Positions 1-64,000 of a stretch of DNA of 64,000 nt are shown in pieces. The notes beneath the pieces are model-generated. The model was not told where the DNA came from and did not search any database. It saw only the letters and a list, made by a program, of their open reading frames with translations. A program made the position numbers and the translations under genes. This stretch comes from Bacteroidales bacterium. Its GTDB lineage: Bacteria > Bacteroidota > Bacteroidia > Bacteroidales > P3. Every line of letters starts with the position of its first letter. The stretch's first letter is position 1. The DNA is taken from assembly GCA_017522065.1 (NCBI GenBank), contig JAFXAD010000043.1, positions 1 through 64,000 of the forward strand, read 5' to 3'.

Positions 1-46
1 AAGGCAGCAATGCCAAAGCCGAGCGGTACTAATTACCCGAAGACTT
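1..46 (+). rRNA. 23S rRNA, 3' end (partial)
   Basis: The stretch GCCGAGCGGTACTAATTACC is the conserved terminal segment of bacterial 23S rRNA. The rest of the gene lies upstream of the window. The exact 3' end is estimated from the pairing region, give or take about 10 bases. Confidence 0.85.
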
Positions 47-126
47 TCCGTAGATGACTCTTATATGTCTTTTGCCAATGGTCAACTGTGGCAACAGGCA
101 ACAACCAAGGACCACAGAAACACATT

Positions 127-237
<111 letters not shown>

Positions 238-242
238 TTTTT

Positions 243-275
243 AAAGGGAATCACTAATGTGGTTCCCTTTTTTTG
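243..275 (+). terminator. rRNA operon terminator
   Basis: An 8-bp stem AAAGGGAA / TTCCCTTT with a 12-base loop is followed by a run of T. It ends the rRNA operon directly after the 5S gene. Confidence 0.85.
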
Positions 276-333
276 TTGTACTTCTGTACAATAATATTGA
301 GAATATCGCGTTACAATATAAAAGTTTTCAGAT

Positions 334-627
334 ATGCCGATAACGTATACTAATACAATACACGACTATTTCGCCACCTTGCCGATTGACAAGGCGTGGG
401 TGTATGGCTCGTTTTCGCGTGGCGAAGAACGTGAAGACAGTGATATTGATATAATGGTGCGCTATCTTCCAGAGGGAGTGTCGTTGCTTACGCACGCCCA
501 CATAATGAACACATTGTCGGATTTGTTGGGACGCCAGGTGGATCTTGTTGAGGAGGACTGCCTGTTGCCATTCGCTGTAGATTCGGCTATGAAAGACAGA
601 AAGCTTGTTTATGAGAGAACCGCTTAA
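334..627 (+). CDS. mntA: MntA-type minimal nucleotidyltransferase antitoxin
   Basis: This 97-residue protein of the minimal nucleotidyltransferase family carries the signature GSFSRG (residues 25-30) followed by DSDID (35-39), which supplies the metal-binding aspartates. In known MntA/HepT pairs the MntA protein adds AMP to the HEPN toxin and silences it. The downstream HEPN gene overlaps it by 17 bp, the usual arrangement for such a pair. It starts 58 bp after the rRNA terminator, so it needs its own promoter or read-through from the rRNA operon. Function is inferred from motif and pairing. Confidence 0.88.
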   Translation: MPITYTNTIHDYFATLPIDKAWVYGSFSRGEEREDSDIDIMVRYLPEGVSLLTHAHIMNTLSDLLGRQVDLVEEDCLLPFAVDSAMKDRKLVYERTA

Positions 628-964
628 AGACAAAGGCCGCTTGGAGCATATCCTTGCATCGATTGAACGTATCGAGCGATTTATGGCCGGAATGACATTT
701 GATGATCTGCGCAAGGATGAGGTGACTTATTATGCTGTTGTTAAATGTATTGAGATTATCGGCGAAGCATCCTATATGCTTACCAACGAATTTCGTGATG
801 CTCACCAGCAAACGGCTTGGCGTGACATAATAGCTATGCGTCACGTGTTGGTGCACGGCTACTATCAAGTCAGTACCAAGCAGATATGGAAAGTTATACA
901 AGAAGACCTACCGCCGCTGAAAGAACAGGTAGCAGTCTATTATGATGAGTTTGTGGAAAAGTAG
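611..964 (+). CDS. hepT: HepT-like HEPN ribonuclease toxin
   Basis: The gene encodes 117 residues of the HepT/DUF86 family. The HEPN catalytic motif R-x4-H-x-Y is intact (R77, H82, Y84 in MRHVLVHGYY), so RNase activity is plausible. I chose the ATG at 611; a TTG at 605 in the same frame is less likely. The final residues FVEK and the TAG stop lie in the second copy of the 5S 3' end, where the 5S segment GGAAAAGTAGG is read as protein. The reading frame is therefore closed by rRNA-derived sequence. The partner is the overlapping mntA. Confidence 0.88.
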   Translation: MREPLKDKGRLEHILASIERIERFMAGMTFDDLRKDEVTYYAVVKCIEIIGEASYMLTNEFRDAHQQTAWRDIIAMRHVLVHGYYQVSTKQIWKVIQEDLPPLKEQVAVYYDEFVEK

Positions 965-994
965 GTCGCCGCCAATCTTTTTAAAGGGAATCAC
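949..994 (+). repeat. Direct repeat, copy 2: 5S 3' end plus terminator start
   Basis: Exact 46-bp copy of 209-254, offset by 740 bp. It provides the last codons and stop of the HepT-like gene, and the next terminator. It is not a functional 5S gene because the first three quarters are absent. Confidence 0.95.
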
Positions 995-1018
995 ATCAGT
1001 GGTTCCCTTTTTTGTTTT
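983..1018 (+). terminator. Second copy of the rRNA-type terminator
   Basis: The same AAAGGGAA / TTCCCTTT stem as at 243-275, with a changed loop and a T-rich tail. It now terminates mntA-hepT. Confidence 0.8.
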
Positions 1019-1205
1019 GTACTCTTCCCCAATTGGGATTGCAATATTTAGGCGTTTTTTTCGTTCTTCTTGCAATGAAGGGATGGTATTTTGTACGAAA
1101 ACGAAGACGAAAAAAAAACTTTAACTTTGAATTTCCGTACATGTCCGTGAGTTACCATAAAGGTCAAATAGATTTGACTAATTATTTAACATGTAGAAAT
1201 ACAAT

Positions 1206-2024
1206 ATGAAACAAACTTTTTCTCAGCTATTGATTGCAGTAATCGTTATGTCCACCATGGTTGCATGCGGAAACAAGGGGAACAATGATGCAGATATAGT
1301 CGATGAGTGCTATGTCGACAATCCCATCGACAGCATTCTCCATAATACTGATGTCTTCAATCGTTTCGACGCGGTATATAATTACTTGAGTTCTCACCCT
1401 GAGTTCCTCTCCAAGAGCGATAGTATCGTGTACCATTATTATGCTTGCGATGATAATGATAGGGCTTTACTGTGGAAAGAATGTGGGGATATCAGGGTGT
1501 ATTCAATCCCTTGGGAGTCAATCCATTCAGCTTTGGGCTATAATATTGTCCAAATAAAGGGGACTGACGGGAAATATAGACTTGATACAACGTTTTTGAA
1601 CGAGTGTATGGGCAGAATGGATAATCTGTTCAAAATCACAAGCCGGACAGGGAAGACGTACTATCTTCTGAAGACAAACATCATGTCTATGCATCAGGGA
1701 ACTACCAAATTGGAATATGTCAATGTTTTTTCAATCGAAAACGGCAGATTGGTTAAGGAGAGTCTGTTCCATACAAAAACCAAGCAGTATGATGTGATCG
1801 AGGTGGAATGTGGAGGACAACGTTACCTGCCGCTCGATTACAGCTACGTAAGTCTGATTTGCATGGAGAACTTTGAAGAGGACGAAGACTATGCACCTGT
1901 GGTCGTGATAGCCGAGATCAACGAGAACGACTGGCCCACAGGCTACGGCCTTAAATACCAGTGGAACGGCGATTGGTTTGAGTACGTCGGCAAATGCCAT
2001 TACGATTCAGATGACATGATATGA
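1206..2024 (+). CDS. Predicted lipoprotein of unknown function
   Basis: A 272-residue protein with a lipoprotein signal peptide: hydrophobic residues 7-18 and a lipobox ending MVAC, with Cys21 as the likely lipidated residue. The mature part is acidic and rich in aromatic residues, with no domain I recognise. The ATG at 1206 fits the signal peptide. The gene stands alone between the terminator at 983-1018 and the convergent AraC-type gene. It probably faces the periplasm or the cell surface. Confidence 0.75.
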   Translation: MKQTFSQLLIAVIVMSTMVACGNKGNNDADIVDECYVDNPIDSILHNTDVFNRFDAVYNYLSSHPEFLSKSDSIVYHYYACDDNDRALLWKECGDIRVYSIPWESIHSALGYNIVQIKGTDGKYRLDTTFLNECMGRMDNLFKITSRTGKTYYLLKTNIMSMHQGTTKLEYVNVFSIENGRLVKESLFHTKTKQYDVIEVECGGQRYLPLDYSYVSLICMENFEEDEDYAPVVVIAEINENDWPTGYGLKYQWNGDWFEYVGKCHYDSDDMI

Positions 2025-2088
2025 ATATCTGCAAAGCTATTACATTGAATTTCGTCCTATTGCACAATGCTGATGCTGAGTTGGTAAC

Positions 2089-3216
2089 TTAGGCTGAAGA
2101 GTTTTTGTTTTTCAAGTATTTAGATGGAGAAATGCCGTATTTTTTGACAAACGAACGTAGGAATGTTGAGTAGGAATTGAAGCCTGCGAGCGACGATATT
2201 TCTTCCATCGAATAAGGATGTTTAACATCGTAACCGTCGAGAAGACTTTTAGCCTCTTCGAGTCTGAATTCGTTTATGTACTCATAGAAGGTCTTCTGCT
2301 TCTCACGGTTAATGTAATTGCTAAGGTATTGTCGGTTGGTTCCCAAAAGTGTAGCCAACTTCTGCAAGGTTAGTATTTCGTCAAGGTAGTATTTATTCTC
2401 ACGAATATTTTTGTCGATATCTGTGTTTGTCAGTATTTTGTAATACAAGTCGGACGATTGCGATAATCGCTCCGTGTTTTCTTGCTCAGATTTTTCCTGT
2501 GTTTGAAAACTGGTGACTTGTTGCTGAATGATTCTCTTATATATAATGTATATATATATTATTGTTATTAGACACCATATCGTGTCGAAAACCAGGTTTC
2601 TTTCATAATTGCTACTTGTGAACCAATCTTTCTGCGATAGGCTTTCTATAGCCCAAATCAGCTGGACAGCATACATCAGAACTACGAGTGTGGCGCTCCA
2701 ACGCAAGTTTGGGTACTCAAAAGTACTCCCCCCCGTTGAGTTGCCGGTGAGCATCCTATTGTGTTTTTTTATCGAGAGCAATAGCCAAATGGCCAATATT
2801 GTGGATGTTGCTATTGTATAGATTTGGACTGCAGGGTAGATTGCAGGAATAGGTGTTGTGGCATATAGGATAAATGCCGTCAGATATGGAAGTTCTATCA
2901 GTAGCAACTGTTTTGTTTTGTACCGATTAGGGTGGACGAGTGTTATTGCAAAAATCATAAAGCAACCAATAACCAGATAGTCGTACAGCAAAAGTAATGT
3001 GTTGATATATTCGGCATTAGAGATATTACGGCACGCCAACATAATGAAGTTGTCGAGAAATCCTACCGCCAACATCAGGAGTGTCGCGGCAAAGACCCTC
3101 TGAAACTGGTACTTGTTGTACTTCAAAACTATCACAATGAAGTATACGATAAGTTGGCATAAAGTTATGCCAGAAAAGAAGCACAGAAGTAGAGCGTAAA
3201 AATAGTGTTTTTCCAT
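2089..3216 (-). CDS. Membrane-bound AraC-family regulator
   Basis: 375 residues. The N-terminal ~230 residues contain about six or seven hydrophobic segments. The C-terminal ~100 residues form an AraC-type double helix-turn-helix: first helices around LQKLATLLGTNRQYLSNYIN, second around MEEISSLAGFNSYSTFLRSF, ending KKYGISPSKYL. Membrane sensor plus AraC output is a known Bacteroidota layout. The start at 3216 (MEKHYF) is preferred over an upstream ATG at 3237, which would add only 7 residues. It diverges from the exported-protein cluster at 3478, and an 11-bp direct repeat between them may be its binding site. Confidence 0.85.
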   Translation of the reverse strand: MEKHYFYALLLCFFSGITLCQLIVYFIVIVLKYNKYQFQRVFAATLLMLAVGFLDNFIMLACRNISNAEYINTLLLLYDYLVIGCFMIFAITLVHPNRYKTKQLLLIELPYLTAFILYATTPIPAIYPAVQIYTIATSTILAIWLLLSIKKHNRMLTGNSTGGSTFEYPNLRWSATLVVLMYAVQLIWAIESLSQKDWFTSSNYERNLVFDTIWCLITIIYIYIIYKRIIQQQVTSFQTQEKSEQENTERLSQSSDLYYKILTNTDIDKNIRENKYYLDEILTLQKLATLLGTNRQYLSNYINREKQKTFYEYINEFRLEEAKSLLDGYDVKHPYSMEEISSLAGFNSYSTFLRSFVKKYGISPSKYLKNKNSSA

Positions 3217-3278
3217 AATTTGCAAAATTACTAACAAAACTTGATATACATGTTTTTACAACATTTTGGCGGTGTTTT

Positions 3279-3310
3279 TTTACGTATTGGAAAAATGTAT
3301 TTACGCATTG
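3279..3310. promoter_or_regulatory. Candidate AraC-type operator (11-bp direct repeat)
   Basis: TTTACGTATTG at 3279-3289 and TTTACGCATTG at 3300-3310 are direct repeats 21 bp apart, two helical turns, as typical for AraC-family sites. They lie between the divergent regulator gene and the exported-protein cluster. A -7-like box (TATTTTTG, 3336-3343) follows on the plus strand. Binding is inferred. Confidence 0.5.
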
Positions 3311-3477
3311 AAAGATTGTCGTGAGCGATTGTATGTATTTTTGCAAATATTATAGAATTACATTTTTTGTTGAGAGTGAATGAATGGAAAAAGGAGCATA
3401 CGACAACGTCGCAGGAGGTGAATTTGACAGCGTCGAAAAGGTTACGTGGAAATAGACAAGGAATAAGCCAAATACTT

Positions 3478-4470
3478 ATGAAACAATCTTTAATTTTTTT
3501 CATCTTCGCTTTTGCTGCTCTGATTTCTGCTGCACAAAACCATCCGGTGGAGTGGAAGAAATACATCAACGACAATTATTATTATGACATTGAGAGTGCA
3601 AGCGACAGGCAAACAGCACTCGATCTTGCCCGTTCCAATCTGGCCAGGCAGATTCAAGTAAAAGTCAACGAAGTCAGTGAGATGGAAAAGTACGCCGTCA
3701 ATGGCAAATCGAGTGTGCTTTACTCATCGACCAAAAGTTTTTCAACCAGTGTTGATATGAGTCTCGCCGAGACTAAGAGCCATTATAGTGACGAGAACGG
3801 CAAATATTATGTCATAGTGTTCATAAACAAAGAGGATGCAAGTGCATTCTATGAAAACGAAGTGAAAATGCTTGTCAGCAATACCGACAAAGTTATCGGT
3901 ATAGCTGAAAACTACATCAGCGGCGGTTTCAAGTCGAAAGCCAAGAAAGAATTAGAGGACGCGGTGTTGCTGTTCGACGATGCTGGCAAATCATTCTTCT
4001 GGCTCAATGTGTTTGGTCTCGACAAGTCACGTATTGAGTATTACCTGCGGCAGGTTAATACCAACGAGCAAAAAATAAAGCAGAAACTTTCAGAACTGGA
4101 ATACGGCACTACGTATTGTGTAGTTTGCGATGCCGACCTGTTCGGCAGCCGTTTTGTAAAGCTCGGCAATGAAGTGAAGGGCGCGTTGTCGGCCTCAGGT
4201 TGTAATTTTGTGGACGATGCGGTCAAAGCGGACTACGTGATCCGCATCAAAGCATCGGCCAGAAAATACAATGAGTTCCAAGGTGCTTATTTCTCATATA
4301 TCGATGCCATGGTCAGCATCGAGAAGAACGCAACAAGCCAACGTATCTTTGAGGACGAGATATCAATCAAAGGTTCCCATACCCTAAGCTACAATGAAGC
4401 TGCCCGTGACGGCTACAAGCGCATCGCAAAAGAGGTTGCCAAGATGCTGAAGGAGAACATCGAGAATTGA
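3478..4470 (+). CDS. Exported LPP20-like protein
   Basis: 330 residues with a signal peptide (MKQSLIFFIFAFAALISAAQ). Residues ~20-150 resemble the LPP20/FlgT-N type domain: many alternating residues around a helix of the form TALDLARSNLARQIQVKV, with later strands carrying YYVIVFINK. The C-terminal part looks like a second small alpha/beta domain of unknown type. The reading frame is open further upstream, but the ATG at 3478 gives a perfect signal peptide. It is first in a run of co-oriented exported proteins. A role in an envelope assembly is inferred from context only. Confidence 0.72.
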   Translation: MKQSLIFFIFAFAALISAAQNHPVEWKKYINDNYYYDIESASDRQTALDLARSNLARQIQVKVNEVSEMEKYAVNGKSSVLYSSTKSFSTSVDMSLAETKSHYSDENGKYYVIVFINKEDASAFYENEVKMLVSNTDKVIGIAENYISGGFKSKAKKELEDAVLLFDDAGKSFFWLNVFGLDKSRIEYYLRQVNTNEQKIKQKLSELEYGTTYCVVCDADLFGSRFVKLGNEVKGALSASGCNFVDDAVKADYVIRIKASARKYNEFQGAYFSYIDAMVSIEKNATSQRIFEDEISIKGSHTLSYNEAARDGYKRIAKEVAKMLKENIEN

Positions 4471-4551
4471 CCGAAATGAGAGAGAGGAAAAAATAGAAGC
4501 CAAAAAATCATTCAGAATTATAACATAAATAAAATTAACAATTTACAATCT

Positions 4552-5124
4552 ATGAAGACAAGAGTAATAGTATTGGCAGCAGTGCTTATGGTCTCCTATA
4601 TGACTGCCGAGGCTCAAAAGACAACAACAGCCAAGAAAGTCAAGATGCAAGGTGTAGAGATGGTAGAGACACTAAGCGACGACGGTATGTCAATGAAGAA
4701 GCGTCCATTCCGTTGGTTTGCCGGATTGGCAGAAGCCGACAATGAAGCTACAGCTATCGAAATGGCTCAGATGGAAGCCTATGCAACCATATCGCGTGCA
4801 ATCGAAAATATCGTCACTTCGCAGGCTGAACGAGGTTCGATTGTCGTCAACGGCAAAGTGGAGCAAGCGCTCAAGTCCCATTGGGAACAAATGAGTATGA
4901 GCATCCAGAATGCCTGCGAGCCAATGGGAGATACCGAAATCACGTACGACAATGAGAAGGGGATGTATAGAGTCATTTCCAAAGTAGGCATTCGCGGCGA
5001 CCGCTACGTGAAGATTCTCGATGGTGCCGCCAATGCGAAGCCCGAAGGACTCAGCGGAAGCGACCTCAAAGATTTCAACGAGGCCAACAAGACCATCATA
5101 GACGCTGCAAAAGAGGTCAACTGA
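4552..5124 (+). CDS. Exported LPP20-like protein, short
   Basis: 190 residues with signal peptide (cleavage likely after AEAQ). The mature part has the LPP20-like pattern: an RWFAGLAEADNEATAIEMAQMEAYATISRAI helix region (residues ~55-85) followed by strands. It resembles the preceding gene in fold pattern. It lies 81 bp after that gene and 24 bp before the CsgG-like/MORN gene, so all are probably one transcript. Confidence 0.7.
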   Translation: MKTRVIVLAAVLMVSYMTAEAQKTTTAKKVKMQGVEMVETLSDDGMSMKKRPFRWFAGLAEADNEATAIEMAQMEAYATISRAIENIVTSQAERGSIVVNGKVEQALKSHWEQMSMSIQNACEPMGDTEITYDNEKGMYRVISKVGIRGDRYVKILDGAANAKPEGLSGSDLKDFNEANKTIIDAAKEVN

Positions 5125-5148
5125 ATGGCCTAACATATCTCTTTGTCT

Positions 5149-6888
5149 ATGAAGCAGTTCTTATCTTTTCTTCTGTTTCTGTCAGCCATATATTCGCTGA
5201 ATGCTCAGACGCTGAAAGTCGCAATATGGGAAACCAAATGTAGCGATGGCAGCATTACAAAGTTTCAGAGCGTAATGGTCCGCGGTGGTATGGAAACTGC
5301 TGTTGCCAATGCGCCAGGCTTTACGGGATACGACCGTGCAGCTTTCGACGAGATTGTAAAGGAACATAACTTCCAGCGCTCCGGTGCGGTCAGCGAGAGC
5401 GAAATCAAGCGATTGGGCGAAATGGCCGGAGTGCAGTATGTCATTGTGCCAGAAGCTATGGCTGACGGCAATGACTTCTATATAATCGTCAAGATGCTCG
5501 ATGTCGAAAGCGGTGAATTCGGTGCCGCCTATGAAGAACTTTGCACCTCCTCGGCATCGGATATCAAGAAAGCCTGTGCAAAGTTGGGCGAAAAGCTTTT
5601 TGGAGCTTCCAGTGTCACCAGCGATATCATTTGGTCGTGGAGGAACGCCCTTGCCAAAGCGACTGAGAACGTGACAGCGACTACCGACGGAGGCGGCAAA
5701 CACATCGGCAACACCGACGAGCCCGGCCTTGTTCTCCAGTATATGGCCGACGGTAGCCTCTATTGCGGTGGCTACGGATATTCTGCCAATGACGCGACGG
5801 TAGGAATGTTCTTCGCTGCCGACGGCTATGAAATCTCCAACTGTCCAGGCGGATGGGTCTATGCCGGAAAATACAGGAATGGCTTAAAGGATGGAGAAGG
5901 TTTCGTATACAACCGAAACGGTCAGCTCGTATATTTCGGCAATTTCGAGAACGATGCACCTACCGGCACCTATCCGGGCAGCTATCCCGACCTGTCTGCA
6001 TTGTCGTTCAAGATACTGATGATGCCTGACGGGAGTATATACTCGGGCGAGATGATAAACGGCAACAGCGAAGGAATGGGTCTCTATCTGTGGCCTGACG
6101 GCAACGCCTGGTTCGGCTTCTGGGAGGGTGGCAAGCAGAACGGTATGGGTATACAGATGGACTACCTCGGCAGCTACACCTATGGCATATGGAAAGACGG
6201 GCAGTATGAAATGACACTCGAAGAGGCTGAAAAGAAGCGTCAGGAAGAGGAAAAAGAACGTATAAGAAAAGAAAAAGAGAGCATACACTGGTCGCAACGA
6301 GTATGCGACCTTGTTGCCAACGCCAAGTCTAAACAGATATTGCCTGACGGAAGCATACGTATTGGCGACACCATCAATGGACTTTGTCTGCAGATTTCAA
6401 GCAACAGTATATTTTTTGATTGGATGTATGTCGGACATATCAAAAAAGGCCAATGGACCGATGGGATGCTCGTGATGAGTGATTATGCCGACATAACCAA
6501 TTGCGACAACGGGTGGGTCTATGTCGGCCAATTTAAGAACGGCATCAAACACGATAAGCACGCAAAAGTCTATGACCATTCCGGCAAAATGGTTTATAGC
6601 GGAGCATTCCAGGGCAGCTACGACGCGCCAGCATACCCCTATCCCTCACCACATTTAGTCAAATCAGGTTCATCATACACCTTCGCAGTCACAAGTACAG
6701 GTGGTGATAAATATATAGGAGTATACAATAGTTATCAAAACAAATTATACAAATCCGAAGGCATAGTCATATATGACGACAACAGTGCATTGTTCGCGAT
6801 GTGGTATTATGACAGCCTCAACGGGATGGCGGATGCTATCAGATTCAAATCCAATGGCGAATACGAAATAATACCAAAAGAAAAATAA
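5149..6888 (+). CDS. Exported CsgG-like domain plus MORN repeats
   Basis: 579 residues from the ATG at 5149, which gives a clean signal peptide (MKQFLSFLLFLSAIYSLNAQ). Residues ~22-155 resemble the CsgG/LpoB/FlgO-like fold: AIWETKC, then a DEIVKEHNFQRSG helix, LGEMAGVQYVIVPEAM and VKMLDVESGEFG. Residues ~190-360 and ~390-575 hold degenerate MORN-type repeats (G-x-G-x-Y/W-x-G patterns), split by a charged coiled-coil stretch around EEAEKKRQEEEKERIRKEKE. The next gene is a paralogue with the same N-terminal domain. MORN repeats outside the cytoplasm are unusual, and the function is unknown. Confidence 0.75.
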   Translation: MKQFLSFLLFLSAIYSLNAQTLKVAIWETKCSDGSITKFQSVMVRGGMETAVANAPGFTGYDRAAFDEIVKEHNFQRSGAVSESEIKRLGEMAGVQYVIVPEAMADGNDFYIIVKMLDVESGEFGAAYEELCTSSASDIKKACAKLGEKLFGASSVTSDIIWSWRNALAKATENVTATTDGGGKHIGNTDEPGLVLQYMADGSLYCGGYGYSANDATVGMFFAADGYEISNCPGGWVYAGKYRNGLKDGEGFVYNRNGQLVYFGNFENDAPTGTYPGSYPDLSALSFKILMMPDGSIYSGEMINGNSEGMGLYLWPDGNAWFGFWEGGKQNGMGIQMDYLGSYTYGIWKDGQYEMTLEEAEKKRQEEEKERIRKEKESIHWSQRVCDLVANAKSKQILPDGSIRIGDTINGLCLQISSNSIFFDWMYVGHIKKGQWTDGMLVMSDYADITNCDNGWVYVGQFKNGIKHDKHAKVYDHSGKMVYSGAFQGSYDAPAYPYPSPHLVKSGSSYTFAVTSTGGDKYIGVYNSYQNKLYKSEGIVIYDDNSALFAMWYYDSLNGMADAIRFKSNGEYEIIPKEK

Positions 6889-6924
6889 TTAACAATACAT
6901 AATCAACAACTTCATAACCTTCCA

Positions 6925-8679
6925 ATGAAACAAAGACTCACATTTCTCTTTTTGCTGATGCTGACAGTCACTGCTATGGCACAAAACAAAAAGGTCGCTG
7001 TATGGGATACCAAATGCAGCGACAACAGCATTTCGGCGATGCAGCGAGTGATGGTGCGTGGCGGTATGGAAGCCGCCGTCGCCAACGCGCCAGGCTATAC
7101 AGGTTTCGACCGCGCCTCGTTCGATGCTATCATCAGGGAACACAATTTCCAGCGTTCGGGTGCTGTCAGCGACAATGACATCAAACGCTTGGGCGAAATG
7201 GCTGGGGTGCAATATATTATTGTGCCTGAAGCTATGGCCGACGGAAAAGATTTCTATATCATCGTCAAGATGCTTGATGTTGAAAGTGGAGAGTTTGGCG
7301 CCGCATACGAGGAACTGTGCACCACATCGGCCACCGACATCAAGAATGCCTGCGCCAAACTGGGCTCGCAACTGTTCGGCACTTCCTATTCTGGCGGTGG
7401 AAACTATGGTGGCAGTAGTGGCGGCACCAGCAGCAACGGCGGCATCATTGGGCAGTTGCTGAGCAAGGTGCTCGTAAACGTCACTGCGTTGTTGGGCGAT
7501 GGCGGACGGCATATAGGCGATACCGACAAACCGGGCTTCGTGCTACAGTACGACCCTGCAGGCAACCTCTATTGTGGCGGATATGGATACAGTTCTCAAA
7601 CCACAACCATCGGAATGTACGTCGCCGCCGAAGGTTATGAACTGGCAAACTGCCCCGACAGTTGGATCTATGTGGGCAAATACAAAAACGGCATCAAGGA
7701 GGGCGAGGGGCTGGTCTATGACCGCGATGGCAACCTGATTTATAGCGGCAAGTTCAGCAACGACAAGCCTACAGGAAAATATCCCGACAGCTATGCAAGG
7801 ACTGTGATATCCTGCAGCGCTTTCGATATGGGCAACGGCGACTATTATATTGGCGAAACGATTGAAGGCGTCCTCGATGGATGTGGACTTTATATATGGA
7901 GCGACGGCGATGCCTGGTGGGGATTTTGGAAAGATGGCGAGCAGAACGGTCCCGGCATTATGATGAACTACAACGGAAGTTATTTCACAGGCACGTGGAA
8001 GAATGGCAAAAAGGTCTCTAACGACATCGAATTCTCAACTGCCGCCAACAAATCGCAGTCTCAGCCAGACTTGGCCGACTTTCCTTGGATTCAGCTGCTC
8101 CGCAAAGCGACCACCAATGCTCCCAAAAAATGGAACGATGGCGACCGTGCAATGGGATACCGCGACGCCGATGGAGGTATCGGACTCTACCTGTTCGGCG
8201 ATGGAAGCTTCTATGCAGGACAGTTCACAGACTATGAATTCACGGGCCTCGGTATGTTCGTCGTACAGTCTGACGAAAATATCATCTCCAACTGTCCTGA
8301 CGGTTTCGCCTACGTAGGCAATTTCAAAAAAGGCGTCAAACACGGCAAATACGGTGTCGTCTACAACAAATACGGTAAAATCATTTATAAAGGCGAATTC
8401 CGAGACGGCAAACCCGTCGACCTTTATCCTTCTTCCGAATACACACTTAGTACCTATAGCAACAAATCCTTCGGTGTCTATGTACACGACAACGGCGACA
8501 TCTACCTTGGCGAATACAAGGATGGCGTCCGCTCTGGTGTCGGGCTCTACCTCTGGGCTAATGGCAGCAGCTGGGTGGGCAACTTCAACAACGGTTCACG
8601 CAATGGTTTCGGATGCCAGATGTTCTACGACGGCACATACCATTACGGCAAATGGGAAAACGACGCTCAAGTCAAATAA
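6925..8679 (+). CDS. Exported CsgG-like domain plus MORN repeats, paralogue
   Basis: 584 residues with signal peptide (ends AMAQ). The N-terminal ~150 residues are very close to the preceding gene (shared blocks such as REHNFQRSGAVS, KRLGEMAGVQY, VKMLDVESGEFGAAYEELC). A Gly/Ser-rich linker follows at ~153-175 (GGGNYGGSSGGTSSNGG). The rest is MORN-like repeats (YAGQF, YVGNFKKG, YLGEYKDG, WVGNFNNG) that keep the motif better than the paralogue. The two genes are a tandem duplication 36 bp apart. Confidence 0.75.
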   Translation: MKQRLTFLFLLMLTVTAMAQNKKVAVWDTKCSDNSISAMQRVMVRGGMEAAVANAPGYTGFDRASFDAIIREHNFQRSGAVSDNDIKRLGEMAGVQYIIVPEAMADGKDFYIIVKMLDVESGEFGAAYEELCTTSATDIKNACAKLGSQLFGTSYSGGGNYGGSSGGTSSNGGIIGQLLSKVLVNVTALLGDGGRHIGDTDKPGFVLQYDPAGNLYCGGYGYSSQTTTIGMYVAAEGYELANCPDSWIYVGKYKNGIKEGEGLVYDRDGNLIYSGKFSNDKPTGKYPDSYARTVISCSAFDMGNGDYYIGETIEGVLDGCGLYIWSDGDAWWGFWKDGEQNGPGIMMNYNGSYFTGTWKNGKKVSNDIEFSTAANKSQSQPDLADFPWIQLLRKATTNAPKKWNDGDRAMGYRDADGGIGLYLFGDGSFYAGQFTDYEFTGLGMFVVQSDENIISNCPDGFAYVGNFKKGVKHGKYGVVYNKYGKIIYKGEFRDGKPVDLYPSSEYTLSTYSNKSFGVYVHDNGDIYLGEYKDGVRSGVGLYLWANGSSWVGNFNNGSRNGFGCQMFYDGTYHYGKWENDAQVK

Positions 8680-8754
8680 GTAAATTCTGAACAGTAACCA
8701 ATGACACGTACGCACTCGTATCACAGGTCACTTATCACACATTCACAATACACC

Positions 8755-10263
8755 ATGAAACATATTGTCCTACTCCTTTCCCTTCTCCTCACAGCGACAT
8801 CGCTCTGCGCCCAAGTGGACCCCGACGCATACCAGCGGCAGCGACAGGCAATGCGCGAACGCTATAACCAGCAGCGTAACCAGGCTCGGCAGAACTACAA
8901 CGACGCACGTCGTCGTGCCGAAGAGGAATACGCGGCGTTTCGCAAGCGGGCCAACGCCGAATACGCAGCCTTTATGGAACGCGCCTGGACCAAAGTGAAC
9001 GTCCAGCCTGCCGAAGAGAAACCCAAGGAACCCGAGCCACCCAAGCCGCAGGCACCACCGGCCGAGGATGCCAAACCCCAAACCAAACCGCTGCCCAAAC
9101 CCGAAGTGGTCGTCCCGCCACCCCCGGCACCGCCCGCGCTGCCCACACCGCCAGTGCGCGAACCGGAACCTACAGCGCCTACAATGAGCTTTGCCGTCTA
9201 TGGAACGGATTGCAAGGTGCATACAGCCACCGACGGGCTGGCCTTCAAGCTTTCGTCGGTCGACGAGAAAGGTGCCGCAGCGGCCTGGAAAACCCTTTCG
9301 CAAGAGAAATACGACGCCCTACTGCAGGGCTGTCTTGCACAGCGCGACGAAATGCAGCTTGGTGACTGGGGCTATATCAAGCTGCTACAGGCAGCAACCG
9401 AAAAGCTGCTGGGCAAGGGGAGCAACGAGTCGGTTATCTTGCAGCACTACCTGCTCACCCAGTCGGGCTACAGCAGCCGCATCGCCAAAGTCGATGGACG
9501 CTTCCTCCTCCTCGTTGCTTTCAACCAGCGTCTCTTCGGCTACCCCTGCACCTTCATCGGCGACCAGCGTTTCTATTTGACATCGAAGACGAAAGCCAAC
9601 ACTATCGACATCTTCAACGTCGGGTTCCCGCGCGAACAGGTGGCCAACGTAAGCCTCACATCGCTGCCAAAACTCAAAGGCAAACAGCTGTCCAAGAAAA
9701 CCTTCAAAGGCGAACGCTTCGGAACAATGAAGGCCGACGTTGGCGTCAATCAGAGCCTTATCGATTATCTCAACGAATTCCCGCTGATGCTGGGAATGTG
9801 GGAACACTATGCCAATGCAGGCCTGAGCGACGAAGTTGAAGCCGACCTTTACCCGATGATCCGCAGCCAGATAGAAGGTAAAAGTCAGCAAAAGGCGGTT
9901 TTTATGATACTTGACTTCTTGCAGCATTGCTTCGAGTATGCACAAGACGATGTGCAGTTCGGATACGAGCGACCTTTCTTTGGCGACGAAAATTTCTACT
10001 ACCCAAAGAACGACTGCGAAGACCGCGCCATCCTCTTCAGCATCATCGTCCGCGACCTTGTCGGACTCGACGTGGTGCTGGTCCATTGGCCCGGCCACCT
10101 CGGTGCGGCAGTGGCTTTCGACGAGGATGTCGATGGGGCTTATTACACCCTTGACGGCCGTCGCTACACGGTCTGCGATCCCACCTACATCGGCGCCAAA
10201 GTAGGAATGATTATGGATTTCTGCGAAAACGCCGAGGCTAAATTGATTAGGCTGAAAAAATAA
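8755..10263 (+). CDS. Exported protein with transglutaminase-like core
   Basis: 502 residues from the ATG at 8755 (signal peptide MKHIVLLLSLLLTATSLCAQ). Residues ~22-75 form an Arg/Gln/Tyr-rich coiled region, ~80-145 a Pro-rich linker. The C-terminal ~110 residues look like a transglutaminase-like cysteine protease fold with a possible triad: Cys in KNDCEDRA, His in WPGHLGAAV, Asp in VCDPTYIG. Whether it crosslinks, cleaves or only binds protein is unknown. The Pro-rich linker suggests it spans part of the envelope. It stands directly upstream of a lipoprotein gene (1-bp spacing). Confidence 0.7.
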   Translation: MKHIVLLLSLLLTATSLCAQVDPDAYQRQRQAMRERYNQQRNQARQNYNDARRRAEEEYAAFRKRANAEYAAFMERAWTKVNVQPAEEKPKEPEPPKPQAPPAEDAKPQTKPLPKPEVVVPPPPAPPALPTPPVREPEPTAPTMSFAVYGTDCKVHTATDGLAFKLSSVDEKGAAAAWKTLSQEKYDALLQGCLAQRDEMQLGDWGYIKLLQAATEKLLGKGSNESVILQHYLLTQSGYSSRIAKVDGRFLLLVAFNQRLFGYPCTFIGDQRFYLTSKTKANTIDIFNVGFPREQVANVSLTSLPKLKGKQLSKKTFKGERFGTMKADVGVNQSLIDYLNEFPLMLGMWEHYANAGLSDEVEADLYPMIRSQIEGKSQQKAVFMILDFLQHCFEYAQDDVQFGYERPFFGDENFYYPKNDCEDRAILFSIIVRDLVGLDVVLVHWPGHLGAAVAFDEDVDGAYYTLDGRRYTVCDPTYIGAKVGMIMDFCENAEAKLIRLKK

Positions 10264-10264
10264 T

Positions 10265-10860
10265 ATGCGGCAAGCAAATTTATATGTCAGGCATAAAACG
10301 ATAACAATATCAAGGTGCCGTTCCCTCGTCGTGTTTGTTATTGTCCTCGTTTTCGTTATCGGGTGCAAGCGTGGAACTAAGACCGAAGGAGTATCAATGG
10401 CAATCAAGGACAGCATGAAGGAATATGTTGCTGCTGGTGACACCCTTGTCGCCGTTCCAACCGTTGACCACGATACGCTCCGATACAATAATCCATACAG
10501 TTATACGTTTATACATGAAGAAGACAGTGCCGAAATCACCAACCTGCGCATATTCACTCGAAAGCAGAAGGAAATCTATGCACCCGCGTTGCTTGTTGGC
10601 GAATGGATATGCGGTACAGAACACGAGGTCTATCTTTCGGACGGTACGGGACTTATGTGGGACACTTCAGAAGATGTCAGTCGCGACGAGGCGCAGCGGT
10701 TCCACTGGTCCCTTGACAGCAACCTCTTGACTCTGGTCTGCAGTCTCGAACTTGGTGGATACCTTCCTAAACGCTATGTTGTCACCTATGTCGACGACGA
10801 AAGCCTTGCCTATCAAGACCTCTACGGCAAAGCCCTACTGTGGGACAAGAGAACGGAGAA

Positions 10861-10864
<4 letters not shown>
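10265..10864 (+). CDS. Predicted lipoprotein
   Basis: 199 residues. A positively charged N-terminus and hydrophobic segment lead to a lipobox (VFVIGC, Cys ~34). The mature part has a lipocalin-like appearance, with LVGEWICG and later strands similar to small Bacteroidota lipoproteins, but no firm family. It begins 1 bp after the stop of the transglutaminase-like gene, so the two are translationally linked. The last codons run into the GA-rich tandem repeat. Confidence 0.65.
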
Positions 10865-11034
<170 letters not shown>

Positions 11035-11046
11035 ACCGAATAACCA

Positions 11047-12336
11047 ATGAAAATCCAACATTTGATTCTTTTCTTTGTCCTGCTGACAACAATAAAGTTT
11101 TCGGCTTATGGTCAAAACTCACCCTATCTTTTCGATTTCTACGAAAACGGGAAGGTGGGCTTTATGGACAGTACCGGACGCACCGTCATCGCACCGCGCT
11201 TCGACGCCACCCGCGGCTTCGAGCAGGGTAGGGCGGGGGTGGAGATAGGCAACAAATGGGGCTTCATCGACACGAAGGGCAACATCGTCGTCCAGCCTCA
11301 GTTCGACGGTGTTGCCGACTATCAAGATAGTATGGTTCTAGTATGGAACAACACCGACGAAGACTGGGACAACTCGATCTACGGTTTTGTCGACTGGCAG
11401 GGTCGCATAGTCCGCAAGCCGCAGTTCGGTATGGCTCACGACTTTCATGACGGCTTGGCATCGGTCAACGTTGGCGACTACGAAAATCCCCGCTGGGGCT
11501 TCATCGACCGCACCGGCCGGATGGTCATCGATGCCCAATATCCCGAAGGCAGCCGCTTCGGACAGGGACTCGCCTCTGTCAGAGACAAGTCAGGCAAGGA
11601 GGGTTTCATCGATCGCACAGGACGTATGGTCATCCCGCCGAAATACGACGGTGCAGGATACTTCTGTCATGGCCTGGCGCTGGTTCGCATCGGCACCGAT
11701 ACCTCTGCACGTTACGGTTTCATCGACACTACTGGTCGATACGTTGTCCAGCCTAAATATGGTTATGCCTTCAACTTCGACGAAAAAGGCTATGCCCACG
11801 TTAAAACCTCCGCCTACCTGCATCTGCAGGCATACAAACGCCCACAGGATGTCGGCAAACGAGGTATCATAGACCCGCAGGGCAACGAGGTGGTGCCGGC
11901 AATCTTTGAGTCCGCCTCAATGCCCAGCGAAGGTCTTGCGGCTGTCCAGTCAGGGCGAAAGTGGGGATATGTGAACCTCAACCGCCAATATGTTGTTGAA
12001 CCTCAATATGACGTAGCTGGCGACTTCAGCGAGGGGCTGGCCTGCGTCAGCAAGGACGGCAAGTATGGCTACATCGACCGTTCCGGCAGGGAGGTTATCC
12101 CGCTGCAGTTCTACAAAGCCTATCTTTTCAGTGAGGGTCTGGCTTGCGTCAATACTGGCGACTACGACAATCCCCAATTTGGATATATCGACCACATTGG
12201 TCATTTTGCCATCGAGCCTAAATTCAGCCAGGCATTCCATTTCTGGCACGGACTGGCCCGTGTAAGGTGGGACGGCTTCGAGGGTTACATAGACAAATCC
12301 GGTCGCATTGTCAGGCAGTGGCCAAGTGAATTGTGA
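11047..12336 (+). CDS. Exported WG-repeat protein
   Basis: 429 residues with a signal peptide (cleavage near AYGQ). The mature part is about nine WG (KWGFIDTKGN-like) repeats: GKVGFMDSTGR, KWGFIDTKGN, RWGFIDRTGR, KEGFIDRTGR, RYGFIDTTGR, KWGYVNLNRQ, KYGYIDRSGR, QFGYIDHIGH. WG repeats form a solenoid or propeller of unknown role and are common in Bacteroidota exported proteins. It follows the exported-protein run and the repeat tract, and may be transcribed separately. Confidence 0.88.
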   Translation: MKIQHLILFFVLLTTIKFSAYGQNSPYLFDFYENGKVGFMDSTGRTVIAPRFDATRGFEQGRAGVEIGNKWGFIDTKGNIVVQPQFDGVADYQDSMVLVWNNTDEDWDNSIYGFVDWQGRIVRKPQFGMAHDFHDGLASVNVGDYENPRWGFIDRTGRMVIDAQYPEGSRFGQGLASVRDKSGKEGFIDRTGRMVIPPKYDGAGYFCHGLALVRIGTDTSARYGFIDTTGRYVVQPKYGYAFNFDEKGYAHVKTSAYLHLQAYKRPQDVGKRGIIDPQGNEVVPAIFESASMPSEGLAAVQSGRKWGYVNLNRQYVVEPQYDVAGDFSEGLACVSKDGKYGYIDRSGREVIPLQFYKAYLFSEGLACVNTGDYDNPQFGYIDHIGHFAIEPKFSQAFHFWHGLARVRWDGFEGYIDKSGRIVRQWPSEL

Positions 12337-12439
12337 TAGTGGTTCCGTTACATGATGATTGATATGATTTTTTTTACAAGTGTAATAAAATGTCATGCTT
12401 GTTCGTTTATTGAGAGAAACAAATAAAACGACACAATCC

Positions 12440-12841
12440 ATGAAACGCTTTTTTCTTCTCCTTTTGCTCCCTTTCATAATGCTCTTCTCCTCTTGCGACG
12501 AGGACACCATCGACAACACTATGTTCATAGGTACTTGGGCAAGTGTTGCTAATGCTAAAGATGGCTCGCTTTTCCTTCACGTCAGTGACGACTTTATCGA
12601 AGTCGACAATGGTTCACGCATCTATAAACCTTTCACGTCCGATGTGGAGTGGGAGTACAGCATTTCGTCCGATTCGGTGCTTCATATCTGGCGAACCGAA
12701 TACGACGCCTCGGACGAGATTACAGATACGGAGGCTTACGACCTTGATATCAGCTTCGGTGACTCCTATAATACTATGACATTGTATTATAAGCCTTCGT
12801 TTAGCTCGCTCCGAAAATATACATTCATCCGTAGACGTTAG
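12440..12841 (+). CDS. Small predicted lipoprotein
   Basis: 133 residues from the ATG at 12440. Its lipobox is LFSSC (Cys ~18). The mature protein is a beta-rich domain beginning with an IGTWAS strand, similar to small lipocalin-like Bacteroidota lipoproteins. The frame is open upstream to 12395, but the signal peptide fixes the start. Confidence 0.7.
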   Translation: MKRFFLLLLLPFIMLFSSCDEDTIDNTMFIGTWASVANAKDGSLFLHVSDDFIEVDNGSRIYKPFTSDVEWEYSISSDSVLHIWRTEYDASDEITDTEAYDLDISFGDSYNTMTLYYKPSFSSLRKYTFIRRR

Positions 12842-13203
12842 ATTATATTTCCCCTCTTTCAGACCTTTAAGTGACGATAAAATAAGGTAAAACTATAACG
12901 GCGTCGGCATTTTCGCCACAGGCGGTATAAATTTACAAGATTTACGAAGTTGCGGAAACTTAGAGTAGAGCAAACGGGTTTGCTTTAACGAAGTGATGCA
13001 ACGTTGACGTAGTCAAGATTTCGCTCGCGCCTGCGAGCAGGAGAATTATTTTGGGCGTCCTCTGTATTTCGTGTTTTTTTGAAAATTATATTCGTAAAAT
13101 TCGCAGAATTCGTGTTCAAAATAATGAATTATTAGAGGTCTCCTTTACTTTGTTTTTTGACGATTTCTTCATTCATTATCTGATTGGTTCTCTTTTTTTA
13201 AAT

Positions 13204-13223
13204 TTGTATCGTTTGCGATACAA
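13204..13223. promoter_or_regulatory. Palindromic operator 1, MarR-like
   Basis: TTGTATCG-TTTG-CGATACAA is a perfect 8-bp inverted repeat with a 4-base spacer. A near copy lies 78 bp downstream. The closest regulator is the MarR-family gene at 14238, whose family binds sites of this size. Confidence 0.65.
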
Positions 13224-13276
13224 TGTTAAATAATCATAATTATTCTTTTTTAAATCTCATATCAAAAAACATTGTG

Positions 13277-13301
13277 TACTTTTGTATCGTGAACGATATA
13301 A
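13277..13301 (+). promoter_or_regulatory. Promoter -7 box overlapped by palindromic operator 2
   Basis: The Bacteroidota-type -7 box TACTTTTG (13277-13284) overlaps a second operator TTGTATCG-TGAA-CGATATAA (13282-13301), one mismatch from a perfect palindrome. A bound repressor would block the promoter driving the small ORF, gpx and probably marR. Confidence 0.6.
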
Positions 13302-13329
13302 ATGATTATTAATATAAAAGATTATAAAT

Positions 13330-13488
13330 ATGGATTTTAAAGCGTCTTTACAAGCATCGCAAATGATCATCAATGAGCTTACAGGTAGCTCGTTTGTACA
13401 CAAAATGCAGGGTCTGCTCTTCGGATTAACATCCCCCGTTTTCTCGCCATGCCAAAGTGAGCAAGCTCTCTTTGGTCACTTGGCTTAA
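13330..13488 (+). pseudogene. Short ORF, possibly the 5' remnant of a regulated gene
   Basis: 52 codons from an ATG about 46 bases after the -7 box, beginning MDFKASLQASQMIINELTGS. The last 17 codons and the stop lie inside hairpin repeat unit 1, so the original 3' part seems to have been replaced by repeat sequence. I do not recognise the protein. It could instead be a real small peptide. Confidence 0.4.
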
Positions 13489-13566
13489 CGAAAACGTTCT
13501 ATTTCATTAGTCGTTTTCTCGCTCAGCATACAAGCAAGCTTGTCTGCATTCGGCTTAACGAAAACG
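13437..13566. repeat. Two tandem hairpin repeat units
   Basis: Unit 1 (13437-13496) and unit 2 (13512-13566) share the ends CGTTTTCTCGC and GGCTTAACGAAAACG, which pair with each other (CGTTTTC/GAAAACG). Inside, each unit has its own different stem: GCCAAAGTGA with TCACTTGGC in unit 1, and ACAAGC with GCTTGT in unit 2. Conserved ends with changed but still paired interiors suggest structured RNA or a REP/MITE-like repeat. Confidence 0.7.
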
Positions 13567-13616
13567 TTCAACCCTTCACTGTTCAGAACGTATAAACAAT
13601 TAAAAACCATCGAACA

Positions 13617-14162
13617 ATGAATACGATATATGATTTTAAGGCTATTGCCAGCAACGGCAAGGAAATTGACTTCAACGAATTCAAGGGCAAAGTGCTCCTC
13701 ATTGTCAACACTGCATCGAAATGCGGTTTTACGCCACAGTTCGACGGACTGGAAAAACTGAACGAGAAATATCGTGACCAGGGTTTGGTCATCATCGGAT
13801 TCCCGTGCAACCAGTTTGCGGAACAGGATCCGGGCAGCGACGGCGAAATCGAGTCCTTCTGCCGCGTCAACTACGGCGTCACGTTCCAGATTATGAAGAA
13901 AACCGACGTCAATGGTGACGATGAGCACCCTGTATTCACTTTCCTCAAGGCACAGGCTCCGACCGAGGAATACAAAGGCTTGAAAGCAAAGGCAACACAC
14001 GCGATGCTGAAAAAGATAAGCAAGTCGTACAAGAAGGATAGCGACATCCTCTGGAATTTCACAAAATTCCTCATCAGTCGCGACGGCAGCACTATTCTGC
14101 GTTTTCCCCCGACTGCTGAACCAGAGGATTTTGCTTCGGAGATAGAAAGGTTTATTGGATAG
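13617..14162 (+). CDS. gpx: Glutathione peroxidase family (thioredoxin-type) peroxidase
   Basis: 181 residues, normal family length. Peroxidatic Cys36 in NTASKCGF, the conserved FPCNQF (Cys64), catalytic Gln70 in FAEQDPG, and Trp/Asn in ILWNFTKF. Cys instead of selenocysteine, and lack of glutathione in most Bacteroidales, suggest it reduces peroxides using thioredoxin. It lies downstream of the operator-controlled promoter and upstream of marR, fitting peroxide- or redox-controlled expression. Confidence 0.93.
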   Translation: MNTIYDFKAIASNGKEIDFNEFKGKVLLIVNTASKCGFTPQFDGLEKLNEKYRDQGLVIIGFPCNQFAEQDPGSDGEIESFCRVNYGVTFQIMKKTDVNGDDEHPVFTFLKAQAPTEEYKGLKAKATHAMLKKISKSYKKDSDILWNFTKFLISRDGSTILRFPPTAEPEDFASEIERFIG

Positions 14163-14206
14163 TGATTAGTGATTAGTGAATGGTGAATAGTGAATGGTGA
14201 ATGGAA
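14161..14206. repeat. TAGTGATTAGTGAATGG-type tandem repeat
   Basis: Imperfect 7-8 base units (AGTGATT, AGTGAAT, GGTGAAT) follow the gpx stop codon directly and fill most of the gap to marR. Confidence 0.75.
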
Positions 14207-14237
14207 TTGACTAATTGCTTATTGGTATAGAAGGACG

Positions 14238-14672
14238 ATGTACAAAGGACTAAGGTTGGACAACCAGCTTTGTTTCAGGCTGTATTCGGCATCGCGGCTT
14301 GTCACGCAGGCGTATCGCAAGTATTTGGACCCGCTGGGGCTTACGTATCCTCAGTATCTTGTGATGCTGGTGCTGTGGGAGTCGGACGGTATGCCGGTTA
14401 ACGATATTGCGCGGCGGCTGATGCTGGAGACGAATACGGTGACGCCGCTGTTGCAACGTATGGAGAAGGAGGGGCTTGTGGTGCGCTCGAGGGGGGCATC
14501 GGACGGCAGACAGATGATTGTTTCGCTTAGCGACAAGGGGCGACGTATGGAACACAGGGCCAAAAACGTACCAACATGCATCAGTGCAGATTTGAAGACA
14601 GAATCTTTCACACCCGAAAAACTCTACGATTTTATCTCGAGTCTCGATGCTATCATAGCAACCCTGAAATAG
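14238..14672 (+). CDS. MarR-family transcriptional regulator
   Basis: 144 residues. Winged helix-turn-helix: MPVNDIARRLMLETNTVTPLLQRMEKEGLV recognition region (residues ~53-85), followed by the wing with RSRGASDGRQMIVSLSDKGR. The N-terminal part (LYSASRLVTQAYRKYLDPLGLTYPQYLVML) matches the OhrR/MgrA type. A single Cys18 near the N-terminus (NQLCFRLYSAS) is at the place of the redox-sensing Cys of OhrR. It is probably the repressor of gpx through the palindromes at 13204 and 13282. Confidence 0.9.
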   Translation: MYKGLRLDNQLCFRLYSASRLVTQAYRKYLDPLGLTYPQYLVMLVLWESDGMPVNDIARRLMLETNTVTPLLQRMEKEGLVVRSRGASDGRQMIVSLSDKGRRMEHRAKNVPTCISADLKTESFTPEKLYDFISSLDAIIATLK

Positions 14673-14700
14673 CCGCCAGTCTTGCTCCAACAAAAAAAAC

Positions 14701-14746
14701 GTAGTAATTCTTGCAGTTTTCTGCAAGAATTACTACTTTTGTTTTT
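14701..14746 (+). terminator. Strong intrinsic terminator after marR
   Basis: A perfect 16-bp stem (14701-14716 with 14721-14736) and a TTTT loop are followed by TTTTGTTTTT. An A-run precedes the stem, so it could also act on the other strand. Confidence 0.9.
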
Positions 14747-14800
14747 CGATTTGAATGAAACAAATCATCTGCAAATTATTAATCCATAGCACAATATTCA

Positions 14801-17800
14801 ATGTACAAAATCGAAAAACACCCAATTCTCGACATTCCTCAGAGTGAGGCGGTCGAATTTCTCTACAACGGACAGAAGGTTTTAGGCCGTAGAGGATACA
14901 CCATAGCTGCGGCGCTTCATCAGGCTGGTTTTCCGGTGCACAGCCATAGCATCGACGGGAAACCGCGCAGTCTTGAATGCGGCATAGGAAAATGCGGAGC
15001 ATGCGAGATGCTTGTCGACGGACGTATACGCCGCATCTGCATTACGCCGGTCGACAATGTGCGGGAGGTATGCGAACTCTCGAAGGATTTCTTTCCGGGG
15101 GCTGCAAATCCCCAAGCCCGCGAAGTAAAGATATACAAGACGAAGGTGGCGATAATCGGAGCGGGTCCTGCGGGCCTTGCGTGCCGAGAGCAGCTGAATG
15201 CCTTCGGTATAGACAACATAGTGATTGACAACAATGGCCGCATCGGTGGGCAGTTCAACATGCAGACGCACCAGTTCTTCTTCTTTGAAAAGGAGAAGCA
15301 TTTCGGTGGTATGCGTGGTTTTGATATCGCACGTACACTTGCCGGCGACAACCACGACGGCATCCTGCTCAACTCGACGGTATGGGACCTCCTCGAGGGT
15401 CGTCGAATAGCTGTCAAAAACACGGAGACACAAGAGGTTGCCTATATCGATGCCGACCACCTTGTCGTTGCCACGGGTGCGGTGCCGTTCATGCCGACGT
15501 TCGAGAACGACGATGTGCCAGGAGTGTATACTGCTGCCGTCTTCCAGAAGATGATGAATCAGGAGCATACGTTGCTGGGCCGCAATGTCCTCACTGTCGG
15601 AGCTGGCAACATAGGATATCTGACATCCTATCAGGGCATGCAGGCCGGTGCCAATATCCGAGCCATCATCGAGGCTATGCCCCGCGAAGGCGGATTCCCT
15701 GTGCAGGCCAACCGTGTGCGCCGTCTGGGTATTCCCATTATGACAGGCTACACCCTTGTCCGCGCAATTCCGAATGCTGACCGCACGGCCATAACGGGAG
15801 CGGTAATCGCCAAATGCGAGAACTTCAAGCCTGTGCCCGGAACCGAACAGATTATCGACAACATTGATATTATCAATATCTGCACAGGATTGGTGCCCGA
15901 CAACCAGCTCCTTGTCAAGGGTCGCGATGTTTTCGGGCTCTACACCTACGCCGCCGGCGATGCTGTCCGCATAGGCGAGGGTACCAGCGCTGTGCTGCGT
16001 GGCCGTCAGGCTGCATACGAAGTGGCACAGAACATGGGTGTAAGGTTCGACTATGACGAATATCTCGACATCTCACGCCAGTACATCGACTCCCAACAGC
16101 ATCCCGTCCGAATACTCGAGAAGCCTAATCTCCCGACCCCAGAACGGCAGAAAATCAAACCCTTTGTCCAACTTGACTGCCTCTATGGTTTTGCCTGCAA
16201 TCCGTGCTCGTTTTCCTGTCCGCAGGGAGCCATCACGAAGGCCTCCACATCGTCCACGCCGGTGGTCGACTACGACAAGTGCATCGGATGCATGCAGTGC
16301 GTCAACCAGTGTCCGGGTCTTGCCATCTTCGGCTATGACACCCAAAAGGGAGTCTGTTTCCTGCCGATAGAATACGACATAGAAGAGGGAACCGAAGTGT
16401 ATCTGGTCGACAATAACGGCGCCAAGATAGGTGAGGGTGTGATAGAGAAGATCCTCGCCAAGCCCAACAAGACCAATGTGGCGCGAGTACACGTTGACAG
16501 GTTGGATGTTGATTTGGTTACCGATGTCAAGGGTTTCATTGCCAAAGACCGCTATCCTGAGCCGTTGGCACTGAAGCCTCAGACTTCGACTGTCGAAAGC
16601 CGCACTTATGTCTGCCACTGCGAAGACGTCAGCCTCGAGAGCCTCCTCGAGGTGGTTGGTGACCGCAAATATATATCGGTCGACGAGCTGAAGCACATCA
16701 CCCGCATGGGCATGGGCCCCTGCCGTGGCAAACGCTGCATACCGCGTGCCCGCCAAATTCTCCGTGCCCATGGCATCGAAGTCGTCGGCGACGCCACGCC
16801 CCGTGCGCCCCTTTCGGCACCCGTAACCCTTGGCGACGTCTATACCGAAGGAACGAAGGAATGCTTCGTATTCCCGAAGAGCAATAACGTGGAACGCGAG
16901 GAGGTGCGCGTGCTGATAGCTGGTGGCGGTATTGCCGGCAGCGGACTGTTCCGCTATTTTTCGGAAGCCGGGTTGAAACCCGTTCTCATCAACTGGAGCC
17001 GTGGAGCCTCGTGGCGCAATATCGGAGGTGGCCGTCCGGCCTTCTCGAACCCCGACATTGCCGACATTGCCACCCATAGCCACGAGATATTCAAGTCTAT
17101 TCAGAAAGTCCACAACATCAACTATAAACCTACACGTTACGTCAACCTTGTCCACGACGATGCCACATACCGTGCCCTCGACGCTTCGCGTGCATGGAGC
17201 GATGCCTATATGGTCGACCGCAAAGATTTCAAGAAGGAGATATCACCCTATTGGGACGATACGCGCAACACCTACAGCCACGCACTCATTACGCGCGATT
17301 GCTGGCAGGCCACGCCGGGCCGCGTCATCGACTATATACGTGGAATCGGTATTTCGCTCGGCGGCCGTGTCTATGAGGACTGCGAGCTGCTGAGTGTCGC
17401 CCGCCAAGGTGACCGCTTCCTCGCACTTGTCCGTACTCACGAAGGGCGTTATGTTGAATACCTCGCCGACCATTTCGTCAACTCGATGGGCTGGGGTGCA
17501 GAGCGCTTCACCGATATGCTCGGCATCGACACGGGTCTCTATCCCGTCAAGCACCAAGCCTTCATCACACGCCGTTTGCCCAATCTGGGAGTCAAAGGCG
17601 ACTCGCTCGACATGATTATCGACCGCCGTCATTATAAGGGCTTCTCGGCCGTCTACGGCCAACAGTTCCTCCATACCGGACAGATTATCGGCTGCGCCTC
17701 GCCCGACACCGATGCCTACGAGACACGCCAGAACATCAAGTACAACTCCAAAGAGTTCCTTGAGATTGTCTCAGAGGTATTTGCCGAGTGGATTCCGAAC

Positions 17801-18028
17801 CTGCGCGAAGTCGGTTTCCATGCAGTATGGGCAGGACGCTACACCGAGCCGCGCTACATCGTCGACCCGTCGGTTGGCTTGCTCACAGGCTTGCGAGGCC
17901 ACGGTTTCATGCTCGGCCAGTATCTCGCCAAGCTGTACGTCGACAAGTATCTCGGACGCCCCGTGCCATCCTACATGGACGACCTCGCCCTCTCCGGCAA
18001 GGGTCTCTCGGAGAATGCGTTTAAATAA
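14801..18028 (+). CDS. Fused 2Fe-2S / FAD / 2x4Fe-4S / BFD / FAD oxidoreductase
   Basis: 1075 residues with five modules. Ferredoxin-like 2Fe-2S domain with Cys60, 65, 68, 80. FAD/NAD(P)-type domain from ~112 (GAGPAG 120-125, second Rossmann VGAGNIGY ~267). Two 4Fe-4S clusters (Cys460/466/469/473; Cys494/497/500/504). BFD-like 2Fe-2S (Cys605, 607, 641, 646). C-terminal DAO-type FAD domain from ~700 (GGGIAG). The same parts occur as separate subunits in opine, hydroxyproline and HcnABC dehydrogenases, so it probably oxidises an amino or imino acid and passes electrons to an acceptor. The substrate is unknown. No signal peptide, so it is cytoplasmic. Confidence 0.85.
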   Translation: MYKIEKHPILDIPQSEAVEFLYNGQKVLGRRGYTIAAALHQAGFPVHSHSIDGKPRSLECGIGKCGACEMLVDGRIRRICITPVDNVREVCELSKDFFPGAANPQAREVKIYKTKVAIIGAGPAGLACREQLNAFGIDNIVIDNNGRIGGQFNMQTHQFFFFEKEKHFGGMRGFDIARTLAGDNHDGILLNSTVWDLLEGRRIAVKNTETQEVAYIDADHLVVATGAVPFMPTFENDDVPGVYTAAVFQKMMNQEHTLLGRNVLTVGAGNIGYLTSYQGMQAGANIRAIIEAMPREGGFPVQANRVRRLGIPIMTGYTLVRAIPNADRTAITGAVIAKCENFKPVPGTEQIIDNIDIINICTGLVPDNQLLVKGRDVFGLYTYAAGDAVRIGEGTSAVLRGRQAAYEVAQNMGVRFDYDEYLDISRQYIDSQQHPVRILEKPNLPTPERQKIKPFVQLDCLYGFACNPCSFSCPQGAITKASTSSTPVVDYDKCIGCMQCVNQCPGLAIFGYDTQKGVCFLPIEYDIEEGTEVYLVDNNGAKIGEGVIEKILAKPNKTNVARVHVDRLDVDLVTDVKGFIAKDRYPEPLALKPQTSTVESRTYVCHCEDVSLESLLEVVGDRKYISVDELKHITRMGMGPCRGKRCIPRARQILRAHGIEVVGDATPRAPLSAPVTLGDVYTEGTKECFVFPKSNNVEREEVRVLIAGGGIAGSGLFRYFSEAGLKPVLINWSRGASWRNIGGGRPAFSNPDIADIATHSHEIFKSIQKVHNINYKPTRYVNLVHDDATYRALDASRAWSDAYMVDRKDFKKEISPYWDDTRNTYSHALITRDCWQATPGRVIDYIRGIGISLGGRVYEDCELLSVARQGDRFLALVRTHEGRYVEYLADHFVNSMGWGAERFTDMLGIDTGLYPVKHQAFITRRLPNLGVKGDSLDMIIDRRHYKGFSAVYGQQFLHTGQIIGCASPDTDAYETRQNIKYNSKEFLEIVSEVFAEWIPNLREVGFHAVWAGRYTEPRYIVDPSVGLLTGLRGHGFMLGQYLAKLYVDKYLGRPVPSYMDDLALSGKGLSENAFK

Positions 18029-18070
18029 AGGGTTGAAGGGTTATAGGGTTGGAGGGTTATAGGGTTATAT
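18029..18070. repeat. AGGGTTATAGGGTT-type tandem repeat
   Basis: Units of 7-8 bases (GGGTTGAA, GGGTTATA, GGGTTGGA) follow the oxidoreductase stop and end before the next start. It is like the CCCTCAAA tract at 53905-53993 in opposite orientation. Confidence 0.75.
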
Positions 18071-18098
18071 TAGAGCTAAAAAATATATAGAATTGAAT

Positions 18099-19118
18099 AT
18101 GAAAGTAAAAAGAACTAATTTGCTTACAGTCGGGTTCATCGCAATGCTATTGATGGCATCGTGTGGAACCAAGAAAGAGAACTCCTACACCATTAACGGT
18201 ACCGTTCCTTCGCAGGTCACAGCCTCGAAGGTCTACCTCTATTCAATCGAAGAGGAAGAGCCCCTTGTGATAGATTCAGCAACAATATCGGGCGGCGCCT
18301 TCAGTTTCAAAGGTACGGCCCCCGATTCCATCATGCTCGCCATTATCCATCCCGGCTCGTTGGACGAGTACCCAACCGTTATGTGGCAGCTCGTGCTTGA
18401 ACCTGGAAACATCATGGTTGATTCGGCCGAACGTATGGCAACGGGCACACCGCTCAACGACGGCATATCCGACTGGATGGATCAGATTTACGACATTATG
18501 GTCACCGAACCGGATCCGTCGAAAATCAGCGACTTCTTTGTGCAGCACTGGTCGGAGCACTCGTCCGATTTTGTTGGTTCCTACATGCTTGCGTCGATGT
18601 CGATGTATCTTGATTTTCCGTTGGTCGACTCGCTCGTCCGTCAGGTGCCTCCTGAAGTACGTTCCATATCGATGCTCAAGCCCTTCTTCGAGCAAGTGGA
18701 GGCCATGGGTAAGATGCAGCCAGGCAAACCCTTTACAGATGTCGCATTGGCCAGCATAGACGGTGAGCCGTCGTCGCTGGGCAACTATATCGGCAAAGGG
18801 ACCTATGTGCTGGTTGATTTTTGGGCTTCATGGTGTGGTCCATGCCGCCAGGCAATGCCACAGTTGCAGAGTACTGTCAAGAGACATAAAGACCTCACGG
18901 TCATTGGTATCGCGCTCAGCGACGAAGTCGACGATACGAAGAAAGCCATCGGCGACCTTGGCATAACGTGGCCCGTGCTTAGCGATCCCGAAGGTGAATC
19001 CGCCAAGGCATACGGCATCAACGCTATCCCTGCCATGATTCTTTTTGCCCCCGACGGCACCATCGCCGCTCGCGATTTTCAGGTCGAAGAGCTCGACAGC
19101 CTCCTCGCAGTCGAATAG
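18099..19118 (+). CDS. Thioredoxin-like lipoprotein (DUF4369-AhpC/TSA type)
   Basis: 339 residues from the ATG at 18099. Lipobox LLMASC (Cys ~22). Residues ~30-125 resemble DUF4369 (YTINGTVPSQVTASKVYLYS). The C-terminal ~140 residues are a thioredoxin-like domain with the active site WASWCGPCRQ and the cis-Pro loop INAIPAMILFAPDG. This TlpA/ResA-like protein probably reduces or isomerises disulfides in the periplasm. It follows the oxidoreductase by 70 bp and may be co-transcribed. Confidence 0.9.
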   Translation: MKVKRTNLLTVGFIAMLLMASCGTKKENSYTINGTVPSQVTASKVYLYSIEEEEPLVIDSATISGGAFSFKGTAPDSIMLAIIHPGSLDEYPTVMWQLVLEPGNIMVDSAERMATGTPLNDGISDWMDQIYDIMVTEPDPSKISDFFVQHWSEHSSDFVGSYMLASMSMYLDFPLVDSLVRQVPPEVRSISMLKPFFEQVEAMGKMQPGKPFTDVALASIDGEPSSLGNYIGKGTYVLVDFWASWCGPCRQAMPQLQSTVKRHKDLTVIGIALSDEVDDTKKAIGDLGITWPVLSDPEGESAKAYGINAIPAMILFAPDGTIAARDFQVEELDSLLAVE

Positions 19119-19145
19119 CCCTACTGAGAATACTTAACAATTGAA

Positions 19146-19190
19146 AATAGAGGCATCATACTTGATTATGATGCCTCTATTTGTTTTTGT
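19146..19190. terminator. Bidirectional terminator between convergent genes
   Basis: A 15-bp stem AATAGAGGCATCATA / TATGATGCCTCTATT with a 6-base loop is followed by TTGTTTTTG. It separates the thioredoxin-like gene (+) from the ion channel gene (-). Confidence 0.85.
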
Positions 19191-19201
19191 TTAGGTGGTG
19201 T

Positions 19202-20938
19202 TTATTGCGGGAAAGAGTCCAACAGCACCTTGATGGCGGCGTAGTAGCGTTCGTCGGAGGCCTTGAGAATGGTTTTGACGTTGAGGTAGATTGCCACCAC
19301 GGAGGCTCCGGTGTGGTTGAAGATGGCTCGAGCTATGTGGGCGTCGTCGAGGCCGAAGCATTTGCTGGCGTGAGTGGTGAAGGAGAAGTTGAAGGTGAAA
19401 TCTTTGCGCGCAGCGGAGTGAACGGTGACTTCGGCGGCGTTGCTGCGCATGCGTTCGCAGAAGTCCTCCACCCACTGGCGGTCGCTCTCGGCCACATGAG
19501 CACCGTCGAACCGGTAGCCTTCGCTGCCCGATGGCATGCCCCACTGCACTTCGATATCGGCTCTGCCACTTGCCCCACTCATGATGCAGATCACCCGCTG
19601 ACCACGATGGATTAGCTGCAGGGTTTTGATGTAGTCGGCAAAGATGGCATTGCCTGCTGCCTCGGTTTCGTTGCACTTTCCAGAGGTCGGCGTCAACAGG
19701 TCGCTGGGCACATTCATGTCGGCGTAGAAGGGGCTGGAAGTCTGACCGGTTTCGTTAGCCACGCCGTAGAAACGTCGTTCGCGGCAGATGAGGTTGAAGG
19801 GCGTGTTTTCGCTGCAAGTGGCGGCGATGTGCGAGAGCGAGTGTTCCGTAGCATTGTAGGGGAAAAGGAGGACGGTTTGTTCCTCTTGGTTCCATCGGCT
19901 GTAGCCGAAGGTGGTGTTGGAGAGAAACTTTTCGACCACCGTCATGTCGGAAACCCGCAGGTTTTCGTCGCTCTTCATAGGGCGTAGACGCATGTCGGAA
20001 GAGGAACGCACGGTCTCGAGAATCTCGTTGTCGGTGAGCATGCAGATGGAGCGCAGGTATTCGGTGGAGAGGTAGCGCGCCGGAGCAGGTCGTGAGTGGA
20101 GGTCGTCGCTGATGAGGATTTTCTTGCCGGAATGCTGTGCATCGAAGCGTTGGTAGAGGAGGTTGCGGCGCTCGGCCAGTTCCTCTTGTTTACGTGATTC
20201 CTCTATCGTTTCGATGAATCCGGAGCCGATGAGACCTGCCGGAACAGCGAAGATGGCGATGCCCATCACGCCCACCAGCACGGCAATCAGGCGTCCCCAG
20301 AAGGTGATGGGTGGCGTGTCGGCGAAACCGCCTGGGTCGCCGATATACTGCATAAAAGCCCAGAGCACGCTACGCCATCCGTTGTCGTAGACCTCCGGTT
20401 GAGCCTGGTGCTCGACGAAGAAAAGCAGGAACGACAGGATGAGTGTCACGATGCAGAGGAACTGCAGCGAAATCCAGAGCTCGCGGCGTTTGGAGCGAAA
20501 CGCGTCGCCCAGCAGTCGGAACGACTTCATGTAGCGGAACACGCGGAGCAGTCGGAAGACGCGGAGCACCTTCAGCGCCGAGTATGGCACGGGGAAGAGC
20601 AGGGCGACATAGAAACTGTAGGTAGAAACGATGTCGATGAGTCCGTAGAAGGAGAGGCAGTAGCGCACTCGGCCCCAAAAGCCCTTGTATTTCGTGTCCA
20701 GCAGGTCGGCGCACCAGATGCGCAGCGTCACCTCGATGGTGAAGACAACCGTAGTAAAAATGTCGATAGCTTTCAGCCATGCGCCGTAGCGAAGGCTGAT
20801 GCTGTCGAAGGTGGAGAGGAACACCTCGACGGTGCTGATGATGATAAGGCCGATGATGGCCCAGTCGACTTTGTTCTCCCACTGCCGTGTGCGGAGGTTG
20901 TCGTCGAAGACGCGATTGATTTGTTGTTTGAAAGTCAT
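19202..20938 (-). CDS. Voltage-gated-type 6-TM ion channel with unusual pore and large cytoplasmic tail
   Basis: 578 residues. S1 ~25-44, S2 ~55-75, S3 ~92-115, S4 with basic residues at every third place (K123, R126, R129, R132, R135), S5 ~155-176, S6 ~216-242. The pore loop reads SVLWAFMQYIGDPGGFADTP: the K+ filter TVGYGD is not present and YIGDPGGFAD stands in its place, so selectivity is uncertain. A C-terminal ~320-residue cytoplasmic region of unknown fold follows. It starts 16 bp after the GNAT gene, so it is likely part of the same operon as the ATP-grasp ligase. Confidence 0.82.
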   Translation of the reverse strand: MTFKQQINRVFDDNLRTRQWENKVDWAIIGLIIISTVEVFLSTFDSISLRYGAWLKAIDIFTTVVFTIEVTLRIWCADLLDTKYKGFWGRVRYCLSFYGLIDIVSTYSFYVALLFPVPYSALKVLRVFRLLRVFRYMKSFRLLGDAFRSKRRELWISLQFLCIVTLILSFLLFFVEHQAQPEVYDNGWRSVLWAFMQYIGDPGGFADTPPITFWGRLIAVLVGVMGIAIFAVPAGLIGSGFIETIEESRKQEELAERRNLLYQRFDAQHSGKKILISDDLHSRPAPARYLSTEYLRSICMLTDNEILETVRSSSDMRLRPMKSDENLRVSDMTVVEKFLSNTTFGYSRWNQEEQTVLLFPYNATEHSLSHIAATCSENTPFNLICRERRFYGVANETGQTSSPFYADMNVPSDLLTPTSGKCNETEAAGNAIFADYIKTLQLIHRGQRVICIMSGASGRADIEVQWGMPSGSEGYRFDGAHVAESDRQWVEDFCERMRSNAAEVTVHSAARKDFTFNFSFTTHASKCFGLDDAHIARAIFNHTGASVVAIYLNVKTILKASDERYYAAIKVLLDSFPQ

Positions 20939-20954
20939 GAGTCAAAAAGTTTGT

Positions 20955-21464
20955 TTAAGCTTTGCAGTCATCGTTTGGCGATCGTTTTTTGACATAGCGA
21001 ATATATGGACTGCTGTCGTCAGGGACTTCTTTGGCGACAAACCCCAGAAAGTCTAAGAATTTGCGGACTGCAATGTTGTCTTTTGCAATGGTGGTACAAA
21101 TTGTCTTGTCGGCGTATTGGCGCATTATGCTGTCGACGAATCGTACAGTCAGCATAAAGTAGGCACGGTTAAGTAGCGTGTCATGCCTAAAAAAACTGCC
21201 GTGTAATTCAATTTCGCCATCGAAAAACAGGTCGATGATGCGATAGAAACCAACGATGGTTTGATCCAGCAGAATCAGGAAGAAGGTGTCTAATTCAGAC
21301 GACACAAGTTTACCGTCTGGCGGGAAACTCTTGCGCGCATCTTCGTCGGAGATGGCTTCCGTAATTACATTGGTGTCGTTGCAGAGACGTATGTGCAGTT
21401 CCCCGTACGACAGCACCAGCTTTTCAACGTTGGCCTTTATTGGCTTGTTTCTTTCTGATTTCAT
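20955..21464 (-). CDS. GNAT-like acetyltransferase
   Basis: 169 residues from the ATG at 21464. The pattern resembles GNAT: a strand with TFFLILLDQTIVGFYRI, EIELHGSFFRHDTLLNRAYFMLTVRFVD, then TTIAKDNIAVRKFLDFLGF, the usual C-terminal motif. It overlaps the end of the ATP-grasp gene by 41 bp, so they are almost certainly co-translated. In a peptide-modification locus it could acetylate the peptide, but the substrate is unknown. Confidence 0.7.
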   Translation of the reverse strand: MKSERNKPIKANVEKLVLSYGELHIRLCNDTNVITEAISDEDARKSFPPDGKLVSSELDTFFLILLDQTIVGFYRIIDLFFDGEIELHGSFFRHDTLLNRAYFMLTVRFVDSIMRQYADKTICTTIAKDNIAVRKFLDFLGFVAKEVPDDSSPYIRYVKKRSPNDDCKA

Positions 21465-22437
21465 TTGCAAACAAGTCGCTTAGTTTCTGCGATATGGGAA
21501 GTCCTGCTTCCTCCTCGAGCCACATCCACTGTCCGTTGGTGTTGCATTCCAAAAATATGTAATTGTCGTGAGTGTCAACAATGAAATCGAAGCATCCGAA
21601 GTTGAGTTTCATCTCCTTGAGAAATTCGAAGCACTTTTGCTGCAATTCGTTTGGCAGAGTGTCTTTGACGAACGTGATGCCGTGGTCGTACCCTTGTCGC
21701 CAATCCACGGCCCCTTCGTTCTGCTGCATATTCTGGCTGTCGATTCGTGCGGTAAAGCATTCGTCCTTGATCACAGTGACGCGAAGCTCGTATTTTTTCT
21801 CCACGTATTTTTCGATGAAATTGATACTGTTGCGGAACGAGGCATCACCCAAAGCACGTATGTCGTCGGGCTTCCGTTTGTGTGTGTAGAAAACAATACT
21901 GCCTTCGTCGCCGGCAGGGATATCGAACGACCAGATTGGTTTTACGGCAACGTCACTATCACCAAATAGCGAGAGGTCGGAAAGCCGGTTGGAAAAGAGG
22001 GTATCAGGTATGTTGAAGCCGACCTTCCGTGCTACTTTTTTCTGTAGAATTTTGCTTCCTGCGGCGCGTTCGTAGAGGGGGTGACCTATCCAAAGCAGAT
22101 CGTCGGGCAATGCGTAGCGAAAGAAGCGTACGAATCCGTCAGCTTCATCGAGTAGCAGTTTCCTCACCTGCTCGGAGGGTATGTCGTCGTAGGTGGTGAG
22201 CGGTTCAATGGGGCGGCGCTCCCATACACAGCTTATCTGCTCGCTATTGATGGAATGGGGGTAGTGCTTGTAGCGTATCTCGAAATGGGCACCGTCGTTG
22301 CCTAACCAATAGGAAATGTCGTAGTCGGACACCAGTTTGTCGGTATTCAGCCTGAAAAGCGGCAGTCCTGACTTGTTAAGGTTTTCGATTACAGGATTAG
22401 GGTGGACGTCGGTGTCGTTAGTAATGATAAGAAGCAT
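21424..22437 (-). CDS. ATP-grasp ligase of the MvdD/GwsG (graspetide maturase) type
   Basis: 337 residues from the ATG at 22437. The N-terminus MLLIITNDTDVHPNPVIENL...LFRLNTDKL matches the pre-ATP-grasp domain of MvdC/MvdD- and GwsG-type peptide ligases. The ATP-grasp core includes KKVARKVGFNIPDTLFSN, VAVKPIW, YVEKKYELRVTVI and the metal site FDFIVDTHDNYIFLECNTNGQW (E and N for Mg). Such enzymes form ester or amide links between side chains of a precursor peptide. The preceding short ORF is the candidate substrate. A RimK-like role on another protein is the main alternative. Confidence 0.82.
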   Translation of the reverse strand: MLLIITNDTDVHPNPVIENLNKSGLPLFRLNTDKLVSDYDISYWLGNDGAHFEIRYKHYPHSINSEQISCVWERRPIEPLTTYDDIPSEQVRKLLLDEADGFVRFFRYALPDDLLWIGHPLYERAAGSKILQKKVARKVGFNIPDTLFSNRLSDLSLFGDSDVAVKPIWSFDIPAGDEGSIVFYTHKRKPDDIRALGDASFRNSINFIEKYVEKKYELRVTVIKDECFTARIDSQNMQQNEGAVDWRQGYDHGITFVKDTLPNELQQKCFEFLKEMKLNFGCFDFIVDTHDNYIFLECNTNGQWMWLEEEAGLPISQKLSDLFANEIRKKQANKGQR

Positions 22438-22452
22438 TAATGAGTCGTGTAT

Positions 22453-22494
22453 GATAAAACAAAGCGTTGGAGACCGAAAGAAGGTCTCCAACGC
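22453..22494 (-). terminator. Hairpin between peptide gene and ATP-grasp gene (attenuator)
   Basis: On the minus strand a perfect 12-bp stem (GCGTTGGAGACC / GGTCTCCAACGC, 22464-22494) with a 7-base loop is followed by TTTGTTTTATC. It sits 9 bp after the stop of the short peptide gene and 16 bp before the ligase start. It could end most transcripts there, giving more peptide than ligase mRNA, or protect the upstream message. Confidence 0.8.
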
Positions 22495-22502
22495 GTTCAT
22501 AT

Positions 22503-22748
22503 TTATTTTTCTTTGGCGTCGTCGACGACGTTCTTGTACTTGGGAGAGAACCAACTGCCAACGTTTTCGGCCGACTTGGTCACTTTCTTGTCGCTGCCGC
22601 AAAAGAAGGGATGGATAGTCATCTGCGAATTGTAGTCGTAGTATTCGACCACTGGGGTCTCGTTTGAGTGGGCGTATTTTTCATAGTCGCCGAAAGCGAG
22701 AATAGGAGGGAGCGGAGACTGATTGTAAAGAGAAGATCTGTTGTTCAT
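22503..22748 (-). CDS. Short peptide, candidate precursor for the ATP-grasp ligase
   Basis: 81 residues with no signal peptide or TM segment. N-terminal half is Pro/Tyr-rich (NQSPLPPILAFGDYEKY); the middle is acidic (SNETPVVEYYDYNSQMT), then HPFFCGSDKK and a Lys/Asp/Glu-rich tail ending DDAKEK. Side chains that could form ester or amide links (Thr, Ser, Asp, Glu, Lys) are plentiful, and a PFF motif recalls microviridin leaders, though it is not at the usual place. The role is inferred from size and position 12 bp after the TerB-like gene and just before the ligase. Confidence 0.6.
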   Translation of the reverse strand: MNNRSSLYNQSPLPPILAFGDYEKYAHSNETPVVEYYDYNSQMTIHPFFCGSDKKVTKSAENVGSWFSPKYKNVVDDAKEK

Positions 22749-22760
22749 ATTATTTGCTCT

Positions 22761-23174
22761 TTAAAGGTTTAACAATTTTTTCATATCATCGATGGCCTTT
22801 TTCTCTTTGTCAGAAATGCCATCGGCAGCCTCTGCGGTGGATGTCATAAGCTCGGCTATAATGCTTTTGAGTTCACCTTTGCCATTGGTTTCCTCTTTGA
22901 TGCATTCGAGAGCAACATAGCGAAGTGTTGCATCAGCGCAAAGCATGTGGCAGAACTCTTTGTACATCTCGCACATGACAAGTTCGTCCTCGTCAGCTGC
23001 GCCCTTGATGGCAGCAACAATGTTTTGTTTCTCCAACTTGTCGAAAGTGCCATCGGCCAAAGCGACCAGACCTGCGGGGTACATAACAAGCAGGGATGAG
23101 AACTGATCAATCGAAAGACAGGAATGTCTTTGTGCTTGATACATGTCATAAAACTCTTGTAGTTTCATAAGCAT
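22761..23174 (-). CDS. TerB-like (DUF533-type) protein
   Basis: 137 residues (or 135 from an ATG at 23168). All-helical. Two segments of the TerB type, LVALADGTFDKLEKQNIVAAI (residues ~35-55) and EAADGISDKEKKAIDDM (~113-130), contain the DG..D..E pattern that binds metal in TerB. It is the first gene of the probable operon; comparative work has linked TerB domains to ATP-grasp enzymes. Its role here is unknown. Confidence 0.65.
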   Translation of the reverse strand: MLMKLQEFYDMYQAQRHSCLSIDQFSSLLVMYPAGLVALADGTFDKLEKQNIVAAIKGAADEDELVMCEMYKEFCHMLCADATLRYVALECIKEETNGKGELKSIIAELMTSTAEAADGISDKEKKAIDDMKKLLNL

Positions 23175-23387
23175 AATTTTTAACTATTGTACCATGCTTT
23201 AAAGGGATGGCACTTACCTTGTATTTGAGTATCGAGGATTGTTACATCAGAATTCCATTTTTTTCATACGATACTCCTTACATCGACGTTGTATCCTTAG
23301 TGTGTCTGAAATCAAATTTTTCGATGTGCAAAGTTAACAGATATTCACACTCGTTGCTTGTTTCTAATTTGTATCTTTTTGTAATAT

Positions 23388-23427
23388 GCTAAAAAACAAA
23401 ACATCCCGACGCTGTGCGACGGGATGT
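23388..23427 (-). terminator. Terminator after the kinase gene
   Basis: On the minus strand ACATCCCG / CGGGATGT with an 11-base loop is followed by TTTTGTTTTTTAG. It ends the kinase transcript. Confidence 0.85.
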
Positions 23428-23464
23428 GCCACGCAAAAAAACGCGTTTTTTCAATGTTCGGTTT

Positions 23465-25213
23465 TCAATATCCTTTGATATTCAGTTTGGCGAAATTGGT
23501 GTCGGCCATGTAGCGTTCCAGAGCTTCGGCAGGGACAAGCACCAAGGGGTTGGGGCTCTCTTGGACGAAGCTGAACGTGGTGGCGGTCACTTTCGGCGGT
23601 TCCGGCGAGCGGAAAACGATGGTGTCGAGGTTGCGGTAGCCGTATAGGTTGCCGGAACCCAAATATTTCAGTCCTAATCCGAACTCCACGTAGCGGCAGT
23701 TGAACAACACCCCGATGCCGTAGTTCTCGATTTCCTCTATCTGGTCGGGGATGACGAGACGGTGTATTCCGCAGCCATAGAAGCAGCTTTGGTCTATCGT
23801 CCGCAGCGTTGAAGGGAAGTGTATGCGCTCCAGGTTGTATAGTTCCGAGAGAGACCCCTCACCCAAATGCGTCAATCCTTCCTCTATCCAGATGTCCGTA
23901 ACACCCCAGTAGGCCCATTCGAAAAGTTTTTCGCATAGGCTGTCGACGGTGTTGGCGATGATAACGTCCTTCATCGACACCGTGTTGCCGAAGCGACCGT
24001 ACTTGTCTGGCTCCTTCTTGAGGTGCAGTCGGCGGCTTTCGACACGGCAGGCCTTGATATGCTCGCAGTTGTCGAAAACGTGGTCGCCCATGTATTCAAG
24101 CCCTTCGGTGAGCAGCAGGGTGTCGCTCAGATTGGAGCAACCCGAAAAGGCTTCGTCACCGATGCGTCGTAGCGAGGAGGGGAAGATCACCCTGGTCAGT
24201 CCGCTCTGCTGGAAGAAGGCCCGTTCGCCTATTTCGCGGAGAGGATAGTTGAAGAGGCCGTGCCGCACGCGCTCGGGCAATACGAGCGAGCCGCTTAGCG
24301 TGTCTACACCAACTATTCGGGCTTCTGAGTCAACAATCTTTATCTGAAGCACTTGTCCGTTGTTCACAGTATAGGAGAACACATCGCTGTTGTAATGCTT
24401 CATTGTATAAAGCATCAGCACGGCCGCCAGCACAGCCAATAGGGGTACGGTCCAGAGAACAACCTTCGTCCGAAGCAGTGCGGAGCGGACAGCTTCGGCA
24501 GAATGGTAGCGCTGCTCGCGTCGGTGACGGCAGCATCGTGCGGCAACAGCGCGGTAGCAGTGGGGAAATGTTAGTCGCAGCAGCCGCCCGAAACTAAAGA
24601 TGTCGCTGCGGCAGTCGAGGTCGCCTCCCTCCATCTGTTCGGGCGAGGCATAGCTCAGCGTATAGGCTGGTTCTTTGAACACGGCGTAGCGGTCACCGTC
24701 GGAAAGACCGAAGTCGATGACGCGGACATTGTTGCCGTTGCGGGTAATGAGGATGTTGCTTGGTTTGAGGTCGCGGTGCACCAGCTGTACTTTGTGCCAA
24801 TGCGCCATGGCATCGAGCAACTGCAGCATAGCACGTCGGCGCATAGTGGCCGACGGGTGGTCGTCGCGCAGCCATTGGTCAAGAGGCATGCCGTCCACAT
24901 ATTCCATTACGATACAGAGTCCGATGCCATCGACCTCTTCGAGCGAATAGACTCGGACAATGTTGGGGTGGCTCACCTGAATCATGATTTCGAACTCTTT
25001 GTGCAGCAGGGAGCGATACTCTTCTTCATCGCGATAGTCGGGCTTGAGCCCTTTCAGGACGAAATACTTGCCGTAACGGACAGCACGCACAATCCGATTA
25101 TAGCCATGCGATGCAATCTCTTCAAATTGCGAGAAAGATGTATCGAGTGTGTAATGTTCTGCAATGTTGGGCGATATGCGTCCAGAGCTATCGTTGTTGA
25201 CTATAGTACTCAT
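23465..25213 (-). CDS. Hanks-type Ser/Thr kinase with BspA-like leucine-rich repeats
   Basis: 582 residues from the ATG at 25213. Kinase domain ~20-245: Lys54 (FVLKGLK), HRDLKPSN 146-153, DFG 167-169, SPE 190-192. The Gly-rich loop is degenerate (ASHGYNRIV). A TM segment at 251-271 is followed by a ~310-residue region with BspA-type LRR_5 repeats (IGERAFFQQSGLTRVIFPSSLRRIGDEAF and similar), predicted to be periplasmic or surface-exposed. The layout is that of a receptor kinase with the kinase first. Targets are unknown. It diverges from the next gene (105 bp). Confidence 0.87.
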   Translation of the reverse strand: MSTIVNNDSSGRISPNIAEHYTLDTSFSQFEEIASHGYNRIVRAVRYGKYFVLKGLKPDYRDEEEYRSLLHKEFEIMIQVSHPNIVRVYSLEEVDGIGLCIVMEYVDGMPLDQWLRDDHPSATMRRRAMLQLLDAMAHWHKVQLVHRDLKPSNILITRNGNNVRVIDFGLSDGDRYAVFKEPAYTLSYASPEQMEGGDLDCRSDIFSFGRLLRLTFPHCYRAVAARCCRHRREQRYHSAEAVRSALLRTKVVLWTVPLLAVLAAVLMLYTMKHYNSDVFSYTVNNGQVLQIKIVDSEARIVGVDTLSGSLVLPERVRHGLFNYPLREIGERAFFQQSGLTRVIFPSSLRRIGDEAFSGCSNLSDTLLLTEGLEYMGDHVFDNCEHIKACRVESRRLHLKKEPDKYGRFGNTVSMKDVIIANTVDSLCEKLFEWAYWGVTDIWIEEGLTHLGEGSLSELYNLERIHFPSTLRTIDQSCFYGCGIHRLVIPDQIEEIENYGIGVLFNCRYVEFGLGLKYLGSGNLYGYRNLDTIVFRSPEPPKVTATTFSFVQESPNPLVLVPAEALERYMADTNFAKLNIKGY

Positions 25214-25318
25214 AGTGCAAAAATACGTAAAAAGCGCGGATGTCATTTCGTAAAAAGAAAAGAAATGGAAAAGAAATAAGGAATATTAGTATTTTTGTTG
25301 AATAAAATATTGTTATAG

Positions 25319-25900
25319 ATGTCGGATATTAATCAGAATATTAGCATATTGCGTGTTCTTGTTGAACAGGCTGTCGACCACCGTGTGAACACGTCGACCG
25401 ATTTTGCATTTCTATCCGGATGCATACAAGGACGACTGAAGCAGACTATCAGCGTTAGTACGTTGGAGCGCATCTGGGGATATGTGGAGGGTTATCAGAC
25501 GGTGAGAGAGAGCACGTTGGACATACTTTCGCGATTTGTGGGGTTCCCGGACTGGCAGACGTTTGTTTCGGACTATTGCGAAGTGTCTTCTGCACAGAGC
25601 AGCCATCGTATTTCGGCTCCTACGCTTTTAGCATCCGATGTGCCTGTTGGAGGAATAGTTGTCATTGAATGGAATCCCGGTCGCCATTGCGAGATTCGTC
25701 ATAAAGGCGCTGGAGAATGGGAGGTGACAACGAGCGTGAAAAGCAAACTGTCGGTAGGGGACACCTTCCGGTGTCAACGTTTCACTTTGAATCAGCCCTT
25801 ATATCTTGAAGACTATTGTCATGCTACCGAGCAACCCAGCCTCTTTGTGGTAGGCAATCGCGGTGGCTTGACGAAGGCTGCTGTATTGTCCCTTTCCTGA
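25319..25900 (+). CDS. Putative DNA-binding protein of a Bacteroidota family
   Basis: 193 residues. The N-terminal ~85 residues contain ISVSTLERIWGYVEGYQTVRESTLDILSRFVGFPDWQTF, a pattern I know from many Bacteroidota proteins of unknown function that look like helix-turn-helix regulators. The C-terminal ~90 residues are beta-rich. It is divergent from the kinase gene and may act with it. Function is not known. Confidence 0.55.
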   Translation: MSDINQNISILRVLVEQAVDHRVNTSTDFAFLSGCIQGRLKQTISVSTLERIWGYVEGYQTVRESTLDILSRFVGFPDWQTFVSDYCEVSSAQSSHRISAPTLLASDVPVGGIVVIEWNPGRHCEIRHKGAGEWEVTTSVKSKLSVGDTFRCQRFTLNQPLYLEDYCHATEQPSLFVVGNRGGLTKAAVLSLS

Positions 25901-25929
25901 TTTTTGGACTTGGATACCTCAGAATGACC

Positions 25930-25963
25930 AAGAGCCGTCCTTACGGGCGGCTCTTTGTTTTTA
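25930..25963 (+). terminator. Intrinsic terminator
   Basis: AAGAGCCG / CGGCTCTT stem with loop, followed by TGTTTTT, after the gene ending at 25900. Confidence 0.8.
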
Positions 25964-25991
25964 TGGCTGTCAGACGTCAGCAGCTGTTTTT

Positions 25992-27623
25992 TTAGCAGCT
26001 GAGTTCGGCAATGTGTTTGCTCACCTCGCCGATGGCTTCCTTCACGAAGTATTTGCAACTCTTCATGAAACGCTCGTCACGCTGGCTGTCGAGCAGCAGC
26101 AGGTAGCCCATGATGATGTTGCTCAACACCTCGGTAAGGGCGCGGGTCTGGTGTTCGAAAAGTTCGCTGGTGGTGCCTTCGGCTGCTGCCAGTTCGTAGA
26201 ATTTTTTGTATTCCTCGGTGGCTTTGCGCAGGGTCTCGAGGCAGCGTTCCATATCGTCTGTCAGGGTGCCTTCGGCTGCTTTGGCGTCGTAGCTCTCAAT
26301 CTGTTTGAGGTAGGCTCCGCTGGCGATACCCTTCATGGCGGCGACAACTTGGAGCTGGCTGGTGCCTTCGTAGATGCTGAGGATGCGGGCGTCGCGATAG
26401 AGACGTTCGCAGGCGTATTCCTTCATGAATCCGCTGCCGCCGTGCACCTGGATGCAGTCGTAGGCGCAACGGTTGGCAAACTCGCTGGCATTGAGCTTGA
26501 CGAGCGGGGTGAGGATGTCGGCAATTCGCGATGCAGGTTTCGAACTTGCCGAGAGGTCTACGTAGCGGGCGGTCTCGTACATAAGGCTGCGGGCTCCGTC
26601 GGTACGGGCACGCATCTGGGCAAGCAGATCCTGGACGGCGACAAATTTGTCGATGGAGTGACCGAACTGCTCGCGGCTGGCAGCATAGGCTTCAGCCTCG
26701 CGGCAAGCGGCTTCGCAGAGTCCGATGGACTGGGCTCCGACACCCAGTCGGGCTCCGTTCATCAGCGACATGACATATTTGATCAGTCCCAGGCGACGTT
26801 CGCCGACAATCTGAGCGGGAGCGTTGGTGAACTGCAGCTCTGCGGTGGGGCTTCCCTTGATACCCATTTTGTTCTCGATGCGGCGCACGGTCATACCGCC
26901 GTCGGCCTTGTCGAAGACGAAATAGGAGAGTCCACGTCCGTCGTTGGTACCCTCTTCGCTGCGTGCCAGCACGAGGTGAAGGTCGGCATCGCCGTTGGTG
27001 ATGAAACGCTTCACGCCATTCAGACGCCAGCAGTTCGAAGCCTCGTCCCATGTGGCTTTGAGGCGTACGGACTGGAGGTCGCTGCCGGCATCGGGTTCAG
27101 TCAGGTCCATGGAGCAGGTTGCGCCCTCATATATGCGAGGCAGGTATTTGTCTTTCAATTCTTCGCAAGCGAAATGCTGTATTGTCTCGGCGCAGTCCTG
27201 CAGACCCCAGATGGTGGCAAAGCCTACGTCGGCACGGGCTATCATCTCGGCGGCCATCACCTCCACCACACGGGGGAAATTCAGACCGTTGTACTTGCGC
27301 TCGAGAGCCATGCCGTAGAGACCCGACTGGATGAGAGCGTCGAGGTTGCGGCGTGTGCCAGGGGCATATTCGACGTGGCCGTCGACGAGCGAGGGGCCTA
27401 CGTGGTCGACCTCTTCGGCATTGGGGGCTATGACATCGCCTGCGATGTCACCAAGGAGGCGCATCACCATGTCGTATTGTGCTACTGCTTCCTCGGCATT
27501 GGCGGGTGCTTCGGGATGGCTGCCGGCTTCGGCATAGTTCTTTTCCTTGACAGCGACTACCTGCTCCATGTCGGGGTGATGCAGGTAGAAGCTAAGATTT
27601 TCGTTATCTGTGTAAAAATTCAT
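25992..27623 (-). CDS. Acyl-CoA dehydrogenase family flavoprotein
   Basis: 543 residues, longer than the ~380-residue classical enzymes because of a C-terminal extension of ~120 residues. FAD/substrate features: TEPDAGSDLQSVRLKA, SREQFGHSI, QVHGGSGFMKEY, and the catalytic-Glu region ILSIYEGTSQLQ. It starts 3 bp after the etfA stop, so it is co-transcribed with the ETF. In the cell it passes electrons to or from ETF. Placed in a fab operon with no fabI, it may work as an enoyl reductase on ACP- or CoA-bound chains; that is inference. Confidence 0.92.
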   Translation of the reverse strand: MNFYTDNENLSFYLHHPDMEQVVAVKEKNYAEAGSHPEAPANAEEAVAQYDMVMRLLGDIAGDVIAPNAEEVDHVGPSLVDGHVEYAPGTRRNLDALIQSGLYGMALERKYNGLNFPRVVEVMAAEMIARADVGFATIWGLQDCAETIQHFACEELKDKYLPRIYEGATCSMDLTEPDAGSDLQSVRLKATWDEASNCWRLNGVKRFITNGDADLHLVLARSEEGTNDGRGLSYFVFDKADGGMTVRRIENKMGIKGSPTAELQFTNAPAQIVGERRLGLIKYVMSLMNGARLGVGAQSIGLCEAACREAEAYAASREQFGHSIDKFVAVQDLLAQMRARTDGARSLMYETARYVDLSASSKPASRIADILTPLVKLNASEFANRCAYDCIQVHGGSGFMKEYACERLYRDARILSIYEGTSQLQVVAAMKGIASGAYLKQIESYDAKAAEGTLTDDMERCLETLRKATEEYKKFYELAAAEGTTSELFEHQTRALTEVLSNIIMGYLLLLDSQRDERFMKSCKYFVKEAIGEVSKHIAELSC

Positions 27624-27625
27624 AA

Positions 27626-28648
27626 TTATTTCAGATTATTTTTATAGCAAGCCATAAACTGCGGAATGACGGTCATGGCATCGCCAATGATGGTGTAGTC
27701 GGCAATGGCGTTGATGGGCGCATCGGGGTCGGTGTTGATGCTTATGATTTTGGAACTCTGTTCCATTCCGGCGCGGTGCTGAACAGCGCCGCTGATGCCA
27801 CAGGCGATATAGAGTTTGGGACGCACGGTGACACCGGTTTGTCCTATCTGGCGTTCGCCCTCGCAGAAGCCGGCATCGACGGCAGCACGGGTAGCTCCGA
27901 CGCTGGCACCGATGAGGTGTGCGAACTGGTGGAGCAGCTGGAAGTTCTCCTTGCTGCCCATACCGTAACCGCCGGCAACGATAATCTGAGCGCCTTTGAT
28001 GTCAATTTTCTGCTCTTCGATTTCGCGGCTAAGTATCTCGACGGCCTTGTCAGCCTTGTCGAGCGATGCTTCTACGGCGACAGGAATGATGGTGCCTTTG
28101 TGGTTGGCATCGAGAATCTCTTTCTTCATAACACCCTCGCGTACAGTAGCCATCTGCGGACGGGTCTCGGGGCAAACGATTGTGGCGATGATGTTGCCTC
28201 CGAAGGCGGGACGGATCTGGAGAAGGATGTCGTCGTAGGTCTTCTTGTTTTTGGCGTCTTCGTGCGAGCCGATTTCGAGCGATGTGCAGTCGGCTGTGAG
28301 TCCGCAACGGAGATAGGAGGCGATGCGCGGAGCGAGGTCACGCCCAACGCTGGATGCTCCAAAAAGCACTATTTGGGGTTGTTCTTTCTCGATAAGTTTC
28401 GACAACACGTCGAAGTGGGGCAGCGTGCGGTAGGGCGAGAGTCGACGGTCGTCGGCGACGTAGGCCTCGTCAACACCGTAGGGATAAAGACTCTCGGCGG
28501 CGGCTTTCACATCGCAGCCCAGCACAGCGGCCTGTAACTTGCAGCCCAAGCGGGTGGCCAACTGGCGGCCCTTGGTGCAGAGTTCCAGACTGATGTCGGC
28601 GATTTGGTTTTTTTCCGACAGTTCGCAATATACTAATACGTTATTCAT
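27626..28648 (-). CDS. etfA: Electron transfer flavoprotein alpha subunit
   Basis: 340 residues. The C-terminal FAD-binding region is intact: GATRAAVDAGF, QIGQTGVTVRPKLYIACGISG, then IISINTDPDAPINAIADYTIIGD. It pairs with EtfB, 86 bp upstream in the operon. The gap before its start contains a tandem AACGATAACGAA-type repeat where a ribosome binding site would be. Confidence 0.96.
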   Translation of the reverse strand: MNNVLVYCELSEKNQIADISLELCTKGRQLATRLGCKLQAAVLGCDVKAAAESLYPYGVDEAYVADDRRLSPYRTLPHFDVLSKLIEKEQPQIVLFGASSVGRDLAPRIASYLRCGLTADCTSLEIGSHEDAKNKKTYDDILLQIRPAFGGNIIATIVCPETRPQMATVREGVMKKEILDANHKGTIIPVAVEASLDKADKAVEILSREIEEQKIDIKGAQIIVAGGYGMGSKENFQLLHQFAHLIGASVGATRAAVDAGFCEGERQIGQTGVTVRPKLYIACGISGAVQHRAGMEQSSKIISINTDPDAPINAIADYTIIGDAMTVIPQFMACYKNNLK

Positions 28649-28677
28649 TGTTCGTTATCGTTTTCGTTATCGTTTTT
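28649..28677. repeat. AACGATAACGAA-type tandem repeat before etfA
   Basis: On the minus strand the 12-base unit AACGATAACGAA recurs directly before the etfA ATG. The same repeat stands before iorB (57591-57616). Confidence 0.8.
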
Positions 28678-28683
28678 GTGGTA

Positions 28684-28729
28684 TGCCGTCGGCTCAGCTG
28701 ACTGGTGTGCCGTCAGCTCTGCTGACAAC
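28684..28729. repeat. Imperfect 20-bp direct repeat with hairpin potential
   Basis: TGCCGTCGGCTCAGCTGAC and TGCCGTCAGCTCTGCTGAC stand side by side in the etfB-etfA gap. The second contains the inverted repeat GTCAGC-TCT-GCTGAC. It could slow RNA decay or tune etfA expression. Confidence 0.6.
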
Positions 28730-28733
28730 GATG

Positions 28734-29534
28734 TTACAGTATGTGCTCCTTGATTAGGGTGGCACTGAGTTCGTTCAATGCGGCCTCGGTAGGTTCGAGT
28801 ACGACAGACTCTTTGTGTGCGAGCACGACATTCTCGATTTTCTTGACCTTGGTGGGAGACCCTTTCAGTCCGAGGCGGTCCATGTCGGCGTCGATGCTGT
28901 CGGCGTTGATCATGCGTATTTCATCTTTGGCCTGACGGATGAGACGGTGTGCATTGGGGAAGCGGCAATCCTCGCCGGCAGAGGTTACGGTGACGAGTAC
29001 GGGCATGGCTGCTTTCACCACCTCGGTGCCGCGTTCCAGTCTGCGACGTATGGTGATGGACTTGTTGTCTATTGCCATCAGTTCCTCGGCGTATGTTATC
29101 TGCGGAATCTCAAGTTTTTCAGCAACCTGTGGTCCGACCTGTGCCGTGTCGCCGTCGATGGCCTGTCGGCCGCCGAAAATGATGTCGACATGACCGAGTT
29201 GCTTGATGGCCTGTGAGATGGCATAGGAGGTGGCCAAGGTGTCGGCACCAGCAAAACGGGCGTCGCTAAGGACGAAGCCGTCGTCAGCTCCGCGCGATTT
29301 GGCGTCTTTGATTATTTCGGCTGCGCGCGGAGGTCCCATGGTGACCACGGTGACAGAAGCGCCGTCGGTCTGGTCCTTAACGCGGAGTGCCATTTCAAGG
29401 GCTTTGAGGTCTTCAGGATTGAACACTGTCGGTAGGGCGGCACGGTTGACGGTGCCGTCGGGATTCATGGCATCGGCTCCGACGTTGTGGGTGTCGGGGA
29501 CTTGTTTTGCCAAAACTACTATTTTCAATGACAT
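28734..29534 (-). CDS. etfB: Electron transfer flavoprotein beta subunit
   Basis: 266 residues. Typical features: VLAKQVPDT start, FNPEDLKALEMAL, VVTMGPP, GADTLATSYAI and GRQAIDGDTAQVGPQVAE. The last two segments resemble those of the ETFs of anaerobes that bind NADH and may bifurcate electrons; this is an inference. Partner is EtfA. Confidence 0.96.
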   Translation of the reverse strand: MSLKIVVLAKQVPDTHNVGADAMNPDGTVNRAALPTVFNPEDLKALEMALRVKDQTDGASVTVVTMGPPRAAEIIKDAKSRGADDGFVLSDARFAGADTLATSYAISQAIKQLGHVDIIFGGRQAIDGDTAQVGPQVAEKLEIPQITYAEELMAIDNKSITIRRRLERGTEVVKAAMPVLVTVTSAGEDCRFPNAHRLIRQAKDEIRMINADSIDADMDRLGLKGSPTKVKKIENVVLAHKESVVLEPTEAALNELSATLIKEHIL

Positions 29535-29573
29535 TTATGATTAATATAGGTTAAGAATTGAAGGTATGAGGTG

Positions 29574-29822
29574 TTAGCGCTTGATGTAGGAGATGATGTC
29601 GCCAACGGTTTTGATGTTTTCGGCTGCGTCTTCAGGGATGGAGATGCCGAATTTCTGTTCGATGGACATGATGAGTTCCACGCTGTCGAGGGAGTCGGCG
29701 CCGAGATCATTGGTGAGGTTCTTGTCGGGCGTGATGTCCGAAGCTGACACTCCAAGACGTTCTTCGATGATGGCGCTGATTTCGTCGAAAAGCTGTTCGT
29801 CTGTTAATTCTTTGATATTCAT
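29574..29822 (-). CDS. acpP: Acyl carrier protein
   Basis: 82 residues, acidic, with the phosphopantetheine site DSLDSVEL (Ser44). It lies 18 bp after fabG and carries the growing acyl chain. The genome may have another ACP; this one is dedicated to, or at least encoded with, the fab/ETF operon. Confidence 0.95.
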   Translation of the reverse strand: MNIKELTDEQLFDEISAIIEERLGVSASDITPDKNLTNDLGADSLDSVELIMSIEQKFGISIPEDAAENIKTVGDIISYIKR

Positions 29823-29840
29823 GTTTGATAATGATGTTTT

Positions 29841-30590
29841 TTAGTTGATGGCCAGGCCGCCGTCGCAGCTGATTACTTGTCCGGTGACGTATGAGGCGAG
29901 GTCGCTGGCGAGGAAGAGGGATACGTGTGCCACGTCGGTGTCGAGACCGCCACGGCGCAGCGGTATCTTGGTCATCCAGTCTTTGCGCACGTCTTCAGGC
30001 AGCTGTTGCGTCATGGGTGTTTCGATAAAGCCGGGAGCTACAGCGTTGCAGCGGATGTTGCGTGAGCCAAGTTCCTTTGCAATGGAGCGTGTGAAACCGA
30101 TAATACCGGCTTTGGAAGCAGAGTAGTTGCACTGGCCGGCATTGCCGTTGAGACCTACGATGGAGCTGATGTTGATAATGGAGCCGGCGCGCTGTTTCAT
30201 CATCATTGGAGCGAAGGCTTTGGTGTAGTTGAATACCGAGCGCAGGTTGACATCCATAATGAGGTTCCAGTCCTCGACGCTCATGCGCAGGATGAGGTTG
30301 TCTTTCGTGATGCCGGCATTGTTGACGAGGATGTCGAGACGGCCATAGTTCTTTGCCACCCATTCGGCTACCTCTACGGCCTGTGCATTGTCAGAGGCAT
30401 TGCTGGCCAGAAAATCTGCGCGAACGCCTTTGGCTCTCAATTCAGAAAGCAGGCTTTCGCTCATTTCGTTTTCTTTCAGGTCGGTGAATATGATGTTGGC
30501 ACCTTCTTCGGCAAAGAGCAGAGCATGGCTTCTGCCTATACCTCTTGATGCTCCTGTAATTAAAGCTGTTTTGTTTTCTAAGAGTTTCAT
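29841..30590 (-). CDS. fabG: 3-oxoacyl-ACP reductase (SDR)
   Basis: 249 residues. SDR motifs: TGASRGIG near the N-terminus (NADPH), NNAG (VNNAGITKD), catalytic Ser in INISSIVG, YSASK (Tyr and Lys). C-terminal GQVISCDGGLAIN is typical for FabG. It reduces the 3-oxo group during chain elongation. Confidence 0.95.
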   Translation of the reverse strand: MKLLENKTALITGASRGIGRSHALLFAEEGANIIFTDLKENEMSESLLSELRAKGVRADFLASNASDNAQAVEVAEWVAKNYGRLDILVNNAGITKDNLILRMSVEDWNLIMDVNLRSVFNYTKAFAPMMMKQRAGSIINISSIVGLNGNAGQCNYSASKAGIIGFTRSIAKELGSRNIRCNAVAPGFIETPMTQQLPEDVRKDWMTKIPLRRGGLDTDVAHVSLFLASDLASYVTGQVISCDGGLAIN

Positions 30591-30667
30591 CTGTATATAT
30601 ATTGTGTTTAAATGTTTAATGATAAATGTTTGATGCTGAATATTCGCTTATCTGCGTATCAATTTGA

Positions 30668-31081
30668 TTATTTGTCGACAAGCATGAAGATGAGGCTGCC
30701 TTTGGCGCAGAGTTTGCCTTCGACTTTGGCTTCTGCATCGACGAAGAACGTGAGGCCTCGTTTTGAGGTGATTTTTCCACGGACTTCGATAGTGTCGCCA
30801 GGAACGACTTGGTTTTTGAAACGGACTTTGTCCATTCCGGCGTAGAAGGTGAGTCTGCCGGGCAGTTCGTCGAGCATGAGAGTGCTGCAGCACTGACCCA
30901 TTATCTCGCACAGGATTACGCCGGGGACGACAGGATGTCCGGGGAAGTGACCCTGGACGAAATACTCGTCACCGCGCACATGGTAGTGCCCTACAGCCGT
31001 ATCGCCTTCAAGGTGCATGTCGTCGACTAAGAGCATTGGTTCTCTATGAGGTAGGTAGTTTTTGATTTCTTCTCTTTCCAT
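30668..31081 (-). CDS. fabZ: 3-hydroxyacyl-ACP dehydratase
   Basis: 137 residues from the ATG at 31081 (MEREEIKNYLPHREPMLLVDD). Active-site His in HFPGHPVVPG and Glu in VILCEIMGQ. Hot-dog fold, a FabZ-type length. An upstream in-frame start at 31132 would add 17 residues that FabZ lacks. Confidence 0.93.
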   Translation of the reverse strand: MEREEIKNYLPHREPMLLVDDMHLEGDTAVGHYHVRGDEYFVQGHFPGHPVVPGVILCEIMGQCCSTLMLDELPGRLTFYAGMDKVRFKNQVVPGDTIEVRGKITSKRGLTFFVDAEAKVEGKLCAKGSLIFMLVDK

Positions 31082-31138
31082 ATCTGTTTTATTTTTAGCG
31101 GTTAAAGAGTTTGCAAGCTGGTAAGGATGCAAATCCGT

Positions 31139-32377
31139 TCAGATTTTTCTTAGTGCAACGCAGGCGTTCTGTCCGCCAAAGCCGAATGAGTTGCTGATTG
31201 TGAGGTCGGCAGCGAAGTCGCGTGCTGTGTGCGGTGTGTAGTCGAGGTCGCATTCGGGGTCTGGTTGGTCGAGGTGGATGGTCGGAGCTACTTTCCCTTC
31301 CTGCAGGGTCTTTGCACAGATTACCATTTCGACGGCGCCGGTGGCACCAAGCATGTGGCCATGCATTGATTTGGTGCTGCTGATGACGGCTTTGCGAGCT
31401 TCGTCTTCACCCATTGCCTGTTTGATGGCAAGGGTCTCGGTCTTGTCGTTGAGCGGGGTTCCTGTGCCGTGGGCGTTGATGTAGACCTTTTCGCCATGTT
31501 TGAATCCGGCTTCCTCAAGGGCCCAGCGGATGGCATTGGTGGCACATTTGGCATCGGCGCGCGGTGCGGTGTAGTGGAATGCGTCGCAGCTGTTGCCGTA
31601 GCCGCAAACCTCGGCGTAGATGTGGGCACCTCTGCGTCTTGCCAACTCGTAGTCTTCGAGGATCATGACGCCTGAGCCTTCGCCCATGACGAATCCTTTT
31701 CTTCTGGCGTCGAAGGGCAACGATGCTGCCATCGGGTCTTCGCTTGTAGAAAGCGCTTTGCTGTTGGCAAATCCGGCGATAGCTATTTCGCATATAGCGG
31801 CTTCGGTACCACCGGTAATCATGGCGTCAGCGCGTCCTTCCTTGATCATTCTGTAGGCTTCGCCGACGGAGTGGGTTCCGGTTGCGCAAGCTGTGACGAC
31901 CGGGAGGTTGGGACCCTCGGCGTGGAAAACGGTGGCAACATTGCCCGAAGCAATGTTTGCAATCATTTCCGGAATGAAAAGAGGCGAAACGCGGCGCGGA
32001 CCGTTTTCGAGCATGGAGGCGTGTTCGCGGCAGAAGGTCTGGATTCCGCCAATGCCGGAGCCAATGGCACATCCGAAACGGCTGGGGTCCACATCTTTGT
32101 CGACGGTCAGGCCACTGTCTTGCATGGCTTGTGTGGCAGCAGCAATGGCATAGAGAGCATAGCGGTCGTTGTGTCGGATCATGGCTTTTTCGATGCCAAA
32201 ATCTTCGGGATTGAATCCCATGACCTCAGCAGCCACTTTAACAGTGAGGTTGTCGGTGTTGATGTTTTTGATCTTGTCGATAGCGCAAGTGCCTTTAAGC
32301 AGGTTGCTCCACATGGTGTCGACATTGTTGCCAAGCGGAGTTATACATCCAATTCCGGTAATAACTACTCGTTTCAT
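31139..32377 (-). CDS. fabF: 3-oxoacyl-ACP synthase II
   Basis: 412 residues, the usual length. Catalytic Cys in VTACATGTH, His in NAHGTGTPLND and His in SMHGHMLGATGA, with the GFGGQN loop near the C-terminus. It extends acyl-ACP with malonyl-ACP. It is second in the operon, after fabH. Confidence 0.96.
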   Translation of the reverse strand: MKRVVITGIGCITPLGNNVDTMWSNLLKGTCAIDKIKNINTDNLTVKVAAEVMGFNPEDFGIEKAMIRHNDRYALYAIAAATQAMQDSGLTVDKDVDPSRFGCAIGSGIGGIQTFCREHASMLENGPRRVSPLFIPEMIANIASGNVATVFHAEGPNLPVVTACATGTHSVGEAYRMIKEGRADAMITGGTEAAICEIAIAGFANSKALSTSEDPMAASLPFDARRKGFVMGEGSGVMILEDYELARRRGAHIYAEVCGYGNSCDAFHYTAPRADAKCATNAIRWALEEAGFKHGEKVYINAHGTGTPLNDKTETLAIKQAMGEDEARKAVISSTKSMHGHMLGATGAVEMVICAKTLQEGKVAPTIHLDQPDPECDLDYTPHTARDFAADLTISNSFGFGGQNACVALRKI

Positions 32378-32504
32378 ATCTGGTTTATTTTATTTTCAAA
32401 TTTAATGATTGTGAGATTTGAGTATTTTTGTCCGCGAATTTCGCTAATGACGCGAATATGAGTGCTTTGATGCGCTGTGCGCGTATAACACCCGTCGCGC
32501 GGAT

Positions 32505-33488
32505 TTATTCGTTTTCTGTTGCGTCCTTGTAGGTTATGCCGTTCCATCTGAGGATGGAGGCACCGGTGACGAATCCACCTCCAAAAGCGCTGAGCAATAC
32601 ATTCATTCCGTCTTTCAACTCGCCGGCACGCGACAATTCGTCCATAAGTATAGGGATGCTTGCTGAAGATGTGTTGCCGTATTTCTGCATGTTGGTCGGG
32701 AATTTCTCCTTTGGCTGTTCAAGATGCTCGCGGATAGAATCGTTGATTCTGAAGTTGGCCTGATGCAGCAGATACATGTCTATGTCGCTGCCTGTCATGT
32801 TGTTTCTCTCCAGGATGGTGTCGACGTCTCTGATGCACGACCGGACAGCCAGTTTGAAGACCTCGCGGCCCTGCATTACCAGCGGAACGGTTTTCTCTTC
32901 AACGCGGTCGAAAGGCGTTGTCTCCAACGAACGTTTGTAATAGAGGACATCGGTGTGGGTGTCGCCAGTCAGAATGAAGTCTTTGAATCCTTCGCCTTCT
33001 GTCACTACGACAGCGCCGGCTCCGTCGGCAAACAATACCGATGTTTCGCGTTCGTGCCAGTTGCAGAAGCGTGAAGGCTCTTCGGCAGCAACGATGAGGA
33101 TGTTTTTTGCACGTCCTGTTTTGATGAACGCATCGGCAATGTCAAGGGCGTAGATGAATCCGGTGCATGCACCGTTGAGGTCGGTGCAAGGACATTTGCA
33201 TCCCAGTGGTCCGAGAATTATGCTGCTCAGCGAAGGGGTGACATAGCTGTTTGCCACATTTGAGCAAATTAGGTAATCAATATTCTCTGGAGCTACGCCT
33301 GCCGATTCCAGTGCTGCTGTCGCGGCGGTCATAGCGAGTTCGCTTAAGGTTTCTTTGCTTAGTAAGCGTCGTGTCTGGATTCCGGTACGTGTGGTAATCC
33401 AACTGTCGCTTGTCTCAAGAAAGCTGGCCAGCATGTCGTTGGTCACTACTTTTTCTGGGAGTGCACTACCTGTTCCTATAATTTTCAT
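32505..33488 (-). CDS. fabH: 3-oxoacyl-ACP synthase III
   Basis: 327 residues. Catalytic Cys in DLNGACTGFIY, His in LLHQANFRI and Asn in YGNTSSASIP. FabH starts chains from acyl-CoA. It is first in the eight-gene operon; the fabH-fabF gap (127 bp) contains an imperfect repeat CGCGAATTTCGC/GACGCGAATATG. Confidence 0.95.
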   Translation of the reverse strand: MKIIGTGSALPEKVVTNDMLASFLETSDSWITTRTGIQTRRLLSKETLSELAMTAATAALESAGVAPENIDYLICSNVANSYVTPSLSSIILGPLGCKCPCTDLNGACTGFIYALDIADAFIKTGRAKNILIVAAEEPSRFCNWHERETSVLFADGAGAVVVTEGEGFKDFILTGDTHTDVLYYKRSLETTPFDRVEEKTVPLVMQGREVFKLAVRSCIRDVDTILERNNMTGSDIDMYLLHQANFRINDSIREHLEQPKEKFPTNMQKYGNTSSASIPILMDELSRAGELKDGMNVLLSAFGGGFVTGASILRWNGITYKDATENE

Positions 33489-33697
33489 ATTAATGTATTC
33501 TTTAATTTATATATGGCAAATTGCTTTTTGTGTGCTTAAATGCAAAATCTGCCATTTTTTCGGGCTGCAAAGAAAAAACTTTTTTCAAAACTATTTTTGT
33601 TAAAAACGACATTGAACATAATATTTTGGGTTAAATGTCGTTTCTATGGGTAAAATTTATACTTTTTGGGTGAATTTCGTGAAATATCTTTAACATT

Positions 33698-34567
33698 ATG
33701 GCGAAAAATATTGTTAAAATACCAAAATTCTTCACAGAGATCAAAAGTATGTGGCTTTTTCTTGCCACGATGATAGTGGTCACTGTGCTGTTTATAGTAT
33801 TCTATCAGCCGGCATCATATATGCGGACGGATGAAAGTGTTTCAAATCTAAATGTTTACATTTTCACTGTCATCATGGTATCGTCGGGAGCGGCACTTTT
33901 CGTGATTAGTAGACTTTTTTTGTATCTTATTCAGCGCAAGCATTCTATGGAGTTTTTCCACTTCATAATATGGATGGCGGCAGAACTTATAGTCATTTCG
34001 GTGCTTCTTACAGTTATTGCATTTTTTCTTGGAAACGTAAAAAGGCTTGCTTTTTCAGATATGTTATGGCATGTGTCACTCGATTTTCTGTCGGTAATAG
34101 CAGTCCCTTATATTATTTCGGTGTTGATTTTCAATCTTGACGACAGGCGGCAACGTCTGGCAAATCTGCAGGCAACGTTGGAGTCGGCATCATTGAAATT
34201 GCCGTCAGAAGGGGATAATCTATTGTTTAAGGACCGGGGAGGGAAATTGTCGTTTTCAACGCGTCGCTCGAATGTCCTGTACATTGAAGCAGCTGACAAT
34301 TATTGTAATATCCATTATCTTAACGAAGGCAAGGAGGATATGTTTATCCTTCATAATTCGATGAAGCAGCTTAATGCGTCAGATGAATATAAAGGTCTGC
34401 TCCGTTGTCATCGGAGTTTTATGGTAAATATTGAAAATGTGAAACTTCTGCGAAAGGACAAAGATGGTTTGGTCCTTGAGTTGACAGAGGGGTCGAAGGC
34501 AATTCCGGTCTCGCGAACCTACAATGAGAGTGTGGTCAGATTCTTCTCGGGAATCAGCGAGTCGTGA
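33698..34567 (+). CDS. LytTR-family regulator with membrane domain
   Basis: 289 residues. Four hydrophobic segments (~18-38, ~50-72, ~85-110, ~122-145), then a linker and a C-terminal LytTR DNA-binding domain (~185-285): NVLYIEAADNYCNIHYL, LLRCHRSFMVNIENV, AIPVSRTYNES. It is a membrane-tethered regulator without a receiver domain. It diverges from the fab operon (209 bp) and may control it, or itself; no evidence for the target. Confidence 0.88.
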   Translation: MAKNIVKIPKFFTEIKSMWLFLATMIVVTVLFIVFYQPASYMRTDESVSNLNVYIFTVIMVSSGAALFVISRLFLYLIQRKHSMEFFHFIIWMAAELIVISVLLTVIAFFLGNVKRLAFSDMLWHVSLDFLSVIAVPYIISVLIFNLDDRRQRLANLQATLESASLKLPSEGDNLLFKDRGGKLSFSTRRSNVLYIEAADNYCNIHYLNEGKEDMFILHNSMKQLNASDEYKGLLRCHRSFMVNIENVKLLRKDKDGLVLELTEGSKAIPVSRTYNESVVRFFSGISES

Positions 34568-34711
34568 AAAAATGTCATCACCATATATTATGTTAGGAGT
34601 GTTTGCTGGCTATTTGTAAGCAAGTCGCGAATTATAGTGGATCCCTATATTTGTCCACTTGTTTTGTGGAACTGTTTTGCCTATGGCAAGAATTGATAAA
34701 TAGATTGTTAT

Positions 34712-35074
34712 TTATGCTTTTGGCCTTTGCTGAGGTTTTTCTTTGTATGAAACCATTTTTATCCAATGGAATGCTTGTGTGAATGCTTTTGGATTGCTTT
34801 TGCTTTCAAGCATATAGGCTGAGCGTTCGAAAGGAATGGAACGATAAGCCATGTCGAAATTCCTGTAACGAGCCAGAAATATCAGCCAAAACGTCAGATA
34901 TAGTATGTAGAACGGTATGATAAGCAGAGCTATCTGTTGCCACAAATGAATGGTTTCGTGTTGGATTTCGTTGTTGGTGAGTGGCTGTCCGTTGTAGAAG
35001 ACGAATGGGAAAATGCTGATAGCATGGTATCTATGTGGCGGGAAATGGCGAGTGTGGATCAGCAGTGGTGACAT
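34712..35074 (-). CDS. Small membrane protein with HExxH-like motif
   Basis: 120 residues from the ATG at 35074, 2 bp after the stop of the gene before it. NNEIQHETIHLWQQ includes HETIH, a HExxH zinc motif, followed by a TM segment (IALLIIPFYILYLTFWLIFL) and AYRSIPFERSAY, whose Glu could be a third ligand. Similar small Bacteroidota proteins are known to me as hypothetical. It may be a membrane metalloprotease or a degenerate one. Confidence 0.6.
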   Translation of the reverse strand: MSPLLIHTRHFPPHRYHAISIFPFVFYNGQPLTNNEIQHETIHLWQQIALLIIPFYILYLTFWLIFLARYRNFDMAYRSIPFERSAYMLESKSNPKAFTQAFHWIKMVSYKEKPQQRPKA

Positions 35075-35076
35075 TG

Positions 35077-36627
35077 CTATTTGTAATTGGCGTTGGTGAG
35101 AATGCCGTTGTTTACGGTGAATTCCATAATCTGCCAGCAATCAACATTATTGCCTTTCTTGTCTTTGGCAGGTTCCCAGTTCTGAGGCATAGTCTTGACA
35201 AGGTCGAGGACCATGTTGGCGAATTCGAATAGTTCGCCTTTCCCTTTGTTCAGGATAATCCATCGTCCTGCTTCGCCATTGCAGTTGACCATGAATCCGA
35301 GACGCACACGGAACAGTCGGTCCTTGGCACGTTCGTCGGTGAGAGGATTGTTGAGGAACCAGCTGCGGAAAGTGGGTTTCCCGCCTTTGTAGGTGGGATT
35401 TGTCTTGGGCTGTTTGTAGTTGCCCACGTTCTCAGCCAGTTGTTTGTCGTCTACAGACCATATTCCGTTTTCGTTGCAGATGTTAAAAACGTTGGTAGCA
35501 AGCTCTTTTTCGTCGTCTTCGAAGCTCGAGGGGGTAAAAGATGAAGACAGAATGATGCCGTCTTTTATTCTGAGTTTCTGGGTTTTGTATACATTGTAAG
35601 TGGGAAGTCCAAGAGAAGAAGACTCCCAGTTGCCATAGTGGATCACGTAGTTGCCGTCAATCCAGTCGGCAAAGATAGCACCGTTTTCATTGAGAGGGCG
35701 GTGATTGTATGGTATGTCGTCTATAATGCTGTCTGCCAGATATGTGGTAATGGATTCGCTATGCGAGATGAATGAGTAGGGATCGTCTCCGGAGTGTGTG
35801 GAGATATCGGATAAGAACAGTGAGTCGTTCTGGATGATCCATGAGCCGAATGGAGCACCGGAGGAGGTACTGCTGTTCCATGCCGAGGGAGTGCGCAGTG
35901 GGTTGTTCCCAAAGAAATCCATCACAAGTGTCATGTTGTCAGGTTGATGTTCGAAGAGACCTTTATGCCCGTCGAAATCAACAGCCTCACGGTCCATTGC
36001 GCAGCGCTGATGGAAGTTAAGGTATCGTTCGCGGAGTGTAAGGAATTTTGAAATCGTGCTGCTTGTATCGGGGTTCTTCTGCAACTGAAGTCTGTCGTTG
36101 GTGCTAATGAATACGTTGTCAACGATTTTTCCGTCTATGATGTGCAAATATCTGTTCCCTTTTGCCTCGGTTGATTTCAACTCTTTTTTGTCGTTCGTAA
36201 TCAATGTGAGTTCAATGATGCCCGAGAACCAGTCGGCAATGACTAAGTCGTCGGTAGTCTCGGGGTGTGTTTCCAAAGGCTTGATATTGAAGTAGCCAGG
36301 TGCTACAGAGGTATCGATGCCGCTTTCGGTCCACAGGTTTCCGGTCCGTGTACGATAGCGTTTGGCGTCGATGCGAGTAAGGTATATCTCATTGTTGAGA
36401 ATCTCGAAGCGTGCCACATGTCCTCGATTGAGGTTTGCGCTCCAGAAATTGAACGGAGAAGGGGTGTTTGTGCGTTGGAAATAGACCATAACCAGCGAGG
36501 GGACATCGCGTTCGACCGTGACTGTATAGTGCCGGTTGTTCCATACGAGTGTGTCGGGATCCTGCTCTTTCTGGGCAAATGCCGATAAAGAACTGATGAG
36601 TAATAATGAAAGAATTATGCGTTTCAT
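35077..36627 (-). CDS. Exported protein with TonB_C-like C-terminus
   Basis: 516 residues, signal peptide MKRIILSLLLISSLSAFAQ. The main part is a beta-rich region of unknown family. The last ~100 residues (FRVRLGFMVNCNGEAGRWIILN...NMVLDLVKTMPQNWEPAKDKKGNNVDCWQIMEFTV) resemble the TonB C-terminal fold found in many Bacteroidota exported proteins. It is co-transcribed with the HExxH membrane protein (2-bp spacing). Function unknown. Confidence 0.65.
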   Translation of the reverse strand: MKRIILSLLLISSLSAFAQKEQDPDTLVWNNRHYTVTVERDVPSLVMVYFQRTNTPSPFNFWSANLNRGHVARFEILNNEIYLTRIDAKRYRTRTGNLWTESGIDTSVAPGYFNIKPLETHPETTDDLVIADWFSGIIELTLITNDKKELKSTEAKGNRYLHIIDGKIVDNVFISTNDRLQLQKNPDTSSTISKFLTLRERYLNFHQRCAMDREAVDFDGHKGLFEHQPDNMTLVMDFFGNNPLRTPSAWNSSTSSGAPFGSWIIQNDSLFLSDISTHSGDDPYSFISHSESITTYLADSIIDDIPYNHRPLNENGAIFADWIDGNYVIHYGNWESSSLGLPTYNVYKTQKLRIKDGIILSSSFTPSSFEDDEKELATNVFNICNENGIWSVDDKQLAENVGNYKQPKTNPTYKGGKPTFRSWFLNNPLTDERAKDRLFRVRLGFMVNCNGEAGRWIILNKGKGELFEFANMVLDLVKTMPQNWEPAKDKKGNNVDCWQIMEFTVNNGILTNANYK

Positions 36628-36782
36628 GTTTATGATAACGAACGTCTCTTTTTTTTAGTATATAAAGTACAATGACTTATTAATGCAATATTTTTGCTTT
36701 ATTCCCGTTATCCACAAAGTTTAAGATGGTTAATCTTTTGCCCGTCTGCAGCGGGCAGTCAAATTTTTTTTCGCAATCAGAT

Positions 36783-37580
36783 ATGATACTCTATTTTTCC
36801 GGCTGTGGCAACAGCAAATTCGTGGCTGACGAACTGGCCCGACTCACAAACGATCGTCTGGCTCTTATAAATCCCATGGAATCAGATCCTTCTTTGACTC
36901 TTTCTGCCGACGAATCCCTTGGCTTCGTCTGCCCTGTCTATTCATGGGCAGTGCCGCGTATTGTCTCCGACTATGTGTCACGCCTGAAAATCAATATTAT
37001 CCCGTCCTATACTTACCTTGCATGCACCTGTGGCGACAATGTGGGCCGCACCCCTGAACGTTTTGCTAAGGTGTTGAAAGCAAAGGGTATTATGCTCGAT
37101 GCTGCTTTCTCCTTTGTTATGCCTGAAACCTACATCAACCTCAAAGGCTTCAATCTCGACACTGACGAGAATGCAGCTCGCAAAATCAATGCCGTCCGCG
37201 AGCGTCTGCCGCAGGTGGCTGAGCGTATTGGTCGCCGTGAGAAGGTTGTCGACGTGGTTCGTGGCAAGGTGCCCTGGCTTAACACATACGTCACCAATGC
37301 CTTGTTCTATAGTTTGTTGATTACCGACAAGAAGTTCTACACCACCGACCGGTGCATATCGTGCGGGATATGCGCCAAAGTGTGTCCGTTGGGCAACATA
37401 ACGATGTCGGGCGACTACGCCGACCCGCAAGGCAGTGCCAAGCAGGGCCTCCGCCCCGTATGGCACGGCAACTGCACCAACTGTATGGCTTGCTACCACC
37501 ACTGTCCCAACAATGCCATCCATTTTGGCAAGGCTACGCAAGGCAAAGGGCAGTATGTTTTCCCGAAAAAGGAGAAATAA
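36783..37580 (+). CDS. EFR1-type flavodoxin/ferredoxin fusion
   Basis: 265 residues from the ATG at 36783. N-terminal flavodoxin-like half (MILYFSGCGNSKFVADEL, CPVYSWAVPRIV), then a C-terminal 2x[4Fe-4S] ferredoxin: CISCGICAKVCPLG and CTNCMACYHHCPNN. EFR1 proteins are thought to carry electrons in anaerobes. It is a single gene, convergent with lacZ (18 bp apart). Confidence 0.87.
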   Translation: MILYFSGCGNSKFVADELARLTNDRLALINPMESDPSLTLSADESLGFVCPVYSWAVPRIVSDYVSRLKINIIPSYTYLACTCGDNVGRTPERFAKVLKAKGIMLDAAFSFVMPETYINLKGFNLDTDENAARKINAVRERLPQVAERIGRREKVVDVVRGKVPWLNTYVTNALFYSLLITDKKFYTTDRCISCGICAKVCPLGNITMSGDYADPQGSAKQGLRPVWHGNCTNCMACYHHCPNNAIHFGKATQGKGQYVFPKKEK

Positions 37581-37597
37581 TAACGGTTACATTATAT

Positions 37598-41044
<3,447 letters not shown>

Positions 41045-43423
41045 TTATTTCGTGTTATCCACTTTCCTCAGCAGTTCCGACCGCGACAGGTCGGTTGGGT
41101 TGGTGCCGGGCACGCCTTCGGGGATGGGCTTGTCGAGCTCCGCGAAGTGGTCTATCCAATATTGGGGCATATTGCCGTCTTTGTCTCGCCAGTTCATAGG
41201 TTTTGCCTCGAACAGGTGTTCCCCTTTTTTGTCCGAAATATACCACAGGTAACATTCGTATACAAGCTCTGAGCAATACAAGGCTTCGACTCCGGGTTCG
41301 AAGGCGCTGTCGTAGGGCCGGCCGATGAACGAGCGTGCCCTTTCGAGCGTCGCCTCAACATTGATGCTGAAATTGTTTGCAAGACGGTATATGTCCGGAA
41401 AATCGCTGTCGCCGGGCTGGCTTTCTATGGCGTGGCGACTCACACCGCGACGTTGCGTGGCATCGACAATCCATATCGAGTCGCCTACCGTCTCCACAAT
41501 TGCCACGTGCGTGTATTCACCGGTGCTCTCCTTCACGGCGCTCCCCATCCCCGCAGTGTCGCGGAAAAAGAGCAGGTCGCCGGGACGGATATCCAGCAGG
41601 CTGTACTTGCTAAGCATACTCCGCAATAACATATCCTTTGGCATCAGAGGCTTCAAGGCGTTCCATAGTTCCGGACGGTAGGTGATCAGCGCGGTGTTCC
41701 CTTGCTTTATCATCATCGGCAGCAGCATGGGGAAGTATTCGCCGCAGTCGGCACTGCTGTTCCATGCGGCTGTCAGCGTATCGCCTTTTCTGTTCGCAAA
41801 TTTCACGTTGTATCCGCTGCTGGAGGTGCACCACCCTTGCGGATTAAAGACTTTTTCCAGATCTACAGCCCCGTCTTTCAGTCCGAATTCGGCAACGGTG
41901 GGCATCTGGCTGTATGTCTCGCTCGCTCGTCTCATCGCTTCCTCTATGGCACTGGCATCAAACTTTTGCTTCCGGTGTCTCCGTTTCTTCCCATCGACGC
42001 TATATTTGCTTTCCACAAGCATCTCGCCTTTGCGGCTGTAGGCTATTGTGTACGGCAGAAAGTGGAAGCAGCCGGCGGTGTACGTTACAATCTCTACGCT
42101 CTGCAGTTCGCTTTGCAGAAACTCGCCGAATGGGTCGCGATAGGTGTAGGGTTCCATACGTCCCGCCGTGTCGATGGTATAGTTCTTTTGGTCTCTGTGC
42201 AGTATGATGACGCGGTCGTCGTGGTCCGGGTCGGGGGCCATACTGACAATTCCATTGGGTTTGGCTATTCGGTACCATCCTATAAAGTCGCTAAGATAGA
42301 TACTTGTGCGGTCGGTGAGCCACTTGCGTCCTCCGTGGCTGAACCGGGTGAGGGTGCTGTATCCTATCTTCTCAGCCTCGGCTTCGGCCTCGTCTAAATA
42401 TTCCTGAAGCGATTTCTCTTCGGTGAAGAATCCGCAGGTGTCGGCCTTCCCGTCGGGCGCGATGCGCACCACGCCGGCATTCGTCTCGATGTAGACGCAT
42501 CCGCCCTGAGTCCCGAAGATGCTTCCTGCTCTCGGCGATTCTTTCACTACCGTCCAGTGTTCCATATCGTGCATCAGCACCAGCTGCCCGCTGTCGGTGA
42601 TGGCCCAAAGGCGGTCGCTTTCAGGGTCGGTTTCATAGTCGCTAAGAGGCAGTATTTTCCATTTTGTTTCGCCGCCCAGCTGGGTATAGGCAGTCGTGCC
42701 GTTTTGCGTGGATATAAGCCATCCGTGCCACTGGCGCAGGCGGGTCACCCGGCAGTTGCCTCGGCATTCCATCAGCCCCTGGTCCTGCGGCGTGGCTATG
42801 CGGTGCGTGGTGCGCCAGTTGTCCGAGGTGCTGTATATCCTGTTGCCGTAAGTGCCTGCAAAGCCGCTGTCGGCGCTGAACATAAACAGCTCTTTTATGC
42901 CGTCTTCGTCCTTCACACAGTCTGGAAACGTTGGTTTCAAAGTTTTGAACGTCTTTCCTCGGTCGTCGCTGTATGCCATAGTCCTGAAGTTCCTTCCGCT
43001 CGCCGATGCCATCCACAGTTTTCCGTCGCTATGGAAGCAGAATCCGTGTACCCAGGTGTGCTCTTTGTCCATCTCCACACTGTCCCACACCGCTCCGCCT
43101 GTGGTGGTGCGCAACACTATGTTGTCGTGCATATATCCTGCTGCGATGGCCGTGTCGCTCCCAAAGCCCGCTATGCGCTCTATCGTAGGCCCAGTGGCGT
43201 ATCTGTCGTAATTCTGGCCAAGCATAGCATGCCAGGTGTCGCCTATGCTGTCGGCTTTCCAGATGTGCCCACACCTGTCGTAGAGCCACAGCTGCCCTGA
43301 GGTCGACACATCGATGTGGTAGCCGCAAGGTATCTCAAGATCAACGCGTCTGTCGCGACGCTGTGCGTCAAGTGTTCCCATAAGGGATATGACAGCTATT
43401 GAAAATAATAGAAATCTCTTCAT
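41045..43423 (-). CDS. Exported beta-propeller fused to YiiX-type cysteine hydrolase
   Basis: 792 residues, signal peptide (MKRFLLFSIAVISLMGTLDAQ). Residues ~25-330 have BNR/sortilin-like repeats (YSDDRGKTF, STSDNWRTTHRI, TTTGGAVWDSV), indicating a beta-propeller. A mixed central part follows. The C-terminal ~200 residues are YiiX/NlpC-P60-like: DIRPGDLLFFRD, His in EYTHVAIVE and Cys in EALYCSELVYECY. It probably binds a ligand with the propeller and hydrolyses peptides or amides in the periplasm. It is 9 bp before lacZ, so the two may share a transcript. Confidence 0.82.
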   Translation of the reverse strand: MKRFLLFSIAVISLMGTLDAQRRDRRVDLEIPCGYHIDVSTSGQLWLYDRCGHIWKADSIGDTWHAMLGQNYDRYATGPTIERIAGFGSDTAIAAGYMHDNIVLRTTTGGAVWDSVEMDKEHTWVHGFCFHSDGKLWMASASGRNFRTMAYSDDRGKTFKTLKPTFPDCVKDEDGIKELFMFSADSGFAGTYGNRIYSTSDNWRTTHRIATPQDQGLMECRGNCRVTRLRQWHGWLISTQNGTTAYTQLGGETKWKILPLSDYETDPESDRLWAITDSGQLVLMHDMEHWTVVKESPRAGSIFGTQGGCVYIETNAGVVRIAPDGKADTCGFFTEEKSLQEYLDEAEAEAEKIGYSTLTRFSHGGRKWLTDRTSIYLSDFIGWYRIAKPNGIVSMAPDPDHDDRVIILHRDQKNYTIDTAGRMEPYTYRDPFGEFLQSELQSVEIVTYTAGCFHFLPYTIAYSRKGEMLVESKYSVDGKKRRHRKQKFDASAIEEAMRRASETYSQMPTVAEFGLKDGAVDLEKVFNPQGWCTSSSGYNVKFANRKGDTLTAAWNSSADCGEYFPMLLPMMIKQGNTALITYRPELWNALKPLMPKDMLLRSMLSKYSLLDIRPGDLLFFRDTAGMGSAVKESTGEYTHVAIVETVGDSIWIVDATQRRGVSRHAIESQPGDSDFPDIYRLANNFSINVEATLERARSFIGRPYDSAFEPGVEALYCSELVYECYLWYISDKKGEHLFEAKPMNWRDKDGNMPQYWIDHFAELDKPIPEGVPGTNPTDLSRSELLRKVDNTK

Positions 43424-43538
43424 AAATCATACGGATTTGGTAATGCAAAGGTACGATTTTTTTTTTAAGTGGCTGCCAAGAGAACGAACTTTGTAAAAAA
43501 AATGTTATTTTTGCAATCAGAAACCATTTGTCCAAAGA

Positions 43539-44552
43539 ATGTCAAACGCGACGGAAAATAGAGGGTTAGTGATTAGAACCACAGGTAGTTGGTATAATGT
43601 CCTGTTGGCCGATGGCACGGTTGTGGAGTGCCGTCTGCGTGGCAATTTCCGCATTCGCGGCAGCAAGCAGACCAACCCCATTGCCGTGGGCGACAGAGTG
43701 TCGTTCCAGATGCTTGACGACGGCACAGGAATGATTACCGACATAGCCGACCGCCGCAACTATATCGTCCGTCGTGCCACCAAGCTGAGCAAGCAGACTC
43801 ATGTCATTGCTGCAAATGTCGACTTGTTGTGCCTTGTGGCCACGTTGGGACTGCCGCGCACATCGACGGGTTTCATCGACCGATTGCTTGTCACCGCCGA
43901 GGCCTACCACATCCCGGCCGTCATCATCTTCAACAAGTGTGACCTCTACGACGACGACCTGTGGCAGATACATAACGAAATCAAGTCGATATATACCTCT
44001 GTGGGTTATCCTGTCTATGAAGTGTCGGCCTTGAACGGGACGGGCGTTGATGCCGTTAAAGAGCTCATTGCCGGCAAAACGTGCCTCTTCAGCGGTCACA
44101 GCGGCGTGGGCAAGTCGGCTCTGCTCAACGCCATCGACCCCTCGTTGCAGTTGCGCACCGGCGAGGTCAGCGAATGGTCGCTCAAAGGAACCCACACCAC
44201 TACCTTTGCTGAAATTTTCCCGATAAAGCTTGACAACAAGGGAATTCCGTCAGAAGAAAACCAAAACCCATCGTTTTCCGCCTTCCGCTTTCCGCTTTCT
44301 GCTTTCCTTATCGACACCCCAGGCATCAAGGAGTTCGGAATGGTCGACTTCCAGCCGTGGGAACTGTCTCATTTTTTCCCTGAGATGCGTTCGCGGCTGC
44401 AAGGGTGTCGTTTTGCCAACTGCACCCATCGGCATGAGCCCGGCTGTGCCATCAAGGAGGCTGTAGAAAATGGCGAGATAAGCGAGGAACGCTATCAGAA
44501 CTATTTGAATATCATCGACTCGATTGAGTCGGATGCTCCGATCAGGAGATAA
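43539..44552 (+). CDS. rsgA: Ribosome small-subunit GTPase with repeat-derived insertion
   Basis: 337 residues, of the circularly permuted GTPase type: G4 (IFNKCDLYD), G1 (GHSGVGKSALL), G2 (GTHTTTF), G3 (LIDTPG). The C-terminal zinc site GCRFANCTHRHEPGC is intact. RsgA matures the 30S subunit. Between FAEIFPI and FLIDTPG, where relatives have about 5 residues, are ~28 residues (KLDNKGIPSEENQNPSFSAFRFPLSA), partly encoded by a TTTCCGC tandem repeat. The insertion lies in a loop before G3. Confidence 0.95.
   Translation: MSNATENRGLVIRTTGSWYNVLLADGTVVECRLRGNFRIRGSKQTNPIAVGDRVSFQMLDDGTGMITDIADRRNYIVRRATKLSKQTHVIAANVDLLCLVATLGLPRTSTGFIDRLLVTAEAYHIPAVIIFNKCDLYDDDLWQIHNEIKSIYTSVGYPVYEVSALNGTGVDAVKELIAGKTCLFSGHSGVGKSALLNAIDPSLQLRTGEVSEWSLKGTHTTTFAEIFPIKLDNKGIPSEENQNPSFSAFRFPLSAFLIDTPGIKEFGMVDFQPWELSHFFPEMRSRLQGCRFANCTHRHEPGCAIKEAVENGEISEERYQNYLNIIDSIESDAPIRR
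44273..44307. repeat. TTTCCGC-type tandem repeat inside rsgA
   Basis: Units TTTCCGCC, TTCCGCT, TTCCGCT, TTCTGCT, TTCC are in frame in the rsgA insertion. They resemble the TTTCCACTTTCCGTTTTCC part of the lacZ tract. Confidence 0.75.
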
Positions 44553-44554
44553 AA

Positions 44555-44590
44555 AAAACCGCTCTCAACAGAGTTGGAGCGGTTTTAACT
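44555..44590. terminator. Bidirectional terminator between rsgA and CoA-transferase gene
   Basis: AAAACCGCTC / GAGCGGTTTT with a 12-base loop; an A-run on one side and a T-run on the other serve both convergent genes. Confidence 0.85.
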
Positions 44591-44592
44591 GT

Positions 44593-45897
44593 CTATTCAG
44601 TGTATTTGCATTGGAATCGTCGTTCGTATTCCTCTATCAGCATCGGGCGGTAGTCGGGGTGGGCGATACGTATCAGGTCCTCGGCGCGATGCTTCAGCGT
44701 GCGGCCCTTGAGCCGTGCTATGCCATATTCGGTCACGAGGTAGTTGATGTCGTTGCGCGTGGTGCTGACTGCCGAGCCAGGGGTGAGGAAAGGTTTGATG
44801 CGCGAAATGGTGCCGCCTGCTGCGGTGCTGGGCATGGCAATGATGCTGCGTCCTTCGCGGGCCATCGAAGCGCCGCGGATGAAGTCGATCTGTCCGCCGA
44901 TGCCGCTGTATTGGCGCATGCCGATACTCTCGCTGGCAACTTGGCCCATGAGGTCGACCTCGAGGCAGGAGTTGATGCTGACCATACGGTACTGCTGTGC
45001 GATGATGATGGGGTCGTTGGTGTAGTCGACGGGGTAGAGCTCGATGTCCTCATTGCCATCAGCGAAGTCGTACAGTTCGCGAGAGCCCATGATGAAGGTT
45101 GCGACGACTTTGCCCTTGTGCAGAGTCTTGCGGCTTCCGTTGATGTTGCCCCGCTTCATCAGTTCGGCCACTCCGTCGCTGAACATTTCGCTATGGATTC
45201 CGAGGTCGTTCTTGTCGGTCAGTTCGTTGAGGACAGCGTTAGGGATAGCACCAATGCCAAGTTGCAGAGTGCTGCCGTCGACGACAAGCGAGGCGCAGTT
45301 GCGTCCGATAGCCATTTCGACTTCACTCGGGGCGTCGCTGTGCAGTTCGGGAAGTTGGTAGGCGCAAGGTATAATGTGGTCGATTTGCGACACATGGATC
45401 ATTACGTTGCCATAGGTGAAGGGCATTAGTTCGTTGGTCTCGATGATGACCGAGCGGGCGCGTCGGATGGCAGCGAGCGCATAATCGCAGCTGACACCGA
45501 GCGAGCAATAGCCTTCTTCGTTGGGCGGTGTGGCTTGGAAGACGGCGACATCGCATGGTATTTCGTCGCCTATCATGCCGGGAACGTCGTGGAAATAGGC
45601 GGGGAAGAAATCGCCCTCAAGGTGGTTGACGGCATCGCGCGAGTTGCCGCTCAGGAAGTTGCTCACATGGCGGAAGTGGCCGTAGCAGCGCGGATGCAGC
45701 AACTCGTTGTCGCCAAGAGTGGTCATGTGGAAGATGAGGACATCGTTATAGTCCTCGCAGTGTTCGGCCATGGCATGGGGAACAACCTTGGGGACGGCGG
45801 CTGCATGACCGAGGACAACGCAATCGCCGTCGTGGATATCTTTTATAGCCTCTTCGGGTTTTGAGACTTTTCTTTTATATTCTTCTTTCCAATTCAT
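44593..45897 (-). CDS. 4-hydroxybutyrate/butyryl CoA-transferase family
   Basis: 434 residues from the ATG at 45897 (MNWKEEYKRKVSKPEEAI). It closely resembles AbfT 4-hydroxybutyrate CoA-transferase: IHVSQIDHIIP, GSTLQLGIGAIPNAVL, active-site Glu in LGIHSEMFSDG, SGIGGQIDFIRGASM, STTRNDINYLVTEYGIA. Such enzymes move CoA between acetate and 4-hydroxybutyrate, butyrate or propionate. A longer frame exists upstream to 46194, but that part is the cobalamin riboswitch. Expression is probably lowered when cobalamin is plentiful. Confidence 0.92.
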   Translation of the reverse strand: MNWKEEYKRKVSKPEEAIKDIHDGDCVVLGHAAAVPKVVPHAMAEHCEDYNDVLIFHMTTLGDNELLHPRCYGHFRHVSNFLSGNSRDAVNHLEGDFFPAYFHDVPGMIGDEIPCDVAVFQATPPNEEGYCSLGVSCDYALAAIRRARSVIIETNELMPFTYGNVMIHVSQIDHIIPCAYQLPELHSDAPSEVEMAIGRNCASLVVDGSTLQLGIGAIPNAVLNELTDKNDLGIHSEMFSDGVAELMKRGNINGSRKTLHKGKVVATFIMGSRELYDFADGNEDIELYPVDYTNDPIIIAQQYRMVSINSCLEVDLMGQVASESIGMRQYSGIGGQIDFIRGASMAREGRSIIAMPSTAAGGTISRIKPFLTPGSAVSTTRNDINYLVTEYGIARLKGRTLKHRAEDLIRIAHPDYRPMLIEEYERRFQCKYTE

Positions 45898-46027
45898 TAT
45901 ATTGTTGTATTTTGTTGGTTTGCCGTTTAGGGCAATGGCAGTCGGTCGCAGTAAGCGAAAGAAAGAATAGTTTAAAAACATTTTGACAATCGCCTTTGAC
46001 GCGAAAGCATTGCCATTATAATTGTCT

Positions 46028-46262
46028 GCGGGCAGGTCTCCTGGCTTCCGTCTCCGCATCAGGCACCTTCTCGGATTCGATGTCCAATGGTATTCAGCCT
46101 GGCGAAATAATGGCGGTTTACAGTTGCGCGACAGCTCACGATTTTCACGCGATTCCCTCTTGGCCTCGCCGTTTTCGGCAAGGAACCCCGACATGTCATT
46201 ATTTTAATGTACTGCTGCATTGCCGATTGGTAGGATTTCCCCTCTCGGCAAAGCGATGCAAA
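46028..46262 (-). ncRNA. Cobalamin riboswitch
   Basis: On the minus strand the B12 box AGCCAGGAGACCTGCC (46031-46046) is exact. Upstream the conserved core GCGCAACTGTAA and GGGAATCGCGTGAAAATCG (46118-46157) is present, and the 5' part reaches to about 46262. It lies about 130 nt before the CoA-transferase start. The switch usually shuts off the downstream gene when adenosylcobalamin is present. Confidence 0.93.
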
Positions 46263-46438
46263 AATACATAAAAGTTTTGAATTGACAAATTACGCATGAT
46301 ATATCATGTTTTCCCATACACAGCCAAAGGCCAATGTATGGGTCAAAAAATAAACAGGAGGTTTTGCTTGCCTTGGCAAAGATGCAAGAACAATCAATTT
46401 ATATGGATAAAACGACAAAAAATATGATATGGGCAAAA

Positions 46439-46460
46439 TAAGCAAATATTTTTTTGCTTA
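46439..46460. promoter_or_regulatory. 22-bp inverted repeat, copy 1
   Basis: TAAGCAAA and TTTGCTTA arms with a 6-base AT spacer. An identical copy occurs 135 bp downstream. Confidence 0.65.
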
Positions 46461-46573
46461 ATTTGCTAATACTATATAATAAAATGTAAATCAATTATGT
46501 CTATTGGCAAAATAAGGAAAATACCACTCAAAAATAAGGTATTTTTGCACTAATTTTACTGCAAATTCCCAAT

Positions 46574-46595
46574 TAAGCAAATATTTTTTTGCTTA
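46574..46595. promoter_or_regulatory. 22-bp inverted repeat, copy 2
   Basis: Identical to 46439-46460. It ends 15 bp before the -7 box at 46611 and so covers the -33 region of the ATPase promoter, the place for a repressor site. Confidence 0.65.
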
Positions 46596-46646
46596 TCTGG
46601 GAAAAATGCGTATTTTTGTATTCTGAAAACGAAATATTTTATAGTT

Positions 46647-48110
46647 ATGATACCTAACGAAAATATTGAAAAACATATAATTGCAAGATTGCGGATTGAT
46701 AATCCGTGGTGGCAGACAGGCGAAATATTGCCCGATTATCAGCGAATGACACCGCGCTCCTATCTTGACATCTTCTTTTCGTTAGTGAAAAACCACAAGG
46801 TCAATCGGGCGCAAATACTGATGGGTCCACGCCGTGTGGGGAAAACGGTGATGATTTTCCATACAATCCAACGTCTGATAGACGAAGGTGTTAGCCCGAA
46901 AAACATCGTTTTCGTATCGGTCGAAACGCCCATATACAATGGTGTCGACCTCGAAAGGCTGCTCTATCTTGCGATGCAGGCCAATGGCAACAGCGACTGG
47001 ATGGGCAACGAATGTTTCGTCTTCTTCGACGAGGTGCAGTACCTGAAAGACTGGGAGGTGCACCTCAAGTCGCTTTTCGACACCTATCACAACGTCCGTT
47101 TTGTGGCCTCGGGCAGTGCCGCCGCAGCCCTAAAAAAGAGCAGCAACGAGAGCGGCGCCGGCCGATTCAGCGACTTCAGCCTTCCGCCGCTGACCTTCTA
47201 TGAATACATCAGGCTGCGCAGCGAGGAACACCTGTTGCGCGAGTCGTCGATACAATGGAACGGCCACAAGACCCACTGCTTCGAGGCTACCGACATCAAA
47301 TTGCTGAACAAGACATTTATAGACTATATCAACTATGGCGGCTATCCCGAAGTGGCGTTCAACATGCACGACCAGGCCGACCCACGCCAGTATATCCGCC
47401 ACGACATCATCGACAAGGTGCTTCTGCGCGATCTGCCCAGCCTTTACGGCATATCGGACGTGCAAGAGCTGAACTCGCTTTTCACGCAGATAGCCTACAA
47501 TTCGGCGGGCGAGTTCTCGTACGAAAGCCTAGCCACCAATTCGGGCGTGAACAAAGAGACGCTGCGCAAGTACGTGCAGTACCTCGAAGCGGCATTCCTA
47601 ATCAAGGTGATCCGCCGCACCGACGATATGGGCAAACGCTACCAGCGCGACCACAGCTTCAAAATCTATCTGACCAACCCGTCGTTGCGTTGTGCACTTT
47701 TCCAGCCCATCGAGCAGAGCGACGCCGAGATCGGTGCAATGGTCGAGACAGCCATCTATGCCCAGTGGATACCGCGCCTGGGGGCCGACATTGCCTACGC
47801 CAGCTGGCGGCAAGGCAAGAAGGCAATGGGCGAGGTGGACATCGTCGGCGTGAATATGGGCCGTATGAAGCCAGATTGGGCCGTCGAGGTGAAATGGAGC
47901 GACCGCTATTATGAGAATCCAGACGATTTGAGCTCGCTCCGCGCCTTTATGCAGAAAAACGGCCTTTCGCAGGCGCTGGTCACCACGATGACACAAAGCG
48001 GACTGAAGAGCCTGCCCTGGGGCAACTTGCAGTTTATGCCATCGGCCTGCTACGCCTACATTGTGGGCCGCAACACCCTCAACCGCACCCGCGACGTGAT
48101 GGGATTGTAA
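46647..48110 (+). CDS. AAA_14/DUF4143 ATPase
   Basis: 487 residues. Walker A GPRRVGKT (residues ~59-66), Walker B CFVFFDEVQYL, arginine-sensor region VASGSAAAAL. The C-terminal half is DUF4143, with a nuclease-like pattern GEVDIVGV...WAVEVKWS (D, E, K of PD-(D/E)xK). This family is common in Bacteroidota and often accessory; its role is unknown. Upstream palindromes suggest regulated expression. Confidence 0.9.
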   Translation: MIPNENIEKHIIARLRIDNPWWQTGEILPDYQRMTPRSYLDIFFSLVKNHKVNRAQILMGPRRVGKTVMIFHTIQRLIDEGVSPKNIVFVSVETPIYNGVDLERLLYLAMQANGNSDWMGNECFVFFDEVQYLKDWEVHLKSLFDTYHNVRFVASGSAAAALKKSSNESGAGRFSDFSLPPLTFYEYIRLRSEEHLLRESSIQWNGHKTHCFEATDIKLLNKTFIDYINYGGYPEVAFNMHDQADPRQYIRHDIIDKVLLRDLPSLYGISDVQELNSLFTQIAYNSAGEFSYESLATNSGVNKETLRKYVQYLEAAFLIKVIRRTDDMGKRYQRDHSFKIYLTNPSLRCALFQPIEQSDAEIGAMVETAIYAQWIPRLGADIAYASWRQGKKAMGEVDIVGVNMGRMKPDWAVEVKWSDRYYENPDDLSSLRAFMQKNGLSQALVTTMTQSGLKSLPWGNLQFMPSACYAYIVGRNTLNRTRDVMGL

Positions 48111-48296
48111 CCGCCCGAACAACAAACGTACCTGTGTTGCTGTGCGTTCCCGGATGGATTTTTGGGGCAATTGCAAAAAAATCTTCGACCGGGGTGTAGT
48201 TTTTCGAAAAGAATTGCGTCTAATGGCCAAAAATGGTTGAAATCCCCAAACGCCCATCGAGGCAATTCACTGGGATTAACGTGTAAATACAAAACA

Positions 48297-48782
48297 ATGA
48301 AAAACAAAGAAGAAAAGGAACGAGCCTTTGAGCAACTTGTCGAACGGCAGCGGCAGACAATCTATTCGGTTTGCTATCTCTTCGCCAACGAGCGGCAAGA
48401 AGCAGACGACCTGGCACAAGAGGCGCTTATCCGGCTGTGGCAGGGGTTCGACAGCTTTAGAGGGCAAAGCTCAGAGAAGACGTGGGTGTACCGCGTAGCG
48501 CTGAACACCTGCATCAGTGCTGATCGCCATTCGCGTCGCCGACCCGACAGCAACCCACTCGATGTCAATGTGGATCTTTTTGCCGACGAGGAGCAATGTC
48601 CGGCAGCCTCGCGCCTGCATCGCCGCATCGGCAAGCTCCACCCTTTCGATCGTGCGCTGATACTGCTGTGGCTCGAGGATTTGCCCTACGACGAGATTGC
48701 AGCCATAATGGGCATCAGCGTCGACAATGTAAGCGTGCGACTGGTCCGCATTCGCGAAAAACTCAAAAAAATAACCGATTAA
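48297..48782 (+). CDS. ECF sigma factor (sigma-70 family)
   Basis: 161 residues from the ATG at 48297. Region 2: YSVCYLFANERQEADDLAQEALIRLWQGFDSFRGQSSEKTWVYRVALNTC. Region 4: LLWLEDLPYDEIAAIMGISVDNVSVRLVRIREKLKK. The small downstream membrane protein, 12 bp away, is probably the partner that controls it. Confidence 0.9.
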   Translation: MKNKEEKERAFEQLVERQRQTIYSVCYLFANERQEADDLAQEALIRLWQGFDSFRGQSSEKTWVYRVALNTCISADRHSRRRPDSNPLDVNVDLFADEEQCPAASRLHRRIGKLHPFDRALILLWLEDLPYDEIAAIMGISVDNVSVRLVRIREKLKKITD

Positions 48783-48794
48783 ATCACTTGCAAA

Positions 48795-49376
48795 ATGGAA
48801 AACAATTTGGACATCAAGCAGGAACTGCAACAGGAACTCTGCGGCCTGCAACAGCATATAGAACATCACAGCACATTCCACAGCGACGTGTGGCGGCGTG
48901 CCGTCGAACGCCACGCAAAGCATCTCTTTAACCGCAACCTTTTCTACAGCATTGTCTTGGCTGTGGGGGCTGCGTTTGTCACGTTCCTGCATTTCGCGGA
49001 AGGCATACTCGACCTGTGGCTGGTTGTGGCTTTCGATTTTTTAATGGCACTGATTATAGTTTCTGGTATTCTGACCACATTCAACCTTATACGTCCACTT
49101 ACGGGCAGCCGCGACGGGCTGCAGACATTGCGCGAGACGGTTAACAACTGCAGCGACAGCAGCCGGCGCGGAAACCGCATAATTCAAATCCTGGGCGGAA
49201 TATTTATCGTTGCAATTATTGTCTATCAATTCAACCGAAGCACCTTCGACGGCCTCATCACGTTGTTTAGCACTGTCCCGACAGGTCTGTTGGTCGGCTT
49301 CCTTGTCAACAAGCGCGAGAAAAAGAAATACCGCGAACTTGCCGACGAGGTGGACGAACTGCTGAAAGAAGAATAA
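48795..49376 (+). CDS. Membrane protein, possible anti-sigma partner
   Basis: 193 residues. An N-terminal cytoplasmic ~55 residues (QELQQELCGLQQHIEHHSTFHSDVW) and three or four TM segments, then a charged C-terminus. Position directly after an ECF sigma gene and the cytoplasmic N-terminus fit an anti-sigma factor, but no anti-sigma motif (such as a ZAS Zn site) is visible. Confidence 0.65.
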   Translation: MENNLDIKQELQQELCGLQQHIEHHSTFHSDVWRRAVERHAKHLFNRNLFYSIVLAVGAAFVTFLHFAEGILDLWLVVAFDFLMALIIVSGILTTFNLIRPLTGSRDGLQTLRETVNNCSDSSRRGNRIIQILGGIFIVAIIVYQFNRSTFDGLITLFSTVPTGLLVGFLVNKREKKKYRELADEVDELLKEE

Positions 49377-49380
49377 ACAA

Positions 49381-49417
49381 ACGACACGGAAGCCCGATTT
49401 GGCTTCCGTGTCGTTTA
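49381..49417 (+). terminator. Terminator after the sigma factor operon
   Basis: Perfect 14-bp stem ACGACACGGAAGCC / GGCTTCCGTGTCGT with a 6-base loop, followed by TTAAAA. Confidence 0.8.
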
Positions 49418-49499
49418 AAATGTTAGTAAAACACTGCAACCTACTCCAGCAGGCGATGACCGGACTGGCTCCGAGGCGCGGTAGCCGTCGAAGTGCAGA

Positions 49500-50045
49500 T
49501 TACCAGTCCAGATGCTCCCACTCGGAGGCGGGAACACTGAGGTGGAAACTCACCTTGTCGCCACTTTTCAGGGTGCCGGTGACCTTGTAGGTGAAGAGGT
49601 CGCTGGTTTTGGTGGCGGTCATAGTGCCCGAGGTGAAGATGGAACTCTCATAGTTCTCTTCGCCGATGGAGCCATAGACGTCGGTGTCGCTATGGTCGTC
49701 CTGGCTGAAATAGAAAGAAAGGCCTCTCACACCGAAAGCATATTCGACGGTGCTGCTCGACTGCGTCAGGTCAACAGTGCAGTTGGCACTGCCCTCCTCA
49801 ACGTCGGCACGCACAAGAAATAGCGCAATGCCGTCGTCACCCAGCTCTGTGGTTTCGCCATCGGCATAGGTGCGGCCGCTCAGCGAAATCCTGTAGTGGC
49901 TGTTCAGATGATAGGTCTTGTCATTTATCACTAAAGTGTTGGCAGCAGCCTCATCCACGGTGGTCTGGGGTTCCTCCTCTTTTTCGCAAGCTGCAAAGAG
50001 CAATGCAGTCATAGCTGCAAAGAACATAATTTTAAGTGTTTTCAT
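49500..50045 (-). CDS. Predicted lipoprotein
   Basis: 181 residues. Signal peptide with lipobox LFAAC (Cys20), followed by an acidic linker EKEEEPQTT. The mature part is beta-rich and resembles small Bacteroidota lipoproteins of unknown function (VINDKTYHLNSHYRISL...). A -7 box (TATTTTTG, minus strand, 50108-50115) lies about 63 bp before the start. Confidence 0.7.
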   Translation of the reverse strand: MKTLKIMFFAAMTALLFAACEKEEEPQTTVDEAAANTLVINDKTYHLNSHYRISLSGRTYADGETTELGDDGIALFLVRADVEEGSANCTVDLTQSSSTVEYAFGVRGLSFYFSQDDHSDTDVYGSIGEENYESSIFTSGTMTATKTSDLFTYKVTGTLKSGDKVSFHLSVPASEWEHLDW

Positions 50046-50333
50046 ATTGATTGTGTATTAAAGGTTTGTACTATTCTTTTGTATGGTTCAAGGCACGAAC
50101 TCGACTGCAAAAATACATATTTTTTTTTACATACTGTGTTTTTACAGAAATGAGTACTTCAAACTATGCTCATACTTGAAATTAAGAAGCCATAGCCACG
50201 TGCGATGGTCATAATGGTGATGCAGATGCTGTTCACGTGATCAAAGATGCGGTTTCTCTTCATAGTTTTCGGGCGTTGGTTTGTGTTCGTTTTCGTTTGC
50301 AAAAGTACAACCGCCACGCGCAGCCTATTTGCA
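50046..50333. other. Intergenic region with promoters and a short peptide ORF
   Basis: Holds the -7 box of the lipoprotein gene (50108-50115), a second minus-strand -7 box TACTTTTG (50300-50307) and the short peptide ORF at 50159-50263. Nothing else recognisable. Confidence 0.6.
50159..50263 (-). CDS. Short peptide, possible attenuation leader
   Basis: 34 codons (MKRNRIFDHVNSICITIMTIARGYGFLISSMSIV). Isoleucine and threonine codons are clustered in ICITIMTIARG, as in Ile/Thr-type leader peptides. It has its own upstream -7 box (50300-50307). No amino acid gene follows, only the lipoprotein gene, so its role is unclear; it could be a remnant or chance frame. Confidence 0.35.
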   Translation of the reverse strand: MKRNRIFDHVNSICITIMTIARGYGFLISSMSIV

Positions 50334-50371
50334 CAAAAAAACTCCCTCACTGGGCTTTCGGGTGAGGGAGT
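50334..50371 (-). terminator. Terminator after the Fic gene
   Basis: On the minus strand ACTCCCTCAC / GTGAGGGAGT with an 11-base loop followed by TTTTTTTGTG. Confidence 0.85.
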
Positions 50372-50412
50372 TCTCAATGGCTTGTATCTTAATAGGATAA
50401 CAAGTGTTAGAA

Positions 50413-51447
50413 TTAGAAATATTCCTTTACGGCAAACTCAAACTGTTCGATGAAGATTTGTTTGAAAGCGCAGATGTTGTTTTGTTCGTAGAAGATGAGC
50501 ATGGCCTTTTTGTAGTCAATGGAATCTACCGAACGAAAACTCAAAGGACAATAGCCGTTGGCAATCAATATGGCATTACTGGTAATACGGGCTGTGCGCT
50601 TGTTGCCGTCAGAGAATGCTTGGATATATGAAAGCAGCACCAATGCCAGCAGTGCTTTCTCGAAGATGTTTTCTTTGCCGTTAATCAATTCGCAGGTGTC
50701 ACGCATGGCTTCACGTATCTGGAATTCGTTATCCAGCGGATGGTAATTGGTGCCTGTGATACCCACTCGCCGGTGGCGAATGCCCGTGTCAACCGAAAGC
50801 TCTTTGGTGAGCAACTGATGAATATCCTCGATGTGGCTGACGGTCAACGTCTGCAGATAGTCGGGGTTGTCGAGGATGAATCGCAGGGCGTCCTTGTGGT
50901 TGAGCAACATGACAGCCTCTTCCTTGGTTTTGCCGTCGGCGGTCTTGCTCTCGCGGAGCAACCGTTCTGTTTCCAGTAACGAGTATGTGTTGCCTTCTAT
51001 TTGCGACGACTTCCAGCTGAGGTCGATGCCCAAACGCTCCATCTCTTTGCGATATTCATTGTCGGTCATCTCGCTAATATGCCGATGGAACTCTGTCTGC
51101 AGCTCTTGCAGATGCTCCATCTCGTCGTCGGTGAAAAGCCTTACAGCCGGGAGTTGCTCGCGGATCAGATTGAAGTTAAAAGATGTCTGCACCTGTCGGT
51201 CGTCAACGTCAAGCGCAAAATAGGTGTCCAGGTCAAGCGGCATTAGCAGATGAGCCTGAGAAGAAAGGCAGTAGCGTGTGGCTCTGGCTTTACCCTCAAC
51301 AATTATGTCGCCTTTTTGAACTCCTGCAGCTAGGATACGTTTTATGGTTGCGTCGCTGCCGCTAAAAGCAGTGCCTTTTGCAATTTCATCGCGCGAAGAC
51401 TGCGGATGATAGTGCAGATATTGTAGTATTTCTCGTGAAATATCCAT
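50413..51447 (-). CDS. Fic-domain protein with altered catalytic motif
   Basis: 344 residues. N-terminal winged-helix-like part (residues ~1-65: HYHPQSSRDEIAKGTAFSGSDATIKRIL). Fic core with an inhibitory helix motif S147-SQI-E151-G in WKSSQIEGN, as in class II Fic proteins. The active-site motif is IQAFSDGNKRTAR (276-287): the usual catalytic His is Gln276, while Asp280, Gly281, Asn282 and Arg284 are kept. AMP transfer may be weak or absent; or the family may use another chemistry. A single-gene unit ended by the terminator at 50334. Confidence 0.88.
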   Translation of the reverse strand: MDISREILQYLHYHPQSSRDEIAKGTAFSGSDATIKRILAAGVQKGDIIVEGKARATRYCLSSQAHLLMPLDLDTYFALDVDDRQVQTSFNFNLIREQLPAVRLFTDDEMEHLQELQTEFHRHISEMTDNEYRKEMERLGIDLSWKSSQIEGNTYSLLETERLLRESKTADGKTKEEAVMLLNHKDALRFILDNPDYLQTLTVSHIEDIHQLLTKELSVDTGIRHRRVGITGTNYHPLDNEFQIREAMRDTCELINGKENIFEKALLALVLLSYIQAFSDGNKRTARITSNAILIANGYCPLSFRSVDSIDYKKAMLIFYEQNNICAFKQIFIEQFEFAVKEYF

Positions 51448-52078
51448 TGTCGTTGCATCTTAAAAATCGGTGCAAAATTAGTGAAAATATTCCAATTATC
51501 GGCTCATATTAAGAAAAAAATAGCCCCCAAAACTATTTTTTTGAGCCGATTCGCTTCAATTCATTTAGGTCACCAGCTCGCTTTTCAGCTTTTCCGACAT
51601 ATGGACAAATTGTAGGCTAAAATCTTTGTAACGTATGTAATTATTAGTAAGATATAGCGTTCGAAGATTAAAAAATGCATACATTGTGGTAGTCCGATAA
51701 CAAAGAAAAAAGGCATTGCAAACGGACACCAATTATACTGTATTGTTGTATTGAAGATGCAATATTGCGTATATCTTTTATAAAACAGACTGCTTCAAAC
51801 TGCGATATTTTACATAAAAACTCTTAATCAAACTGCATTATTTTACATCTTGGGATGGGAGTTCCAAACATAGAGCGCCTGCCACCACATCGTCTTATTT
51901 TGCACCACAAAAATCAAAAGTTGCGGAATAAAATCGTCAAAAGTTGCGGAGTGAAATTGTCAAAAGTTGCGGAGTGTTTTTGTATTTTATTAATTTGCAA
52001 AATGTTGCAATTTAAGCCAACAGCACGCAGAGTTAACTATTTTTTGTATTCCACATTCGATTTTTTATGAATGTCCAC
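51448..52078. other. Gene-poor spacer with a triple repeat
   Basis: No gene is supported; a 71-codon frame at 51855-52070 overlaps the repeat and shows nothing known. Three copies of TCAAAAGTTGCGGA at 23-bp spacing lie at 51914-51973. An A-run and T-run near 51511-51543 could form a weak hairpin. Confidence 0.55.
51914..51982. repeat. 23-bp tandem repeat, three copies
   Basis: The 14-base core TCAAAAGTTGCGGA starts at 51914, 51937 and 51960. The flanks vary (ATAAAATCG, GTGAAATTG, GTGTTTTTG). Confidence 0.8.
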
Positions 52079-52468
52079 TCAGGCAAAAATGTTAACTATC
52101 TTTTTCTTTTTACCTCTCAGTTCTGGACACATCTTCAGCAAGTGCTTGCAGGTCTTGAAATTCGGTCGACCAAGAGCCTTGTTCAACTGCGCCTCAAACA
52201 GATACTCTTTCTTGTCGATGGCGATGCCTTCGCCTTTCTTCGACTTTGTCACTATCAACTCGTGCATCGCCATTGCCTCCTCGTATCGTTCAAGACGGTA
52301 TAGCGCGCGACCTTTGGCAAACATCGCCTCCAGACACGGCCTGACATTCAGCACCAAATCGGCATACCCGACGGCCTCGCTGGTTTGGACAGTGGTCTCT
52401 TTGTTGCCTGTGCAGCCCGACAGCATCATGAGCGTCACTGCGGCTGCAAAAATAAGATTTGTTTTCAT
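52079..52468 (-). CDS. Small lipoprotein with TPR-like helices
   Basis: 129 residues. Lipobox LSGC (Cys19). The mature part has helix pairs such as LEAMFAKGRALYRLERYEEAMAMHELI, like a TPR motif, and a Lys-rich C-terminus. It begins 39 bp after the barrel protein gene and may be its partner. Confidence 0.65.
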   Translation of the reverse strand: MKTNLIFAAAVTLMMLSGCTGNKETTVQTSEAVGYADLVLNVRPCLEAMFAKGRALYRLERYEEAMAMHELIVTKSKKGEGIAIDKKEYLFEAQLNKALGRPNFKTCKHLLKMCPELRGKKKKIVNIFA

Positions 52469-52507
52469 GATGAGATGATTTATAGATGTTTGTTGTTGGT
52501 TCGGGGG

Positions 52508-53878
52508 CTAAAAATTGTATTTCATCAACAGGCATATTCGACTGTTGGCCACCTGGTGCAGGTTGGCGTTGTCGGCCACGGTGCCATCGGGCTGCAGGTC
52601 GCCGTAGGTGACTGCGGTCCATTCGTATTCCAGTCCGATGTTGAATGCTTGGGTGTTGTAGCTGATGCTGGGTGCTATGCGGTAGATGCTGTTGATGTTG
52701 TTGATGCCTTTCTTCATGTAGATGGCTGGCCCGCCCGATGTCGATACGCCGATGCTGTGTCCGTCGGTCAGACCGAGGTTTTTGTGATAACCCAACAGCA
52801 GGTTGGTGCGCCAGCGTTTTCCATAGGCCAGGTCGAGATAGCTCACCGAGGCCCGCAGGGGGCGATAGTCAATGCTTGTCGGGTCGTCGGGGCTGACAGC
52901 CATCGCGTATCCGCTCAGCATATTCAGATGGCCGAGGTTCTCGGCCAGGGTGGTGCGCATCTTGAGCGAAAAAAGTCCCGGCGTGTATTGGAAATAGAGG
53001 GTGGGAGAGAGCGAGTTGCAGCGCGTTTTCAGCTGCATAGGGACGGTAGGTGACAGGCCGACCTCGTCATAGAGCATCAGGCTTGTCCAGTCGGCTCCAA
53101 GCTGGGCGTAGAATTTTTCGTTGCGCAGGCCGATGCCTAAAAAGAGCTCAGGAATTAGTCCCTGCTTGGCGTACTTGGCGCTTTCGCCGTCGGGTCCGGG
53201 CGAGGTGTACTGGAACTGATAGAGTGCTGCTGCCATAAAGCGCAACAGGCCGTGGCTCAGTTCGTAGCGCAGTTGTGGTGTGCGGCTGTGGGGACGGAAA
53301 GGCGCTCCGGCAGCCATGCCGAGTACTTCGGGCATAATGTTGCCGCTCAGCGGGTGCCAGTCTTGTCCTGCCAGCAGCGAATGCGAGGTCTGCTCGCCGT
53401 GCCAGTCCAGTTGCATGTAGGCCAGCCTCAGTCGCAAAACAGTGTTGGTGGTGCCGAAACCGGCAAAGTCGGCTTCTATTTTGCCGCTGCTGTTGGCACC
53501 CATCAGCTGCGGTCCCCACAGCTGAAGTCCGAAGCGGCTCGAGAGGGCCTGGAAGTGGGTCTGTGGCGTCGCGTTGCGGTCGAAACGCAGCGTGTATTTG
53601 TCGTCGGGAGTGGCTCCGGAAGCCAGGATGGCAGCTTCCTCGGCCTCGGTGATGTTCCAGTCCTCGTCGTAGGGTATCATGACGTAGTCGCCGCCGCACA
53701 CCGCCACGGTTTTGCGGCTGTCGAGCACCAAATAGTTGCGGACGAATCCGTAGGGCTTTATCTGCACTTTCTGTGGCTTGTCGGCAGCGGCCTTGTCTTT
53801 GGGTTTGGCGGGCTGCTGTGCCGACAACGACCAGCAAACCGACATCACCATTGCTGCAAAGAATAAATATTTTTTCAT
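52508..53878 (-). CDS. Outer-membrane beta-barrel protein
   Basis: 456 residues. Signal peptide (MKKYLFFAAMVMSVCWSLSAQ), a Lys/Ala/Pro-rich N-terminus, then KPYGFVRNYLVLDSRKT and many amphipathic strands. It ends in a terminal Phe (LLMKYNF), as outer-membrane barrels do. The pattern resembles DcaP-like/porin-type proteins. Substrate unknown. Confidence 0.75.
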   Translation of the reverse strand: MKKYLFFAAMVMSVCWSLSAQQPAKPKDKAAADKPQKVQIKPYGFVRNYLVLDSRKTVAVCGGDYVMIPYDEDWNITEAEEAAILASGATPDDKYTLRFDRNATPQTHFQALSSRFGLQLWGPQLMGANSSGKIEADFAGFGTTNTVLRLRLAYMQLDWHGEQTSHSLLAGQDWHPLSGNIMPEVLGMAAGAPFRPHSRTPQLRYELSHGLLRFMAAALYQFQYTSPGPDGESAKYAKQGLIPELFLGIGLRNEKFYAQLGADWTSLMLYDEVGLSPTVPMQLKTRCNSLSPTLYFQYTPGLFSLKMRTTLAENLGHLNMLSGYAMAVSPDDPTSIDYRPLRASVSYLDLAYGKRWRTNLLLGYHKNLGLTDGHSIGVSTSGGPAIYMKKGINNINSIYRIAPSISYNTQAFNIGLEYEWTAVTYGDLQPDGTVADNANLHQVANSRICLLMKYNF

Positions 53879-53889
53879 AGTTATGTATC

Positions 53890-53993
53890 TTTTAATTTTT
53901 CAACCCTTTAACCTTAAAACCCTCAAACCCTCAAACCCTCAAACTCTCAAACCCTCAAACCCTCAAACTCTCAAACTCTCAAGCCCTCAAACC
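53890..53993. repeat. CCCTCAAA-type tandem repeat
   Basis: About twelve 8-base units (CCCTCAAA, CTCTCAAA). The tract fills the gap before the barrel gene and provides the last codon and stop of the BASS transporter gene (minus strand ...RVTGA). Confidence 0.85.
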
Positions 53994-54895
53994 CTTTCTT
54001 CTTCGTTTTTGTTCCTGACTTGCCACATCTGCCAGCTGTTCCAGACGTTCTGGAAGACGCTGTAGAAGGCCAGAAATACCGATGCCAGTGGCGTTAGGTA
54101 ATAGCCGGCCATCCAGATGCCCATGGCGGTGTTTTTCTGTCCGAGCAGCTGACCGCCACTGATTTTGTCGCCATATCGTCCTCCCAGCCAGCGGCCGAAA
54201 CCAAACTGCAAGATGCAGAACACCAGCGACGCCACGCCCAGCCATGCTATGCTGCCCCAGTTGCCCTCGCCGTGCAGGAAGATGAAGTCGATGGTCTTGC
54301 CCAGCGTGAGCAACAGCGCAAGAGCCCACAGGTAGAACGACAGTCCCTTGTAGCGGCGAAGCAATTCGCCCGTGCGCGGCAGCCATGTCTCGATGGCCCA
54401 CGCTGCAAAGAACGGCAGTCCAAGAACGATGCTTATGCGCTTCAGAATCATCAAGAACGACTCCAGAAACGGCATGTCCTGGTGTGTGCCGATGAACGAG
54501 AAATAGACAGGCGCCACCACCGCCACCATCAGGTTGCCGATGATGGTGTAGGCTGTCACCGTCTCGCGGTTGGCGCCAAGCATACAGCTGATTACCGCCA
54601 CGCTCGACGCCACCGGGCACAGCACGCCTATCAGCACCCCCTGCGCCACAATATCGCTCGTGCCGAACCACTTCAGTATCAGGTACGAACCCAGACTGAC
54701 GACAATCTGGAACAACATCAGCCACACATCGAGCCGGCTCATACGCAACTTCTTGATGTCCACGGCGCAAAACGTAAGCAACAGTATGCTGAAAATCAAA
54801 AAAGGCACTAAAAAATTAAGCATTGCACACCATTTGTGCAACAATAATCCAAGCACAATTGCTGCCGGAAGCACGTAACTCCTGTATTTTTGCAT
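53987..54895 (-). CDS. Bile acid:sodium symporter (BASS) family transporter
   Basis: 302 residues with nine or ten hydrophobic segments. Typical: GVLIGVLCPVASSVAVISCMLGANRETVTAYTIIGNLMVA and the QKNTAMGIWMAGYY loop. It may import organic acids with Na+. Its last residues (EEERV) and TGA come from the start of the CCCTCAAA tract, so the native C-terminus may have been changed. Confidence 0.85.
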   Translation of the reverse strand: MQKYRSYVLPAAIVLGLLLHKWCAMLNFLVPFLIFSILLLTFCAVDIKKLRMSRLDVWLMLFQIVVSLGSYLILKWFGTSDIVAQGVLIGVLCPVASSVAVISCMLGANRETVTAYTIIGNLMVAVVAPVYFSFIGTHQDMPFLESFLMILKRISIVLGLPFFAAWAIETWLPRTGELLRRYKGLSFYLWALALLLTLGKTIDFIFLHGEGNWGSIAWLGVASLVFCILQFGFGRWLGGRYGDKISGGQLLGQKNTAMGIWMAGYYLTPLASVFLAFYSVFQNVWNSWQMWQVRNKNEEERV

Positions 54896-55148
54896 CAGAT
54901 TCCGATTGTCTAACTGTCAGTATTGTAATAAGCAAGCAGAACTCTGCCTGCTGTAAGGTTTCTGCAAAGATACGGCAAATAAATCGCTTGTCGAAAAAAA
55001 AGTGTATTTTTGCAAATCTTTACAGACTGCATGAAATGATGCGGCAGCCAGTAAACGTTTTCGACAAGCCGAATCCGGACGGGCCTGCCCGTATCGGGGC
55101 GGCGAGAAAACGGCCAAATGTAATTGAACGATAAAGTTAAAAACAACA

Positions 55149-55904
55149 ATGCTAAGAGAAGAAACAGTCTTTGGACCCATATTTAGCCGTCGTCTTGGGA
55201 CGTCGCTCGGTATCAACCTTTTGCCCGAAAAAGGGAAATTCTGCAATTTCGACTGCATATACTGCGAATGCGGATGGAACCGCGACGGCCGCAACGACAA
55301 CAAACTCCCGTCGGCCGAAAAAGTGCGCCACGACCTCAGTAACAAACTCCAAGACCTCTATGCCGACGGCGTCAAGGTCGACTCCATCACCTTCAGCGGC
55401 GACGGCGAGCCGACGCTGAATCCTGAATTTCCGCAGATTATCGACGATACCTTGGCCCTGCGCGACCGCTATGCCGCCTCTGCAAAGGTCTCTGTCCTCA
55501 GCAACGCCACGCGTGTACACATCCCCGAGGTCTTTGCTGCAGTGAGCAAGGTCGACAATCCTATCATGAAAATCGATGCGCCCACAAATGAACTGGTTGC
55601 CAAAATCAACAATCCCGCGCCAGGCTACGACGTGCAGCGTGTCGTCGAGGCCTTGAAGCAGTTCGAGGGCAACTTTATCCTTCAGTGGTGTCTGCTCCGT
55701 AGCCCCGAGTTTGATTCCTCAAAACCGGAGGTCGTGCTTCCGATGCTCGACATCATCCGCACGCTGCATCCGCGCGAGGTGATGGCCTACACTATCGACC
55801 GTCCCACGCCGGCACAAAATTTGTCGAAGGTCACCCCAGAGGAGATGGATGTGCTGCTAAAACCGCTTATGGATGAAGGATTTAAGGTGCAGATAAAAGG
55901 TTGA
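55149..55904 (+). CDS. Radical SAM protein (COG0731-like)
   Basis: 251 residues. [4Fe-4S] motif C32-x3-C36-x2-C39 (FCNFDCIYCECG), SAM-binding FSGDGEPTLNPEFP, VSVLSNATR. Resembles the family of short radical SAM proteins related to TYW1. The reaction is unknown. A -7-like box TATTTTTG lies at 55005-55012, 137 bp upstream. Confidence 0.88.
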   Translation: MLREETVFGPIFSRRLGTSLGINLLPEKGKFCNFDCIYCECGWNRDGRNDNKLPSAEKVRHDLSNKLQDLYADGVKVDSITFSGDGEPTLNPEFPQIIDDTLALRDRYAASAKVSVLSNATRVHIPEVFAAVSKVDNPIMKIDAPTNELVAKINNPAPGYDVQRVVEALKQFEGNFILQWCLLRSPEFDSSKPEVVLPMLDIIRTLHPREVMAYTIDRPTPAQNLSKVTPEEMDVLLKPLMDEGFKVQIKG

Positions 55905-56000
55905 GAAACAGTGGATAAAAAATAAAATTTCACTATCTCAGAATTATTATGTATTTTTGCAAAATTGAATTCATTAATTAATAACTAAATATATCACAAA

Positions 56001-57587
56001 ATGTCAAAAATGCTTCTGCTGGGCGATGAGGCTATCGCTCAAGCTTTTATAGATGCTGGCGGTAGCGCCATCAACAGCTACCCCGGAACCCCCTCGACTC
56101 AGATTACTGAGTATGTGATGAAATCAAAACAGGCTAAGGAACAAGGTGTTGTCGCCAACTGGTGCGCCAACGAAAAGACGGCTCTCGAAGCCTCGATTGG
56201 TGTTGCCTACGCCGGCAAACGCGCCATGACCTGCATGAAACACGTGGGTCTCAACGTCTGTGGCGACCCCTTCATGAATGCTGCTATCATCGGAACCAAG
56301 GGTGTTATCATCGTTGTCGCTGACGACCCGTCGATGTTCTCGAGCCAGGACGAGCAGGACAGCCGCTACTATGGCCACTGGGCTATGATACCCATGCTCG
56401 AGCCTTCCAACCAGCAGGAGGCCTACGATATGGTCTTCTTCGGCTATGAGCTCTCTGAAAAACTCGGAACACCCGTTCTCTATCGCATCCCCACCCGTCT
56501 GGCCCACAGCCGCGCCGGCGTCGAGCGCAAGCCCGTACTGCCGCAGAACCCTCTGACCAGCCCCAGCGATCCGAAGAGCTTCGTCCTGCTGCCGGTGAAC
56601 GCCAAGCGCCTGTACCGTGACTTGATCGACAAACAGCCCGCTTTCACCAAATCGAGCGAAGAGAGCGGTTACAACAAATATTTCGAAGGCACCGACAAGA
56701 GCCGCGGTATCATCACCACCGGCATCGCCTTCAACTACCTGCAAGAAAACTTCCCCGGCGGCAAGTGCCCCTACCCGGTGGTCAAAATCACCCAGTATCC
56801 GCTGCCGTTCAATATGCTTAACAAACTGTATGACGAGGTCGACGAGATTCTCGTTCTCGAGGATGGCCAGCCCTTCGTCGAGGAGCACATCAAGGGATTC
56901 CTTGGCAAAGGCAAGCCCGTTCACGGACGTCTGGACGAGACCATTCGTCGCGATGGCGAGCTGAACGCCGAGAAGGTTGCCAAAGCCCTGGGCATGAAGG
57001 TTGCCAACGGTCCTGCTGTTCCTGAGGTCGTCACCAACCGTCCTCCGGCTCTCTGCGTCGGCTGCCCCCACATCGACAGCTATGAGGCCGTCATCGAGGT
57101 GATGAAGAAGTATCCTAACGGTCGCGTATTCGGCGACATCGGATGCTACACCCTCGGTTTCAATATGGGTGCTATCAACACGACTGTCTGTATGGGTGCT
57201 TCGGTCACTATGGCCAAAGGTGCTTCGGAAATGGGTATTTTCCCCGCCATCGGCGTCATCGGCGACGGTACGTTTGGCCACAGCGGTATGACCGGTCTGC
57301 TCGACTGCGTCAACGAGAAGGCTAACGTCATCATCATGATTCTTGACAACGACATCACGGCAATGACCGGCGGACAGCCCTCGAGCGCAAACCAGAAGCT
57401 CTTCAACATCTGCAAGGGCCTTGGCGTCGACCCCGACCATATCCGCACCATCGTTCCTTTGAAGAAGAACCACGACGAGTTTGTGAAGATCCTCGAAGAG
57501 GAAATCGCATACAACGGCGTCAGCGTCATCATCCCGCAGCGCGTCTGCATCGTCGAAAACAAGAAACGCATTGCAGCTAAGAAATAA
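56001..57587 (+). CDS. iorA: Indolepyruvate:ferredoxin oxidoreductase alpha subunit
   Basis: 528 residues. N-terminal SYPGTPSTQI and QDSRYYGHWA, C-terminal thiamin-diphosphate site GDGTFGHSG with MILDNDITAMTGG. It oxidises aryl pyruvates from amino acid breakdown to acyl-CoA, giving reduced ferredoxin. Most IorA proteins end with a ferredoxin domain; this one ends after IVENKKRIAAKK, so electrons must go to a separate ferredoxin. Partner is iorB. Confidence 0.95.
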   Translation: MSKMLLLGDEAIAQAFIDAGGSAINSYPGTPSTQITEYVMKSKQAKEQGVVANWCANEKTALEASIGVAYAGKRAMTCMKHVGLNVCGDPFMNAAIIGTKGVIIVVADDPSMFSSQDEQDSRYYGHWAMIPMLEPSNQQEAYDMVFFGYELSEKLGTPVLYRIPTRLAHSRAGVERKPVLPQNPLTSPSDPKSFVLLPVNAKRLYRDLIDKQPAFTKSSEESGYNKYFEGTDKSRGIITTGIAFNYLQENFPGGKCPYPVVKITQYPLPFNMLNKLYDEVDEILVLEDGQPFVEEHIKGFLGKGKPVHGRLDETIRRDGELNAEKVAKALGMKVANGPAVPEVVTNRPPALCVGCPHIDSYEAVIEVMKKYPNGRVFGDIGCYTLGFNMGAINTTVCMGASVTMAKGASEMGIFPAIGVIGDGTFGHSGMTGLLDCVNEKANVIIMILDNDITAMTGGQPSSANQKLFNICKGLGVDPDHIRTIVPLKKNHDEFVKILEEEIAYNGVSVIIPQRVCIVENKKRIAAKK

Positions 57588-57617
57588 TAAACGAAAACGA
57601 TAACGAAAACGATAACA
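57588..57617. repeat. AACGATAACGAAA-type tandem repeat before iorB
   Basis: ACGAAAACGATAACGAAAAC units directly before the iorB start, the same repeat as before etfA at 28649-28677. Confidence 0.8.
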
Positions 57618-57620
57618 ACA

Positions 57621-58184
57621 ATGAAAAAAGATATAATTCTCTGTGGTGTAGGCGGCGACGGTATCGTCTCCGTAGCCAAGATTATAAGCGATGCAGCCCT
57701 CAACCTGGGCCTCAACGTCAAGCAAAGTGAAATCCACGGTATGTCGCAGCGCGGTGGCTCGGTGTTCAGCCACCTCCGCGTCAGCAGCGAGCCTATCTTC
57801 GCTGATGTCATCCCCGAAGGCAAAGCCGACATCATCCTCAGCTCGGAGCCTATGGAGGCCCTGCGCTATCTGCCGTTCCTGGCTCCCGACGGCGTTGTCA
57901 TCACCAACAGCGATCCCTTTGTCAACATCACCAACTATCCCGATATCGAGAAGGTTTATGCCGAACTGAAGAAACTTCCCAAACTGGTATGCTTCAACGC
58001 CAATGCCATCGCCAAAGAGCTCAACGCCCGTGGCAACATGGTGCTGCTCGGCGCCGCAGCCCCGTACCTTGAAATCGCTTTCGAGGAACTCGAAAAGGCA
58101 ATCAAGGCCATCTTCGGTCGCAAGGGCGATGAGGTCGTCGAGACCAATATCAAGGCCATCCGTGCCGGTCGCGACGCCAAGTAA
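57621..58184 (+). CDS. iorB: Indolepyruvate:ferredoxin oxidoreductase beta subunit
   Basis: 187 residues of the 2-oxoacid oxidoreductase gamma type: LCGVGGDGIVSVAKI, EIHGMSQRGGSVFSHLR, ADIILSSEPMEALRYLPFL. It forms the complex with iorA, 33 bp upstream. Confidence 0.95.
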   Translation: MKKDIILCGVGGDGIVSVAKIISDAALNLGLNVKQSEIHGMSQRGGSVFSHLRVSSEPIFADVIPEGKADIILSSEPMEALRYLPFLAPDGVVITNSDPFVNITNYPDIEKVYAELKKLPKLVCFNANAIAKELNARGNMVLLGAAAPYLEIAFEELEKAIKAIFGRKGDEVVETNIKAIRAGRDAK

Positions 58185-58210
58185 GATTGTACGCTCTACT
58201 TTAAAAAAAG

Positions 58211-58250
58211 AAGCGAGACTGCACCAAGGGTGTGGTCTCGCTTGCTTTTT
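58211..58250 (+). terminator. Terminator after iorB
   Basis: AAGCGAGAC / GTCTCGCTT arms with an inner CAC/GTG pair, followed by TGCTTTTTAG. Confidence 0.82.
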
Positions 58251-58285
58251 AGGCTTTTCTTCGCATCCGAAAAAGTTTTTTTTCG

Positions 58286-58293
58286 TACTTTTG
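58286..58293 (+). promoter_or_regulatory. Promoter -7 box of the symporter gene
   Basis: TACTTTTG matches the Bacteroidota -7 consensus TAnnTTTG; it lies 25 bp before the ATG at 58319 and after the iorB terminator. Confidence 0.6.
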
Positions 58294-58318
58294 CAAACTT
58301 TTTTACTCTATATTGACT

Positions 58319-59800
58319 ATGTTGACTACTATACATATTGTTGGTATTGTGCTTACTGTGAGTCTCTTGGTGGCGGTGAGCGTCCTCTCGGGACGCAAAG
58401 TGAAAGATGCCAAAGGGTTCACCACCGGTGGCAAGGCTGGCAGCTGGATGGTCTGTGGTGCCATTCTCGGCACCCTCGTCGGTGGCCAAAGCACCATCGG
58501 CACAGCGCAGTTGGCTTTCTCCTATGGCCTTTCGGCTTGGTGGTTCACCATTGGTGCGGCGCTGGGTGCTCTCTTGTTGGGATTGGTCTATGCCAAGCCG
58601 CTTCGTGGCAGCGGATGCACGACGGTTATGGAAGTTGTGCGTAAACAGTATGGCCGTCGTGCCGAGACGGTCGGCTCCATTTTGTTTCTGATAGGTATCT
58701 TCATCAGTATCATGTCGCAGCTCCTCTCTTCGTCGGCCATGATTACGAGTCTGTTCGGCATCCCGACGGGGATGGCCCTGGTTATCGGTGCTGTGCTTAT
58801 CGCTGCATTGGTATTCTTTGGCGGCATCAGGAGTGCTGGGGCAGGGGGTATTGTGAAACTCGTCCTCCTCTACATCAGCTCGTTGGCGGCTGGCATTGCT
58901 GTCTGGAAGCTCGCTGGCGGGATGAGTGGTATCGGCAGTGGTCTTGATGCTGTATATTCCAATCCGCAAATTGCCGCTATCAACGATATCGGCAGTGCTG
59001 AGGATGTCCATCGCCGCTACGGGTCACTGCTGGCCCGCGGACCGCTGAAAGACCTCGGAGGATGCCTGTCGCTGACACTCGGCGTGGTGTGTACGCAGAC
59101 TTATGCGCAAGCCATCTGGTCTGCCGCTTCGACAGCCAAAGCCCGTCGCGGAGCTGTGCTCTGTGCCGCCCTAATCCCGCTGATAGGTGCGGCCTGTACG
59201 CTGGTGGGAATATATATGCGTGGACACTATGTGACCATGGCGGAATACGAAGCCGTGACTGCGGCAGGAGCATCACTGCCCGAAGGCATAGGCATAATTG
59301 AGAATTCTCTGCAGGCTTTCCCGGCATTCATCATTGCCCATCTTCCTTCGTGGCTTGGAGGTATAGCTCTCGGTACGTTGCTTATCAATATCCTTGGCAG
59401 TGGCAGCGGATTAGTCCTTGGTGCTGCTACTATCATGACGCGTGATGTCTACGGCAACCTCATGTCTCTACTTGGACGAAATCCTCGGCTCGGTCAACTT
59501 GCGCAGACACGTCTCAGCATCCTTCTTTTGCTTGCTATGGGTGTGGCCTTGGCTCATTTTGTTCGTGGCGCTTTCATCAACGACCTCGGATTCCTTTCGC
59601 TCGGTTTGCGTGCTGCGGTATTGCTGTTGCCGCTCAGTATTGCCTTGTGGAAGCCGGGACGCTGCAACGCCCGTGCGGTCACTGCGAGCATGATTGTCGG
59701 TTCTGTCGTGATGCTTGCCGCTGGACTGCTGCACCTTCCTCCAGACCCTATGTACTATGGTTTGGCAGGCTCGGCATTGGTTCTGCTTGTCTTTCGTTAA
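58319..59800 (+). CDS. Sodium:solute symporter (SSS) family transporter
   Basis: 493 residues from the ATG at 58319, with about 12-13 hydrophobic segments. Typical: LSGRKVKDAKGFTTGGKAGSW and GTLVGGQSTIGTAQLAFSYGLSAWWFTIG near the start, with the Na+-site region. Substrate unknown. It is a single-gene transcript. Confidence 0.9.
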   Translation: MLTTIHIVGIVLTVSLLVAVSVLSGRKVKDAKGFTTGGKAGSWMVCGAILGTLVGGQSTIGTAQLAFSYGLSAWWFTIGAALGALLLGLVYAKPLRGSGCTTVMEVVRKQYGRRAETVGSILFLIGIFISIMSQLLSSSAMITSLFGIPTGMALVIGAVLIAALVFFGGIRSAGAGGIVKLVLLYISSLAAGIAVWKLAGGMSGIGSGLDAVYSNPQIAAINDIGSAEDVHRRYGSLLARGPLKDLGGCLSLTLGVVCTQTYAQAIWSAASTAKARRGAVLCAALIPLIGAACTLVGIYMRGHYVTMAEYEAVTAAGASLPEGIGIIENSLQAFPAFIIAHLPSWLGGIALGTLLINILGSGSGLVLGAATIMTRDVYGNLMSLLGRNPRLGQLAQTRLSILLLLAMGVALAHFVRGAFINDLGFLSLGLRAAVLLLPLSIALWKPGRCNARAVTASMIVGSVVMLAAGLLHLPPDPMYYGLAGSALVLLVFR

Positions 59801-59842
59801 TTGGTTTCAATAAGGAAGACAGCCTGAATTGTGGAGTTAAAG

Positions 59843-60070
59843 CTATTGTTTGTTGTGCGAGACAACCAATTTGCGTGTAATCATACCTCCATCGGAATGT
59901 ATGGCGACAATATATGTGCCTGATGCCAGTGATGATACTGATAATTCGGACGAATGTCCGTCCGTTTCGATGCTGTATAGGCGATGTCCTTTGAGATTGT
60001 AAATATCAATATGTTTCAACGAGTAGGGCGAAACGATGGTCACGATGTCCGAGGCGGGATTAGGAATGAT
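59843..60070 (-). pseudogene. Remnant of a type IX secretion C-terminal sorting domain
   Basis: An open stretch of 75 codons without a start. It reads IIPNPASDIVTIVSPYS...KHIDIYNLKGHRLYSIET...LSVSSLASGTYIVAIHSDGGMITRKLVVSHNKQ, the classic type A sorting domain of T9SS cargo. In-frame stops (TGA, TAG) directly precede it, so the cargo domain is gone. It lies just after the GNAT-like gene. Confidence 0.8.
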
Positions 60071-60096
60071 CTATCACTTAGAAGTCTTCACGGAAC

Positions 60097-60600
60097 TCAA
60101 AACAAGGGCGTTTTACTGTTGAGAGGGATAATGTAATAAATCGATTGTTGATCGCGGAAGAATTCGATGGCTCCTCGACGTTTCCAGTATTGGTGCGTCT
60201 TGAGGCGATGCATTACCGGTACGAAGACGAAGTCGTAATTGGCTTTCAACTCCTCCCATATTTCCATGATCATCTGCTGGTTGAGTGGTGTGTGGCGGTA
60301 TGGCTCGGCGACGATGAACGAGAAAACGGCAGTGTAGCGTTGGGCATTTAGTTTTTGTAGCAACTCGGGTTGTTCGCTGATTATGGCCTCTGTCTCCTCC
60401 TCGATACGGTAGTCACTCATATTCAATAGCCCTATGGTTGTACCGTTGCCGTCGGTTGCTTTGACGCTCAGTGGCCAGTTGAAGTGCAGGTTCTCAACCC
60501 ACCAGGCAACTTCGTTGCGGTCAAACCCATACTGACGTGTAATCCATTCTATGGTCTCTCTGCTGTCGGCAGATGTCATGCGGTGCAGTGTAATGCTCAT
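60097..60600 (-). CDS. GNAT-like acetyltransferase
   Basis: 167 residues. WVENLHFNWPLSVKATDGNGTTIGLLNMSDY and AVFSFIVAEPYRHTPLNQQMIMEIWEEL, then VMHRLKTHQYWKRRGAIEFF, follow the GNAT fold. It overlaps the DUF2156-like gene by 4 bp; the two probably work together. Confidence 0.65.
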   Translation of the reverse strand: MSITLHRMTSADSRETIEWITRQYGFDRNEVAWWVENLHFNWPLSVKATDGNGTTIGLLNMSDYRIEEETEAIISEQPELLQKLNAQRYTAVFSFIVAEPYRHTPLNQQMIMEIWEELKANYDFVFVPVMHRLKTHQYWKRRGAIEFFRDQQSIYYIIPLNSKTPLF

Positions 60601-61514
60601 ATCTTATCGAAAGTAATGATATTATAGCTCAGCAACATTTCGGGATGGTATGATAGCTTTGATTTGCGTAGTCCCTCGAGTCCCATGTCTTCTTCGCGGT
60701 TGATGTATTTGAACTGCGGCGGCATGTGGATTGCCATTTGTTGGTTGATTATGTTGAAAGCACCGTCAATGCTACGGTCCGCTTTCTCGACACAGGTGTC
60801 GAATGTGTCCTCAGTCACTGCGGTGCCGAAGCTGAATGCTATCATCTTGCCGTCAACAAAAATGGAGCCTCCGTACATGTCCAAATCGTTCCACTGCCTG
60901 AAAATGGTTTCGATCATTTTGTGCTCGCTCTCAATGGTGTTGCCGTACCAAGGGTTGTCGTGGTGCACTTCGTCACGCCAGAGTTGCTCCAGCAGCCGGC
61001 ATTGGTCGAAGAGGTCGGGCGTAAGCTCGCGAAATACGAAACCCGGATGCTCGCTGAGAAACTTGTTGACGTGATTTCGCTTGGCCTTCAGGTTTTTGCC
61101 TTTCAGTTGCTCCAACTCTTCGCGCAGGTAGATGTAATCGTAGCTGTTGCGCAACGGTTCAACTGTGACGGCATCCCCATATCGCTCTTTCAGGTCGTTG
61201 GCCCATCGGTCTTCGACTGCTATGAGCATAAGTCCTTCTTGTTCTGTTTCCCGAAGAGCTTCAATAAGCCCGTTTTGTGGTATTGTCGCCGAGTTGATGA
61301 AATAGGCTGGTTGGCGATGGTCGAAGAGATAGCGGAAAATGACAGTGCCATCCAGCAGGCACACTGTGGTGTCAAAAAGAAAACTCCATCCTATCAGGTT
61401 GGCAAAGTTGAAGTTGCAGTTACGAAGGCCAGAGCGGAGTGTGATGGTTTGAACGTCCTGTTTGTCGTTGAGCGTAAGGGGATGAAACTGTAGGGTAGGG
61501 TGTGTTGTTGTCAT
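60597..61514 (-). CDS. DUF2156-like acyl/aminoacyltransferase
   Basis: 305 residues with a double GNAT-like pattern: NCNFNFANLIGWSFLFDT, DYIYLREELEQLKGKNLKAKRNHVNKFLSEHPGFVFREL, YINREEDMGLEGLRKSKLSYHPEMLL. It resembles the DUF2156 part of phosphatidylglycerol lysyltransferases. Substrate unknown. It lies 8 bp from prmC. Confidence 0.78.
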   Translation of the reverse strand: MTTTHPTLQFHPLTLNDKQDVQTITLRSGLRNCNFNFANLIGWSFLFDTTVCLLDGTVIFRYLFDHRQPAYFINSATIPQNGLIEALRETEQEGLMLIAVEDRWANDLKERYGDAVTVEPLRNSYDYIYLREELEQLKGKNLKAKRNHVNKFLSEHPGFVFRELTPDLFDQCRLLEQLWRDEVHHDNPWYGNTIESEHKMIETIFRQWNDLDMYGGSIFVDGKMIAFSFGTAVTEDTFDTCVEKADRSIDGAFNIINQQMAIHMPPQFKYINREEDMGLEGLRKSKLSYHPEMLLSYNIITFDKI

Positions 61515-61522
61515 TTTTTTTG

Positions 61523-62422
61523 CTATTCTATGTGTTTTGTCGCAGTCAGCATTCTGTCGTGTTCGCGGAAATCCCTATGAACCTTTGTGTAGAACCCATA
61601 TTCCTCAAATAGTTCTGCTGTCTTGAGCCCTAACTGTTCGTTGATTTCGACTATGACAATTCCACTGTCTTTAAGTTTTTTTTCTGCTGTCCGTGCAATT
61701 GTTCGGTAGAAGCGTAGCGGGTCGTCGTCGGGTACGAAGAGGGCGCTGTGCGGTTCCCAGTCGAGGACGTTGCGGTTCATTGTCTCTTTCTCGCTCAGCA
61801 TCACGTATGGGGGATTGCTGATTATAAGATCGAAACGGCTGTCTTCTAACGTGAATTGAGGCGATAGTATGTCGTCCTGTCTGAAGTCGATTTCGACGTT
61901 GTTGATTGCTGCGTTGTGGCGAGCCTTGGATAATGCTTCGGCCGATATGTCGATGGCAGTCACCTGCAATTGCGGCAGATGTTTTGCAAGTGCGATGGCA
62001 ATGCATCCGCTGCCGGTGCATAGGTCAAGAGCCTTGAAAGGTGTTGTCGCAGAGGTGAGATTTGAAATCTTTTTTATTGTCCAGTCGACTATCTCTTCTG
62101 TCTCGGGACGTGGAATCAGCGTGCTTTGGTCAACATCGATGCGGCAGCCGCAGAACTCGCTCCAGCCTACAATATGTTGTATTGGTCGCCATTGCTTCAG
62201 GTCTTCCACAGCCCAGTGGAAACGCAGCAGGTCGCTTTGGTTGACGGTGTCGTCGCGGTGTAGCAGCAATGCTGTCGTGTTCCATCCAAGAAAGGCCTCG
62301 AACACTATGCCTACCATGGCCTTCACCTCATCCGGACCGTATTGTCGGTCAAGTTGCTGATGAAAGTAGCGTTCGATGTCGCGAACCTTGTTGGATGGTA
62401 TGTGCATGTCTGTCGTGTTCAT
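61523..62422 (-). CDS. prmC: Release factor glutamine methyltransferase
   Basis: 299 residues from the ATG at 62422. SAM site LDLCTGSGCIAIALAKHL, substrate loop FDLIISNPPYVM (NPPY), N-terminal helical domain with STLIPRPETEEIVDW. It methylates the GGQ glutamine of peptide release factors. Confidence 0.95.
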   Translation of the reverse strand: MNTTDMHIPSNKVRDIERYFHQQLDRQYGPDEVKAMVGIVFEAFLGWNTTALLLHRDDTVNQSDLLRFHWAVEDLKQWRPIQHIVGWSEFCGCRIDVDQSTLIPRPETEEIVDWTIKKISNLTSATTPFKALDLCTGSGCIAIALAKHLPQLQVTAIDISAEALSKARHNAAINNVEIDFRQDDILSPQFTLEDSRFDLIISNPPYVMLSEKETMNRNVLDWEPHSALFVPDDDPLRFYRTIARTAEKKLKDSGIVIVEINEQLGLKTAELFEEYGFYTKVHRDFREHDRMLTATKHIE

Positions 62423-62446
62423 AGGACCCTCATTTTTGTCGTTGTT

Positions 62447-62556
62447 CTCCGTTCTCACATCTCCGTTCTCACATCTCCGTTTTCACATCTCCGTTCTCAC
62501 ATCTCCGTTCTCACATCTCCGTTCTCACATCTCCGTTCTCACATCTCCGTTCTCCG
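62447..62556. repeat. 14-bp tandem repeat between RNase H and prmC genes
   Basis: About seven and a half copies of CTCCGTTCTCACAT with small changes (one TTTTCACAT), ending CTCCGTTCTCCGTTT. No spacer sequences separate the units, so it is not CRISPR. The same 14-mer occurs in lacZ. Confidence 0.9.
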
Positions 62557-62557
62557 T

Positions 62558-63226
62558 TTACTTCCTTCCGAAATCTGCCGGAATCTCGCCCCAGCGGTCG
62601 GTGTCCCATTTCAGAATTTGAGTGCTGTAGTGATTGTTGTGCAGCCAAGCTTCGGCACGGTGTATTATTTCATATAGTTTCTGTGTATCTGGTGTCAGCG
62701 GCAGTTTTGTCCGGCACTGCTTTGCCCGCACCCAGTTGATGGCGTTGACCGAGTCGGAATACAGTATCTGGTTCATATTGTTCTTCTTCAGGTAGGCCAA
62801 GCCGTGGACGATAGCAAGGAACTCGCCTATGTTGTTTGTTCCAACAGGCGCTTTGAAGTGGAACAGCTGTGTGCGGCTTGCCACGTACACACCTTGATAT
62901 TCCATAACGCCGGGGTTGCCGCTGCATGCGGCGTCGACGGCTATGGCATCGAGTATTGGCTTTGGCCCTTGGGCATCGGGACGTACCACCGTCATGCCTT
63001 CGGCATCGGTAATCAGTATGGATTCCCCTTTGGTTTGTTTTTCTATTACCGATGCGGCCATTTCCGGGCCGATGCGGAAGGCTTGCTCTGCCATCGTCCG
63101 GCTTTCGTACGATTTGTATTTCGCTCCGGCGACACCTTTTATCTGCTTTTCACAGTCGTTCCAGTTGTCGTAAATGCCAGGCTGGTTGCCTTGCCAGACT
63201 ACATAGTATTTCTGTTTTTTTGCCAT
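62558..63226 (-). CDS. rnhA: RNase HI with N-terminal viroplasmin (RHBD) domain
   Basis: 222 residues from the ATG at 63226. N-terminal RNA:DNA hybrid-binding motif KYYVVWQGNQPGIYDNWNDCEKQIKGVAGAKYKSY. RNase H core acidic residues in AVDAACSGNPG (Asp), NIGEFLAI (Glu), LYSDSVNAINWV (Asp) and ILKWDTDRWGEIP (Asp). It removes RNA from RNA:DNA hybrids. Its end abuts the 14-bp repeat tract. Confidence 0.95.
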   Translation of the reverse strand: MAKKQKYYVVWQGNQPGIYDNWNDCEKQIKGVAGAKYKSYESRTMAEQAFRIGPEMAASVIEKQTKGESILITDAEGMTVVRPDAQGPKPILDAIAVDAACSGNPGVMEYQGVYVASRTQLFHFKAPVGTNNIGEFLAIVHGLAYLKKNNMNQILYSDSVNAINWVRAKQCRTKLPLTPDTQKLYEIIHRAEAWLHNNHYSTQILKWDTDRWGEIPADFGRK

Positions 63227-63235
63227 CGTTTCTCT

Positions 63236-63276
63236 CAGAAAAAAGAGCGGTTGCGCATTACAACACAACCGCTCTT
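63236..63276 (-). terminator. Terminator after tsf
   Basis: On the minus strand AAGAGCGGTTG / CAACCGCTCTT with a 12-base loop followed by TTTTTTCTG. Confidence 0.85.
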
Positions 63277-63322
63277 TCTGTTATCAGAATCCGAAATTCA
63301 ACTTTCGTAATTCAACTTTTGT

Positions 63323-64000
63323 TTATGCTCCAAGTTCAAGGCGTTTGAATCCGGTGCATTTCAGTTCTTTGTCGGTACGGGCGATGAAGTCTTTCACGCT
63401 GACTTTGCTTTCCATAATGTATTCCTGGTTCATCAGGGTGTTCTCCTGGAAATACTTGTTCAAGCGGCCTTTTGCGATGCCTTCGATTTTGCCTTCGGGC
63501 AGCGATGCAGCGGTCTCAGCGGCGACTTTTTCTTTGATCTCGCGAGCCTGCTTAGCCTGCTCTTCGGTGATCCAGCCCTTTGCCATGTTGGAATTGATGT
63601 GGTCTTCGCTGTCGACGTGTGCGGGGTTGATGCCGGCTTTCTTCAGAGCGGCTTCAACAGCCTTGAGGGTGAGTTCCTCTTTGGTCTTTTCGCGGTAGAC
63701 GTTCAGCTCGCTGTCGATAACGCTCTGGGGCACGCTCTGTTCGTCGAGGGCCACGGGGCGCATAGCGACAACTTGCATAGCTACGTTGTGTCCAACTTCG
63801 TCGAAACCGCTCTTGTTCATACCCACGATGCTGGCCATACGGTTGCCGGGGTGTACATAGGCATACACTTTTTCGGCCTCGAGGGTCTCGAAGTGTGCGA
63901 GTTCGATTTTCTCACCGATTTTTGCAATCTGGTCGGTGATGGCGTCAGCAACGCTTGCGCCGTTCAGATCCATCTTCAGAACCTCGTCCTTGGTGGTGAG
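63323..64000 (-). CDS. tsf: Elongation factor Ts, C-terminal part
   Basis: Open to the window edge; the frame continues beyond 64000. The visible ~225 residues include GNRMASIVGMNKSGFDEVGHNVAMQVVAMRP, the dimerisation segment and a C-terminal CTGFKRLELGA. EF-Ts recharges EF-Tu with GTP. The start lies outside the window. Confidence 0.96.
   Translation of the reverse strand, partial: LTTKDEVLKMDLNGASVADAITDQIAKIGEKIELAHFETLEAEKVYAYVHPGNRMASIVGMNKSGFDEVGHNVAMQVVAMRPVALDEQSVPQSVIDSELNVYREKTKEELTLKAVEAALKKAGINPAHVDSEDHINSNMAKGWITEEQAKQAREIKEKVAAETAASLPEGKIEGIAKGRLNKYFQENTLMNQEYIMESKVSVKDFIARTDKELKCTGFKRLELGA

Follow-up and report, generated by a model that had tools for sequence, protein, structure and literature searches.

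A predicted RiPP operon of the graspetide type and its TerB-like partner gene in a Bacteroidales genome

Introduction

Does a compact row of five genes in a Bacteroidales genome encode a peptide-modification pathway of the graspetide type, and do its two unfamiliar members, a TerB-like gene and an ion channel gene, belong to such a pathway? The row lies in a stretch of 64,000 nucleotides (hereafter the window), and an initial annotation had proposed that it combines a TerB-like gene, a short precursor peptide, an ATP-grasp ligase, a GNAT acetyltransferase and the channel. Published graspetide groups number 12, 24 or 43, depending on the source. The best explanation of the locus is a graspetide-type RiPP operon in which the peptide would be cross-linked and the TerB-like protein would serve as a partner; we give this reading a probability of about 0.8.

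Organization of the locus

ORF calling on the window placed all five genes on the minus strand within 19202-23174 (Table 1). The gaps of 12, 65, -41 and 16 bp between them were borne out, the values being exact given a ligase start at the internal ATG 22437 and a GNAT-like start at ATG 21464, the latter read by eye. The former is likely the ligase start, because the alternative upstream ATG at 22500 borders on a terminator-like hairpin and relatives of the ligase start at the M[IL]L position (with GTG in G415). A related locus, L001, carries a different hairpin at the equivalent spot between precursor and ligase (z -6.2). The hairpin beyond the channel is predicted on the plus strand only and hence may serve the convergent plus-strand gene at 18093-19118. 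The assignment of TAACTTTG as a candidate -7 box follows the Bacteroidota -7 consensus, and Rfam gave no match in 19000-25400. The neighbouring kinase, whose relatives are found near some channels in other genomes, was not counted as an operon member; a hairpin 3' of its gene, in 23380-23440, suggests that it is on a separate transcript.

Table 1 Features of the cassette and its surroundings in the window
Feature	Coordinates	Strand	Remarks
Ion_trans-family channel	19202..20938	-	PF00520 2.8e-20, 73 bits against a cut-off of 25
GNAT-like protein, family unproven, 169 aa	20955..21464	-	41-bp overlap with ligase; homologue in L001
ATP-grasp ligase, graspetide-synthetase kind, 337 aa	21424..22437	-	NCBIfam, Pfam and PDB profile matches
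Terminator-like hairpin, precursor/ligase gap	22464..22494	-	12-bp stem, T-rich tail; z -6.7
Graspetide precursor (predicted), 81 aa	22503..22748	-	homologous ORF adjoins ligase in 13/13 loci
Predicted core, residues 57-79	22512..22580	-	T57, S59, S65 possible hydroxyl donors; K72 N73, D76 D77, K79
Leader motif PILAF, residues 15-19	22692..22706	-	fits Phhx(1,2)h; P15 invariant in 6
TerB-like protein, 137 aa	22761..23174	-	12 bp upstream of precursor; sub-threshold Pfam TerB, PDB profile matches
TAACTTTG, candidate -7 box, Bacteroidota type	23329..23336	-	1 of 3 TAnnTTTG matches on this strand in 19081-25400
Ser/Thr kinase with BspA-type LRR, neighbour	23465..25246	-	PF00069 1.6e-31, LRR_5 3.5e-38
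Terminator-like hairpin between channel and convergent gene	19145..19182	.	predicted for + strand only

The ligase

The N-terminal domain of the ligase had been described as typical of graspetide maturases, and this holds: the MvdD pre-ATP-grasp domain (PF21068) scored 33.2 bits, above the Pfam cut-off. Among the NCBIfam models TIGR04187 was the best (4e-55, 187 bits), followed by MvdC (1.1e-51) and MvdD (1e-39), all under their curated cut-offs; the four graspetide models span 112-187 bits, with TIGR04192 at 112 bits. Grouping with RimK-type enzymes, raised at the outset as an outcome that would speak against the proposal, was not what was found, as the RimK model TIGR00768 reached 24.6 bits (1.4e-05), under its cut-off, against the 187 bits of TIGR04187. 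PDB profiles matched over nearly the full length, the best being 5ig8 (4.4e-50), and 5ig8, 5ig9, AMdnB (7m4s) and CdnC (7mgv) span E-values from 4e-50 to 6.5e-43; 5ig8 and 5ig9 are microviridin enzymes. Residues D245 and R247 (DxR), K166, E217, R219, D284, E297 and N299 were invariant in six aligned sequences, and the DFR motif is termed critical in PMC13097080 (section 9). These matches place the ligase with the graspetide maturases.

Thirteen loci of the ligase subfamily were found, from seven distinct lineages, seven of the loci coming from one genus. In the ligase tree, the enzymes of the window and L001 were sisters with a support of 100/100; G742 and G524 were left out of this tree and its deep forks are unsettled, so that it does not establish one clade for all 13.

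The precursor peptide

It had been proposed that the 81-residue ORF is the candidate precursor paired with the ligase, and the check set beforehand was that a short ORF with a conserved leader and core should recur beside homologous ligases. Such an ORF was found at all 13 loci; its recurrence with a common motif is more than chance would give. The P-h-h leader motif is present in every one of these precursors and belongs to the Phhx(1,2)h signature, which occurs in about half of the published precursors (PMC8939145, section 5). The core follows the pattern Tx[SC][AL]x4[ST]x(6-17)KNxxDDxK, again in 13/13, with seven distinct core sequences; searched against 8703 open frames, the pattern gave 31 matches, every one a precursor copy. 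The first Thr, the Thr/Ser, the Lys and the Asp pair are conserved throughout, while in G170 a Cys takes the place of the middle donor. The nucleophile candidates outnumber the acids in the core, which allows for more than one connectivity. Neither NCBIfam nor Pfam nor PHROGs has a match to the precursor.

Within one genus, 203 synonymous against 21 non-synonymous codon differences were counted in the precursor, summed over 15 pairs that are not independent and that come from six of seven sequences, G446 being omitted for its other length; this pattern points to strong purifying selection on the peptide. From position 50 onward the window and L001 precursors share 26 of 32 aligned residues, against 21 of 46 before it. 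In the genus g82 the core is identical in 7/7 precursors, the few changes being confined to the leader half. Going by these comparisons, the core is conserved above the leader, unlike that of an arms-race peptide.

The TerB-like and GNAT-like genes

The TerB-like gene, put forward as a new member of such a cassette, proved to be a regular neighbour: 11 of the 13 loci, representing five of the seven lineages, have it 6-13 bp 5' of the precursor gene. Against Pfam TerB (PF05099; cut-off 24.4 bits), the proteins of the window (15.5 bits) and G170 (20.8) score below the cut-off, whereas those of L001 (27.8), G290 (24.6), G081 (35.2) and G451 (36.8) score above it; the L001 counterpart is 44% identical to the window protein. 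The top PDB profile matches of the latter were 2jxu, TerB (E 0.007), 8a22, mS45 (E 0.009) and 2ou3, a tellurite resistance protein (E 0.013). By eye, no ter operon was recognised around the gene. In G088 the same slot, at 11 bp, is taken by a protein whose DnaJ-type zinc region scores below cut-off (PF00684 8.7e-05), and G415 has no TerB-like neighbour; hence TerB is not strictly required.

The proposed GNAT gene kept its overlap with the ligase but not its name. No GNAT model in NCBIfam or Pfam matched the window protein at E up to 10, and PDB and PHROGs profiles gave no support for the assignment, one acetyltransferase PDB chain appearing at E 0.92. A homologue (37% over 137 aa) lies 3' of the ligase in L001. 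A possible, partly masked, homologue was also seen in G170.

The channel

The C-terminal region of the channel, of about 330 aa, has no family match above cut-off. In L001 the equivalent position holds a homologue (L001:7538-9097, running off the contig end; 77.2 bits against PF00520), and with this homologue found, the notion that the channel is unrelated to the cassette was dropped. The order of cassette then channel is common to these two loci alone (2/13), the stretches around the remaining 11 cassettes having no channel homologue. Moreover, the channels of the window and L001 do not group as sisters (AU p 0.0015 over the full length and 0.006 for the first 290 residues, in a test run after the tree had been seen and with a long window branch); set against the sister ligases, this led to the rejection of inheritance of the five genes as one unit. 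The channel thus did not hold up as a fixed fifth gene; the same order in two loci with non-sister channels indicates an association that is repeated or exchanged.

At the genome level, co-occurrence of ligase and channel is weak. The channel was found at E <= 1e-40 in three of the 12 ligase genomes searched (the genome of L001, outside those 12, also has one), and in g82 it is present in two of seven genomes with the subfamily ligase versus three of 19 without; strict co-occurrence was not found in these counts. Where the channel occurs without the ligase, it lies in 4/5 such genomes near small-protein genes that are also found at the L001 locus.

Proposed mechanism

The PILAF leader of the precursor would be presented to the ligase, which would activate side-chain carboxyl groups in the core, those of the invariant Asp76-Asp77 being the likeliest. 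The activated acids could then be joined to the hydroxyls of the Thr57/Ser59/Ser65 array or to Lys 72 or 79, to give a product with one or two ester or amide staples, each with a loss of 18 Da. The TerB-like protein may assist the precursor/ligase pair in the manner of a chaperone, the hairpin 3' of the precursor gene would let precursor output exceed ligase output, and the channel would be a facultative module, perhaps a target or a means of self-protection. Inspection of the cassettes by eye revealed neither a leader peptidase nor an exporter, apart from an ABC-ATPase-like ORF some 590 bp 5' of the precursor gene in G415.

Comparison with known systems

Microviridin-type synthetases match the ligase profile over nearly the full length, and the P-h-h leader type is common to both systems. 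Microviridins have a TxKxPSD-type core and two ligases, whereas the window system has a single ligase, the core described above and a TerB-like neighbour. With its differing core pattern and one ligase match at E <= 1e-8 in the window's genome, which is about 91% complete, it falls outside the microviridins, whose leader is PFFARFL (PMC8939145, section 5). The grasp-with-spasm systems (TIGR04192; branch 5 of PMC8939145) have a related ligase and come from Bacteroidota, the phylum of the L001 record. Their precursors have no P-h-h leader and are very diverse (PMC8939145), whereas the window precursor has such a leader, no GG and a conserved core. Inspection by eye of the cassettes' ORF lists showed no SPASM enzyme beside the ligase.

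The TerB fold differs from the SurA/PpiC-like fold of MirC, the helper in the rosaritide system (MirA/B/C), which likewise combines a precursor, a ligase and a chaperone-type protein. PMC13097080 describes MirC as a chaperone-domain protein from Micromonospora and reports partner-dependent graspetide synthesis for it. The main texts of PMC8939145, PMC13097080 and PMC9576775 make no mention of TerB, and nothing linking TerB with graspetides or microviridins turned up in the literature searched, which does not establish absence from print; PMC7824862 contains both TerB and ATP-grasp.

Alternative explanations

A RimK-like ligase could instead extend or staple the TerB-like or another large protein, the short ORF not being its substrate. 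The RimK domain PF08443 does score 26.3 bits, above its cut-off of 21; TIGR00768, however, stays below its own, and the four graspetide models, the MvdD pre-ATP-grasp domain and the presence of the short ORF with leader and core at all loci, even in G415 without TerB, make this very improbable. A secreted antagonist, e.g. a microviridin-like protease inhibitor against which the channel or the GNAT-like protein would give self-protection, is possible but doubtful. The best matches of solved structure are microviridin-type ligases and, according to PMC13097080 (section 7), an acetyltransferase is often found in group 7 clusters, but against this stand the scarcity of exporters and peptidases recognised by eye in the cassettes and the unchanged core of the g82 precursors.

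The genes from kinase to channel could also form one signalling system, in which the modified peptide would act as the channel's internal ligand, gating or assembling it, with the cassette being exchangeable within a kinase-channel island. The order shared by the window and L001 despite channels of different lineages is consistent with this, as is G201, where a different payload is framed by the channel together with a related kinase (50% over 270 aa) and a divergent regulator (41% over 184 aa). The L001 cassette lies between channel-island genes (p104, OmpA-like, TerB136) and the channel, and a gene that stands near the channels of G041 and G189 has a 432-aa relative, 25-29% identical, at the G170 locus. 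This reading is nevertheless unlikely: 11 of the 13 cassettes have no adjoining channel, the genome counts given above run against it, regulator-kinase pairs occur without such an adjoining channel in G340 and G079, a hairpin parts the kinase from the cassette, and G000 has no p104. Its extended form, a frozen-core intracellular stapled peptide, made with a TerB partner, that serves a kinase-ion-channel membrane system as ligand or subunit, the cassette being one of several interchangeable payloads of that system, is quite unlikely.

Significance and genomic context

As a graspetide-type operon with a TerB-like partner, this group would give a defined, testable graspetide core. After MirC, which is PpiC/SurA-like, the TerB-like protein may represent a second type of partner protein for graspetides, and if it were needed for macrocyclisation, a biochemical role would be gained for a widespread, little-explained domain. 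The channel behind the cassette is a rare genetic hint at a graspetide target; were the reading as an intracellular channel ligand true, the peptide would be a graspetide that works within the cell producing it and has a channel dedicated to it.

Mobility of the cassette within g82 was unsupported, as G081, G451, G464 and G446 have common flanks; those of G452, G463 and G454 differ, yet keep some of the same genes farther off or on the other side (by eye). An anti-phage family was rejected, PADLOC on 10 proteins having matched only the kinase and a KAP NTPase, both generic, and weakly the OmpA-like protein, and PHROGs gave weak matches only, of unknown or unrelated function. A mobile-element origin was likewise set aside, since the 82 plasmid and two phage records that matched were all under 60% identity; in IMG/VR, relatives were found on nine contigs at 25-32% identity.

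The ligase and its subfamily

The locus is judged to be a graspetide operon, most likely one with a TerB-like partner. As proposed in the initial annotation, its ligase resembles graspetide maturases, N-terminal domain included: the best NCBIfam matches are TIGR04187 (4e-55), MvdC (1.1e-51), MvdD (1e-39) and grasp-with-spasm (3.1e-32), all below the curated cut-offs, while the RimK model reaches 1.4e-05. Two Pfam domains exceed their cut-offs, MvdD pre-ATP-grasp (33.2 vs 27 bits) and RimK ATP-grasp (26.3 vs 21 bits). With a profile of six relatives, the PDB matches at E <= 0.001 were 5ig8, 5ig9, 7m4s, 7mgv, 9bou and 7drm. D245 and R247 (the DxR motif), K166, E217, R219, D284, E297 and N299 are invariant in all six aligned ligases.

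A scan of genome contigs yielded a single related locus, L001, from a Bacteroidales MAG, with a ligase 61% identical to that of the window; this profile seed came from tblastn and not from the profile search. Ligase matches at E <= 1e-8 were found in 27 of 393 genomes of the window's order, five of which hold subfamily members (the window's own genome, G170, G088, G290 and G081). When the six-row profile was run against single families, G415 came up among 56 genomes and six further members, all of one genus, g82, among 31 genomes; two other families of three genomes each held none. No additional member turned up in samples of the class and the phylum (395 genomes each, partly overlapping), where the best E-values besides the window's genome were 4.6e-70 and 4.8e-66; subfamily members lie at E <= 7.3e-150, six of the 13 being profile seeds that match by construction. 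The ligase tree joins the window and L001 (100/100) and settles no deep forks; hence the subfamily is defined by the score gap and the common precursor, not by a proven clade.

The precursor peptide

An ORF of 79-90 residues adjoins the ligase in all 13 loci, its end lying anywhere from 70 bp short of the ligase start to 4 bp past it. Every one of these precursors carries both a leader motif of the P-h-h type and a shared core, Tx[SC][AL]x4[ST]x(6-17)KNxxDDxK, so that the conservation of the short ORF beside homologous ligases, the check suggested earlier, was borne out. The core pattern, drawn up after inspection of the precursors, matches 31 of 8703 frames in 158 overlapping sequences, and all 31 are precursor copies (seven distinct forms). 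Within g82, 203 synonymous and 21 non-synonymous codon differences were counted for the precursors (15 pairs of equal length, G446 excluded), and 1099 and 229 for the ligases (15 pairs of equal length, G454 excluded). The core is more conserved than the leader, since the window and L001 precursors share 26 of 32 aligned residues from residue 50 on versus 21 of 46 before it, and the cores of all seven g82 precursors are identical; a diversifying weapon would show the opposite.

The putative TerB-like partner and the GNAT-like gene

The TerB-like gene proved a regular neighbour, lying 6-13 bp upstream in 11 of 13 loci (five of seven lineages). The Pfam TerB cut-off was passed by four of six proteins tested (L001, G290, G081, G451), those of the window and G170 falling below it; the remaining five, all from g82, were assigned by similarity. 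No TerB-like gene lies upstream of the G415 cassette. The same slot in G088 holds a 410-aa protein (380 aa from the first ATG), part of which resembles the zinc region of DnaJ (PF00684, 8.7e-05, below cut-off), and the G081 TerB protein matches the DjlA model weakly (1.3e-4). Both kinds of protein recall co-chaperones, and by analogy a partner role like that of MirC, the SurA/PpiC-like helper reported for rosaritide synthesis in the main text of PMC13097080, would fit. TerB is unmentioned in the main texts of PMC8939145, PMC13097080 and PMC9576775, and no paper naming TerB together with graspetides or microviridins was among those searched.

The naming of the fourth gene as a GNAT was not upheld: profile searches of NCBIfam, Pfam, PHROGs and PDB gave no acetyltransferase support worth the name, and only to the eye does the protein's end resemble a GNAT. 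A homologue is present in L001, and perhaps a partly masked one in G170.

Gene layout and transcript signals

The gene order and gaps first described are exact with the ligase and GNAT-like starts given in the table. The hairpin downstream of the kinase gene, which lies upstream of the cassette, and the TAACTTTG box, a possible -7 promoter element of the Bacteroidota type, suggest that the TerB-like gene is the first of a separate transcript. The hairpin beyond the channel may serve the convergent gene, because it is listed for the plus strand only. Divergent regulator/kinase pairs comparable to that of the window occur in G201 and, with the regulator judged by eye, in G340 and G079.

Coordinates of features in the window and in related loci
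Feature	Position	Strand	Remark
Five genes	19202-23174	-	ORF reading of the window
Ligase start	22437	-	
GNAT-like start	21464	-	
Hairpin	22464-22494		12-bp stem, T-rich tail; between short ORF and ligase; z -6.7
Hairpin	19145-19182	+	between channel and convergent gene
Hairpin			downstream of kinase gene; z -3.5
TAACTTTG box	23336	-	
Ser/Thr kinase	23465-25246	-	BspA-type LRR
193-aa protein	25319-25900	+	no Pfam match
Channel island	L001:3293-5250		
PD-(D/E)XK nuclease (PF14281)	L033:8921-10084; L071:7041-8309		behind cassette
G463 contig C11 (L130, L131)	channel 41.2-42.9 kb; kinase from 47.4 kb; graspetide cassette ~57.2-59 kb	one strand	

The ion channel

Pfam places the window channel in the Ion_trans family. 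The idea of an unrelated neighbour was dropped, as in L001, too, the gene next after the GNAT-like one encodes a channel. This position is common to these two loci, and no homologue was found in the sequence stretches around the other 11 cassettes. Channel matches at E <= 1e-40 occur in eight of 295 genomes of the order, the window's included. The channel was found in three of 12 ligase genomes searched, which counts against a tight link; within g82 it occurs in two of seven genomes with the subfamily ligase versus three of 19 without.

Five genomes (G041, G148, G189, G201, G235) have a full-length channel frame and no ligase match (E <= 1e-8); a gene of the p104 type and an 80-aa coiled-coil gene lie near it in four of them, and an OmpA-like gene in three. 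In L001, p104 and OmpA-like genes are immediately upstream of the cassette; p104 is absent from the window's genome. In G201, the regulator, kinase and channel resemble those bounding the window cassette, with different genes in between.

The window and L001 channels are not sisters (p-AU 0.0015; N-terminal part 0.006) while their ligases are, and on these trees the adjacency would have arisen twice or the channel would have been exchanged. A functional tie would fit either course, and so would chance in a gene-rich island; the channel-cassette link is regarded as a lead, not a result.

Islands of an Ion_trans channel with p104-type proteins, mostly with the 80-aa coiled coil, recur (L109, L110, L112, L113, L130, L132 and L001). 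OmpA-like, TerB-like, KAP NTPase or Ser/Thr kinase genes join them in some; p104 and the coiled coil have no Pfam match.

Other graspetide-type loci

A PD-(D/E)XK nuclease gene (PF14281) lies behind the cassette in G415 and, with a 145-aa ORF in between, in G088. In another ligase group (L007, L078, L081) the precursors begin MRPLILEF and carry T.TFT...EP.DSD-like repeats; the gene behind them encodes a protein of some 250 aa, membrane-bound in appearance. In the window's order, ligases also occur in tandem (L010, L011, L029, L030), together with a precursor that resembles those of microviridins (PFFAKFLE leader, several KAPSDDDE/KYPSDGDE-like cores). Distant graspetide-type ligases were also seen on viral contigs (L100-L108; 25-32%) and in the phage records MT835913.1 and KF114876.1 (28%), one of which is a Leptospira phage.
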